Positions 1-64,000 of a stretch of DNA of 64,000 nt are shown one piece after another. Under the pieces are notes generated by a model. It was not told the DNA's origin, searched no databases, and worked only from the letters and a program-made list of their open reading frames with translations. The DNA comes from Haematococcus lacustris. Taxonomy: Eukaryota; Chlorophyta; Chlorophyceae; Chlamydomonadales; Haematococcaceae. The first letter of the stretch is position 1. Each line of letters begins with the position of its first letter. Both the position numbers and the translations under genes were made by a program. The stretch lies in the NCBI GenBank assembly GCA_030144725.1, contig JASKMD010000003.1, forward strand, positions 17,160,618 to 17,224,617, written 5' to 3'.

Positions 1-297
1 GACTCACCTGGCTGACTGCTGGATAGCTGTTGACACACAGCCAGCCTCAGCCTGCAGCACCGCTGAGTGCCTAGACATGTGCAGGCATGGCTCCTGCATC
101 TACCTATGCACAGCCACGACCTCATCCTCTCCTTTCCGTTCAAGCTTACCTTTATTCTTTATTAGTTCCTTGGTTTTTATATGTGATAGCTGTACTAACA
201 GTTCATTGACATGCTACTATGTAATTATTTTGATACTCATCATCACGTGATAGCACGTAAGGACCACGCTGCTGGTGTGCTGCTGCCCCACCATGCA

Positions 298-1507
298 GAC
301 AGCAGGTCCAGCGCCGTCAGATTGACGTGGTGCAGCTCCGGGCTGCCCTGGGACTGGCCCCAGCCACCCCCTCCCAGGGGCCCCAGACTGGGCCAGATGC
401 CGCTGCAGCTACCTTGCAGCCTTCCCCTCCCGCCAGGAAACACCCCCCTGGCAGCATGATGGCTGCAGCTAGTGGCTCCGGTCCCTCACAACCATCAGAG
501 GCAGTGGTGGGCGTGGCACACTGGGCAGGGTCAGGCGAGGAGAAGAGGTTGCAGCAGGCAGTGGGTGGTAACCGGGAAAAAGGGGGTCGCTGGTGACAGG
601 CTGGAGCTGCCAGGTGCGGCACAATCGGTGGATGAGCTGCTGCAATGGGCCAACTTGGCGGCAGCTGGCGGGGCGCTGGTCTAGCTGCCAGTATTGGTGC
701 GATGCCAGCTGCTACAGCGCAATTCCCCGCCTCAAGGGCTGGCACAGGAGCAATGCGCGCAGTTGCGATCTACGTCTCCACCGAAATGGTGTGACCGCAC
801 CGTTTTCCCGCGACACATTATTCAAGTTGTGAGCAGCTGCTTGTCACAAGATGAATGAGGCGACAAAGCATTGGAGGGTAACGGAGAAGTTGGTGCACGG
901 TCATTTCCACCGGGCTGACATTTCTTCTTTGTGATGTGGCTTACACCGCTTAAGCCGTCAGCCGTTAGGCTGCTAGGCCGACATTTCTTCACAAACCGTA
1001 TCCTCAGACCGGGGTGACATTTCTTCACAAACCGTATCCTCAGAGCCAGGGCCCAGCACTCCCTCGCCAGCCAAGCGCACCAAGGTTGAGCAGGCAGCTG
1101 AGCCCACACAGCCCATCGAGGGCAAAAGCAAGGCCCAGGGCAAGGCTGCTTAAGTCAAGCCAGCACCACAGCCAGGCAAGTGGGTTGATCTGGACTGCAA
1201 TGCAGCGCTGAACAAGCAACGCTTTGGGGAGAGTAGGTGGCGCCCATTGGGAACTGGTGGTCAGACCTGCCAGCCAAGGGCAAGGAGTACCCTGGCCTGG
1301 GCTACAAGCGGGTGCGGGACAAGCCACCCAAGGCCCAGCAACAGCAGCAGCCTGCTGTGGCACAGTAGTGTGTGTCCCCCCACTTGAGTTGTCCTCAGCT
1401 TACAATTAGTGCGTGCATGCATGTCATGCCAACTCTAGACCATGGCCCTCGCGGTCAGGCAGTGGTGTAGGTGGTAGGCACTCATGCACCATGTCCATGT
1501 GCATTGG
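298..1507 (+). pseudogene. Decayed, internally deleted Fanzor-like (family 2) repeat, copy A
   Basis: This repeat is shared nearly base for base with 11589-11749 plus 17925-18890 (direct) and, from about 797 onward, with 10972-11570 (inverted). Its 3' part (about 1035-1366) encodes the C-terminal end of a Fanzor/TnpB-like protein: a Pro/Lys/Ala-rich linker, the remnant RuvC-III motif DLDCNAALN, and a tail rich in Gln ending at the TAG at 1366-1368. The reading frame is broken by a TAA in the linker (near 1150) and by a frameshift after the RuvC-III motif. RuvC-I and RuvC-II are absent, so it cannot make a nuclease. An A/T/C-containing 3' region (1369-1507) is conserved with the other family-2 copies. 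The 290-811 part has no recognisable domain. Confidence 0.6.
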
Positions 1508-1970
1508 GTCACCCCGGCCATTGGCCATGCCAATCCGTGACAGGCCTGCCGCTCGCACCACGCCCTAGTGGAGGGTAGCGAAGGCTATCGCGGTAACTCA
1601 CGCGCGCTAAAACTCGCGTTTTGCACTGAAGCCTTGTCCCAGTACACCGCCCGCCACCAGGTCGAAACTTGAGATAGCGCAAACAAGCAGCGACCCACCT
1701 ACAAGAGCAGGGTGGCGAGGCGCTCCGTGGCGTCCGTAGCAAAGTTCGCACCATGGAGGCAGCCTCGCAGTACTGCGGAGTAGTGCGCCGTGCTACCGAG
1801 CCATGTCATTACACCACGAGACTGAGTCACGCCACGCTTAGCTGAAGTTATGCAAGTTGGGTGCATGGCACTGTTAATTTCTTTGCTATTGGCTCAATCG
1901 GCTTTATCGGCTCAGTTCGTGCTATTCTGGCTCAGTTGGTGCTGCTGGTTTCAATCGAAAGTGCTTGGCC

Positions 1971-2402
1971 TTACATTTCATCTGCCTCGTCAACCCCCAC
2001 TTCAGCCAACTGATCCTCCTCCATCTCTTGCTCCCACCTCAGATGTTCTAGGATGTCAGCCCTAAGCAATGGCTTCTTCTGCGTCAACCTCTTGCCCTTC
2101 CAGCCCAAGCACTCCCGTGCATACTCCTTCAACAGATGCACATTCAAGGTCATGTGGGCGCTTGCAATGTGTGGTGCCCGACGTTGCAGCGTCTCTGGGT
2201 CGGCTGCAGCTTGCGCATAGCTGTGTTCAAGGGTCATGACACGACAGCCAGCAGCCTCAACAGCTGAAAGCTGCTGCTTGGCGTGTCTCATGGCAATCTT
2301 GTCAACCCTTGCTGTGCCAGCTGGGCTGAGAGGGAGGGCCGCTGGGCTGAGAGGGAGGGTACCAAAAGGACGGCCGCCAGGACTGAGCCCAGCTGCCTTC
2401 AC
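1971..2402 (-). CDS. Hypothetical protein inside TIR element
   Basis: A 143-codon ORF reads from ATG at 2402 to a stop at 1971. The first 25 residues are Pro/Gly/Leu-rich with a duplicated LPLSPA motif (a short DNA duplication at about 2325-2360). The remainder is charged and predicted mostly helical, with an acidic C-terminus (EQEMEEDQLAEVGVDEADEM). I recognise no domain. It lies inside the 19-bp-TIR element, on the same strand as the Gln-rich ORF at 3399-3851, so the two could be exons or separate genes of one element. It could also be a chance ORF. Confidence 0.35.
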   Translation of the reverse strand: MKAAGLSPGGRPFGTLPLSPAALPLSPAGTARVDKIAMRHAKQQLSAVEAAGCRVMTLEHSYAQAAADPETLQRRAPHIASAHMTLNVHLLKEYARECLGWKGKRLTQKKPLLRADILEHLRWEQEMEEDQLAEVGVDEADEM

Positions 2403-3257
2403 TGCGTTCTTGACTGAGGGTGGAGGCAGAACCGGCAGCTGACACGGTCGGGGCTGCCAAGGATAGGCTTAATCCAATGCCCATGGTCCTTGCGCATGCT
2501 GTCAGTGATGCCATACTTCTGCTTGCTGACCCAAGCTCCATCACTGCTGCCTTTCTTCACCTTGCTCTGCATGGACAAGATCCTATTGGGAGCTCTTCAC
2601 AACCAGGGCATCTTGCTGTATACCAACCTTGGCAGGTCCATTCTTTTCCAAGTCCGCATCATCATCGCTTGCTACGCTCTGCACCCAAATATACCCATCG
2701 CATCGCGTTGTTGACATGCTGCGTTGACGGACATGCTGCGGTTACTGACCTCAACGCCTTCGTTATCGGCACTTGTTGTTACAGAGCGTTGGGACGCTAT
2801 ATGGTTCTGCGATGGATGTTCGGCTGTGGTGGGCAGCCGCCTGCTTTGGGGCTTGCGGAAGATGGGATACATTGTTGGGGGATGAGTAATAAGCGGAGTA
2901 CCAAACGGGCGGTGGAGCTATTACCGATGTAATAAAGTTCACTCATTTTGAGGACGGTTTTTCCGACTTATTACCGTTTTTTGCGCTGAATTATTACCGA
3001 CTTATTACATTATTACCCAATCGCCCAGCACTGGTGCCCGTGCATGCAGAAGCCTCAAGCACTCAGCATCTTCCTTCTTGTCACTTGCCAGTGTCACACG
3101 TCCAAACATGGGTATGCTGCTCAGGATAGATGCTCCATGACACATGCACTGCTGTGGCTTGCTGCCCATGTGCCTCACACACGCACATGCAGTCTCAGAC
3201 CACATGGGCGCAACCCCATCTGCAGGGAAGAACATTGCATGCATGGCCCTAGACCCA

Positions 3258-3395
3258 GTGATGGTGCGACCCGGCCTAGTCTAGCAACAGTCACAACATG
3301 TCACAACAGGTCAAGTCCTACAACATGTCACAACAGGTCAAGGCCTAGTCTAGCAACAGTCACAACATAGTCACAACATGTCACAGCAGGTCAAG
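3258..3395. repeat. Short direct repeats (cacaacatgtcacaacaggtc)
   Basis: Units built from gtctagcaacagtcacaac and atgtcacaacaggtcaag recur four times within the TIR element. No coding content is seen. Confidence 0.7.
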
Positions 3396-3398
3396 CTC

Positions 3399-3851
3399 TC
3401 ACCTCATGCATGCGTCCATATGCTGACGCAACAGTAGCTCGCTGCGCTCCAGCCCCGTCCTGCCGTTCTGCATTTGCTTAAGGGCCTGAGCGAGCTGCTG
3501 CTGGGCATCCTGCAGCTGCTGCTGGTCCACAGCCAGCTGGTGCTGGGCACCCTGCAGCTGCTGCTGGTCCATAATCAGCTGGTGTTGGGCACCCTGCAGC
3601 TGCTGCCGGTCTAGGGTCACCTGCTGCTGGGCGACCCGGCCAAGGCAGCTGCGTGGGCGCTTATGGCCCCAGCATGTGCTGACATAACCCATACTGACTG
3701 AAGGCTGCTGGGATCTGGCTTCGTCAAGTTCTGCCTCTGTGGCAGCAGCTGCAGACATGTGGGCATGTTGTTGCCGAGCTGCTGTTGCACAAGCACTCCC
3801 CCGAGCACCATTGGCTTTGATGGCCTTAATGCGTTTGCTGTGGCAACCCAT
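3399..3851 (-). CDS. Gln-rich coiled-coil hypothetical protein inside TIR element
   Basis: A 150-codon ORF. The first 45 residues are basic and alanine-rich. Residues about 75-130 are a coiled-coil made of an imperfect 14-residue repeat of the form QQQLQGAQHQLxxD, repeated four times, corresponding to a 42-bp tandem DNA repeat at about 3500-3640. The general plan (basic N-terminus, Ala/Glu stretch, tandem Gln-rich heptads) resembles the larger ORF at 62086-63579, which suggests but does not prove relatedness. No catalytic motif is visible. The ORF runs to the terminator at 3399 without a domain I can name. Confidence 0.4.
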   Translation of the reverse strand: MGCHSKRIKAIKANGARGSACATAARQQHAHMSAAAATEAELDEARSQQPSVSMGYVSTCWGHKRPRSCLGRVAQQQVTLDRQQLQGAQHQLIMDQQQLQGAQHQLAVDQQQLQDAQQQLAQALKQMQNGRTGLERSELLLRQHMDACMR

Positions 3852-4708
3852 AAGGTAGCTGGCTGAGGCTGGGCAGATGGGAGGGGGTAGGTTAGGAGGT
3901 GGTGGTGACAGTGGTGGTGGTGGCGGTGGTGGCGGTTGAGATTAGGAGCTCCTGCAACAACCGCAAGCCATTGTAAAGTAGCTATGCACCAGGTAAATAA
4001 CTTCATGGCAACTTATGCTATTCCTACACTGAGAGATGCACCAAGATCGAGACATCATACTTCATGTAACGTTGGGATCACATGCAACAAAGCAAGCTTG
4101 ACAGCTTGACATGTCTGTCCTTACCTCCAGTTCCGGTACTTCCAGGACCATTTGGGCCCAACACTTCCAAAGAAATAGGACTACGTGCGCGCCTACGCAA
4201 AGGAAACTACGTCGGGTTCATTGAGCCGGGAGGAATTAGTATCGCCGGCTGTACTTGCCCTTAGAGCGTCAGGAGTCCACCACGTCATTGCGAAGCACCT
4301 CCACAATGCACTTGCGCTGCGCGATGTTGAGAGAGCGGCCGGCTGATCGGCTGTCGGGCTTATTTCGTTTACAAGGAAACTGGCATGATAGGCGTGTAGC
4401 AGACTAGGCTGTCATCGCATGCCGCACGGTGCTACGCCAATCGCACACGTCCCGGCTCCGGGACATCCATGACAAGGTTGTGTAAATGACTTTATCAGAG
4501 TCCACGACGGTGCTGCTGACACCTCAGTGAGATGCTCTGCATGCTTGGAGGCAGGTGTCAGGAAGGGCCCGGGCCATGAGGGGTCCCGACCCAACCCAGG
4601 GAATCTTGAGCTTCGACCTACGACCCACGTACGGTCGCACCCTGTTGAGCCCCAGGTTGCAGCGAGCGACCATGTTCACAGTCCGCGGGGATGGCGGGCG
4701 GTGTACTG

Positions 4709-5730
4709 GGCAATCAGGTCTCCCATGAGGACCTCCCCCTGTGGGGGGGAGGCCACTATACTGTTACAGGGGGACCTTCCAACCGCCCAACCGCATCCCG
4801 CCCGCTGTACTGCGCCACCTCTCTGGGCACCTTTGCGTACCTGTGCGCTCGCACTGCACGCGTGCTAGGAATGCTTACAGTGCTATTGCTAGGTTGTGCA
4901 GCGTGGGCCGCAGCGCTGGCAGCATCAATTGCCACCACGCTGGATGCGACAAGCCCAGCCACCACAGCAGAAACATCAGCAGGAACAGCAGCTGGCGAGC
5001 AGCCCGTAACCGCTGATGGAATTCAGCCCGCTGCGGCGATGGCTCATCTGGGCCTGAAAATGAAGGGCGGACAGCATTTGAAAGCATCCCATCCACCGTC
5101 AGCACAAGAGCAGCCCCGACCTGCCAAGAAGCGTGCTGGGCGTGTTGGGCAACGGGTCGCGGGATGGGGGCAGCGGGCACCTGGAGCAGCTGAGCTAGAC
5201 ATGCCTGATATGCATGCATTCGATGACCAGCCCCAGCCCCAACAGAAGCCTGGGCCGTCTTGGGTCAAGAGGGCTATCCGCAAGGAGCGTTCTGACGCTG
5301 CAGCCCGTCAGAATGAGACACAGCGTCAGTTTGACTATGTCGCCTCAGCTCCTGCACACGAGCAGCTTCTCACAAGCAAGAGAGCAGCCCTACAGGCTGA
5401 CATGCAGGAGCAACTTGACTTAGCTTGGGAGCAGCATGCAGCACGGCATGCAGCAAGCTGGAGACAGCATGCAGCATGCAGCAAGCTGGGACCGTCACCA
5501 TTGCAGCAAGTGGAGAGACATGAGGATAGAGTACATCGATGTTCATCATTGCTTTTCGCTAACAGTTTGGACTGGCTGCAAGGAGTGCAGCAGTGTTGGC
5601 CTAGCAGTCGAATCCAGGTTCATACTTGGTATGACGTCGGTCTCATGCGGCACTACTTCTCCTTGTTTGGTGGAGGTGTCTCCATGGCAGGTAACGCTGC
5701 CCTCCGACATGTGCTAATGTTCATGGTTCG
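4709..5730 (+). pseudogene. Decayed KDZ-like transposase N-terminal region (tentative)
   Basis: The plus strand is open from 4691 to 5938 in one frame. The segment from 4869 starts with a hydrophobic stretch (LGMLTVLLLGCAAW) followed by a Thr/Ala-rich part, then a charged region with an Ala/Gln/His helix (about 5380-5510). A second frame (5521-5717) encodes a Cys-containing stretch with TVWTGCKEC, and the first frame then encodes TWYDVGLMRHYFSLFGG and VSMAGNAAL. A CxxC segment followed by a W-x-D-x-x-L-h-R motif and a GGhSA-like motif is the order I associate with the N-terminal part of Kyakuja-Dileera-Zisupton (KDZ) transposases; the frame change would be decay or an intron. The catalytic core is missing because the minisatellite at 5735 follows. 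The first 315 bp are present inverted at 10513-10825. Recognition is weak. Confidence 0.35.
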
Positions 5731-5734
5731 ATAC

Positions 5735-6345
5735 CCAGCCCTGCCCCACCCCTCCCAGCCTTGCATTGCCCCTCCCCTCCCTGCCCGGCCCTGCCCCACC
5801 CCACCCCCTTTCAGCCCTGCCCCACCCCAGCCCAGCCCAGCCCTGCCCCATCCCATCCTTACGTTGCCCCTCGCCGCCTCAGCCCAGCCCTGCCCAACCC
5901 CCTCCCAGCCTTGCGTTGCCCCTCCGCTCCCTGCATAACCCTGCCCCACCCCCTCCCAGCCCTGCCCCACCCCCTCCCAGCCCTGCCCCACCCCCTCCCA
6001 GCCTTGCGTTGCCCCTCCCCTCCCTGCCCAGCCCTGTCCCACCCCCTCCCAGCCCTTCCCCACCCCCTCCCAGCCTTGCGTTGCCCCTCCCCTCCCTGCC
6101 CAGCCCTGCCCCACCTCCTCCCAGCCCTGCCCCACCCCCTCCCAGCCCTGCCCCACCCCCTCCCAGCCTTGCTTTGCCCCTCCCCTCCCCTCCCTGCCCA
6201 GCCCTACCCCACCCCCTCCCAGCCCTGCCCAACCCCTTCCCAGTCTTGCGATGCCCCTCCCTGCCCTGACCAGCCCTGCCCCACCCCCTCCCAGTCCTGC
6301 CTTGCCCTGCCCTGCCCTGCCGGCTGCAGTGCATGTGTTACAGTG
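5735..6345. repeat. C-rich minisatellite, ~21-22-bp unit
   Basis: Tandem units close to cctgccccaccccctcccag occur more than 20 times, with a longer periodicity marked by ccttgcgttgcccctcccct. Open reading frames exist on both strands only because the repeat lacks stops; none is supported as coding. Confidence 0.85.
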
Positions 6346-6850
6346 CATGAGCAGCAGCAGCAGCAGGCTGTAGTGTAAGAGCAGCAGTGCAAGGACAGCA
6401 GCAGCAGCAGGCTGTAGGTGTGTAGCAGTGCAGATAGCAGCAGGCTGCAGGTAGCAGCAGGCTGCAGGTGTGCTGCAGTGCATGAGCAGCAGCAGCAGCA
6501 GCAGGCAGCAGCGCATGTGCTGTAGTGCACGAGCAGCAGCAGCAGCAGGTTGTAGTGCATGAGCAGCAGTGCAAGGACAGCAGCAGCAGTGCATGGGCAG
6601 CAGCAGCAGCAAGCTGTAGGTGTGTGGCAGTGCAGGTAGCAGCAGGCTGCAGGTGTGCTTCAGTGCATGAGCAGCAACAACAGGCTGCAATGCATGTGTT
6701 GCAGTGCATGAGCAGCAGCAGCAGCAGGATGAGCAGCAGCAGCAGGCTGTAGGTGTGTTGCGGCGCATGAGCAGCAGCAAGAGCAGCAGGCTGTAGTGCA
6801 TGGACAGCAGCAGCAGGCTGTAGGTGTGTGGCAGTGCAGTCTTGTATCAG
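6346..6850. repeat. AGC-rich composite minisatellite
   Basis: Blocks of (agc)3-6 alternate with ggctgtaggtgtgtggcagtg and gtgcatgagcagc segments. No gene signal is visible. Confidence 0.8.
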
Positions 6851-7048
6851 CAGTCTAGCAATCAGCATCAACTTTGAGCCCATCTGAGAAGTATGTTGCA
6901 TGGTACAAAAGCTTTCAAAAAGCTGTCCTGAGCTTCCGTTCAGTTCCATGCCACACAACTTGATTTGTAAGCTGTGAATGGTCAAGATGTAATGAAGAAA
7001 ACGGTGGTGGTCATTAGCCGTGTATCCTCTTCTCAAACGATTCCTACG

Positions 7049-7605
7049 CCCCTTGTATGGACAACACCACCACGCGGTGATGCGCTAAGGCCGCAAATGT
7101 GGTAGCCACCTGCTACAAACCCCCTTTGCATGTATGCATCACGGTCATGCTAAGCAAGTGCAAGCCTGGCAGTGATCCACACCCAATGTGTCACAGCTTG
7201 CTGGACCACGGATGGTACCTATAGTGGATGCTCACCACGTCCAGCCACATGCTAGGGTGTGGTGCGCCACATGCCCCTTGTATGGACAACACCACCACAC
7301 GGTGATGCGCTAATGCTGCAAACATGGTAGCCACCCGCTACATACCCCCTTTGCATGTATGCATCACGGTCATGCTTAGCAAGTGCAGGCCTGGCAGTGA
7401 TCCACGCCCAATGTGCCACAGCCAGTTGGACTACGGATGGTACCTCTAGTGGAGGTTCACCACATCCAGCCATATGGTAGGGTGTGGTGCGTCACATGCC
7501 CCTTGTATGGACAACACCACCACGCGGTGATGCGCTAATGCTGCAAACGTGGTAGCCACCTGCTACATACCCTGTGACACATTGGGTGTGGATCACTGCC
7601 AGGCC
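7049..7605. repeat. 225-bp satellite-like tandem repeat, 2.3 copies
   Basis: The unit begins ccccttgtatggacaacacc at 7049, 7274 and 7499, giving an exact 225-bp period for two full copies; the third breaks at about 7571. Immediately afterward (7571-7605) a 35-bp piece of the same unit appears inverted. Copies differ by scattered substitutions. From 7606 to 8016 I see only short direct repeats (cacagtgtaccaca) and no gene. Confidence 0.85.
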
Positions 7606-8016
7606 TGCCTTATGGCTGCAGGGAGTGATAGCCGAGGTATGTAGGTGCGCAATGAGCTAGTGGTATGGCGGGGTGGTGTCACAGTGTGCCACAGTCACTA
7701 CGGTAGTTGTGTTGGCTGACATCACAGTGTACCACACCAACTGTGTTGGCTTACATCAGAGTGTACCACAGCTGTTGTGTTGGCTAGGAGGCAGGGCGGT
7801 GCTAGCAGTGTTTAGGCTGGAAAGTCTAGGCTTAGGCGCGGCCCTTCCTATTTGGCTTGGCTATTTGGCCTGGGCTTCAACAAAGAGCTACTATTCCAAC
7901 CGCGGCTGGTGACATGCATGGTATGCATAGGTTGGGACCAGGTGGCTCTGGTAGTCTAGTTAGGTCAGCTCTTTAGGAATTACATAAGCGGTTGGCTGGA
8001 TAGCATTACATGACCA

Positions 8017-8390
8017 CCTACCTCCCTTAGCCCCTCACCCACCTGGACCCCTCGTTGGTCACCCTACCTCCTCCCGCCCCTCCTTCAAGCTCAGCCTTTG
8101 ACCCTCCCCCTCCTACCTCCCTTAGCCCCTCACCCACCTGGACCCCTCGTTGGCCACCCTACCTCCTCCAGCCCCTCCCTTCAAGCTCAGCCTTTGACCC
8201 TCCCCCTCCTACCTCCCTTAGCCCCTCACCCACCTGGACCCCTCGTTGGTCACCCTACCTCCTCCAGCCCATCCTTCAAGCTCAGCCTTTGACCCTCCCC
8301 CTCCTACCTCCCTTAGCCCCTCACCCACCTGGACCCCTCGTTGGTCACCCTACCTCCTCCAACCCATCCTTCAAGCTCAGCCTTAACCTT
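8017..8390. repeat. 95/96-bp tandem repeat, four copies
   Basis: Units beginning cctacctcccttagcccctc start at 8017, 8112, 8208 and 8303. They are C/T-rich. An ORF crosses them because the period is near a multiple of three, but it shows no protein features. Confidence 0.85.
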
Positions 8391-9668
8391 CCTGTCTCCC
8401 TTAGCACGTGTCCCAGTATTTACCTCTTCTCTATAAGCTCCTTTTCCTTTGGTCCCCGAGTTCTCTTCTCCTAGTTTGTTTCCCTCTTTTGCTTCACGTT
8501 CAGTTCAACTCTTCGGCTTTTTACCTTTGGAGGTTGGCTTGTATCCATTCAAGCCCTGCCTCTTTAGTGTAACAACTACTACTACTACTACTACCACCAT
8601 GTTAGCAGGGATTACAAGGGTGTTACAAGTGGTAAGTTGTGCACATGCCCCTGCCCTCCTAGCTCATGTGCATGCCCTCAGCCTTGATTAACATGTCTTG
8701 GTACTGCTACATGTGTTGTTTGGTATTGAACAACCGCCCTATGTGCAACGACTGCTGCAGCTGCCCTGATTCAGGCTCACCATGCGGCTCAGGCTCACCG
8801 CATGCCTCCTTGCACACAACAATCATGTGCCGCAGCCAGACAAGCAGCCGGCCATGCTCCATAAGCAGCAGAGCTTGCTGCTAGGTGCACCTATCCCTGT
8901 CGCTCCAAGCTGGTACGCCAAGGGCTGCTGGGTGGGGTAGGGGAAGGGGCTGCAGCGTGTGCTGAGGGGTGAGGGTGAGGGGAGGAAGTAGGTGACTTGC
9001 TCCCCTTGCCCCATGTCCCCAAACTGGGTTGGTTGATACTAGGCTGCACAGCAGCTCAAGCAGCAGCAGCAACAACAACAGCAGCAGCACTAGCAGCAGC
9101 ACCATTACCACTGGCAGCACCACCCGCTCCATGCTGCCCGTTCCATGCTGTCTGCTCTATGCTACTAGCTCAGGCTGCTACCCCATAGGCTGCTAGGTGC
9201 GTGGTGGGGGAGAGGAGAGGGGAGGAGGGTAGGTGGGTGGCAGACTCGGAAGTGGTGGTGGTGGGATGGGGGAGGGTACGGGGTACGGGGAGGGTACCGT
9301 CCTTGCTGGCTCCTTGTTGCTTGCTGCTCTATGCCGCTACCGCCTTGCTTGCAATCACCAAGCCATGCTACTCTTGTCATGCCCCAGCTATCGACAACTG
9401 CAAGCAAACATCAGCCAGCAAGCAGATGAATAAGGACATGCATGACATGCTTGCAACCACCAAGCCTATGGCAGGACATGCATGACCAGAGTTTGGCAGG
9501 CTGGGCTGACACCCTAACAGCATGTGCACTCACCGATAGTCCTGGCTGCCACTCCAAGCGCCTTCTACTTGCTGCTTTTGCATCTGCTCTTAGTTGCTGC
9601 TCATGGAGATGGCTCAGGGCTGCGGGGGGAGGGAGGCTGCTGTGGTGCACACTTGCTCAACGCAAGTG
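8391..9668. other. No gene recognised; scattered microsatellites
   Basis: Contains an (act)7 tract at 8574-8595 and a gca/aca-rich stretch at 9060-9100. Short ORFs on both strands have no motifs, signal peptides or splice-compatible neighbours that I can support. Confidence 0.5.
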
Positions 9669-9671
9669 CTC

Positions 9672-9950
9672 AAGAGGGGAGGGGAGGGGAGGGGAGGGGA
9701 GGGGAGGGGAGGGGAGGGGAGGGGAGGGGAGGGGAGGGGAGGGGAGGGGAGGGGAGGGGAGGGGAGGGGAGGGTCTGGGGAGGGGAGGGTCTGGGGAGGG
9801 GAGGGTCTGGGGAGGGGAGGGTCTGGGGAGGGGAGGGTCTGGGGAGGGGAGGGTCTGGGGAGGGGAGGGTCTGGGGAGGGGAGGGTCTGGGGAGGGGAGG
9901 GTCTGAGGAGGGGAGGGGCTTGGGAGGGGAGGGGCTTGGGAGGTGGTGGT
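9672..9950. repeat. Polypurine minisatellites (GGGGA)n and 16-bp unit
   Basis: A pentamer gggga is repeated about 20 times (9672-9770), followed by about eight copies of the 16-bp unit gggtctggggagggga (9771-9905), then degenerate units. The strand asymmetry is complete (purines on plus), which could favour triplex or G-quadruplex structures. Long Gly-Glu-Arg or Pro-Ser ORFs here are repeat artefacts. Confidence 0.9.
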
Positions 9951-10512
9951 GGTGGTGGGTGTGGTGGTGCTTGGGGGAAGGGTGGGAGGGCTTGCTCCAG
10001 GCTGCAAGATAGGTACAGGGTGTTGCATTGTGGCGGAAGAGGGCGAGAGCGAAGGTGAGTGTGGTGGTTGTGGGAAAGAGGATGGTTGTGACCATGTAAC
10101 CCTGCAGCAAAGAAGTTCATGCATGTGGTCAGGCTAGGCAATCTTAACCACACAACTGCAAAAGCGAGCCACTCACTATCTGCAGGGTGGGGTGTGTGCG
10201 GGGGATATTGGGGTGGATGTGGGTCGAGGGTGGTGGTGGAGTGGTTGGGAAGGGTGCCGGCTCATTGTTGCCGCTCTTTAATGCCGCTTCCAACTGCTCC
10301 TCGCTGCTCCTTGCTGCTCTTTGCTGCTCCTTGCTGCGCTGCCTAGCTGCTTCCCTTGGCTGCACTACTGTCCTGCAGAGCACCAGGTGCGAGATGCGAG
10401 GTGCCATGCGAAGTGCCATGCGAGGGCCGAGATGCGAGGTGCGGGGTGCGAGGCTTGATGTTCGAAGTGCTGGGGTTGCAGGCTCAGGTTCTGCGCATGT
10501 TACGCTCTGCAC

Positions 10513-11570
10513 TCCATCTGCGGTTACGGGCTGCTCACCAGCTGCTGTTCCTGCTGATGTTTCTGCTGTGGTGGCTGGGCTTGTCGCATCCAGCGTGGTG
10601 GCAATGGATGCTGCCAGCGCTGCGGCCCACGCTGCACAACCTAGCAATAGCACTGTAAGCATTCCTAGCACGCGTGCAGTGCGAGCGCACAGGTACGCAA
10701 AGGTGCCCAGAGAGGTGGCGCGGTACAGCGGGCGGGATGCGGTTGGGCGGTTGGAAGGTCCCCCTGTAACAGTATAGTGGCCTCCCCCTTACAGGGGGAG
10801 GTCCTCATGGGAGACCTGATTGGTACTGGGACAAGGCTTCAGTGCAAAACGCGAGTTTTAGCGCGCGTGAGTTACCGCGATAGCCTTCGCTACCCTCCAC
10901 TAGGGCGTGGTGCGAGCGGCAGGCCTGTCACGGATTGGCATGGCCAATGGCCGGGGTGACCCAATGCACATGGACATGGTGCATGAGTGCCTACCACCTA
11001 CACCATTGCCTGACCGCGAGGGCCATGGTCTAGAGTTGGCATGACATGCATGCACGCACTAATTGTAAGCTGAGGACAACTCAAGTGGGGGGACACACAC
11101 TACTGTGCCACAGCAGGCTGCTGCTGTTGCTGGGCCTTGGGTGGCTTGTCCCGCACCCGCTTGTAGCCCAGGCCAGGGTACTCCTTGCCCTTGGCTGGCA
11201 GGTCTGACCACCAGTTCCCAATGGGCGCCACCTACTCTCCCCAAAGCGTTGCTTGTTCAGCGCTGCATTGCAGTCCAGATCTACCCACTTGCCTGGCTGT
11301 GGTGCTGGCTTGACTTAAGCAGCCTTGCCCTGGGCCTTGCTTTTGCCCTCGATGGGCTGTGTGGGCTCAGCTGCCTGCTCAACCTTGGTGCGCTTGGCTG
11401 GCGAGGGAGTGCTGGGCCCTGGCTCTGAGGATACGGTTTGTGAAGAAATGTCAGCCCGGTGGAAATGACCGTGCACCAACTTCTCCGTTACCCTCCAATG
11501 CTTCGTCGCCTCATTCATTTTGTGACAAGCAGCTGCTCACAACTTGAATAATGTGTCGCGGGAAACGGTG
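10513..11570 (-). repeat. Inverted duplicate arm of 797-1646 plus 4709-5022
   Basis: Reverse complement of this interval reproduces 797-1646 joined directly to 4709-5022, with the 3.07-kb TIR element missing at 10823-10830. It contains the inverted Fanzor C-terminal relic (stop near 11103, RuvC-III remnant near 11270) and the inverted start of the hydrophobic/Thr-rich ORF (LGMLTVLLLGCAAW, about 10605-10671). Relative to copy A it also lacks about 50 bp near 11570. Roughly 5.4 kb of unrelated repeat separates the arms. Confidence 0.8.
10972..11550 (-). pseudogene. Decayed Fanzor-like (family 2) C-terminus, copy B
   Basis: Minus-strand copy of the C-terminal linker, DLDCNAALN remnant, and Gln-rich tail seen in copy A, sharing the same TAA nonsense codon in the linker and the same post-RuvC-III frameshift. 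The 3' flanking region 10972-11100 matches 1369-1507. Sharing of the same lesions shows that copies A and B are duplicates of one already-broken copy. Confidence 0.6.
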
Positions 11571-11749
11571 CATTGCTCCTGTGCCAGACAGCAGACAGCA
11601 GACAGCAGGTCCAGCGCCGTCAGATTGACGTGGTGCAGCTCCGGGCTGGCCTGGGACTCGCCCCAGCCACCCCCTCCCAGGGGCCCCAGACTGGGCCGGC
11701 TGCTGCTGCAGCTACCTTGCAGCCTTCCCCTCCCGCCAGGAAACACCCC

Positions 11750-11979
11750 TGTCACGGCGCAGCCGCTGCCTTTAATCTTACAGTGTGAGCGGCATGTCCA
11801 CTTAGAAATGTCCAACGCAGTCTCTACTATCCACACTCTCGCACAGCAACTGAGCCCAGGTTTAGAACGGGACCCTCGGGAGTCGAACCCGAATGGTGAG
11901 CTGGTAGCAGCCCACCATTGACCTCCTCAATCACTCTGCTAAAGTGTGGTTTACGGATACGCGTAAGCGCACCGTCACA
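11750..11979 (-). repeat. 3' LTR (230 bp)
   Basis: Begins TGTCACGGCGCAG and ends CACCGTCACA on plus. On the minus strand it includes a TAGCAGAGTGATTGAGG stretch and, about 55 nt later, GGTTCGACTCC, which fit RNA polymerase III A- and B-box consensus. It differs from the other LTR by a single A/G change. Confidence 0.95.
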
Positions 11980-11995
11980 TTCCTCCCCCTCTTAA
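11980..11995 (-). promoter_or_regulatory. Polypurine tract of LTR retrotransposon
   Basis: On the minus strand aagagggggaggaa directly precedes the 3' LTR, the expected place for second-strand priming. Confidence 0.8.
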
Positions 11996-12190
11996 GAGAT
12001 CCGTTCCGCCAAGGTACCTGGGATAGCCCAGAGCACCAAGACTCGCCGTCTATAGAGACCACTGACAAACAGGCTGACCCATATGGGTACCAGCCACCCA
12101 CAGAAACACATGCATCACCATAAGGTGCCGCATGGGGACCATGGTCATAGGACCAGGCCAGGTGACATAGGTCACTTAGACATTTACACA

Positions 12191-13786
12191 TCAAGGCAGG
12201 TTATGCACAGCCTTGTACCTAGACAAGATCTGGGAAGCACCAGCCAGCATAGCCTCTGGCTCCCAGGTGTTGTAGGTGTCATCGTAGCCTGTCCACTTGA
12301 CCAGGTACTCCATACGCTTCTTGAAACGTACCTGCCTGTGGTTCAACAAGCTATGCACTTCATAGTGAGGCGCATCTTCCAGCCACTCCATCACAGGAGG
12401 GGGGTGAAACCCCTGGCTGCCAGTGTACTTCTTAAGAAGCGACACATGGAACACAAGATGTAACCTGCTCATGGTGGGAGGTAACTCCAACCGGTAGGCA
12501 GCCTCACCTAGCTTACCTGTGACCTTGAAAGGTCCCACATACCTAGGCAAGAACTTACGTGCTTTGCCTGGTGCATTGCGCAGGTTCTTGGTGCTCAGCA
12601 GGACGCTGTCACCCAAGCTGAACGTGACATCACGCCTACGCTTATTCGCATACCTTTGTTGGCGGTCCTGAGCCACCCGCATGCACTCCTGAGCATGCTT
12701 TACCTCATGCTCCCACTTCTTAGCAAAGCTCTCAGCGGAGGGAGATAGGCACGGCCTGGGCAGCTTATGCAGCACAGGTGTAATGGGTGACTGTCCATAG
12801 TTCACCAGGAATGGCGTGGACTGAATAGACTCTTGCCATGAATTATTAATAGCAAACTCGGCAAAGGCTAAATGCCTAGGCCAATCTACTTGAGTAGGTA
12901 GGATATAATGTCTAAGCATTTCTTCCACAATTTGGTTTGTACGTTCAGTCTGACCATCTGACTGAGGATGATACGCGGTGCTGAAAGCAGGGTCTACGCC
13001 TATCAGCTTTCTGACCTCAATCCAGAATTGGTTGTTAAAGGTCGCACCACGATCAGAGATGGTCACTTTAGAAAGGCCATGGTATTTAAATACATGGTCA
13101 ATATATAATTCAGCAAATTCTTTAGCATCCATGGCTTCAATGCATGGGATTAGGTGAACCATCTTTGATAGACGATCCACTACCACACAGATAGAATCAT
13201 AGCCATGCACACCGACTGGAAGCTTAACCACCAAATCCATGGTGACAGATTCCCAACGGTACCCCGGTATAGACAAGGGATTAAGCAGCCCACCAGGTAC
13301 CTGGCGTGACGCTTTGTTTCGTTGGCATGCATCACAGTTAGTCACATAGTGTCTAACGTCAGCACGCATGGTTTTCCACCAGAACACCCTACGCACACGT
13401 TCAAGGGTTTTGGTGATGCCCACATGGCCAGCATACTTAGCATCATGCATTTCGTGCAAGATATGCTCTCGTAGCTGGATATCATTAGGAACTATAATAG
13501 TACCTTTATCCAGGTGTCGCCACAGCCCCTCCTGGGTCATTTCCCACTCCTCATTAGGTTCAGCAAAGGCGGGATCAGTGCTATAGGCACTAATTAGCCA
13601 ATCTGTAACCTGAGAAGGGTGACCAGGACACTCAGGGGCCTGTGCCTCACAGTCATTAGAGACCGGGTCAGCCCACCTTAACCGCTTAGGCTCTGATGGC
13701 TTTAGAGCATCATCAGAGTCAGCATCATGGTCAGGGTCTGATCCAGCGGTAGGCTGCTGTTCGCTGCCTCCGCTGCTACTGCCCAA
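12191..13786 (-). CDS. Integrase with chromodomain (gypsy pol, 3' part)
   Basis: 531 codons. After an acidic N-terminus, the HHCC zinc-binding region (H-x-H near residues 110-120 and CDACQRNK) is followed by the catalytic core with the three acidic residues in TMDLVV, ISDRGATF and the QTERTNQIVEE helix. A GPF/Y-like segment (RYVGPFKVTG) and a C-terminal chromodomain (YLVKWTGYDDTYNTWEP) follow; the latter usually targets integration to chromatin marks. The ORF overlaps the upstream pol ORF by 11 bp in a different frame; skipping one base of a GGGGG run near 13815 would join them, so either a +1 shift or a one-base insertion is involved. Its initiator codon is probably not used independently. 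Confidence 0.93.
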   Translation of the reverse strand: MGSSSGGSEQQPTAGSDPDHDADSDDALKPSEPKRLRWADPVSNDCEAQAPECPGHPSQVTDWLISAYSTDPAFAEPNEEWEMTQEGLWRHLDKGTIIVPNDIQLREHILHEMHDAKYAGHVGITKTLERVRRVFWWKTMRADVRHYVTNCDACQRNKASRQVPGGLLNPLSIPGYRWESVTMDLVVKLPVGVHGYDSICVVVDRLSKMVHLIPCIEAMDAKEFAELYIDHVFKYHGLSKVTISDRGATFNNQFWIEVRKLIGVDPAFSTAYHPQSDGQTERTNQIVEEMLRHYILPTQVDWPRHLAFAEFAINNSWQESIQSTPFLVNYGQSPITPVLHKLPRPCLSPSAESFAKKWEHEVKHAQECMRVAQDRQQRYANKRRRDVTFSLGDSVLLSTKNLRNAPGKARKFLPRYVGPFKVTGKLGEAAYRLELPPTMSRLHLVFHVSLLKKYTGSQGFHPPPVMEWLEDAPHYEVHSLLNHRQVRFKKRMEYLVKWTGYDDTYNTWEPEAMLAGASQILSRYKAVHNLP

Positions 13787-16133
13787 CGGTGTACCTGCAC
13801 CGACGTCCTCCCCCTCCTGTAATCTCCGCTTCTGCTGTCGTCACCAGGATTTTGTCAGTATCAGTCTTAGCCGTCGCTGAAGTTACTGGAATACGTGACA
13901 GTGGATCGGCAAGATTAGTGTTGCCAGGTAGGTATTTAATGGTGTAATTAAATCGGGATAGGAACTCCAACCAGCGGCTCTGCCTACGTGACAGTGTAGA
14001 CTGCGTAGGTAGGGCCTCTAGAGGGCGGTGATCAGTAAACAGGGTGAATGGCACACCTTCAAGGTAGCACCGCCACTGTGTACACGCAGCAATAATGGCC
14101 AAAGTTTCCTGTTCCCCAGTGGTATAATTCATTTCAGCTTTTGACAGCTTACGTGAGTAATATGCCAGGGGGTAACCAGCCTGCGTCAATACTGCGCCAA
14201 CACCTAAGAGTGAGGCGTCACAGTAGACTTCAAAGGGCTTGGTTATATCAGGTAAGCGGAGCATAGGCACCTTAATAATAGCCTGCTTTAGAGCGTTGAA
14301 AGCATCTAACTGGGGTTTAGGCCATTGCGCCCAGTTAAAAGATTTGCCTTCAGGGCCAGTTAAATTAGTAAGTGGAACAGCAATGGAACTGAAATTACGC
14401 ACAAATTTACGTACATAATTAGCCATGCCAAGGAATGACTGCAGAGCTGTCAGGTTCGTAGGAACTGGCCAGTCTTGGATAGCAGTCACCTTGCTGGGGT
14501 CTACAGCTACACCATCTTTAGAGATGATGTGCCCCAGGAAAGGTAGAGACTCTTTTATGAATTCACATTTGGATAATTTAGCAAAATATTTATGTTGTCT
14601 TAGTAAACTGAATATTTCACGGAGGTGTGACAGGTGCTCCTGGATAGACTTGGACATGATTAAAATGTCATCAAGATATACCAGAGCACACCGGTCAATC
14701 ACCGTGGCAAACGCCTGGTTCATTGCCCGTTGAAATGTAGCGGGAGCATTGGTTAAACCAAAGCATAACACTTTATACTGATAGTGTCCCATGGGCGTCC
14801 TAAACGCAGTTTTAGGAATATCCTCATCAGGTATTCTGATTTGATGATAGCCAGCCTGGAGATCCAGGGAGGAAAATACAGTCATACCCGACAATTTATC
14901 AAATAAATCATCAATTCTTGGGAGAGGGTACTGGTCACGTATAGTGAGCTTGTTAAGCTGGCGGTAGTCTACGCACATGCGTAGCTCACCGGACTTTTTC
15001 TTTACAAAAAGAACTGGTGCTGCAAATGGGGATGAGCTAGGCTCTATCAGCCCTTTGGACAACATGTCAGTAACCTGTTTCTTCACTTCTTCCTGCTCTG
15101 GCTGACTCATCCTATAACTGGGCCTGGCAGGAGGTTTAGCACCATCCTGCAGGGGTATAGAATGCCCCACATCACGTGCAGGAGGCAACCCAGTGATAGG
15201 CTCAAACACATCAGAGAACTCCATAAGGAGGCTCTTTAATTGTGCAGCCTGCTCAGGGGGAACACCAGGTGGGTCTTGCAGGTTCTCATAAGAGACCAAT
15301 ACCACCACACCTGTGCCCCCATCTTTGAGCCACTTAGCAGCCGTTTTGGCAGACAGAGGGGTAGAGACCACCTCAGGGCCAGGTACTAGGAAGCCAGGAG
15401 GGATAGCATAGGCTTCTTTTACAGGTTTTACAGTTTGTAGAGACTCAACTGTACAGTTAACTGACCCCTTCTTGCTTACCGCTGAAGGTAGTAAGGTAGG
15501 CTGGCCCTTAGGGGTACGCAGGGTGAGGGACTTGTCGACATAGTCAAGCAAGGCCCCCTGCACAGTCAGCCAGTCAGCACCAAGCAGGATGTCATACTCA
15601 TGCACCAGCTCTGGCATCACAGTCAAGGTGCAGAAGCAGCGAAACTGTTGGATGGACAAGTGCACTTTGACATATTGTGTACAGTACACTGATTGATTGT
15701 TAGCTACCTCATAACGAAGTGCCATAGGGTAATCATGCAGTCTCAATTTGTGTGTAGACACAAATGCTTCACTGATGAATGAATCATCAGCACCACCATC
15801 AGCAAGGCAGAAGCATGCATGCTGACGGTCTAGGGTGCCAGCAAATCTGAACCTCACCTTGCCATCACGTCCCACCATGCCCAGCACATGTGCCTGTTGA
15901 GGCTGAGCCACAGAGGGAGCAGCAGTCTTACATGGCACATCATTCAAAGCAGGACTACACAGTCTTGCTGGCAGGGCAGGCAGGGGCTCTACAGGGCAGG
16001 CAGGCAAAGAAGCTGTTGTTGAGTTGGCCTTAGGCACACTCACATTATCATCAGCTCCTACAACAGCAGCATCATGCAACAGTTGTTCAGATTGATCCAC
16101 AGCACAGTCCTGGCTGGCTGGCTGGGCAACACC
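13776..16133 (-). CDS. Pol: aspartic protease, reverse transcriptase, RNase H
   Basis: The frame is open from the gag UAG (16134-16136) to 13776. An aspartic protease motif reads CLADGGADDSF, a variant of the usual D-S/T-G-A. The reverse transcriptase has VDYRQLN, the FSSLDLQAGYHQI block, CFGLTNAPATFQ and the catalytic YLDDIL. RNase H follows with VYCDASLLGVGAVL, a YTTGEQE block and FTDHRPLE. The domain order PR-RT-RH is as in Ty3/gypsy. The first ATG in frame is at 16100, but there is no stop between it and the gag UAG, so the product is more likely a Gag-Pol fusion made by readthrough. Confidence 0.94.
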   Translation of the reverse strand, partial: GVAQPASQDCAVDQSEQLLHDAAVVGADDNVSVPKANSTTASLPACPVEPLPALPARLCSPALNDVPCKTAAPSVAQPQQAHVLGMVGRDGKVRFRFAGTLDRQHACFCLADGGADDSFISEAFVSTHKLRLHDYPMALRYEVANNQSVYCTQYVKVHLSIQQFRCFCTLTVMPELVHEYDILLGADWLTVQGALLDYVDKSLTLRTPKGQPTLLPSAVSKKGSVNCTVESLQTVKPVKEAYAIPPGFLVPGPEVVSTPLSAKTAAKWLKDGGTGVVVLVSYENLQDPPGVPPEQAAQLKSLLMEFSDVFEPITGLPPARDVGHSIPLQDGAKPPARPSYRMSQPEQEEVKKQVTDMLSKGLIEPSSSPFAAPVLFVKKKSGELRMCVDYRQLNKLTIRDQYPLPRIDDLFDKLSGMTVFSSLDLQAGYHQIRIPDEDIPKTAFRTPMGHYQYKVLCFGLTNAPATFQRAMNQAFATVIDRCALVYLDDILIMSKSIQEHLSHLREIFSLLRQHKYFAKLSKCEFIKESLPFLGHIISKDGVAVDPSKVTAIQDWPVPTNLTALQSFLGMANYVRKFVRNFSSIAVPLTNLTGPEGKSFNWAQWPKPQLDAFNALKQAIIKVPMLRLPDITKPFEVYCDASLLGVGAVLTQAGYPLAYYSRKLSKAEMNYTTGEQETLAIIAACTQWRCYLEGVPFTLFTDHRPLEALPTQSTLSRRQSRWLEFLSRFNYTIKYLPGNTNLADPLSRIPVTSATAKTDTDKILVTTAEAEITGGGGRRCRYTVGQ

Positions 16134-17663
16134 CTAGCGGTTGGTAGCAATACGGGCGCTGCGGACACCACGGCGCATGCCCTGATCCCTAGGCTTAGCC
16201 GCCTTAGGTGGGGGCTGGGGCTCTGGCTCCTGGTCTGACTCAGAGGCACCAGACTCAGAAGGAGGCTTGGACTTGGCTTGGCCAGGCTTCTTGGCACCCT
16301 CAGGTGGGTGAGGATACCCAGACCTGCGCCGGGCTTCAATAGCCGTGAAGTGGCGGTAGGGGCAGGGGTGGTTGGTCAGGTGGCCGGGATGGTTGCACTT
16401 GAAGCAGTATTGCCCAGGCAACAGGGGTTTCTTGGACCACAGCTCATCGTGTCTGGGCCTCTTGCCAGCACCACCAGAAACAGGGGGCTTAGAGCCACGC
16501 CTGCCGGGGTGGGCTTCCCCTCCCAGGGCACTTGACGCCTGCACAGCATGACCACCAGAGGTACCAGCACCCTTAGTAGGTGTTGTGGTGGACAGCATGA
16601 CCACATTGCGTTGAGCCTGCTTAGCAGCCTCCATAGCCTGAGGCAGTGTGGGGTTCTTAAATTGAGCCAGGTCCTTAAGCACAGCAGGCTGTAAAGCTGA
16701 GCTGAGGCCCCTAGTGAACACCATAGCCAGCAGAGGCTGACACATGCTGTCGTTCCCTGCAAACAGCAGGTTATTCCTGAACTCAGTAATGTATTGCCCC
16801 AGGAGCATTCCTGCGGTCATCTTGATGGCACCATCAAGCAGCTTAGTTCGGGCGACGTTACAGTCATCCCGCAGGTCATCTCCTGTATACTCGCAGAATG
16901 CTGTACGCAGGTAAGGCCAGTCGGGGACATCAGCATACAAGGCAGCATAGGACTCCTTGATGGATGGATACCAGGTGTTGCGAGCAGCGCCAGTCAGGAA
17001 AGCAGGCAGTGTCGATGCAACATCAAGGCGATAGCGTTCACAGTGACGCTCAAGGTCGTCGCAGAACGCTAAGGCTCTGCGATGGGTGCTGCTGCACGCA
17101 TCAGTCCACTTGTCTGGGCCAGGTATAGACCTAGAGCCCAAAGACAAGGGAAGAGGCAGGGTCAGAGGCGAGGGACCCGTAGGGGCGCCTCGTCCTGGGC
17201 CTGCAGCACCTGCACCAGGCTGTCCAGTCGACGCAGGAGCACCTGTCCTGCCTGCTGGATCTGGCCTGCGAGGTGGAAGAGGAGGTGACTTCACCTGAGA
17301 CGTGATCGCTGAAAGAGCTTGACGGAGAGCTTCATTCTCAGCCTGAATTTGCAGCTGTTGAGCCTCCAGCTCGAGGATGTAGTCTTCGTCTCCTCCAACG
17401 TAGCGGGGGTGCGTAGGCTCGCCCATCTCGCCTTCTTCCATATCACCACCAGGGGTATCCTCTGGGTTATCGCCAGAAGGATGGTCATCAGGGGCTTTAG
17501 AGCCACCTGAGAAAGTCTCAACCACGGCGTTGAACTTCGCACGCAGCTGCGGATTAGTCCGAGCCGCCTCCAGGAGCTTATCTAGCATGTCAGGCTCTGA
17601 AGTGGTATTGTTAGGAGGTTCGGCTCCAGCGGATGGCCCGCCATTGCCTGGATTGTCTGTCAT
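16134..17663 (-). CDS. Gag (capsid/nucleocapsid) of gypsy element
   Basis: About 509 codons from the second ATG at 17663; the first ATG (17693) lies inside the primer-binding site and is a less likely start. The N-terminal half is acidic and Pro-rich; the middle (residues about 190-370) is helical and matches the general gypsy Gag capsid layout. A zinc knuckle CFKCNHPGHLTNHPC (C-x2-C-x4-H-x5-C, one residue longer than the usual last spacing) lies near residue 430. The C-terminus is Ser/Pro/Lys-rich and ends at UAG in the context CGC-UAG-GGU, in frame with pol. Confidence 0.88.
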   Translation of the reverse strand: MTDNPGNGGPSAGAEPPNNTTSEPDMLDKLLEAARTNPQLRAKFNAVVETFSGGSKAPDDHPSGDNPEDTPGGDMEEGEMGEPTHPRYVGGDEDYILELEAQQLQIQAENEALRQALSAITSQVKSPPLPPRRPDPAGRTGAPASTGQPGAGAAGPGRGAPTGPSPLTLPLPLSLGSRSIPGPDKWTDACSSTHRRALAFCDDLERHCERYRLDVASTLPAFLTGAARNTWYPSIKESYAALYADVPDWPYLRTAFCEYTGDDLRDDCNVARTKLLDGAIKMTAGMLLGQYITEFRNNLLFAGNDSMCQPLLAMVFTRGLSSALQPAVLKDLAQFKNPTLPQAMEAAKQAQRNVVMLSTTTPTKGAGTSGGHAVQASSALGGEAHPGRRGSKPPVSGGAGKRPRHDELWSKKPLLPGQYCFKCNHPGHLTNHPCPYRHFTAIEARRRSGYPHPPEGAKKPGQAKSKPPSESGASESDQEPEPQPPPKAAKPRDQGMRRGVRSARIATNR

Positions 17664-17675
17664 GTTGCTGTACCG

Positions 17676-17692
17676 ACGTCGGTCGGAAACCA
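17676..17692 (-). promoter_or_regulatory. Primer-binding site of LTR retrotransposon
   Basis: Two bases inside the 5' LTR the minus strand reads TGGTTTCCGACCGACG, starting with the TGG expected of a site complementary to a tRNA 3' end. I cannot name the tRNA. Confidence 0.65.
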
Positions 17693-17694
17693 TT

Positions 17695-17924
17695 TGTCAC
17701 GGCGCAGCCGCTGCCTTTAATCTTACAGTGTGAGCGGCATGTCCACTTAGAAATGTCCAACGCAGTCTCTACTATCCACACTCTCGCACAGCAACTGAGC
17801 CCAGGTTTAGAACGGGACCCTCGGGAGTCGAACCCGAATGGTGAGCTGGTAGCAGCCCACCATTGACCTCCTCAGTCACTCTGCTAAAGTGTGGTTTACG
17901 GATACGCGTAAGCGCACCGTCACA
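17695..17924 (-). repeat. 5' LTR (230 bp)
   Basis: Same length and termini as the LTR at 11750-11979, one mismatch. Followed by ACCCC of the target duplication. Confidence 0.95.
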
Positions 17925-19000
17925 ACCCCCCTGGCAGCATGATGGCTGCAGCTAGTGGCTCCGGTCCCTCACAACCATCAGAGGCAGTGGTGGGCGTGGC
18001 ACACTGAGCGGGGTCAGGCGAGGAGAAGAGGTTGCAGCAGGCAGTGGGTGGTAACCGGGAAAAAGGGGTCGCTGGTGACAGGCTGGAGCTGCCAGGTGCG
18101 GCACAATCGGTGGATGAGCTGCTGCAATGGGCTAACTTGGCGGCAGCTGGCGGGGCGCTGGTCTAGCTGCTAGTATCGGTGCGATGCCAGCTGCCTACGG
18201 CGCATTTCCCCGCCTCCAGGGCTGGCACAGGAGCAATGCGCGCAGTTGCGATCTACGTCTCCACCGAAATGGTGTGACCGCACCGTTTCCCGCGACACAT
18301 TATTCAAGTTGTGAGCAGCTGCTTGTCACAAGATGAATGAGGCGACAAAGCATTGGAGGGTAACGGAGAAGTTGGTGCACGGTCATTTCCACCGGGCTGA
18401 CATTTCTTCACAAACCGTATCCTCAGAGCCAGGGCCCAGCACTCCCTCGCCAGCCAAGCGCACCAAGGTTGAGCAGGCAGCTGAGCCCACACAGCCCATC
18501 GAGGGCAAAAGCAAGGCCCAGGGCAAGGCTGCTAAAGTCAAGCCAGCACCACAGCCAGGCAAGTGGGTAGATCTGGACTGCAATGCAGCGCTGAACAAGC
18601 AACGCTTTGGGGAGAGCAGGTGCCGCCCATTGGGAACTGGTGGTCAGACCTGCCAGCCAAGGGCAAGGAGTACCCTGGCCTGGGCTACAAGCGGGTGCGG
18701 GACAAGCCACCCAAGGCCCAGCAACAGCAGCAGCCTGCTGTGGCACAGTAGTGTGTGTCCCCCCACTTGAGTTGTCCTCAGCTTACAATTAGTGCGTGCA
18801 TGCATGTCATGCCAACTCTAGACCATGGCCCTCGCGGTCAGGCAATGGTGTAGGTGGTAGGCACTCATGCACCATGCCCATGTGCATTGGGTATACTCCA
18901 CACAGCCCCTTAACACCATTTTGAGTTGTCCCGCTAGAGACCCCTAGTGATCCCTAGTGTTCCGGCTCAAATGGAGGCCCTAGTGAGGGACGAGGGGCCT
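17925..19000 (+). pseudogene. Decayed Fanzor-like (family 2) repeat, copy C
   Basis: Continuation of the repeat interrupted by the LTR element. An ORF from 18333 encodes the Ser/Pro/Lys-rich linker with PSPAKRTK and a KSKAQGKAAKVK basic stretch, then DLDCNAALN. The linker here lacks the nonsense codon of copies A and B. After RuvC-III a frameshift moves the conserved tail (KGKEYPGLGYKRVRDKPP) to another frame; it ends at TAG 18749-18751. The 3' region 18752-19000 is conserved with 23809-24067, so the element end is near 19000. RuvC-I and RuvC-II are missing. Confidence 0.6.
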
Positions 19001-19457
19001 GAGGTACCTTCACATCTGTAAAACCGTTCAAAACAATCATGGCTTGGTGTGGGTAACGCACATGCACAAGTAAGCAAGCATCGTGAGTAGTAACCCACGA
19101 ACGTCACAGCCTTGGACTCAGGCAGCGCGAGCAAAGCAAGGCAAGCCACTTTGAGCAGCGGCACACTACCCTGCCCGTCTAGCCTGGTTGGCGTCAAGTC
19201 GCCTCCGCCTCGCACCTCACACCCCTCATCCTCAACCCCCCTGAAGCGCCTGACCCTCCTCCTCCCTCCCCTGGCCCACCCAAACCAGCCTCACGCCACT
19301 AGCACCCTCCCAACGCCTTCCCTCCTCAAGCACATTCCCCCAAGGACCCCCCCCCCCAGCACCCAGCTTGCACCCAGTCCCCAGCCCGTGCCCTTGGCCC
19401 TTCCACCACTCTTTGCACAGGGCTACCCCCCCACCCTGCTGTCCATCTCGTCATGTC
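19001..19457. other. No gene recognised
   Basis: Pyrimidine-rich stretch containing a C10 run near 19355. It lies downstream of the B3 gene and may be its 3' untranslated region. Confidence 0.4.
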
Positions 19458-22145
19458 TCACTCATCCTCCCCATTCTGATGCAAGTCCTCATGCCGGCCC
19501 ATACCGTACGATGACACCGCTGCTGCCGCTGCTGCTGCTGCTGCATTCATGGCTGCTGAGGTGGCCTCCGGTCCATGCAACCCCAGCTGGCCAAACGGTG
19601 AAAATTGGCCCAACTGCCCCAACTGCCCCAACTGGCCCAGCTGCCCCAAGCCCAAGCCCAGGCCCAGGCCCATCATGTTGTCTTGCTTCAGCTGCTGAGC
19701 CAGATGGAACTGCACCAAGGCGTCCTCTGGCTTGGTAGCCTGGCCGCCTGCTGCATTGTGGGCCTCTTGAGCGTCTTCCTGGGTGTCAAAGTGGGCCTGG
19801 TAGAGCTCGCCTGCACCAGCAGCGACACCAGCAGGCACAGCTGGCCTCACCACCACTAGATGAGACAAAGCCAGACAGCATCGCCACCAAATCAGAGCAC
19901 AGCAAACCAGAGCAACAGTTCTGTCACAACCCATACCACTCGTTGCCTGCTAGGCCCACCGCCTGCACTGACGCCTGGGCCATAGGCTTCCAGGTCAAGG
20001 CAGCAAGTGCAGGTCAAGGCAGAGCAGGTCCAGGTCAAGGCAGAGCAGGTCCAGGTCAAGGCAGAGCAGGTCCAGGTCAAGGCAGAGCAGGTCCAGGTCA
20101 AGGCAGAGCAGGTCTAGGCCAGGGCAGGGACAGCAGCAGCAGCAGATGTGCCTGGCAGCCATGGCAGCCTACAGTGAGGCGCAGTCAGCGCTCAATGCTA
20201 CACACATAGCTGCATCAACGGTGCCTTCTATAGAGTCCCCCTCTCTTGTCCTTTTCGCTCATTTCAATGTTTTTCTTCAGGTGGAGAGGTGACTGACTGT
20301 TGACTGGTGTGCTATGTATGGCCTGCCCGTTGGGAATGGCTCTGTTTCAGTATCTCACGCCTGGCCATGCGAGGTCGTTGTCGCCTTCATAACATGGCAT
20401 TTGCGGCCATGCGGCGTGTGGGTGGTGGCATGAGGATGTGCAGCAACCAAGGTAATGCGGATCAAAATGGTGGGCACATCAGGTGGAGGGGCAGCTGACC
20501 TGCGATGTTGAGGGTGACCACCCATCGCCCCGTGTTGAACTGGGACACCCCCAGGGGCTGCAGGGGCATGATCATCTGGGACACGGCGCGAAAGATGCCG
20601 TCTGCCGGGGGGGTCAGGTCCATCAGCGAGGAAAACTGGCCTGCACAGGGGATGAGGGACAGCAGCAAACTGGGGGCCCAGACCAGACCAGCCCAGACCA
20701 GCCCAGCCCAGCCCAACCCTGCCCAGCCCTGGGGCCCCGGCCCCGGCGGTGCAACCTGACTCAAGAGTGCATGCTCCCACGGGACGGGTCACCACTTGCC
20801 AGCCTAACCTGCTGACGGGCAAGGCCAAGCAGCCATACAAGGCTTATGTCCATGTCGGTGTAAACCCACCATCATGGCCATTATCATTCTGACTCAGGGT
20901 GCAGCACAGCCACCTTGCCGTCGCGCAGCCATCCCAAGCGCAGCGCACCCTCACCTTGCCTGGCTCGTTTCCGCAGCGAGGGGTCCTGCCCGGCCAGTCC
21001 GTTCTGTCGCTTGCCCTTGCCCTCCTTGCCCATGCCCTTCTCCCCTCCTGCGCCCGCTGGCCTCTTCACAGGGGCTTTGCGGATCACGTCGGTCTGCCCA
21101 GCAGCAGCAGGGGCAGGCAGCAGCGGCCTGACAGGCTAGTGTAGTGCTGGAAGCCAACACTGTGCAGCAGTGCTGCAGGACTCTACTAGATCTGCGCTGA
21201 CAACCCCTGCTCAGTACTGGCATGCTGCACTGACTGCACAGCATGCTGCTGTCGCAGCTGCTGTTACTGCTATGGCTGCTGCTGGCATTAGCTGTGGGCA
21301 AGGCTGGTGGTTAGCAAGCTGCATGCAATCTTGTCTTTTGCAGCACTTCACGTATCTAAGCTACCTTGGTGGCTGGCCGCCCAGCAACCACCAACGTTCT
21401 GTCCAGCCGCTGTGCAAACACCATGACGTCTCCCACTGACATGTGGAACTGCCTGTGCAGCTCGCCTGCCCCCTCTAACAAATACATCCGGCTCTGGTTG
21501 TTGATCCAAAACCTGCAGAAAGACAAACCATGCAGGCCGAACAGGGTGTGCAAGCACGCATGCTTTGTTGCATGACCAGTCAAGGGATTATGATTGCAGC
21601 ATTGGGCTAGTGAAGGGGGGGAAAGTAGCAGCCATGCAGAGTCTGTCATGCATGGCTATCCATGGTGCATGCACATGGGCCCAGATGCATGCAGCAACAC
21701 ACGTCCTTTATATGAAACCTGGAGCTAAGCTCGTATGCATAGGTTTCACAGGCCAGGCGCTAAGGTTGCAGTTACAGTGGCGCTGACCGGAATTTGAAGG
21801 TGTATTCGTGGCCGCGGATATCCACCGCTCTGACGGGCAGCCCACTGGGCTGCTCTAGCCGCGGGAAGTATTGCTCCGCGATGGCCTGCGAGCGAGCCAG
21901 CGACCAGGCCATGCGGGGCAGTTATGGGCATGGTGCCTCTCTCATGCTGGCCAACTGCCCCGGCGCTCGCTGGCTGTGCACACCTTCGGAATCACCACCC
22001 TGCCTGAGCCCGATGTATCGGAAGCCGTGAGGGGCTTCTCAAAGAACACCGTGGCCCCCTGGTCTGCAATCTGCTGTAGAACGGCCGCTGCTGCGCGTTC
22101 ATTTTCCTCTGATGGTACAGGCTGGAGTCCGCCGAGCAAGTCCAT
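19458..22145 (-). CDS. B3 DNA-binding domain protein (multi-exon)
   Basis: The B3 domain is split over three exons whose junctions restore the reading frame. Exon 22145-21984 starts MDLLGGLQPV and contains VFFEKPLTASDTSGSGR-VVIPK. Exon 21885-21788 reads AIAEQYFPRLEQ to YTFKFR. Exon 21512-21365 reads FWINNQSRMYLLEG, then SVGDVMVF. This is the canonical plant-type B3 order, used by nuclear transcription regulators to bind DNA. Downstream a basic exon (about 21090-20967, RKAPVKRP to SLRKRARQ) looks like a nuclear localisation signal. Further exons near 20640-20510 (FSSLMDLTPPADGIFRAVSQ) and 19870-19458 (FDTQEDAQEAHNAAGGQ, then a Gly-Leu-Gln repeat and poly-Ala) complete a plausible C-terminus, but their splicing is less certain. 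Only one B3 copy is seen and no other DNA-binding domain. The start ATG lies 17 codons before the first conserved helix. Confidence 0.8.
19993..20115. repeat. 21-bp tandem repeat
   Basis: About six copies of ggtcaaggcagagcaggtcca lie in a putative intron of the B3 gene. Confidence 0.85.
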
Positions 22146-22752
22146 TTCGCTGCTATCTGAAGTAGTGGAGGCAGCCTCTGAGGGCTGCTATGGTGCTACG
22201 GAGTTGAGGGTGCTGTGGTAGCAGGACGGGACGGGGCGCACAGGAAGGGGTGAAGTGCGGGAGTTATGTTTGTTATTCGAGCAGGCTCGTTGCCAGGCTT
22301 GTTGTCTGCACTGTACATTTATATGCAGTATGGGAGGTGCCAGGTTGCGGTGTCTGTGTTCTAGCCTTTAGTCCGCAGAGCCCGAGGCTCGGATGGGCTT
22401 TAGATACTGTGCATCCTGGTTCGGCCTGGGCGGTCGCGGAACTATATATATGTGCATTCACTTCCATTTGCATTAGGCTGCATTGGCCCGTGTGTGCTAG
22501 CTACGCGTGGTGGTAAGCGGGCAGGGCCCGCAGCCAGGGACCTCCAGGCAATCTCCAGTCTATGCGGGCAGCCTGTTTCGTTAACTGTTGCACTTCCTTG
22601 AGCGCCGGCCAGGGAGTGAAGAACGGACTGGGCCAGCCGCTTTGCTATACTGAGGCTGTCAGGTAAGACCCCCCCGTGTTGGGGGCTGGTGCTGCGGCTG
22701 TGCCTGGACCCCGGCTGCATCCAGCACTTGTGTATTTTCACACAACCGTGTA

Positions 22753-24067
22753 TTTTCCACGGGAAACCCAAGTTGCTTGAAAAGCTTGTGGGAGGTGTAC
22801 CTGGACCCCAAGTGGGCACGGCAGCGGCTGAGGCTGTACGGAGCCCAGGACCGGGCGCTTGAGCAGTTCTTCAGCAAGGTGAGGTTGGGTGGGTGGGTAG
22901 GTGTGTGGGAGGGAGGGTAAGGTGGGCACTGGGAGGTGTGGTGGGTTGGGCATGAAGTGAAAGAGTACTTGATTGTGCCATGCCTAACCTGGTGTCACCA
23001 TGTCAGCCACCATGTGTGTGCCTTGTGTGCATGGCTGCAGCTGGAGGAGGAGATGGCTGAGCTGTCCATGAAGCGCCACAATCATGCCAAGCAGCTGGTG
23101 GTGTTCTTTGGTGCAGCTACCATTGGCACTGGGGGTGGGTGGGGTGCTGACGCGGGGCTGCGAGCCTGCCGCAAGGTGGTGTGCAGGCCCAGGGGTCCAG
23201 ACCAGCTGCGAGGCAAGGTGGTGCTTGTGGATGAGCACCGCACCAGCCGGGTCAGCTCAGCAGTGAATGGCCAGCAGCCATGTGAGGGGGAGCTGGACCA
23301 TGAGCAGCCCACTAGGCCTACAGGCTGGAAGCCCCCAGCAGGGCAGGTGGAACAGCGCCTGGTGCGCCCAGCCTGGAGCCAGGAGCGTGGCCAGCCAGTG
23401 CGGGGCCTGATGTGGTGCCCAGTAGTGCCCCCCCGCAAGCCCCCACAGGTCCCACGCAGCAGCCAGGCAGCCACACAGCCAGCAGCCTCAGAGCCAGGGC
23501 CCAGCACCCCCCCTCCAGCCAAGCGCAGCAAGCCGGCAGCTGAGCCCACCAAGGGCAAGGTCAAGGGCAAGGCTGCCAAAGTCAAGCCAGCACCACAGCC
23601 GGGCAGGTGGCTAGACCGGGACTGCAATGCAGCATTGAACATGCAGCGCATTGGGGAGAGCAGGTGGCGCCCGCTGGAGCTGTGCTACTGGCCAGACCAG
23701 GGAGCTCTGCCAGCCAAGGGCAAGGAGTACCCTGGCCTGGGGTACAAGCGTCTGCGAGACAAGCCACCCAAGGCCCAGGAGCAGCAGCAGCCTGCTGAGG
23801 CACAGTAATGTGTGCCCCCTTTGTTGAGCTGTCATCAGCTTACAATTAGTGCATGCATTGTCATGCCAACTCTACACATTGCCCTCGTGGTCAGGCAATA
23901 GTGTAGGTGGTAGGCGGCTCATGTGCCATGTGCACTGGGTTTACTTCACACAGCCCAATAACACTGTTTGAGTCGGATCTAGTTAGTGGCTGCTAGTGGC
24001 TGCTAGTGGCTGCTAGTAGGTACTTCTGATCCGGCTCAAATGGAGGCCCTAGTGAGGGACAAGGGGG
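22753..24067 (+). pseudogene. 5'-truncated Fanzor-like (family 2) copy, C-terminal half intact
   Basis: Two exons. Exon about 22759-22878 encodes LKSLWEVYLDPKWARQRL and ends FFSK; exon 23041-23808 starts LEEEMAELSMKR. They flank a phase-0 intron (22879-23040) at the same place as in the family-1 copy. Family-1 equivalents are LWEEYLKPRWRRQRL and GFCKK. The second exon carries VVFFGAATIG (RuvC-II beta strand, no Glu at the usual place), VVLVDEHRTSRVSS (Glu codon 23233-23235), RGLMWC and WLDRDCNAALNM (RuvC-III Asp codon 23620-23622). A basic linker (PPAKRSK, GKVKGKAAKVK) between the zinc-ribbon remnant and RuvC-III may act as a nuclear signal. The 5' part with RuvC-I is absent, so the copy is not functional as an endonuclease. 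The 3' region 23809-24067 is shared with copies A-C. Confidence 0.72.
23809..24067 (+). ncRNA. Conserved 3' region of family-2 element, candidate guide-RNA scaffold
   Basis: Conserved with 18752-19000 and, in part, with 1369-1507 and 10972-11100 although it is non-coding. A 12-bp stem (ttgagtcggatc at 23968-23979 with gatccggctcaa at 24028-24039, one G-U pair) closes a loop with three tagtggctgc repeats. In TnpB and Fanzor systems the guide RNA starts at the 3' end of the nuclease gene; that role is inferred here. Confidence 0.4.
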
Positions 24068-24330
24068 CTGACGGCTTGAACATAACCATCACCACCATCG
24101 GCATTGGTCGCTTGCAAACATCGCAGAGCTATGCTTGCGCCCAATACCCATCCCAATGCTAGAGGATGACAAGCTGCCATGGAGCGTGTCGCTAAGTTTT
24201 ACGCCGGATGTGGTTTAATCAAAGAAAAATCAACATGCTCTGGGCCGCGGATGCCACACTTTGAACCTTATAGACCGGGACATTGCGAGCTTGGTGCAGC
24301 TCATTCACAGTTGCATCGACCGCCAAGACG

Positions 24331-25718
24331 AATGCAGAAATCGGCACCCATCCTTATCGCCGTTGCTGTGTTTGCCTTGCTAACAGCTGCTGCTGATGGC
24401 ACAATGTGCTATGGTAGGCACAGTTTCCTACATCCCTATCCTCCTGTTATGCACAGTCGTACGGTGAGACGCGATGCGTCCCTTGCTTCTGATGTTGCTG
24501 TGCCGGTCGTAATGTGCAGTCACGAGCCCTCCCACTGCTACCATCGACATTACTGGCATCACAAAGGTGTTGGGGACGTACCCAGCTGTCTCGACGAACG
24601 TTGGTAAGTAAGCTGTCTTGCTCCATCCAGGTATCAGCACTAGTAAGCTGCTTGCAGCGCCCGCTTCCTAGAGACGCCGACATGCTGGGTGTTTGTCTGC
24701 TGACATATTTGTTTGTTGCAGGCAACCAGGCAAGCACCTCCCCATGACGAACGCGTCTCGTGATCAGGCATCGTACAACCACGACATGTTGGCCTTGCGC
24801 GTCAGCCTTGCGCTTGCACGCCCGTGCAGGTCTGCATCAGCTTCGATGTATCTCAACAATCCACGAACATTCTCGGTAACAGGTACACGATGTCAGGTAA
24901 GCTTGTACGCTGTTGCATTCCACACTATGTGCTGCTGCTCCCTAGCGATGCCCTGTACCTCGCAGAAGCTCAGCTGCTGCTCTGTGCCTGGCGCCTTGTG
25001 CCCTCCTCAGGATCATACTCTTACGCTGGCAGCACTTTGGGATGCTCCTTGTATGGCCCATCAGGTAAATTTTTGGTCGCTGTCAAGCCTCGACACCCTC
25101 TGTACCGTGTGCACTGGCCATGCATGCAGCTTCCTCTGCACGTGTTCCAGTCAGGGCCGGTAGAATGCAAAACATGCGCTGTTATTAAAGACATGTTGTT
25201 CACACTGTGTGCAGGTACCCAGGCTTCTGAATCAACCATTCTACAGCTGAACGCCTCACTCAGCTTGTACACCGCGGGGTCCATCGTCAATTCCCAGACC
25301 CTGCAAAACTACAAGTAAGCATACATGCAACAAGTTATCAAACCCCACTGTCAACCCCTATTCAGAGGAGCTTGTCATCGCTACCGAGTGTCATTCTTGG
25401 CTGTGTGTTGTGGATCCACTGCTGTTGTTGCAATAGCAGTCACACTCATTGACATGCCTGAGAATAACATAGGCCACGCAGGAGCATCACTTGGCACTCG
25501 GCACTGGCAAACCGTGCTCGTTGCTCACCCATTGTGCACATGCTCATTGCACACAAGGTCACTTCAGCAGTTTCGCCTTTTGTTGCAGGTGCTGCACCAC
25601 TGACAACTGCAATTCTGGCAACCCCCTGGTCATTTCTTCTGCAGTGACCATGGCAGCCAACGTAGTGCTGGGACTGGTCACATGTCTGGCGAGCTTCATA
25701 CTCCTGTCCGCCATTTGA
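24331..25718 (+). CDS. Small secreted, probably GPI-anchored protein with a CCxxDNCN motif
   Basis: The first exon (24331 to about 24415) begins MQKSAPILIAVAVFALLTA, a clear signal peptide, and ends TMCY. Four downstream exons join in frame with consensus splice sites: about 24830-24896 (VCISFDVSQQ to GNRYTMS), 25011-25064 (SYSYAGSTLGCSLYGPS), 25215-25313 (TQASESTILQLNASLSLY to LQNYK) and 25590-25718 (CCTTDNCNSGNPL, then a hydrophobic tail VVLGLVTCLASFILL). CC-x-x-D-x-CN followed by a C-terminal hydrophobic segment is the end signature of Ly6/uPAR-type three-finger domains carrying a GPI anchor. The exon between 24415 and 24830 is unresolved (candidate 24520-24603 leaves the phase wrong), so the Cys count is incomplete. 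The family assignment is therefore tentative; a plain secreted Cys-poor protein is the alternative. Confidence 0.55.
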
Positions 25719-25949
25719 CCAGCTAGTCATGGTCCATGTCTACTTAGCAGGAAGCGATGGTGATCACATGCTTGCAGTTGGACATGGTTGGTGCTAATGA
25801 CCTGCTTGATGCTGCGCGCTAGTGCACCCGTGAGTGCTTATACATTCATCCACATTCATATTGCAACTCTATGGTGTCTTGATGCCCTGGCTTGACAGCT
25901 AGGTAAGAGGTTGTAGCCAGTACTGGCTTGGTCGTTTACGTTGTGGAGA

Positions 25950-26235
25950 AGAGAACTTGCAGGGAAGAATTTGTAAAGACTTGGCGTGCGTCTCTGTAGG
26001 GTGGTGGGCTGGGCATCAGCATGAGGCAGACAAGATCTGGTGGATGACATGTAACTGGGCAGTGCCACTCTCACATCCAGCTTGGGTGCAGCTGGCAGAC
26101 CTGGAGGCTGAAAGCCCCTGGGTGCTGGTTACTGCGTTCAGCGTGGAGCCAGCAGCGTGACCAGCAAGTCAGTAACCTGATTTGGTGCCTGGCAGTGGCC
26201 CCACGCATCTCCACACAACCAGGCGGCTTCACAGA
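25950..26235 (+). pseudogene. Old Fanzor-like (family 2) relic
   Basis: The interval about 26085-26225 aligns by eye with 23330-23455 (ctggaggctgaaagcccc, cgtggagccagcagcgtg, tgatttggtgc, ccccacgcatctccaca), with many differences and no reading frame. It ends exactly where the minus-strand family-1 element begins, so the latter inserted into it or recombined with it. Confidence 0.4.
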
Positions 26236-26242
26236 CAAACAA

Positions 26243-26474
26243 AACTCATTCAACAAGGAACAACATGTCGGCCTGTGGGTAATCTCACTCAGCTACTACA
26301 AACACGTTGTAGCATCCTCGGTCGCACCCTTGATGACTGCAAACCCCACTCCGGTGGCACGTTCTGGGGGCCAACCCCCATGACCACTGGGCACCTCATC
26401 AAAACTAACAGCTTAATGCTTGAAAGGCTAACAGCCTGTGCAAACTACTAGGGCCTACGCATTGTTGCGGGCCC
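26243..26474 (-). ncRNA. Candidate Fanzor guide RNA (fRNA/omega-RNA) scaffold
   Basis: This region overlaps the nuclease stop codon and runs to the element 3' end. It is conserved in copies at 56694-56950, 59084-59320 and, partly, 47304-47482. On the plus strand the hairpins are: gggcc-ta-cgca/ttgt/tgcg-ggccc at 26451-26474 spanning the stop codon; aggct/aac/agcct at 26425-26437; tggggg/ccaa/ccccca at 26365-26380; ccac/tccg/gtgg at 26346-26357; ctacaa/acacg/ttgtag at 26296-26312. In the 47.3-kb copy the fourth hairpin is ccat/tccg/atgg, a paired change. Known TnpB and Fanzor guide RNAs occupy this position and take the guide from the sequence beyond the element end. The role is inferred. Confidence 0.5.
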
Positions 26475-29400
26475 GGCCATCAATACCCCGGCGGTACTCT
26501 GCAGCCCGGTGCAGCCTCTGCCTGCCCTTGGGCAGCCGGTCATTGACCAGCTTGTAGCGCTGATGGTACTCCTTGCCAATGGGGGGCAGGGCCTCCAGGT
26601 CATCCCAGCGGCACAGCTCCAAGGGGCGCTGCTTGCTCTCCCCAATGCGCTAGAAGTTCAGGCACGGGTTGGTGTCCCGGTCCAGCCACCTGCCCCATGG
26701 GGGGGCCTGGGGTCGTGGCACTGGGCCAGGTGGGGGCTGGGCAGGGGGAGGGGGCTGGGCTGCGGGAGGGGGTTGGGCCTGGGCAAGGAGGACTGGGGGA
26801 GGGGGGTCCTGGGCTGGGGGAAGGGGAGGGGGGTCATGGGCAGGGGCAGGAGGAGGGTCCTGGGCAGGGGCAGGGGGGTCCTGGGCAGGGGCAGGGGGAG
26901 GGTCCTGGGCAAGGGGGGCTGGGGGAGGGGGAGGGGGGTTGGGCGGCACCTCATGGCACCACTTCAGGCCCCGCACACACTTAGCATGCCGCAGGCTCCA
27001 GGCTGGGCGCAACAGCCGGTGGTTGACCTGGCCTGCTGGGGGTACCCAGTCCGCGGGCCTAGGCTGGTTGGCCGGCAGGTGTAGCTCACATGGCTGGCGG
27101 GCGTGCACAGAGGAGCTGACACGGCTGGTGCGGAACTCATCCACGATCACAAGCCTGTCAGGCCTGGGATCCGTGCTGGGCCTGCTGGGCTGCTCCACCA
27201 CCTTGCGAAACCCCGCCCGCACCGCCCCCGCCTTCCACCCACCCTGGCTGAAATTGCCCGCTCCCAGGAACACCGCGACTCCCCTCTCTTGGTGGTAGTG
27301 CTGGCGTGACACCCACTTTATCCCATTCACCACCTGCAGGTCAGGGTCAGGTCAGGTACCAGGTCAGGTACCAGGTCAGGTCATGGTCAGGGTCAGGTCA
27401 GGTCAGGTCAGGTACCAGGTCAGGTACCAGGTCAGGTCAGGTCAGGTCAGGTCAGGGTCAGGTCAGGTGTCAGGTCAGGTCAGGTCAGGTCAGGTCAGGT
27501 CAGGTCAGGTCAGGTCAGGTCAGGTCAGGTCAGGTCAGGTCAGGGTCAGGTCAGGTACCAGGTCAGGTCAGGTCAGGTCAGGTCAGGGTCAGGTCAGGTA
27601 CCAGGTCAGGTCAGGTCAGGTCAGGTCAGGTCAGGTCAGGTCAGGTCAGGTCAGGGTCAGGTCAGGTACCAGGTCAGGTCAGGTCAGGTCAGGTCAGGTC
27701 AGGTCAGGTCAGGTCAGGGTCAGGTCAGGTACCAGGTCAGGTCAGGTCAGGTCAGGTCAGGTCAGGTCAGGTCAGGTCAGGTCAGGGTCAGGTCAGGTAC
27801 CAGGTCAGGTCAGGTCAGGTCAGGTCAGGGTCAGGTCAGGTACCAGGTCAGGTCAGGTCAGGTCAGGTCAGGTCAGGTCAGGTCAGGTCAGGTCAGGTCA
27901 GGTCAGGGTCAGGTCAGGTACCAGGTCAGGTCAGGTCAGGTCAGGTCAGGTCAGGTCAGGTCAGGTCAGGGTCAGGTCAGGTACCAGGTCAGGTCAGGTC
28001 AGGTCAGGTCAGGTCAGGTCAGGTCAGGTCATACCTTCTTGCAGAAGCCCTCAATGACGCGCTCCTGGGCATGGTGCAACGCCAACCGCTGCCGGCGCCA
28101 GCGTGGCTTGAGGTACTCCTCCCACAGCGGGTCCCAGGTGGCCTTGAGGGCCAGGATGTGGGCATGGAGGCCATCCAGGGTGGTGCCAGCTGGGGTGGCA
28201 GCTGCCAGCTGCTGCAGCTGTGGCTGGATGGCAGCTGACCAACGGGCTGTGTCCTGCTTGGCTTTGGTAAGCCCGCTGTCATGCTTAAGCTTCCCCTTGG
28301 TCAGCTCCCACTCCCACTGCCTGAGCACCTGACCTGTGGCTGGGTCCCGCATTGCATGTGCAGCCTTGATGGCCTGGGTGACACCGGGGTCCACCCCGAC
28401 GGCTATGTGGGTGACTGGGCTGTAGTCACTCGTGGTTGTGAGCTCACGCCCTATGAAGGGCAGCTCTACTGGCTCATGGACTGCCTGGCTGCGCACAAAG
28501 TGAACACTGACGCTAACCCCATCTGTCTCTACCCTACGGGCAAATTCCCACCCGCTGTTCTGCAGCTGGCTGTACTGGATAAACCGCTGCCAGTGGGGCA
28601 GGCTGTCAGCCTCAAACCTGGCCCGTGTCAGGGTGCCCTGGCCCAGGTCAGCCAGCAGGCCATGCAACACCCTGTCATCGATGACAAAGTGCCTGGCCCG
28701 CACCCCCACCATAGGGAGCATGGTGAAGGGGCGCGGGCAGGTGCGAGGGCGGCGGCTGTTGCCATGGGGTTTGGCATGGGGGGCTGTCTGCCAGGCCTCT
28801 AGGCTGCGGTTCAGAAACAGGACGTACCGCACCCTGTTCTCTATGGGCAACCAGCCTGCACCCCCCTTCCCTATCGACCCCCCTTCCACTCCCGCCTCCC
28901 ACTCTGCCGGCAGCCCCAGCAGCCCCCTGTGCCAGACGACCTCGTCCCGCCACCCATCCTGCCGTAACACACTCCCGGTCTGGCTGGCTGTAGTCAAGCC
29001 TACCTAGCACCAGTTTGGGGAAGTGCGGCGTGTGGGGAGGCGGGGGTGAGCGTAGGGAGGGCAGGCTGGGTCAGGTGGGGGAGGGGGGCATGGGGCTGGA
29101 CCTGCTGCAGGGAAGCCTGGAGTAGGCTGGCCAAGGAATGACTGCAGCAGCATGGTCAGCGACATGACCGATGCCAGGCAACACTGCATGCTGCCGCTGG
29201 TCATGCGCTGGTTGACCTGTGCCAACACTGCATCGACTTGGGCTAGGCTGAGGTCTGGCAGCGCTGCCTCCACAAGGGCACGAAAGGCGGCCTTGATCAC
29301 CTGACGCCGCTCTGCAATCACCTCCTGCTCACCCTGTGCCTGCCCCTCATCCTCTTGCTGCCCACTGCCGCTGGGACCTGCATTACATGGAGTCGCAATG

Positions 29401-29529
29401 CCGCGTGGTACACACTGCGTCGCGTCGTGAGAGGGGCCTAGCCTTTCGTTGAGCTTAGTAGCTTAGTGGCTTACCGGCTGCACCCTGTGCGGGGGTGACG
29501 GGGCGCTTGCGTTTCCTTTTCGGCGGCAT
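26455..29529 (-). CDS. Fanzor/TnpB-like RuvC nuclease, family 1 (two in-frame UAGs)
   Basis: Exon 1 (29529-29475) starts MPPKRKRKRP, a nuclear-localisation-like signal, and splices (GT-AG, 97-bp intron) to exon 2 at 29377 in frame. Exon 2 continues with VIAERRQVIKAAFRALVE and a Pro-rich stretch; an in-frame TAG occurs at about 29004. The central part has VETDGVSVSVHF and the RuvC-I motif AVGVDPGVTQ (Asp codon 28391-28389), followed by a basic bridge-helix-like segment KPRWRRQRLALHHAQERV. A 701-bp intron (28034-27334) of GACCT repeats follows, then VAVFLGAGNFS, VIVDEFRTSRVSS (Glu codon 27138-27136), a single zinc-ribbon Cys region (CVRGLKWC), an 80-residue Pro-rich linker and WLDRDTNPCLNF (RuvC-III Asp codon 26676-26674). 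A CAG-to-TAG change at 26652-26650 interrupts the last 65 residues; copies 2 and 3 have CAG there. By family the protein would be an RNA-guided DNA endonuclease of the nucleus. This copy is probably inactive unless the UAGs are bypassed. Confidence 0.8.
27334..28034 (-). repeat. GACCT pentanucleotide array forming the nuclease intron
   Basis: The intron consists almost only of gacct (minus strand) units, with a higher-order pattern: each block of about 45-75 bp is punctuated by ggtacctgacctgaccct. It has a consensus donor (aag|gtatga) and acceptor (ctgcag|gtggtg). Confidence 0.9.
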
Positions 29530-29990
29530 CACAGGGGTTCAGCAACACCATCCAGGCGGAGAGGCCGTGCTGGAAGGCGCATCAGGTCGCCATCCATTCG
29601 ATTGGGGCGGAAATGATAATCATTACAATATATCCATTATTGCACTGCATTATACCTGGCTTCTAAATCCTAGATACTAAATGCTTCTTGGAGGTACTCC
29701 CATCAGCTTGAGCTGCTCAAACGCGGCAATGCCGCGTACGCTTGCCACCACCTTCTGGCCAGCTACCCCACTTTGAGACCGGCTGACATCGGCCTGGACG
29801 GTTACCTTTCTTTCCTCCAGGATGCTGTTCACCACCTGGCAGCAGTGCAAGCGGTGCAAGCCCAACACACAACGACACTATGGATGTGCAGTGGATGCAA
29901 TGAGTACCAAAGGGACCCACCAGGTGGGTGTGATCACAGTGCAATGAGTTTGGTTGCCCCCTTTGTTTGTACTTAATAGGTGTTCTATGT

Positions 29991-30122
29991 CCTTTTCGGC
30001 GGCATCACAGGGGTTCAGCAGCACCATCCAGGCGGAGAGGCCGTGCTGGAAGGCGCATCAGGTCGCCATCCATTCGATTGGGGCGGAAATGGTATCCATT
30101 ACAATGTATCCATTATTGCACT
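29991..30122 (-). repeat. Isolated 5'-end fragment of the Fanzor element
   Basis: Matches 29517-29648 with few differences and includes the ATG of exon 1, but breaks after the codons for MPPKR. It lies 340 bp upstream of copy 1 in the same orientation. The 29654-29990 interval between them shows no recognisable gene. Confidence 0.75.
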
Positions 30123-31620
30123 CTCAAAGTAAGGGTTCAGGCTCAAAGAAAGGGGGTTCAGGCTAAGGGGGGTATAGCAGGGTTAAGGCGTCGATTTGTT
30201 CATAGAAATGGCACGTTCTGTGCCTCTGTTTCAGGCAGGCTCCTGTGCCTTACACAACCTCTGGCTCCCACGCTTAAGCGTTGCAATTGCACCACAGGCC
30301 TTGCAGCGGGCTGATCATGGCGATGCCGCTGATGATGCTGCAGCTGCCACACCCCCGACCCCTCCCCTACCATGTCCCCCCTGATCCTCACATAACACTG
30401 CACCCGGCCCCCAGCGCAACCTCAGCCACCTGCTGCCAGCCTTGGACCTGTGCAGCACCTCTCTATGCGCCTAGTTGTAGTAGGGCAGCACCTGTGACAC
30501 CACGCATCAGCAGCACAGCCAACAACATTCCTATAATGCGCAACGAGTTATGGGCTGTGTCGACGCTGGCCAGTGGCCCCAAATGGTTTGGCGATGAGCA
30601 CCACATGGAACTGGCTATGGATGCACGGGTCCGGCCATGCACCACCCATGGTGGCATCTGGACATTGTTCAGCAGCGTCATGAATGATGATGAACGCATC
30701 TGCAGGTGTCCTTCACGTTCCATGTCATTGGTCTGAGGCCAGTGCAGCCATGTGAGTTGTTACCAACTGAGCAATGTACCGCTTGCCACCAGCCACGTTG
30801 GCTAGCTCCGGACACCTTGGCTAGGTGCAATCGGTGCAGCACCAGCACCAGCATGTGCGCACCATCAGCATAAGCAGAAGCCCGCAGTAGCCATCAGCAT
30901 AAGCAGAAGCCAGTAATGTGAAGCTGCTAAGGACAACAATGCAACACCACATGCATGGGCAAGGGCACAGGCAAGGGCAAGGGTACGGTCAAGGGCACAG
31001 GCAAGCACCCCATATTGAGCCTGCGGGCCTGCGCTTCTACGCCGCTTACTTTCTTAGCACGCTGAAGCTGACAGTGCAGTCGCGGTAGCAAATGGTGATC
31101 TGGGTGTGAAGAAACCTGTACCCTATTTACAAGAGACCTGTTCGAACCTGCCGCAAGTTCCATGGCGTCCTCTGTCTGCGGTGACAGGTGATGTCCAGGG
31201 TAGTAAGAGGCACTGGGTGGTGGCTGCTGAGTGGCTATGGCTATGGTTACAGTAGCAAACGCTGCCCAAAACTTAAGCACTCACACACTCTCTAGCGGCG
31301 CACTGCACGAGGTAGTACAGGAGGTGCAGACGGCTTCAGAAATTCATTGGGAGCAGACTATCACGGACGTCATAGCTGCACTAGTCACAATTGCACAGCA
31401 GGCCAGCCACTACTGTTGGCTCATGAGTCATCAAAACTAACAGCGGGGTGCTTACAAGGCTACTAGCCTGGCGAAAGAAACAGCCAACTTTAGAGTTCGC
31501 CATGGCTCTGGGGTTGGGGTAGTGAAAGCTGTGAACCAGTTGAGCTAAAATTTGACAGTTGTACCCGCGCATTTCGTTACAAAACCTTGAGGCAACATCG
31601 CCGAAGGCAACAGCAAACGC
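30123..31620. other. No gene recognised
   Basis: Short ORFs of 60-150 codons on both strands lack motifs. Near 31425-31470 the sequence catcaaaactaacagc followed by gcttacaaggcta resembles the 3' region of the Fanzor element (26397-26430), a possible small relic. The last 150 bp are probably the promoter of the villin-headpiece gene. Confidence 0.4.
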
Positions 31621-31631
31621 CTTACATAGTT

Positions 31632-34623
31632 ATGGCCGACTTAGAAGCGTCCGTCCCGCTGGTATCTAAGCCCACTTCCCGAAAGCTTCACGTGGAGGAC
31701 ACGGACTCCGTGGAGTCTGGCGCAAAGGTGCGTGACTGTCCCTTCAAGCTGCGAAGCTCGTGCGAGAGCATGTGGCGGGCTGTGAATCGTGTGCACATAA
31801 TGTCTTTACTTGTTGCCTTCTCTATTTCTTACAGGCAGAGATGGAGGACGGTGCTGTTACCGCTCAAGATATTGAGCCCGAAGCTGCATCGTCAACTCCG
31901 GTGTTGGCAAATGGCCCCGTCGATGGAGCCGAGTTAATATCAGCAGCTGTCACAGCGTCGTCAGGTGCATATGCGCACGCAGTGCGATTAACTGTGTCTG
32001 CTGGAAAGTTGGTATAAGGCCATGCTTGCAGATGAACCTACCGAGGAGGTGAAGGCACAGCCACAAACAGCAAAATCACCAGAGAAAAACACAGAAGCAA
32101 ATGGTGTACCAAATGGTACCCACTTGACACCACCAAAGCAGAGCCCTAGCACAACAGAAGATAAGGAGGAGGCACCCACCTCAATCAGCGTAAAGGTGAG
32201 GCAAGGTTTCTGAATTTCAAGCCTGGACAATGACAATTGTGCAATCACTCATACTGTATTACTTGTGAGGGATTGACAGCAGTAGTGCACAAATGCTAGT
32301 GCCTGGGGGCCTTCATCATCATGAACCATGTCACTCGTGCCATGCACGCCATACTCACTGGCTGTGCCCAGCGTCTTCGTTGACGCAGGACCTGACGAAG
32401 AGGCTTGCAGCATTAGGATCACCAGCCCCAATGGCCAAGACAGCCTCCGCCCACAGCCTCCCGGCAGCTGAGGCCAGCACCCCTGGCCCTTCCTCAAACC
32501 TCCTCACAGCTGCCTCTGCTCCCCCCACTCCTAAGGAGCATGCGCAGGTAAGCATCCTGATGCCATGGAAACATAGAACTGGGGAGTTTTGGACTCGACT
32601 TTAAACACTGGAGAGCGTGTGTGGCCAGCTGGGCTCGCAAGCGTGTGATAGGAGCGTGGCTTAGGGACCTCTCAATGCCGCAATGTGGTGGACTGGATGG
32701 GGGCGCGCCCAGGCAGGGGTACCCACCTCATCGCTCTGCATTCTGCCACCCTCACTCTCTTTAGCGATGTACCTGCTTGCTATTCAAAGAGCAACACAAC
32801 AGGTACCATGTTTGTATAGTCGTTGTCAAATCTAGAAATTGTGGTCGTGGGGTGTACCCCATGCTTTGCCTGATGTCTGTTGGCATGCTGCTGCACACTG
32901 TGTGCCGCAGGCAAGTGGCCGCGCCGCTTCCTTCTCCCGCAAGCCAGCGCCAGCCCCTGTGCCTAGCCAGCTGCCTAAGAAGGCAAGTGCTGGTCCAGAC
33001 GCCCAGCCTGTGCTTTTCCATGCCCGGCCTTCCAGGTCGAGATGCCAGCAGGAGGAACAGAGTTAGGAAGATCCGAGACTATGTGTTAGTGCTGTGTGAG
33101 GTTCCTTACAGCCTCCTCAACCCCACCCCACCCTACCCAGTTCCCAACTGCCAGCAAGGAGCATGGGAGGAGGCAGACCAGCCCTTCCGAGCTGCCTTCT
33201 GCTTGCTGCCTCAGCATCCAAGCAAATTTGGGAGTACACTGCCCGGTGTTGTCTCCTGTGCAGGGGCTGCCTTCGCCACATGATGCACGCAACACCATCA
33301 ACGCGGCGCAGCTATTGAAGCAAAAGGCCTTCAAGTTCCAACCATTGAAGGTGATTGGGGAAGGGCGCTGCACGGGCTTGCTCCGAGCTGCTCACCGCCA
33401 GCACCCATTACTAAAAATGCAAGTCATGTACGCACCGTCATGGGTTTAATTGCGGACATGCATGCACCCACCCCATGGTCAAGGGCCATGTGGCTAACTG
33501 GTTTGCAGCAGACAGGGAGTGGCAGCAGCGGCTGTGCAGTGCCCCTGGCGGTCACGCAAGGCTGCTGATCCAGGCAGACTGTACAGCTCAGCTCCTACAG
33601 GCGGGTGCTTTGCTGCTGAGTGGCAAGCCCAACAGCGGCCCCAGGCCTAGTACCCTAGCGCAGCCTCCCCGCCCCCCGCCCCGCCCCTCCTAGGCCAACT
33701 TCTAGCCTTTTTGCTGAAGAGCACCTTACACTCGGCCTAGCACCCCACGCTGGGCCTGGCCCCTCCCTTTTCTTTCTTTCTACGCACCCCAATCAGCGGG
33801 GGTCACACTGGGGTCACACTGGGCGATGTGGTGGTGCAGGACTGGTTCCCTGTGGAGGAGCTGGTGAAGCTGCGGCTGGAGGACGGCATTGACCCCACCT
33901 GCAAGGAGGACTACCTGGAGGACAGCGTGTTCAAGGAGGTGAGCCTGGCCTGGGGCTGGCTTGGCCTGAGGCTGGCTTGGCCTGAGGCTGGCTTGGCCTG
34001 AGGCTGGCTTGGCCTGAGGCTGGCTTGGCCTGAGGCTGGCTTGGCCTGAGGCTGGCTTGCCCTGAGGCTGGCTGGGCCTGAGGCTGGCAGGTGCAAGGAA
34101 CAACGCAAGGTGCAAGGAGCAATGCAAGATGCAATGCAGCTTGCAGCATCTGGTTAGACCTGTCAGTGCCGCTACGCTCAGTGCCTTGGGGTGCCTTAGG
34201 GTGGCCTCAGTGCCTAAGGCTGGTGCTGAGGAAATGCATGGTGGGGGCTAGATGAAGGGCTGAAGAGTAGGCATTGGTGCAGTGAAGGGAGAGGCATGCG
34301 CCTCAGCATCAGTCACAGGCTCTGCTAGGCGCCAGTCAGGAGCTGGCGTCTCAGCAGTGGTGCCATGCAGGTACAGCCATAGAACCATGCAGGTACAGGC
34401 GCACAATAAGCAAAACATGAACAAGGGAGCCAGGGGCAGGGGATGCCTCTGGGTGACACTTTGGCAGCACTGGGTAGTTGCAGGTGGCAGTGTGGGTCGG
34501 CTGGCAGCAATAGTAGGTGTGTTTGTGCTGTGCCTGCAGGTGTTTAAGATGAGCAGGGAGGCATTCAAAGCTCAACCTGCATGGCGACAAGGGAATGCCA
34601 AGAAGAAGGCTGGGTTGTTTTGA
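31632..34623 (+). CDS. Villin-headpiece domain protein
   Basis: Starts MADLEASVPLVSKP at 31632. Exons with consensus borders: 31632-31727, 31835-31964, 32032-32195, 32389-32547, about 32912-33050, about 33264-33351 (GLPSPHDARNTINAAQLLKQ), 33840-33938 and 34540-34623. The last two encode the headpiece: FPVEELVKLRLEDGIDPTCK, EDYLEDSVFKE, VFKMSREAF and a C-terminal KKKAGLF stop, which fits the family (hydrophobic core Phe residues, Trp in PAWRQGN and the terminal basic-hydrophobic GLF). Headpieces bind F-actin. The rest (about 300 residues) is Ala/Pro/Ser/Glu-rich and likely disordered; no gelsolin repeats are visible, unlike villin itself. It may bundle or tether actin, which is inference. The exact end of the fifth exon is uncertain. 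Confidence 0.8.
33955..34095. repeat. 16-bp tandem repeat in intron
   Basis: Eight to nine copies of cctgaggctggcttgg lie in the intron that splits the headpiece domain. Confidence 0.9.
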
Positions 34624-35330
34624 ATGGAAGGGGGGGCCACAGGGGCGTGGCCAGTGAATGAAGTAAATGAATGGCGGCTGGTGTAGTGTTCCTTTAGAGC
34701 AACAGGTAAGGTCACACAGTCCGAGGATGAGATAACACCTGTATCATGTCAAAGGTCCTCGACTCGCGGAGCATAGCGCAGGCAGGGCGTACTGCGTCGC
34801 GACCACCGCGAGGGGGCTTCAGGGGCGCGGTATGGTATGCAGCAGACAGGTCACCAGGCCGGTATGGTACGGTATGGTATGGAGCGAGGTATGCAGCAGA
34901 CAAGTCACCAGGCCAGGGCCCTTCTTTGCTTAAGCACATTTCATGTTTCGGTCACTTGCTGGCCACACCAAGCTGACGGGTGTGAACCCATCATCACCAT
35001 TGCCTGTAAGCTCAGAGTAAGAGGACCATGTTGAAGAGGATGACGCAGTGGTCAGGAACGGGGAGGCTGAGGTAGGGGTCATGTGGGTGGAGGGGCCTTG
35101 GTCCAAGCTGGACAGCTCCCCTGCTGCAACCTTGGCAGTGCACAGAGCGGCGGTGCGAGTGTTGTATACTAAATTGAGGGCGGACACAGTCTGGGTCAGG
35201 CGTCATTGGTGGTCTTGGCCCTCACTCCTTTCCTGCCACCATCGAAAGCTGCAGCTCAAGCGTGGGTTCCTCTCGGCGATGTCGCCGCGTGGGCCGTGAG
35301 TAGCACCTAGCCCATGTCACCGGACGAGTT
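34624..35330. other. Intergenic region, no gene recognised
   Basis: Contains a gcaggtatggtacggtatgg repeat (34830-34900). It probably holds the 3' flank of the headpiece gene and the promoter of the invertase gene; no element could be named. Confidence 0.4.
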
Positions 35331-35363
35331 GCGGTGAGGCTACCGCGACTCCGCGAGCTGGGA

Positions 35364-38300
35364 ATGGAGCCAGGCTCCAGCCTTGTGCGCAGCTTGCTTG
35401 CAAATCCACCACCAGATCGGCCGAATTTTCACTTGGCCCCAGCGGAGGGCTGGCTCAATGATCCCAACGTGGGTGTTGCGCGCCCCATCGCCAGCGCCTG
35501 CCGAGGCAACTGTCGAATCCGTTGACCGACCAGATAGAGCGTTGAACCAACTGGTTTGCCGCTCGACATGCAGGGGCCATTGGTGTACCGCGACGCCTAC
35601 CACATGTGGGTCCTGCACCCTCGCTGCTGCCACCCTCAGCTGCTTGGCGCAGCACACAACCCAGCAGGCCACAGCTGTCAGCTGCTAGCTGTCACCTTGC
35701 TAGTACTCCTGGTCTCGCCAGCTGTCAGTGACCAGCAAATTGACGAGCTTGCTTGACCATGGTTGTGGCCCTGGTTGCGGGGCAGGTTCTTCCAGCACCT
35801 CCCAGGCAGCGCCGCCTGGGGCTTCCAGCTGGTCTGGGGGCATGCCGCCAGCAAGGTGGGGGGTGGCACCCACAGCCCTTGCTGCAGGAGGGACCGGGCA
35901 GAGTGAGGGGTGGGGGGAGGAGTGTGGAAGGAAGGGGGGAGGAAGGAGGAAGAAAGGGTGGGGGGGTGGGAGGGACAGAGGTGTGGTTGGAAGGGCTGGG
36001 CAAAGGGGTGCAGGGGGGGTGGGGGTGCAGGGTGAAGGGTGATGGAGGTTTGGGGGTTATGGAGGGCAAAGGGGTATGAAGGGTGATGGAGATTGGGGCT
36101 GGGGGTGCAGGGTGGTGGAGGTCTGAATGTCCAGGTATTACAATACAGTGCCATGCAGGGTCAACACAGGGCAGCATGGAACAGCGTGATGCAGCACACA
36201 GCAGCACAGTATGACGCAGCCCAGCTCAACAGCCCAGCAGATGACTGGTCTCGCCCACCAGCAACATGGGCATGCCATCTGGCAAAGAGCTCCATGACCT
36301 GCAGCAGGCAGTGGTGACTGTGCTGCATCATGGATGTCGAGGCTCTGCTGCTGCTGCTGCTGCTGCCGCCGGCAGGACCTACTGCTGCTGCTGCCGCTGC
36401 TGCTGCTGCTGCTCCTGCTGCTGCTGCTGCCGGCAGGACCTGGTGCACTGGGAGCTGCTGCCCCACGCCATCATGCCCACTGAGGGCACCGTGGACTCCG
36501 CGGGCTGCTTCAGTGGCTGTGCAGCCGTAGACCATGACGGCAGCGCAGCGCTGCTGTACACGGGGGTCCGCATGCGGGGCAGTGCGGCAGCCGGGCCCCT
36601 GCCGCCCCCTGAGTGTGACCTAGGGCTACCCTTCATTGAGTCCCAGTGCTTGGTGGTGGCTGAGGATAGTCTGCATGGTGGGTGCCTGCCTGGGGCTGGG
36701 CCTGGGGGCATTGCACCACCCACCAACCCCCTCCCCCTGTTCACTCTTGCCCTGCCTCACTCCCCGCCACCTTGCTGATTCCTATGGTTTGTGTCAGGGC
36801 CAGGGCCAGCGTCAGGGCCAAGGCCAGGGTCAGGCCAGGGCCAGGGCCAGGGCAAGGGCCAGGGCCAGCGGCAAGGCCTCATCACTGGCAGACTGGCATC
36901 AGCTCTGGTGGCTGCCCTAACCGAAACCCTGACCCTGACCCTAGCCTTAAACTCAGAGCTAACCCTGACCTTAATAACTCTAATAACCTTAATAACCCTA
37001 ACATACTCTAGTAATCATAGTGATCGTAATTACCCTAGCCCCAACCCTGAGCCGCACCCGCACCCACACCCTTCACTCTCACCCTCAGCCCAACCCCAGC
37101 CCCAGCCGTTGCCCTAACCCTAAGCCAGGACACTTTGGCTAAAAACTGGCGGCAAGACTGGAGCATGGTTGCGGGACCAAGCAGTTGGGCACTGGCCTGT
37201 TAGGCCCAGCACCTTGGTCAACCCAGGGTTAGGGTTTGCCTCTACCTGGGAGGCGAGCTCTGTGCAGACGCTGGAGTAGGTGTTCCTCTTGCCAGCCAGC
37301 CTGCAGGACAGCAGCCACCAGCAGCCCTGAGCCACGACCCTGACCCTGACCCTGACCCTGACCCTGACTTGACCTAAACACAAGCGCGCCCCTGCCCCTG
37401 CCCCTGCCCCTGCCCCCAGACATTTGTCACACATCAGCCTTGCAGCCTTCCCAGCTAGGACAAATGGTCAGGCTGGCCCAGGCCCCTGGAGCTCAGTCCA
37501 TCCAGGCAGACGTTCAGGCTAGACGTCCCCTCCTGCAGTCCACCAGCAGCTGCCAGCCTGTTGCAGGAGACTGGCGGCTGCCCGTGTGGAGGAAGAATGA
37601 TGTCCCCGTCATCTCACTCCCGCCTCCTGGGCTGCAGCTGGCCGGCTGGCGCGACCCGTACTTAGTTGGTCAGTGGCATATGCTTCATGCCTCCTCCCCC
37701 TGCGGGCCAGCCTGGACCCAGTCCGGAAGCAGTTTAAGTGATCACGCACACCATGCATTATCACCATGCCCCCTCCCCCTTGCGTCATCATCACCAGCCT
37801 ATGAAAGTAGGGCCAAGATGCATGTGCCACAGGGCCTTTGGATGGGGCCACTAACCTTGAGCTGCATGTGTGATCATATGCTTGCATGCTTGCATGCAGG
37901 TGGGCCTACTTGCCACCCTACTCTGGGTTGGACCATGCTGATAGGCAGCGGCATCAAGGGCCAAGGGGGGACCATCCTGGTCTATCACTCACGCCACCTG
38001 ACCCATGGTGGGGCCAGTGCTGCACTGCACCCCCTGCCTGCACCCCCTCCCTGCACCCCCTGCCTGCACTCATACCTGCCCCCCTGCCTGGCCCCTGCCT
38101 GCCCTCCTTGCCTGGCCCCTGCCTGCACCCCTGCCTGCACCCCTGCTTTCCCTTCTCTTCAACTAGCCAGCCAGCCAACCAACCAGGCTGGATGCTGAGG
38201 CATGTCACACCAAGCTAGAGTGCAGCCAAGGGTCTCTTAAGGTGTGACCTTGGGTATGGGTGAAACAAACCACCCGCCCTACCTGACGCCCAGCCCAGTG

Positions 38301-40271
38301 CCTGTGAAGGAGTGACCTCGGGTATGACCCGGGGTGTGACCCAGGGCGCGTCCCAAGGCGATATCCCTGGTGTGATGTGTAGGGCGCATGGAATGTGGCA
38401 GAAGTGTGATCCTGGTGCTGCATGTGTGTTGAGGATGTTGCAGGATGGGAGCTGGGCGGGGAGCTGTGCAGCGGCAAGCAGGACGACGGCACAGGGGTGG
38501 TATGGGAGTGCCCCTTGCTGGTCGAGCTGCCGCTGCTCACTGAGCCCCCCCTGCCCCTGGCGCAGTGCCTGGCCCTGGGGCAGCCGCCAGCAGCCATCAT
38601 GCAGCAGCAGGCACCCGCCCCATCACAGCACCACCCCCACACGCAGCTGCCCTCTGCGCCTGACCAGCGGCAGCAGCGGCAGCAGCAGCAGCAGGGGGGC
38701 CCACCTGGGCAGGGGCCGCGGGGGTGTCAGCCGCAGGGGTGTCAGCCGCAGGGGGGTGCGGCAGGGGGAGGGGGGGTGCAGGCTACAGCTCACACCCACT
38801 TCCTGTGCATCTCCCCGGACGCCTGCACCAACCCCACCCTGTACTATTTGGGTAAGCCACCCAGCCACCCGGCCCCCCCCCTCCCCCCTGAGGCCCTCCC
38901 CCTCCCCCCCCTGAGCCCGCACCACATCCCCCCCCTCAAGGCCCTGCCCCTCCCCCGCCCCAGACCCTGCCCCCTCCCCCCCCCTGAGGCCCTGCCCCTG
39001 CTGGTTGTGGCTGTGCAGGGGAGTATGTGGGACCTGAGCACCAGGAGCGCCTAGCCCAGGTGCAAGCCCAAGGCCTCAGCACCACCCTGCCTGACAAGCA
39101 GCCGGCCATCCCCGACCCTGAGCCCCCAGAGGCTGGCGATGAGGACCCCCCCTGGGTCCCCCCCCTGCTGACCGACACCTGGCCTGAGCTGGACAGCCCC
39201 TGGAAGACCCGGCCCGACTACTGGCCTGACCTGCTGGCCCAACTGCCACAACTGCAGCAGACCCCCGCACCACCCCAAGTGCTAGCTGCCCTGGGCCTGC
39301 CACAGCAGCAGGGGAGGCAGCACCCTGACCACCTGTCTAACGGACAGCTGCCAAACGGACAGCTGGCAGTGAACGAGCAAGTCCTGACTGGGCTGCTGCC
39401 GAATGGGCCGACGGCTCAAGGTCAGCAGGTCGGCCTGGATGCCTGGTCAGCAGCGGACAAGGCTAGGAAGAGCAGCAGCCTCCCTCAGCCCGGCACGTCC
39501 TGCCTCCCAGACAACCCATGTGGGGACCACAGCCCCGCAAAGGCAGGCCCCCAAGCCACCCTCCCTGGAGAGGAGCAGCAGGCAAACGGTTGGGCCCAGC
39601 AGTCCGGCCCTGGCCCTGGCCCTGGCCCTGGTCCAGCAGGCAGGGCCCCTCCCGGTGGCAGCGGGTGGGGAGTGCAGGCTGCAGGCGCAGGCCAGGGTCA
39701 GGGGCCGGGGGAGGATGCGGGTGCGGGTGTGGGGCGACGTCTGTGCGGCAAGTTCCTGATCAGCCAGGCTGCCGGGCCCTTCAGGCTGGACCTGGGGGAC
39801 GTGCTGTACGCCCCCAACACGGTGCTTGACCCGGACAAGGTGCGCTGCCCTGGAGGGGCGGGGCGGGGCCTAACAGGGGCCTGACACCCTAACCCTGACC
39901 CCTGGCTGGCCCTGACCCCCTGGCCCTGACCCCCTGGCCCTGACCCCCTGGCCCTGACCCCCTGGCCCTGACCCCCTGGCCCTGAACCCCTGGCCCTGAC
40001 CCCCTGGCTACAGCCCTGACCTTGCTTCTGGCACTGACCTGCAACAAAGTGCCGAGTGCTCCCAGGCCTGGCAGCAGTCCTCCTCTCAGCAGCCACTTGC
40101 GAAGTGCTGGCTGTGCTCCTTGCTGGCAAACCTGCTGCTGCTGCTGCCGCCACCGACGCCGCCACTGCAGCCACCACCATTGCTGCTGCTGACAGCTTTG
40201 CTGGTCCTGCTGCTGCTGCTGCTGCTGCTGCTTCAGGGGCGGGTGCTGCTGCTATCAAACACAGCAACTGA

Positions 40272-40347
<76 letters not shown>

Positions 40348-43163
40348 CAGGGGCGGGTGCTGCTGTGGGCATGGCTGCAAGAGGCTCGCAAGGTGGCCGG
40401 CACCTATTCCTACGCCGGCTGCCTGTCCCTCCCCCGCGAACTCTGGCTGGTTACCACCGAGCATCCCCTGGAACCCCTGGCACCTGACCCCAGCCCCTCC
40501 CAGGGCCAAGCAGAGAATGGCACGACCTCAACCCCAACAGCCACCACCCCCTCCCCCGAGGTGCCGGGTTCAATCCCTGGGGGGAGCACCTCCGTTTTTC
40601 CCAATGCAACCAGCTTACATAGCAGGAGCGTGGCAGGCAGCCAGGCAGGTCACAGAGTGCAGCAGTCACACCTGGTGCAGCTGCCGCCGCCTGAAATTGC
40701 TGCGTTGCGCATCCCAGGTCACTGTTGGGTGTATGACGCTCAGGGCAGGGGCCATGCAGCAGCAGCAGCAGCAGCTGATGGCTCCTGGGGCGGGGTGGGG
40801 GTGGGGGTGGGTCAAGGCCCTGCTGCCCTGTACGGGGAAGCTGAGTCTGGGTCGGGGCAGGAGTTGCCCACCTGGGCGCAGGACCTTCACCCCTCGCTAA
40901 CGACCTCAGGAACTGATGTACTTGATGGCTTGAGCAGCCTGAGCTGGTCAGGCCGCGAGGCACTGGGGGGTGGGGGGGTCCAGCAGGGGGGTCAGCAGGG
41001 GCAGCAGCAGGGGGGGCAGCAGGCAGGGGGGCCAGGGCTGGGGTCCAGCCCAGATTCGTTGAAAGGGGGGAGAACGAGGGAGGGGAAGATGGAGGGGGAG
41101 GCAGCAGGGCCGTCTTTCATGCCCTGGCAGGCAGTGCCTGGGAAGGGGTCTGGTGGCCCCCCCCGGCTGGTGCTGGGGCCAGGGGCAGCGTTTGCTGTGC
41201 CTAGGGTGGAGGGCAGCAGCCTGGACCTGGAGCTCTGCCTGTGTCTAGTCCAGGAGGGCCAGGGGGGAGGGAGGGCGGCAGCCTCAACAGGGCGGGCCAA
41301 GGCCCGTGCAGCAGCAGCAGCAGCAGCATCAGGGGTGGCAGCAGCAGGGGTGGCAGGGGTGGGGCCAGAGCAGACTTTGGGTGCAGGGGGTGAGGCGGAC
41401 CCACAGCAGGGGGTCACTGCGGCGGAGGGGCCGGTGGGCAGCAGCATGCAAGTAAGCCAGCAGCAAGCTGTTGCCCAGCACTTAGAATCCTTGCTGGCGC
41501 TAGGTGCTGGTGAGGGCAGTGAGGTTGAAGCGCAAGGAGGGCAGCAGCAGGAGGGGCTGGCAGTGGTGGGTGAACTCATTCCCGGCTCACACAGCCCCTC
41601 TGTTCATGTCCAGTCCGTGTCTGAGGCATTGCAAGCGCTGCAACTGCAGGGCAGGCCAGAGCAGCAGCAGCAGCAGCAGCAGCAGCGGCAGCACCAGGGG
41701 CAGCAGAGTCAGGAGCAGGGGCAGGCGGAGCAGCAGCAGGGGCAGCAGCAGGGGCCTGAACCCCATGACGAGCCACCTCGACTGCAGGCCACTGGTTCAG
41801 AGGTGGGGTGTAGAATAGGGTCAGAGGGGGTAGGGCCAGGGCAGACAGCAGCAGGGCCTACAGGCGAGGTCTCAGAGGCTGGCCTGCCTGGCGCAGCTGA
41901 TGCCGACACTGCTGCTTTGACAGCATCGGGGGCAGAGCTGGAGCCAGGGGCAGGGGGGGTGCCACTAGGGCTGCTGCCTGGTCGTGAAGCACGTGCGAGT
42001 GAGCAGGGGGGTCAGGCTGCCTCCCTCCCCGACAGCCCCCAGGGGCCCGGCGGGGCAGAGGCGGAGGCAGAGGACCCCACCGGGGGCATGGGCCGGACAG
42101 AAGGGGACCACCCGGACGCTGTGGCACCTGCCCCACAGGGCGCTTGCAGTGGCCTGCTGCTACGGGCGTGGCAGGCGGGGCAGGAGGGGTCGGCGGCGCT
42201 GCTCTACTGCTGGGATACCCAGATCCTGGAGGTGGGGTCAGGGCCAGGGCCAGGGCCAGGGTCAGGGTCAGGGTCAGGGTCAGGGTCAGGGTCAGGGTCT
42301 GGGTCTGGGTCAGGGTCAGGGCGAGCGTCTGGGCGGGGGTTGCACAGGGGCAAGGGTGGGAGCAGGGGCTAGGGGGAGTATTAGAGGGAGGGCAGGGACA
42401 GGGCCCAAGGCTGTGCCATGACAGCAGCAGCCACCAGGCCCTAGGTGCCCATGTGGCTGCAATGTGTCTGACCAGCCTGTGTCCAAGATAGCCAGCTTGT
42501 GTTTAGAGCCCCCAAATTTCAGAGTTTTTACTGCTTTGCCTTAGGTACGCTGCACTTCGTCATCCCACCCTGACCCTGAAGGCCGCAATGGTCGGGGCAC
42601 TCCCTGCCTTGCCTGACCCGGTCTGACCCCTGCACCACCCTGCTCTGCATTTTGTTGTCCCACGCTGAGCGTGCTTAATGCTACACGGTGTGACCAGGTG
42701 GTCTTTGAGGCACTGGACCCCGAGACGCACGAGTTCAGCCTGGCAGCGCCTGGTTGCCGCCGCGTGGGAGGCAAACTCATGCGCCCACCCCTCCCTGGCC
42801 AGCCCATGCACTTGCGAGTTTTGTTGGACGCGAGCCTGCTGGAGGTCTTTACAGGTGAGCGCGTCGCTGCGAGTCGGGTGCGGGCTACATGTTCGCGAGC
42901 GCCAAAGCTGCATGTCCTCAAACCCGCTGTCAGCGCAGAGCGGGAGAGCGCTTGTGCAAGCCCTGGGCGCGCGCTTGTGCATGTGCCCGTTTGGATGCGC
43001 AGGTGGCGGCGAGGTGTTGACGACGCGCGTGTACCGGGGTGTCGGGCCGCCGGGGTCCGGCGCGGGAATCGAGCTGGTGTCTGTCGGCTGCAGCACGGAG
43101 GTGCTCAGACTGGCGGCGTACGAAATGGACAACTGCCTCACCATCCATGATCCTAATCCTTAA
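35364..43163 (+). CDS. GH32 beta-fructofuranosidase (invertase)-like protein
   Basis: GH32 enzymes hydrolyse sucrose or fructans using a five-bladed propeller and a C-terminal beta-sandwich. Exons carry the motifs in order. The first exon, ending 35468, has FHLAPAEGWLNDPN (nucleophile Asp codon 35460-35462). Next come GPLVYRDAYHM (about 35571-35606), FFQHLPGSAAWGF to WGHAASK (35786-35854) and DLVHWELLPHAIMPTEG to GCFSG (36437-36677). Then GWRDPYLV (exon ending about 37669; Asp codon 37653-37655), GWTMLIGSGIKGQGG (37899-38005), VVWECP (acid/base Glu codon 38506-38508) with HFLCISPDA (exon ending 38851), GPFRLDLGDVLYAPNTV (39017-39839), and GRVLLWAWLQE with GCLSLPRELW (from 40349). The C-terminal domain is LRVLLDASLLEVFTG (ending 42854) and 43003-43163, stop after HDPNP. 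Splice phases checked at several junctions agree. Large Gln/Pro/Gly-rich insertions (38.5-39.0, 39.1-39.7 and 40.5-42.3 kb) make it far longer than typical family members. The start is uncertain; no clear signal peptide is seen at the ATG at 35364. Confidence 0.85.
39885..40345. repeat. GGCCCTGACCCCCT minisatellite and (CTG)n tract in invertase intron
   Basis: Units of ccctggccctgacccc repeat seven times (39898-40010). Two CTG tracts (40208-40232 and 40274-40345, the latter about 24 units) precede two near-identical copies of ttcaggggcgggtgctgctg (40230s and 40345s). The second copy carries the splice acceptor of the exon at 40349; the first is a potential alternative acceptor. Confidence 0.7.
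42232..42330. repeat. GGGTCA hexamer repeat
   Basis: About 14 units of ggg(t/c)ca in the 3' part of the invertase locus. Whether it is coding or intronic is unclear. Confidence 0.8.
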
Positions 43164-44034
43164 TCATGTAGGGGTCAAGCAGACCCTGACGAGGTCTTGA
43201 CATGACGTGGGCAAGATAACATAGGCAAGATAACGGCAAGGAGCGTGACTACCAACGTGATAAACAGGCCAACGCTGCTGAGTGAAGCTTTTCATTTTGT
43301 TACCTTGTTGACAAAATCTCCCCCACACCCCATTGACGCCCTAAAACGGTTTACACTTCATTGCACACCCAATGCGCCTGCGCCTTGCTGTGCAACCAAC
43401 GCGAAGTATCTCGACTAGCAGTTCGCGTTGCTCCGCCCTGCACATCGCTACGACGACATTGATGGGCAAGGCGGCCGTCGAGCACGTTCCAGAAGGTCAC
43501 TGCCAGACGTCGCCGTGCACTGGTGTTGTTCAAACCCTGTACTGCTATCCCTGCATGACCACCCTTGTTATTTATCGTTCACGTTGACCATCCCGAGCTC
43601 CTGCAAAGACAGTGCGGCAGGCATCAGCATCCAGCATGTGGGCTGAGCCCTGTCATAGTGCCTGCTGTCTACACGTCGTCCATCCCGAGCTCCTGCAAAG
43701 ACAGTGCAACAAGCATCCAGCCTGCGCACTTGGCCTTGCCATGGGTGCTTGCTGCCTGCTGCTAACCTCCCAGCTGCAGAGAAGCTGCACCTGAGTCAGC
43801 CCACCTGGTGGCTCACCAGCAGGTTCCACTTTAGCTTTGCTGACTGGTGAGGCCCCAGCAAACAAACTAACCCCTCCCATATGCTCTTCCCTCTCTTCCC
43901 TTCCTGAACCACCCAGGCCCATCTACCCCTACCTGACCCTCCATGCTGCCACCTTGCCTGGGTGTGATCCCATTGGTGTTCAAACCGCAGCCACGCGCCA
44001 CATGCCAACGCCGTTCCATGCACTGGCAGTGCAG
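43164..44034. other. Intergenic or 5' part of pirin gene
   Basis: A 30-bp direct repeat (catcccgagctcctgcaaag) occurs at about 43590 and 43681. I looked for the N-terminal pirin exon here and did not find it. Confidence 0.4.
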
Positions 44035-47863
<3,829 letters not shown>

Positions 47864-48201
47864 GTGCGTCACACATTTGTTGCACAGTATGCTGCCTAAT
47901 AGTCCCAATACTGCCCTTTGACATGCAAACCTCCTTTCACATACAACGAGTTGAGCTTATGCGTAGGGTCATCATACACTGTGGTTCTAGCATGGGGAAG
48001 ATAATCAATAGCGTGACATTGTGTATCGGTGTGTTGGCGGTTCGTTAATTTGGTGGTAGCGACCAAAGGCTGCCCGTAGACCCTATTAACACAACCTTGA
48101 TGATAGTGCCCGACACCCTATTTATTGTTGCATTGCAGAAACTATGTCACTCCGATGTCACTTGTGTGCACATTTGCATTTGATAATGAGTGAGATAATT
48201 G
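47864..48201. other. No gene recognised before assembly gap
   Basis: May hold a pirin intron. Nothing else was seen. Confidence 0.4.
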
Positions 48202-48701
48202 NNNNNNNNNNNNNNNNNNNNNNNNNNNNNNNNNNNNNNNNNNNNNNNNNNNNNNNNNNNNNNNNNNNNNNNNNNNNNNNNNNNNNNNNNNNNNNNNNNN
48301 NNNNNNNNNNNNNNNNNNNNNNNNNNNNNNNNNNNNNNNNNNNNNNNNNNNNNNNNNNNNNNNNNNNNNNNNNNNNNNNNNNNNNNNNNNNNNNNNNNNN
48401 NNNNNNNNNNNNNNNNNNNNNNNNNNNNNNNNNNNNNNNNNNNNNNNNNNNNNNNNNNNNNNNNNNNNNNNNNNNNNNNNNNNNNNNNNNNNNNNNNNNN
48501 NNNNNNNNNNNNNNNNNNNNNNNNNNNNNNNNNNNNNNNNNNNNNNNNNNNNNNNNNNNNNNNNNNNNNNNNNNNNNNNNNNNNNNNNNNNNNNNNNNNN
48601 NNNNNNNNNNNNNNNNNNNNNNNNNNNNNNNNNNNNNNNNNNNNNNNNNNNNNNNNNNNNNNNNNNNNNNNNNNNNNNNNNNNNNNNNNNNNNNNNNNNN
48701 N
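48202..48701. other. Assembly gap of 500 N
   Basis: Exactly 500 Ns, a typical placeholder size, so the real length is unknown. Confidence 0.99.
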
Positions 48702-48820
48702 GTCACGTGCCTCGTCACGGCCCTCGCCACAAGCGGGGCCAGCACCCCCTTTATTGTGGTGTGGTACGTGAGAGGTACCAGTTGGGTTGGAAGCACAACA
48801 GGAAAAGCATGGCAAAAACA

Positions 48821-48894
48821 TGTCTCCGGAGAGGCTCGAACTCCCGACCTTTCGCGTGTGAGGCGAATGTGATAACCAACTACACCACAGAGAC
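48821..48894 (-). tRNA. tRNA-Val(CAC)
   Basis: On the minus strand the 74-nt sequence starts GTCTCTG and ends CGGAGAC plus discriminator A, giving a 7-bp acceptor stem with one G-T pair. The D region reads GTGTAGTTGGTTATCAC, matching the A box; the anticodon arm is TTCGC-CTCACAC-GCGAA with anticodon CAC; the T arm GGGAG-TTCGAGC-CTCTC follows. There is no intron and no encoded CCA. It lies next to the gap and upstream of nothing recognisable. Confidence 0.95.
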
Positions 48895-49828
48895 CGGGTC
48901 ACGTCCACAGTCGGCTGTGGTCGGCCAGCACAGACGACTGTGTACGAACCTGATGGTAGTTGTGTGCTTGTAGTGCTATATATAGCTGCATTTTGATGAT
49001 ACACAATCTCTGACCAAAATGTAGACAATGCACAATCTCTGACCATCAGGACTTTTTATCCTACTTCCGCCTATGCTGTGCCACTAGAACGTGTCCGCTT
49101 ATATTGGCTCCGGGCCAAAATGCTAATATTAGTTTATATACGAGCTAATATTAGCTACAGCGGCTAGTATGAACTACAACGAGCTAATGTGAGCTACAGC
49201 GAGCTAACATGAGCTAATATGAGCTACAGCGGGCGATACAGGGAGCTAATGTGAGCTACAGGGAGCTGATATGAGCTGATTTGAATTCTAATATCAGCTG
49301 GGGGGAAACCGCCCTAGGTGCCACACGTGTCATTCGGGGTTCCAGAGCATCCGCTGCTTGTGGTTAAGCAGGCAGACAGGGTGTCACGTAAGCTTGTGAT
49401 TGGTGAGTGTCCTTGTTTATGCAAGTGCTGCAGGCTATGGGCCTATCAGCATTGAACGATTTGAAACATGACATCACACATAACATACACACCGCTTCAA
49501 CTTATAAACACAGCATTTGCTATTCACGGGTTTCTCTTTCCATGTACCAAAATGTTGTTGATGCCTTCGGTACCATCCGTCTATACTGTCACAGTTATTT
49601 GGCAATCTACCGCTATTGCGCACTTTTCCGATTTTTGCAAAGATTCTGACTCAATCTATAAGCACCGAGGTTAGGTTACTAATACAATCACAGTCTTTGT
49701 CACACTCTCTAGGGGGGGTGCATGCCGGTTAGCTACAAAAGTAACTTCAGTCTTTTTCACACTTTATGTGCAAAAGAATGCAGGGACGCAACTGCATGCA
49801 ACAGCACCGCCGCTTGCTGCAGCCAGGC
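48895..49828. other. No gene; AT-richer GAGCTAATATGAGCTACA repeats
   Basis: 49125-49300 consists of imperfect tandem gagcta-a-tatgagctacagcg units, far more AT-rich than the surroundings. The rest shows no gene signal. Confidence 0.6.
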
Positions 49829-49956
49829 TCACCTGCGAGAGTACAGCTCGACCAGCGCCTGCACGGCCTCAGGGGGGAGCGCCGGCAGCCGGTCACTCAG
49901 GATGTGCGGCTCCAAGGCGTCCAAGAACTCAGGCAGGGGGCCGACAGGGGACGGCT

Positions 49957-50002
<46 letters not shown>

Positions 50003-53000
50003 TGGTAAGGATGGTGGCTGGGTGCTGGACACTGTCAGCGCTTCCAGCTGCTCCTGCGCTTGCTGGAACAGTGGCATCACTCGCTCAAACAGCGTGCGCT
50101 GGCTGCCGAGCAGCAGGCAGCAGCAGATGGCTAGGCGGGCGGTGGCTTGCACCTCTGCTACCACTGCAGCGGCGGCGGCAGAGGAGGGGGAGGAGGTCAG
50201 GCAGGCCAAGCTCGGGGGGGTAGGGGGAGCCACCTGCCCCTGCCCTTGGCCCTGCCCTTGACCCTGCCCCTGCTTGTTCAAAGCAAGTTCTTGGCAGTTG
50301 CTGTTTGTGGGTTCTGACACGGCAGACCACACAGCCTGCCAAATGGCCCCCCCGCCCCCCAGCCCCGGCCCCCGCCCTTCTGGGTTGTGTGCCATGCTGG
50401 TCACACATGACTGCAGCTTCTGCTGGGTGTGAGACAGAGTGATGGCCAGCAACCATTGGGTCAGATGCTCCTGCTGGGCCACGTCAGCGGCGGGTGACAG
50501 CTGGCAAGCTGGGGGTGTGACCCAAGGTGGTTGAGGTGTGACCGTCACTCTGGAAGAGGTCATGGGATTGTGACATGGCCAGGGCGAGGGCTGCAGTGCG
50601 CTGTGCCTGCTGGGTGCGGAGGAAGTCAAAGCCAAACCAGAGGGCGAGCCGGGTGCTTCCCAACATCCTGCATGCAAGCACATGCAAGCTCATGCAAGCT
50701 CATGCAAGCTCATGCAGGCTGCTGTAGAAGGCTGCTGCTACTCTATGAAAAACACACGAGTAAACCACTGACCACTGAGATTGCCCTCACACCCCCTCCC
50801 CGCCTTGCACCCCCTCACCCCCCCTCCTCACACCCCTCACACCCCCGCAGACCTCTCTGCTCCCTCACCTGCAGCGTCCTCAGCCTCTCCTGCCAGGCCA
50901 TGAGCCGGCAGCAGTACACGTTGCCGCTGGCCCCCAGCACCAGCACCCGGCTGCCTTGGCCACAGATGGCGTGGGGGCAGGCAGGGGTGACCCTCACGCC
51001 CGCCGGCCCTTCCCCAACCCCAAGGATCAGGTGAGGGCTGGGCAGCGGGGTGTCAAAGCACTCCACCTGCTCCCGCACCGCCCCCTCTGACCCCACCACC
51101 AGCAGCCGTATCTGGAGCCCGTGCAGCAGCACCACCCCCAGGGCATCCCCGTCATACCTGGCAGCCATGCAAGCATGCAAGCATGGTCGCATGAAGGGGG
51201 GAGTGCATGAGGGGAGGGGTGGGCACTATGCCTGCTTGACAGGCTAAACTAGGAAAGGGCTAATGTGTGCGTTCGGTGGAGGTGTGTGAGAAAAGTGATG
51301 GGCAGAGGAGGGGAAGGGAGGGGGGGGAGGGAGGGGGGGGAGGTAGCATCACCTTGAAAAATCACACATAATGTTGCTGCATGGCTGGCTGCAGGGCATG
51401 GAACTCACCAGTGAAGGCCCAGGACTCCCCCAAGCTCCTCACTGCCCAAAGAGTGACCCAAGGAGTGAAGCCCCCCCCTCCCCCCACCCCCCCACCTCCA
51501 GCAGCCTCCTCCTCGCCCGGCTCCCCCTCCCCCTGCCCCTGCCCGTCAGCCCCTCCCCCTCCCCCTCCCACCCCTCCCCCCCTCCTCCCCTCCCCTCTGG
51601 CCAGCAAACCACTGCCTGACAGCATTCACTGGGAACAGGGCACCCAGCTGCTTCACCGCCTGGGGGGTGAGGGCCTCCCCCCCCATCCCCCCACCTCCCA
51701 CCCCTGCTGCTGCTGCCCGCCCAGCTGCCCCTGCTGCAGCCGCCGTGACCGCTTTGAACAGGTTCCTGGTCACTGACCCAGAGCCAGGGCCATAGCTGCC
51801 AGGAGCCACGCCAGGGGGGGTAGCCAGCCCTGCTGCTGCTGCTGCTGCTGCTGACGCCCCTACCTGCTGCCGCTGGGTAGAGGTGCTGCTGCTGCTGCTG
51901 CCGCTGAGGAGGGGGGGGCCTGGGGTGGGGGGGAGGCTGCTGCTGCTGCTGCTGCCGCCATGGGTCTGCATGGCGACCACTCTATGATCTCCCAGGAGTG
52001 GGACCTCAAGGAATGTCACACTTCCGCCACATGCAACCGCCAGGCTGGCATGCGGCATCTGGACCACCATGGGGTCTGTGCCAGGGCTGTCCTCCCCCTG
52101 ACGCAGACCCAGACCACCCTGGCCCTGGCCCTGGCCCTGGCCGGCAGGGTGGGCTTGCGCGGGCCATGCAAGTGTGACCACCCCCGGTGCATGCTCTGGG
52201 CCCCTGCGTGCATGAGGTGCCCAGGCAGCTAGAGGGAAGCTAGGGGAGGAGGGGGGGTTGGGGGGGGAGGGGAGGGCTGCCCCTGCTGGGCCCCTGGGGG
52301 CTGGGGGAGGGAGGGAGAGCAGCAGGGTGAGGTCACCTGAGGGGCGTAGCCGGGCCACATGCACACCTGACGAGCAGCACAGGGCCATGACCCCCTCCCC
52401 CACCACCACACTCCCTGGGGGGGTGGGGGCAGGGGGTGGGGTGGGGGGTGCAGCAGCAGCAGCAGCTGGGCCGTTGCCGCCCTCCCCTGCCGCCCCTCCT
52501 CCGCTCCTCCCCCCCCTGCCCTTGTCCACAAGCCCCAGGGGGGGGTGAGGGGAGGGTGACGCTGAAGGGGGTGAGGTGCTCGATGCTGCTGATGACCCCC
52601 AGCCCCCCATCCAGCAGCGGCTTAGATGCGGTTGAGGTGCGCAGCAGCAGCAGGTTGGTGTTTAGGCTGTGGGCCACCAGGCGCCCCCGCTTGTCGCAAG
52701 TCAGCAGCTGCTGGGTGGCGCGGCCGGGCAGGAAGGACAGGTGCGTGACGGGCAGGTTGTGCTGACCACCTGGAGGAGACCAGGGGGGGAGGGAGGGGGG
52801 GGCACGGGAGGGGAGGGGGAGGGGGGGGGTGCTGGCCACCTGGATGAGGAGGCCAGGGGGGGAGGGGGGAGGGGGAGGGGGGGGGCAGTGGGTTCTGGTT
52901 GCAGAGGCGGGGGTAGGGTAGTTTGGGGGGGAGGGGGTATGAGTGTAGTGTCAGGGGGGGGGGTGAGGGGGGCAGGGGACAGGGGGGCTGAGGGGGGGGG

Positions 53001-54667
53001 GGCTGAGGGAAAGGGGGCTGAGGGGGGGGAAGGGAAGGGGGGAAGGGAAGGGGGAAAGGGGGGGCTGAGAGGGGGGGGGGGATTAGTGCAGTGTCAGGGT
53101 GATATAGACCCTTGACGGCAGTCAAGGGTGCAGGGGGGTTAGTTTGTGGGGCAGGGGAGCTGATCTCTTGCTGCCAGGCAGCAGCAGCAGCAGCAGCAGT
53201 CCTGCCCCCTGACACCAACTGGCGAGACTCACCAGGCAAGCTGCGGGCCTCCTGCTGACCCCCCATGACGGCCCCTGACCCCCATGGCCCTGACCCCCTG
53301 GCCCTGACCCCCCTGACCCCCTTGGTCTTGACCCCCCTGACCCCCCTGACCCCCCTGACCCCCTGACCTGTGGAAGTGCTCTCCCCTCATGGCCCCCCCC
53401 TCACCCCGCTAAGGGGGTCACGGCACCCCCACTCACTCACTGATGTGTGTGATGAGGCGTGCTGGCCGGCGCTGCAAATCCCACACTGTCACTCCCCCGC
53501 TTGCATGCCCCACTGCCATCCACATGGGGTCCCCCGCCGCCGCCACGTGTGAGAATGCCAGTGACGTCACACCCTCCGCCTCACTCTTCACCTCCCCCAG
53601 CAGCATGAGGGAGGCATCAGCGGCAGCCAGGCCCCGGGCGAAGGCGGGGTCAGGGCAGGGGGCGGCTGGGAGAGGGAGGGGGGCAAAGGAGGGGAGGGGG
53701 GCGGCGGCAGCGCCTGCAGCAGCTGAGGCGGCAGAGGCGGCGATGGAGGGCAGCTGGGCCACCAAGGTCACCCCCAGGGCAGTCCCCAGCGCCACCACTG
53801 GACCTTGCAGGCTAACCACCTGCGCTGCAACCAACTCCAACCACTTAACTGACTGCCCATTACCCCCTTCTCCGTCTGACACCCCCAACATGCACTCCCA
53901 TGCACATCACACTTCATCACACCAGGTCACCTACGTCACACTTCATCGCCCCTATATCACTCCTAGGTCACGCCACCCACCGTGACAGCGCCCAGCCCAG
54001 CGTCCCCAGGCAGCCCCCCCCTCCCCTGGCCCAGCCCCTGCTGCTGCCCCCCCTGGCCTGGGCCCTGGGGGGTGGCAGCAGCCGTGAGGGCCGCCGGGCC
54101 CCTGGCCAGTACGGCAGGGAGGGAGGGCAGCAGCTGGGGCAGGTGGCACAGCTTCAGGGCGCAGCTGCCGCCCACCATGGCCCCCGTGGCATCGGGCCGA
54201 CCCAGTCTGGGCCAGTCCGCCCGCGCCCCCCCCAACAGCTGCTGCAGCTGCTGGTCAGGCGGGGGGGAGGACACCAGCGAGGGGCCTGCGGGGGGTGGGG
54301 GTGGGGGCAGGAGGAGAGGGTAGGGTGGGGGGGAGGGGCACCAGGACCAGTGCCTGCCTGCTATAGTGTCATGCAACATAGCTGCTCAGTGGCCCCCACA
54401 TCCTGTGTCACCTGGCAGGCATCAGGCATGGCCCTCATCACCCACCCCCCTCCACCCCAGCCGCCCCCCCACCCCCCACCCCTTGTAGTACCCACCTACC
54501 CACCAGGCATGGCCCTACCAATACCCTGGGTGTGAGGGTGTGAGGGTGTGAGGGTGTGAGGGTGTGAGGGTGTGAGGGTGTGAGGGGCCCCCTCCCCCTC
54601 AGCTGGTGATGGGGACCTGCACAAAGCCAGCCACCCACCACACCCAGCCCCCCACCCACCCACCCAC

Positions 54668-54713
<46 letters not shown>

Positions 54714-55750
54714 CAGGAGGTGCAAGGGCCCCCCCTCTCCCTCCCCCCCCACCCACCCAGCAGCAGCGCCTGCTCCGCCCTCAGTGCACGCTGCAGGGCC
54801 ACCTCTGGTCCCTCCTCACGCCGCTGCTGCTGCTCCAGCCGCTCCTGCTCCTGCGCCTGGCCCCTCTCCCCCTCCACCCCCCGCCACCTCCTGCTGCTGC
54901 TGCTGGCTCAGCTCCAGCCGCGCTACATCCTCCACAGACTGCTGGTTCTGCTGCTGTGACCCCTGCCCCCCCCTCCCCCACCCCCCCCCTCTCCCAGCCC
55001 CCTGCCCCGAGGCAGCTGCTCAGCGGCCCCCTGATCCACCTCCTTCACGCCATGCTCGCCCTGAAGGGGCCCTGCCGGCTGTAGCCCCTCACACCCCGCC
55101 GCCTCTCCCTGCACCACCAGCCTGCTGCCGTCCCCACACCCCGCCCCCTCCCTACCCTCCCCCGGGCCTGAGGGGGGAGGTGAGGAGGGCAGCAGGGCAG
55201 CGCTGGCAGGCTGGGGGGGACTGCTGTGACTACCTTCACCACAGCCACCTGGACACCTGGCCCCCGCCCCAGCGGCCTCGCCAGCGGTGGGGGATGGGTG
55301 CCCACCCGGGGTAGCAGCAGCTGGGCTGTGGGCAGTAGCCCCTGCTGCCACGCCTGCTGCTTTGGGGGGGCTGCCTGCCTGGGGGGAGGTGGGTGGGTGG
55401 GAGGCTGCTGATGGAGGAGGAGAGCCAAGACCATTGGGCTTCAGGGGGAGGGCCCTGGCTGGAGCAAGGTCGGCAGGGCTGGGTGGCTGCTGGTGGCTGT
55501 GGCCTGCTGGACGGGTTGAGCTGGGGCTGGGCTGAGTCCGTTGATCAGAGCTGACAGGGACCTGATGACCCGCGCTTGACGATGCAGCATGCGGGGTGGG
55601 GACGCGTGAAGCGCTGCGAGAATCAGAGCTCCCAGTGTCTTTGACACCGTTGATCGGGGAGCGTGTAGGCGCGACGTGCTTGTCCCCGCATGTGTGCTCC
55701 GTATCCTCATCGGACAGGAGCTCCGCAAGCAGGTCGTCTACACTGGCCAT
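49829..55750 (-). CDS. VPS8: VPS8-like CORVET subunit (partial, multi-exon)
   Basis: VPS8 is a CORVET tethering-complex subunit with an N-terminal beta-propeller, acting in endosome/vacuole fusion. The first exon from 55750 begins MASVDDLLAELLSDEDTEHT and is disordered and Pro/Ser/Ala-rich. Propeller exons include VTSLAFSHVAAAGDPMW with WMAVGHASGGVTVWDLQRR (about 53560-53440), LPVTHLSFLPGRATQQLL and CDKRGRLVAHS (about 52770-52650), VTFLEVPLLGDHRVV (about 52010-51970), YDGDALGVVLLHGLQIRLLV (about 51155-51095) and GSRVLVLGASGNVYCCRL (about 50960-50905). The segment at about 49915-49830 (FLDALEPHILSDRLPALPPE, then VQALVELYSRR) matches the conserved VPS8 region after the propeller. Exon borders between these blocks were not all resolved, and the C-terminal RING region is not found before 49829. 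Introns hold G-rich tracts (51300-51345, 52780-53090). Confidence 0.7.
54535..54715. repeat. GTGTGAGG and (CAG)n tracts in VPS8 introns
   Basis: About seven gtgtgagg units (54535-54585) and (cag)15-16 (54668-54713). Confidence 0.85.
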
Positions 55751-55838
55751 AGGCCATCTACACTGGGCTCATTTTTATGATTAGGACCGACTCCATCGAT
55801 TCACGGGAGCATGGGAGAGGAGCCATGGCAAGCAAGCG

Positions 55839-58800
55839 ATGGGTACGACCATGCAGAAGGCGCAACTTATATCTGAACTACAGCGTGATGCCGCCCATCT
55901 AGGCAATTGCCACCGCGATGTTGGTTGCCAACTGCCATTCTTGCATGGTGAAATAACCATGCTTGCGATGCCAACTAGCGTAACTCTCAGCAAGTTTTAT
56001 CTACACAGGACTACGCAGCAGCACATCGCCGCGTGCCTAAGGCAGTGTGAGCAGGACAAGACGGATGGGGGCAGGACAAAGGCCGCGCACACCTCAAGCG
56101 CTCTACGTTAGTGTCGTCGAATGTATGTATTGTACTGCGCTGTTGCTCACATGAAAACACTGCTCCTGTGCCTCCACACAGCGTCGCACACCTTGCGTGA
56201 AGGAGAACGAGTTCTGGAAGCAGCGAGTGGCTAGGGTGCGTAAAATGTTGCAACCCGACATGTCCCGCTACGACAGCTTGCATGCCACAGGGATGCATGT
56301 CACAGCTGTCACTTGCATGTCACAGCATGTTACATGTGCAAACCCCGTCTCCAGCACCACTTCCCCACCTTCACATGCGTCTGCTGCATCAGCCCCGGTT
56401 TTTTGTCCTTGCTCCCTGGCTGCTTCTCCAGCTCCCTGCACTGCCATATTGATTCAGCACACACCACGCAACGGAGAAGCATCTGCTGCCAGAGACTTAT
56501 TAGCCATGTCATGCGTGCCATGTGCCCACGGTTCCATGGACAAGAAGTCAAGCCTCTACTTACCACTCTCGGTTAGCAAATGGGCGCAGCTGGCGGATTG
56601 CAAGCTAGAGTAGCTGGCGTCCATGCTCGCGTCCGGGCCGTCAGACTGGGCAGAGTGGCGAGGGTGCGTAAAATGTCAGACTGGGCAGATCAGTGCCAAC
56701 AAAACTCATTCAACAAGGAACAACATGTCGACCTGTGGGTAATCTCACTCAGCTACTACAAACATGTTGTAGCATCCTCGGTTGCACCCTTGATGACTGC
56801 AAACCCCACGTAGATGGCACGTTCTGGGGCTAATCCCCCATGACCACTGGGCACCTCATCAAAACTAACAGCTTAATGCTTGAAAGGCTAACAGCCTGTG
56901 CAAACTACTAGGGCCTACGCATTGTTGCGGGCCCGGCCATCAATACTCCACCGGTACTCTGCAGCCCGGTGCAGCCTCTGCCTGGCCTTGGGCAGCCGGT
57001 CATTGACCAGCTTGTAGCGCTGATGGTACTCCTTGCCAATGGGGGGCAGGGCCTCCAGGTCATCCCAGCGGCACAGCTCCAGGGGCCCTGCTTGCTCTCC
57101 CCAATGCGCTGGAAGTTCAGGCACGGGTTGGTGTCCCGGTCCAGCCACCTGCCCCATGGGGGGGCCTGGGGTCGCTGTACCGGGCCAGGTGGGGGCTGGG
57201 CAGGGGGAGGGGGCTGGGCTGCGGGAGGGGGCTGGGCCTGGGCAAGGAGGACTGGGGGAGGGGGGTCCTGGGCTGGGGGAAGGGGAGGGGGGTCCTGGGC
57301 TGGGCAGATCAGACACTGCAAGCTTCCACACAGGGTGTTGACCTGAGCGATGTGTACTCTTTCTCTGCACCACCTTAGCCACCTGACTCGACTTTGGCCA
57401 GGCCTTCCAGGAATGCAGCTAACGGGATTTGAACCCTGGTTGCAGGAGGAGCGTCCTCTCACTCCTCACTCTTACTCACACGCTTGCCACCTCAGGTCAC
57501 CAGCAGCCGTCCAGGCGCCTTGTACGGCCCCCTGCCTGCCACCCGCACCCTATCCGCCCCCTCCCTGCCCCGCCCGCCCCCCTCACCCACAGCCCCCCCC
57601 CTGACCCCCAGCCGTAGCCCCCACCTTGGCCACCGTGAAGCTGGCCCCCCCTCCCCACCCCCTCCCCAGCAGGACAGGGAGGAGGAGGATCAGGCTGCAG
57701 CTCAGGCCCCCCACCAGCAAGCCAGCCCCAGCCCAGGCAGCTGCCCACCCACCCCCACCTCCCCCTCCCACCTCTTCCACTCTCCCAACCGTTTTGCAAC
57801 CCAGGCCTACGCCAGCGCTGGGGCCAGCGCCCTGCCCGGTTCCCACTGGCAGCCAGGCCCCCCCTCCTCCCCCGCAACCAGGCCAGCTGCCTTGTCCAGC
57901 CCTGCCCTGGGGCCTCACCATCCCGCCACCTTCTCCCCAGCTTCCACCCAGCTTCCTGGCCCCGACAGCCTGGCACGTCACAGCACACGGCGCAGCAACA
58001 GCCTGAGCCGCAGCGGCACGCTGCCCACTGCTGCCTGGATGGGCTCCAGCATCCGCCCCTACCCCTCCTCCGCGTTGCAGTCCCGGGCAGCGTGTGAGGG
58101 GCCCAGAGGGGAGGAGGGGGCGGGGGGCCGGGGCTTCCCCAGGGTCAGGCAGTGGGCCATGGTCAACGGGGAGGCGCTCACAGGGCTGCGTTCCTCCCAG
58201 CACACCTTCCCTGACCCCCCTCCCTTGGCTGGGCCTATTGGTGGGTAGGGGCGGAGATGCAGGGGGGCAGCGGGGAGGGAGGGGGGCAGGGGAGAGTAGG
58301 AGGGGGGGTGGAGGGGGGCGTCTAGTCCGGGCGCTGACCTGACCTGACCTGACCTGACCTGACCTGACCTGACCTGACCTGACCTGACCTGACCTGACCT
58401 GACCTGACCTGACCTGACCTGACCTGACCTGACCTGACCTGACCTGACCTGACCTGACCTGACCTGACCTGACCTGACCTGACCTGACCTGACCTGACCT
58501 GACCTGACCTGACCTGACCTGACCTGCAGTGGACGTGAGTGCCACATTAGCCAGCAGCGCAGACCCTGGCACGCAGCGCTCCTCCACGCAAAGCCAACTG
58601 GTGGGCAAGGCCAGGGCAGGCCGCTCCCCCACCACCCACTGCCCCCCCCCCCCCCCCACCCTGCCCTGCTCCCCGCCCACCCCCACCCCACCCCACCCCT
58701 CCTGCCCCTACCCCAACCCCTGACCCCACCCCTCCTGCCCCTGACCCCTGACCCACACACCCCTCTGCCAGACCTGCTCTGGCTGCTTTCCACTTGTGAA

Positions 58801-60529
58801 GGGAGCACTTGTGATAACCACATGCTGGCTGCTGATGATCAGATGCCCTGTGAGAAGGCTTGCAGTGGAGGGTCAGGGCTATTGACTGGGAGGTCAGCAA
58901 CAGGGGCAGCACACTGGGCAGCAGCATGTTGCAGGCTCGACAATGCCAGTCGCCAGGCTCTGAGTTTACTAGTTTAGGCTAGTTTAGACTAGTTTACTGA
59001 GTTTACTAGTTTAGTAGACTCTGAGTCTACTAGTTTAGGCCAAGCTTGGCCTAAACTAGTAGACATGACCAGACCTTGAGGCAATGCAAACAAAACTCAT
59101 TCAACAAGGAACGACATGTCGGCCTGTGGGTAATCTCACTCAGCTACTACAAACATGTTGTAGCATCCTTGGTCGCACCCTTGATGACTGCAAACCCCAC
59201 TCCGGTGGCACGTTCTGGGGGCCAACCCCCATGACCACTGGGCACCTCATCAAAACTAACAGCTGAATGCTTGAAAGGCTAACAGCCTGTGCAAACTACT
59301 AGGGCCTACGCATTGTTGCGGGCCCGGCCATCAATACCCCGCCGGAACTCAGCAGCCCGGTGCAGCCTCTGCCTGGCCTTGGGCAGCCGGTCATTGACCA
59401 GCTTGTAGCGCTGATGGTACTCCTTGCCTATGGGGGGCAGGGCCTCCAGGTCAGTCCAGCTGCACAGCTCCAGGGGGCGCTGCTTGCTCTCCCCAATGCG
59501 TTGGAAATTGAGGCACGGGTTGGTGTCCCGGTCCAGCCACCTGCCCCATGGGGGGGCCTGGGGTCGCTGTACCGGGCCAGGTCCTCTTGCTGCCCACTGC
59601 ATCCTCTTGCTGCCCACTGCCGCTGGGACCTGCATTACATGGAGTCGCAATGCCGCGTGGTGCACACTGCGTCGCGTCGTTAGAGGGGCCTAACCTTTCG
59701 TTGAGCTTAGTAGCTTAGTGGCTTACCGGCTGCACCCTGTGCGGGGGTGACGGGGCGCTTGCGTTTCCTTTTCGGCGGCATCACAGGGGTTCAGCAACAC
59801 CATCCAGGCGGAGAGGCCGTGCTGGAAGGCGCATCAGGTCGCCATCCATTCGATTGGGGCGGAAATGGTATCCATTACAATATATCCATTGTTGCACTGC
59901 ATTCGAGACCCAACTGCATTCGAGACCCAACCGAGACCCAGACCTTGAGGCAGTCCGCCCAGCAAATGGTTCAAAAGTCATACACAAGGTAGGAGGGAGT
60001 TTTCCTAACTTAATATTCTTTATGTACTGTATGTTTTTTTACTGTGTTTCAATTCTGTGCATGCTTGCTTGGTTGATCAGCTGGACCGCATCCAGCAAAC
60101 TGCGGAGGCGCTAGCAAGGGAGCGGTCTGTGACCACTGCGCTGCGCTCAGCGCTGAGGGCTTCATCCCACTCGTGAGCTGGGGCGGAGTGGGGATGGAGA
60201 GGGGCGCGTGTGGAGGGGGGCTGGGGCAGGGTGTGCGTAGAAGGAGCTTGGGCATGGCTGTGTGTTGAGGGAGCTTGGGCATGGCTGTGTGTGGAGGGCA
60301 CAACGGGTTGACAGTAGAGACGGGGCATTGGAGTGAGGAGGGCGAGTAGAGGCTTCTTGGGGCTTCAACCCTGACTCTCATCTCGTCCCATCTGTGACCA
60401 TGAAGTCTGGATGATGACAGTCAACCTGGGGCGCCCTGTATGCTTGCTGTGGCCCCTGCTGCCCGCACAGGGCCATGCGTTCGGACCTGGCCAAGCTGCA
60501 CTACACCTACCCCTCGGGACCTTGAACCC
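55839..60529 (+). CDS. Unrecognised multi-exon gene divergent from VPS8 (speculative model)
   Basis: Starts 89 bp from the VPS8 start on the opposite strand. A first ORF from 55839 reads MGTTMQKAQLISELQRDAAH. Later plus-strand coding-like blocks with splice-compatible borders are KENEFWKQRVARVRKMLQPD (about 56200-56262), a Ser/Arg-rich stretch HSTRRSNSLSRSGTLPTAAW (about 57985-58040), VDVSATLASSADPGTQRSS (from 58529, right after a GACCT-repeat acceptor), LDRIQQTAEALARERSVTTA (60080-60170) and a terminal RSDLAKLHYTYPSGP stop (60483-60529). The Arg/Ser-rich and coiled-coil-like blocks could belong to one protein, but this is inference; I recognise no family. Two Fanzor-element copies (56694 and 59084) would lie in its introns. 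Confidence 0.3.
56694..57299 (-). pseudogene. 5'-truncated Fanzor element, copy 2
   Basis: Contains the 3' region (56694-56930) and the C-terminal coding part: Pro-rich linker, WLDRDTNPCLNFQRIGES with CAG intact where copy 1 has TAG, and the tail to NNA stop. A one-base deletion near 57085 shifts frame after GES (KQGPW instead of KQRPL). It is truncated within the linker at 57299. A 13-bp direct repeat ctgggcagatcag flanks it at 56681-56693 and 57300-57312. Confidence 0.8.
58336..58525 (+). repeat. (GACCT)38 array ending in a splice-acceptor-like GCAG
   Basis: Thirty-eight perfect gacct units are followed by gcag|tggacgtgag. Same unit and same orientation relative to the presumed transcript as the nuclease intron at 27334-28034. 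Confidence 0.9.
59084..59937 (-). mobile_element. Internally deleted Fanzor element, copy 3
   Basis: Keeps the 3' region (59084-59310), the C-terminal tail and RuvC-III codons (about 59310-59580), then jumps to the first bases of exon 2, intron 1, exon 1 (ATG 59781, MPPKRKRKRP) and the 5' end (to about 59901), followed by a short tandem gcattcgagaccca. RuvC-I and RuvC-II are deleted and the join is out of frame. A 15-bp direct repeat ccagaccttgaggca flanks it at 59069-59083 and 59938-59952. Confidence 0.8.
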
Positions 60530-61776
60530 CGTGTCGTCAACACCCTCCCCGGGAACCATTTATCACCATGCCCGAACTCAACCTGAACAAAGCAAATAGT
60601 CGTGTTGTGCTCATGACAGGTGTTGTGCTCATGAAGAGCAGTCAGCACAGCTGCAGTGCAGACAAGAGCCTTGGAGGGCGAGCATGGTTTAGGTGATCAT
60701 GGTTTCAAACCTTGGGCCTAAGAACCTGCGACACGCTCCATGGCAGCTCACGCATGAAGAGGTGCACGCAGCTCGGCCGTTAATCACCTCATGTCCCTGC
60801 TTTCAAAATTGTCAATCTCTAGCATGGGCTTTTCCAGCGCAAGCATTGACACTCCATGTCTGCAAGCGACCAATACCATGGTATCCCATGATCGTACTTT
60901 CTTCCGTAACTCTATGCAAATCAGGCGTTCCCAACATGGGGTTGGCAATCTTCATGCAACTGCAGCCCACCTACTCAATCTTTTGATGTAACGTTTGTTG
61001 CGTCTGCTGCGATGTGATATTGCGCGTTTAATGTAAGACTGGAATTGCCATCGGAGTCTTTCGATGCGGGCAGCCAGATGTGACCCCGAATGTGTCCCAA
61101 TCGCAGACCGTGGTTAGCTACACCGGTAAGCTACGTCCTTGGCTATCCGTTAGCGATGCACGACATGTCGGTGGCGCACACCACTGAAGTCCGGCAAACA
61201 TGGCTGCGCGAGGTTCCTGATGGTGCAGGCCGCTTGGCGAGGATGTGAAGGAACCCCGGTTTGTGTGTGGCAGCGCTGTATCGCTGTAATGGTGGGCGGC
61301 ACAGTAGGGACTAGTCACCCCCTCCAGCTATGATCCGCTTTATGTTTTGCACCATTGAACAAACAGCCTGACCTCACACATACCATTTGTAGCATACTCA
61401 TTAACGCGTCCATGGCACTATGCAACTCAACCATTGGGTTTGTATGTGACAAGTTATACCGCTTACAAGGTACACATGCTGATGGCTACAGGTGGTCACC
61501 CCCGCCATTGGCTGCACCCCTGATAAAATCTTTCTGGTCTTTAAGAGTTTTCCAACGATTCCTGCGTAGGGCGGTGCAGCTCATCAAGGCGAGGCTAGCG
61601 AAATGCTCGGGCTAATGTGCATCTGTGCCGGGGCGGGCGGGGGTGCTGGAAGATTGGGTCGCGTTGTGCCGGGGACAGCCTGCTTAGTGGGGCTGTGCTC
61701 GGCAAACAGCTATCGCGCTCAGCGGCCCAACTTTTCAACTTTTTGAATTTCTGTCGGGCGCAGGACCTCCCTTGAC
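60530..61776. other. No gene recognised
   Basis: Base composition is less extreme than the surroundings. Short ORFs on both strands have no motif or compelling splice context. Confidence 0.4.
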
Positions 61777-62010
61777 ATGTGTTCTAGTGCTAATGCTAGT
61801 GCTGATGATGTGCTTGAGAGTGCTGGTATGTCTTGTGGGCTGTCCCTGCAATTCAACAGCGTGCGGCTCGTGTCACGTGAAACCATGTCAAATTCTCATG
61901 AAATGGGCACTTTTCCGGCCGTTCTCACTGTCCAACCAGGGCGGCAGGATGTGAACTGCCAGTTCTGTGCGGCTCCTTGTGTGGGCTTCTATCGTGTAAT
62001 CAGGACATAA
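61777..62010 (+). CDS. Small hypothetical ORF
   Basis: 77 codons beginning MCSSANASADDVLESAGMSC; contains five Cys residues (CQFCAAPC near the end). No family recognised; could be chance or one exon of a larger gene. Confidence 0.2.
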   Translation: MCSSANASADDVLESAGMSCGLSLQFNSVRLVSRETMSNSHEMGTFPAVLTVQPGRQDVNCQFCAAPCVGFYRVIRT

Positions 62011-62085
62011 ACGCGTTGTGTTCATGTTTGGGCCGTTTGTGATGCTCCAAAGTAGACCCCCATGCACCTTACATAACCAGCCAAA

Positions 62086-63579
62086 TCAGCCATATAAACG
62101 CTTCACCTCATATTCAAACTCCAGCTGCTCACTCCTTAGGTCCCTCACCACTAAACGACGCAGTTTCCGACGTTCCTTTGGCCTATCCAACCCCATGTGC
62201 TGGCAATATCGTGCACAATGTGTGTTGGTCAGTTTGCCAAAGCACACCTCATCATGCAACAAATTGGGATAGAACCACATCAACAATGCATAACACTCTT
62301 CGTCATCCCTCACCTCCTTCACAGTATCTTGAAACATGGGCATGGGCTCCAGTGGGGTAGTGGTTTGTGGGAGGTGAGGTGGGTGGGTGCTTGGGAGGGC
62401 ATGCATGGGAACTGCGTACCTTGGCAAGGGCGCTAGTGTTGTGTCCTGGCGTGGGCGCTTCAAAAGGGGTGACCTGAGGGACTCAGGGACGTGGGGAGAG
62501 CATGGAGGATGGTCTGGGAGGGGGTGGTTGGTGCTGACACCCTGCTGGTCTGCAGCCTCTTGCAGCTGCTTCTCCACATGCTGCTGCTTCAGTAGCAGGT
62601 CTGCATGCTGCTGCTGCAACAAGTGTTGTTGTACTGCCAGCTGCTGCTGCACCTGGCGTTGCAATTCACCTGCACTTTGTGCCTCGAGCTGTTGCTGCAA
62701 CCTGTTAATCTGCTGCTGCAACTGCAGGTGGTGCTGCTGCTCAGCCACGTGTTGCTCCCTCTGCTGCAGGTCCGCCTGCTGCAACTGCAGGTGGTGCTGC
62801 TGCTCAGCCACGTGTTGCTCCCTCAGCTGCAGGTCTGCCTGCTGCTGCTGCAGCTGGTGGTGTTGCTGAGCCACATGCTGCTCCCTCTGCTGCATGTCTG
62901 CCTGCTGCTGCTGCACCTGTTGCTGCTGCTGAGCCACCTGCTGCTCCCTCTGCTGCATGTCTGCCTGCTGCTGCTGCAGCTGGTGGTGTTGCTGAGCCAC
63001 ATGCTGCTCCCTCTGCTGCATGTCTGCCTGCTGCTGCTGCACCTGTTGCTGCTGCTGAGCCACCTGCTGCTCCCTCTGCTGCATGTCTGCCTGCTGCTGC
63101 TGCAGCTGGTGTTGCTGCTCAGCCAACTGCTGCTCCCTCAGGTGCATGTCTGCCTGCTGCTGCTGCAGCTGCTGTTGCTGCTCAGCCACCTGCTGCTCCT
63201 TACGTTGAAGTTCATCCTGCTGCAGGTCCTGCAGCTGTTGCTGTAGATGTTGCAAGCGTTGGGTGTCAGTAGCTTGTTGCTCCCTCTGCTGCAGTTCAGG
63301 CTGCAGCTGGTGCAACTGTGCCTCATAAGCACGAGCATCAGCCTGTGCCTGGGCCTCAGCCTCATAAGCACCAGCATCAGCCTCATAAGCACCAGCCTCA
63401 TCAGCACCAGCCTCATCAGCCTCATAAGCACCAGCATCAGCCTGTGCCTGGGTCTCAGCCTCAGCAGCACCAGCCTGGGCCTTGGCTTCAGCCTCAGCAG
63501 CCCTGCGCTGTGCCATAACCTCCCTCGCTTTTTGCGCACCGGCACATCTAGCCATCACCCCCCTTTTCTTGGTAACCAT
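62086..63579 (-). CDS. Gln-rich coiled-coil protein with 21-residue repeats
   Basis: 497 codons from ATG 63579 (MVTKKRGVMARCAG). The frame is open upstream to 63945, and an ATG at 63633 (MQTLSCEKCLPLCRPVNA) would add a Cys-rich segment. Residues about 30-95 are Ala/Glu with a tandem AGAYEADE-type repeat. Then about ten 21-residue (63-bp) repeats of the form REQQVAQQQQQVQQQQADMQ, three heptads each, predict a long coiled coil. The C-terminal 120 residues are non-repetitive, with Pro-rich then charged ECYALLMWFYPNLLHDEVCF and KERRKLRRLVVRDLRSEQ ending KRLYG. No family is recognised. The organisation resembles the ORF at 3399-3851 inside a TIR element, so it may belong to a mobile element; a structural scaffold protein is the alternative. 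Confidence 0.5.
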   Translation of the reverse strand: MVTKKRGVMARCAGAQKAREVMAQRRAAEAEAKAQAGAAEAETQAQADAGAYEADEAGADEAGAYEADAGAYEAEAQAQADARAYEAQLHQLQPELQQREQQATDTQRLQHLQQQLQDLQQDELQRKEQQVAEQQQQLQQQQADMHLREQQLAEQQHQLQQQQADMQQREQQVAQQQQQVQQQQADMQQREQHVAQQHHQLQQQQADMQQREQQVAQQQQQVQQQQADMQQREQHVAQQHHQLQQQQADLQLREQHVAEQQHHLQLQQADLQQREQHVAEQQHHLQLQQQINRLQQQLEAQSAGELQRQVQQQLAVQQHLLQQQHADLLLKQQHVEKQLQEAADQQGVSTNHPLPDHPPCSPHVPESLRSPLLKRPRQDTTLAPLPRYAVPMHALPSTHPPHLPQTTTPLEPMPMFQDTVKEVRDDEECYALLMWFYPNLLHDEVCFGKLTNTHCARYCQHMGLDRPKERRKLRRLVVRDLRSEQLEFEYEVKRLYG

Positions 63580-64000
63580 GGCGTTTACAGGCCTGCACAA
63601 CGGCAAACACTTCTCACAGCTCAGTGTCTGCATGTTTTTCACTAATTCTTGCCGTTCGTGGTTGCTCAGAAGCCACAAGCACCAGTAATCAGGAACTCTT
63701 GAGCAACCTAAAAATGGCTGCAACATGTGGACTGAACCTGTTTTCAGCGACAATCCGCAATCGCGGTCACGCTCCCAACCCACAATGCCATCGACCTGCA
63801 GAGGCGCCGTTTGATGACAAAAGGTGTCACTTTGGAGCGGGGGGCAACGAAGCAGGCCGGGAAGCAGCAGGTGAGCTTGGGAGTGGGTCTCGATTCGTGC
63901 TAGGACGTTGCAGCACTGATGCGTGCTAACCTGAAAAGTTGGCATGTCCAGTCAGGATGCGCCATTCACGCCGCTCTGGGTCAAGGCTGCCTAATGCCGT

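Follow-up and report, generated by a model that had tools for sequence, protein, structure and literature searches.

A probable Fanzor1-like gene without the CCCC zinc finger in a high-copy mobile element of the green alga Haematococcus lacustris

Background

Fanzor-bearing elements are already known in green algae. Bao and Jurka (2013, PMC3627910) name Chlamydomonas reinhardtii, Volvox, and Chlorella, and describe the C. reinhardtii Fanzor1 elements CRe-1, -2, and -3, which they tie to Helitron2. In Auxenochlorella, according to PMC12636532, the most abundant repeat encodes a Fanzor, and Chloropicon is named there too. Two fingerprints of Fanzors are given in PMC10711439: DPG at RuvC-I, and an alternative position (Ealt) of the catalytic Glu, which precedes the zinc-finger position by six residues. 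The 2013 definition of Fanzors includes a C4 zinc finger located between RuvC-II and RuvC-III, and a 2023 paper ascribes it to "many" of them. Literature searches on Fanzor/TnpB with Haematococcus, Chlamydomonas, Helitron, zinc, introns, and green algae, covering papers available without subscription and judged mostly by listings, yielded no paper whose listing pointed to the Haematococcus family.

Here we describe a locus of this kind in a stretch of 64,000 nt of H. lacustris DNA, which is referred to as the window. The gene copy found in it is likely a decayed copy of a high-copy H. lacustris/pluvialis mobile element encoding a Fanzor1-like RuvC endonuclease.

Results and Discussion

Organization of the window copy

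The window copy of the probable Fanzor-type RuvC gene is situated at 26455-29529 on the minus strand of the H. lacustris/pluvialis sequence, and inspection found all motifs quoted for it in the initial annotation: The gene starts with MPPKRKRKRP, by inspection a putative nuclear signal, from an ATG at 29527-29529; RuvC-I reads GVDPG, with its Asp encoded at 28389-28391; exon 2 also contains KPRWRRQRLALHHAQERVIEGFCKK, the basic stretch previously called a bridge-like helix; VDEFRTSR contains the Glu codon 27136-27138; and RuvC-III reads LDRDTNPCLNF (Asp codons 26680-26682 and 26674-26676). On the minus strand, the first intron is short and the second exon long; an intron of 701 nt then separates this exon from the last one, which extends to 26455:

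29475..29529, minus strand: exon 1, MPPKRKRKRPVTPAQGAAG, which on inspection resembles a nuclear signal; bounded by the ATG and a GT splice site, with a similar start in the relatives P0009 and P0010
29028..29377, minus strand: exon 2 as far as the 397-nt deletion, encoding the N-terminal region
28974..29027, minus strand: 54-nt stretch between the 397-nt and 26-nt deletions, with TAG 29004-29006; from alignment with L005, L009, L012, and L018
28035..28973, minus strand: remainder of exon 2, containing the basic helical stretch as well as RuvC-I with its Asp codon at 28389-28391
27334..28034, minus strand: 701-nt intron of CCTGA-type units (minisatellite), GT-AG ends; present in 19 of 20 loci examined
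26455..27333, minus strand: last exon including the stop, with Ealt (27136-27138), the site of the lost zinc finger, a linker rich in proline, and RuvC-III (26674-26682)
26947..27117, minus strand: former zinc-finger region, SSSV (27106-27117) replacing CxxC, and CHEV (26947-26958); from family counts and printed SpuFz1 and PpFz1 fragments
26650..26652, minus strand: in-frame TAG, Gln in relatives

Two deletions distinguish the window copy from L018, L012, and L009: 397 nt are missing after 29027, and another 26 nt after 28974. When L005 serves as the reference, the longer gap is placed after 29025. The protein of the full-length relative P0010 has about 886 residues. With these two deletions and the TAG at 26650-26652, the window copy is broken. 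Two in-frame UAGs had been proposed originally: The one at 26650-26652 is indeed a stop at the relatives' Gln, whereas the one at 29004-29006 sits between the two deletions. That other copies lack one of these stops is borne out by the copy at 59312-59548, which is open across the Gln position in one frame. A four-exon model with an intron at 28988-29101 was dropped, since relatives show two deletions there.

Copy number and selection

The joined frame of the window gene retrieved 366 homologous predicted proteins at E <= 0.01 (8000 candidates scored), and a query from a second clade (P0117 type) matched 682; these two sets may overlap to an uncounted extent, and at such numbers the copies inflate the Haematococcus gene catalogue. 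Among the matches listed (best 120 of 366 and best 120 of 682, by eye), the organism was H. lacustris. With the 323-aa exon as the query, at least 125 matching places were found in the genome, 124 out of 5185 first-look candidates having been scored; 31 of the 125 contained an internal stop (by eye). It had been supposed that the window copy is defective and that open copies exist elsewhere in the genome, and the genome search with this exon did find open ones.

The stops in those 31 matches, again by eye, comprise 32 TAG, 8 TGA, and 3 TAA; if CAG and TGG codons in the exon decay by C-to-T and G-to-A changes, 32 : 13 : 0 would be predicted, the three TAA being unpredicted. Recoding of TAG as Gln, considered for the stop at the Gln position, was rejected because the gene's own stop is TAG and the TAG excess is about that expected from decay.

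Concerning selection, 20 mostly stop-free loci were picked, which gave 21 exon-2 stretches; L024, L034, and L040, which contain stops, were dropped, leaving 18. Among these open copies, the median dN/dS was 0.287 over the 149 of 153 pairs with dS > 0.03, and no pair reached 1. These 18 open copies show purifying selection, and the choice of open frames may itself favour constrained copies.

At L028, open Fanzor elements follow one another head-to-tail in a tandem array that repeats every 3313 nt or so. In P0023, P0109, P0121, and other predicted proteins, Fanzor pieces are repeated or fused to other domains, which are probably gene-model fusions.

Identity of the protein

The identification is based on the DPG and Ealt fingerprint and the top Foldseek hits, not on a profile match. 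GVDPG is found at RuvC-I in the window, and GIDPG or GVDPG prevail in the relatives. Ealt is present as E-FRTSRV-S, with six residues separating the Glu from the first zinc position, and the RuvC-III Asp belongs to an LDRD that the window copy shares with nearly all relatives having that stretch. Once its exons are joined, the window copy shows DPG, the Ealt Glu, and D[RN]D in this order, as do 89 of 214 relatives. Both clades conserve the catalytic D, E, and D. The motif order is the same as in the printed SpuFz1 and PpFz1 fragments (DE[FY][RK]TS, HGLL, W.RD, RP). One relative was modelled with AlphaFold at low confidence (mean pLDDT 50); in a Foldseek search of the PDB, this model returned SpuFz1 chains at ranks 1-4 (best E 4.3e-4), and VIA-align covered residues 89-300 of this model and hardly the remainder; an earlier model (A2, of P0010) had a mean pLDDT of 32. 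Fingerprint and Foldseek hits agree with the initial assignment to a TnpB/Fanzor-type RuvC protein of an alga.

The proposed test with TnpB/OrfB profiles, in contrast, failed. The motif-bearing window exons hit neither Pfam nor NCBIfam, and the N-terminal piece gave only two chance-level rows in Pfam. PF07282 had no match in a profile search of the genome, and among the proteins scanned it passed its cut-off only in P0109, a tandem fusion that scored 27.0 bits; this silence outside P0109 is due to the loss of the zinc finger across the family. PDB sequence searches brought nothing useful, and a viral-contig scan matched 74 stretches, of which none was confirmed. Such weak profile scores are what chance motifs in an unrelated repeat protein would give; this explanation is very unlikely in view of the invariant D-E-D with Fanzor spacing, the four SpuFz1 chains heading the Foldseek list of a low-confidence model, and the purifying selection on open copies. 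The motifs are more than chance because 366 homologous proteins and at least 125 places in the genome match.

Loss of the zinc finger

A point beyond the initial annotation is that the loss of the zinc finger is family-wide. A CxxC within 16 residues after the DExRT motif was found in 0 of 231 motifs (214 proteins, open copies included), and the full CCCC pattern in 0 of 214 relatives. The first cysteine pair is replaced by SSxV in the Haematococcus family (S..V in 86 of the 89 proteins with ordered D-E-D), and at the second pair 169 of 188 matched stretches have WC..V, such that three of the four zinc-finger cysteines are lost. An ordinary Fanzor1 whose finger decayed in the window copy only would agree with the other damage of this copy; it is hardly credible, and for the 214 relatives examined, which include open copies, the count of 0 of 231 refutes it.

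The same loss is seen in the second clade (P0117 type), which shares about 40-45% identity with P0010; the loss is therefore probably older than the split of the P0010 and P0117 clades. P0117-type fragments are situated in the window at 1049-1320 (plus strand), 11148-11419 (minus), 18432-18703 (plus), and 22714-23760 (plus), and in three of them the mutually shared stretches are 98-99% identical. Their 3' flanks carry another common sequence in place of the TTTTGTT tail described below; therefore, judging from these flanks, the two Fanzor clades seem to be carried on elements with distinct ends.

With three of four cysteines gone family-wide, and with no guide-RNA structure found in the 3' tail, the protein might be a Fanzor derivative that lost RNA-guided cutting together with the finger and now serves another task of the element (e.g., DNA or RNA end binding). 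We regard this as unlikely: The catalytic D, E, and D are conserved over both clades. Two cysteines, in QPCE and WC, are also still conserved, so some metal binding may persist. For a Fanzor1-like endonuclease that still cuts, natural copies without the zinc finger under purifying selection would reveal what the NUC lobe truly needs.

Ends of the mobile element and its movement

The gene is part of a longer element, of which the window contains several copies and fragments:

about 26231..29651, minus strand: window copy of the Fanzor-bearing mobile element, about 3.4 kb; homology stops at about 26231-26238, and at 29651 in the longest copies
26236..26440, minus strand: transferable 3' tail ending in TTTTGTT, the final ~200 nt common to elements of other bodies
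56698..57307, minus strand: 5'-truncated copy with a 13-nt target duplication
59087..59903, minus strand: copy with an internal deletion, both ends kept
47290..47479, plus strand: 3'-end copy of about 190 nt with a 14-nt target duplication
29990..30122, minus strand: second fragment of the element 5' end, 96% identical to 29514-29646

Also in the window, a large short-tandem-repeat array with strong A/T skew (-0.61, -0.36) occupies 44643-47500, and G+C, otherwise about 0.48-0.70, dips to 0.37 at 48001-50000.

The 3' limit of homology is sharp, at TTTTGTT (26238 in the window), and on the 5' side the end points vary: the element is 3'-anchored and often 5'-truncated. The 21-nt 3' terminus has 792 exact occurrences (reversed control, 0). 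At 23 or more of 46 3' ends examined, an upstream duplicate of at least 11 nt was present, with lengths of 11-20 nt; this number is a lower bound because many stretches were too short for the 5' end, and mismatched control pairs gave duplicates in 12 of 377. CTG occurs within the first six bases of 23 of 23 duplications, and TTTT stands directly before the duplication in 0 of 23 (by eye). A target duplication was looked for and not found at the main window copy and at the copy 59087-59903. From duplication to 3' end, lengths range from 95 to 5726 nt, the longest containing an insert.

At seven of 20 sampled tail sites (L041, L042, L046, L047, L048, L055, and L058), only the last ~200 nt are common with the window element, and part of these Fanzor-free elements have a common body. 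L048 (815 nt, with an 18-nt duplication) and L058 (778 nt, with a 20-nt duplication) contain no Fanzor sequence, and in L032, a 799-nt element, only the last ~100 nt are common with the window element.

Movement by target-primed reverse transcription, with LINE machinery borrowed via the 3' tail and the nuclease gene as a passenger, would account for the 3' anchoring, the frequent 5' truncation, and the target duplications of 11-20 nt, as well as for the same last ~200 nt on other bodies. The intron, however, is kept in 19 of 20 loci (at L039, no junction was found), which argues against a spliced RNA intermediate, and Bao and Jurka (PMC3627910) describe the same pattern in Helitron2-related elements; we regard this mode of movement as possible but less likely than not. 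On the Fanzor1-like reading, movement probably occurs in trans, by enzymes that would recognise the 3' tail common to other elements. Among the relatives of the seven tail-sharing, Fanzor-free elements there may be an autonomous partner; at L061, upstream of a tail-bearing non-Fanzor element, no clear enzyme was seen in the frames by eye. Helitron_like_N has 18 matches in the genome, and the 5 kb downstream of one (L062), perhaps too short a stretch, is without the tail.

As to the protein itself, it might enter the nucleus through its PKRKRKRP start and bind an RNA read from the element 3' end, with flanking DNA as the guide; by cutting matching DNA, it could help to maintain or spread the element, a role that has been proposed for TnpB. 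In that case the CCCC site would not be required for the NUC lobe to hold. In a search for structured 3' RNA, the tail had no Rfam match and double changes in 0 of 29 pairs (z -1.78 to 0.63).

Comparison with known systems

The Haematococcus family is most similar to the Fanzor1 proteins SpuFz1 (PDB 8gkh, 9ceu), PpFz1 (9cf0), and GtFz1 (9cer), with which it has in common the DPG and Ealt signatures, DExRTS, an HGLL-like motif, W.RD, and a trailing RP; by the low-confidence model, SpuFz1 is the nearest solved fold. Unlike them, it has no CCCC zinc finger, possesses a long proline-rich insert before RuvC-III, and reaches a high copy number within one genome. With bacterial TnpB (ISDra2), it shares the RuvC-III motif DRDxNAALN; TnpB, however, keeps the CCCC finger; according to PMC10711439, its usual features are D-hydrophobic-G and a Glu that precedes the zinc finger by about 50 residues, whereas the Haematococcus family has DPG and Ealt.

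Taken together, we tentatively suggest, with rather less than even confidence, a lineage of Fanzor1-type RNA-guided nucleases that works without the NUC-lobe CCCC finger and whose genes have multiplied to hundreds within a single algal species, carried by CTG-landing elements with target duplications; their transferable ~200-nt 3' tail would also mobilise unrelated sequences.

In their mobile part, the CRe elements, as described in PMC3627910, are alike: their Fanzor1 gene has several exons, their 3' ends are over-abundant, and copies show 5' truncation, internal deletions, and variable target duplications; for the CRe or Helitron2-type combination of 3' over-abundance, 5' truncation, and duplications of about 7-19 bp, the Haematococcus counterparts are 792 ends and 11-20 nt. 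CRe duplications, by contrast, come after TTTT or T-rich sequence, whereas those of Haematococcus contain CTG and follow TTTT in 0 of 23 cases (by eye). The CRe elements are tied to Helitron2; for the Haematococcus element, the 5 kb downstream of one Helitron domain, perhaps too short a stretch, lacked the tail. For the question of how Fanzor-bearing elements move, the Haematococcus element adds a second example from green algae, one whose target duplications are clear.
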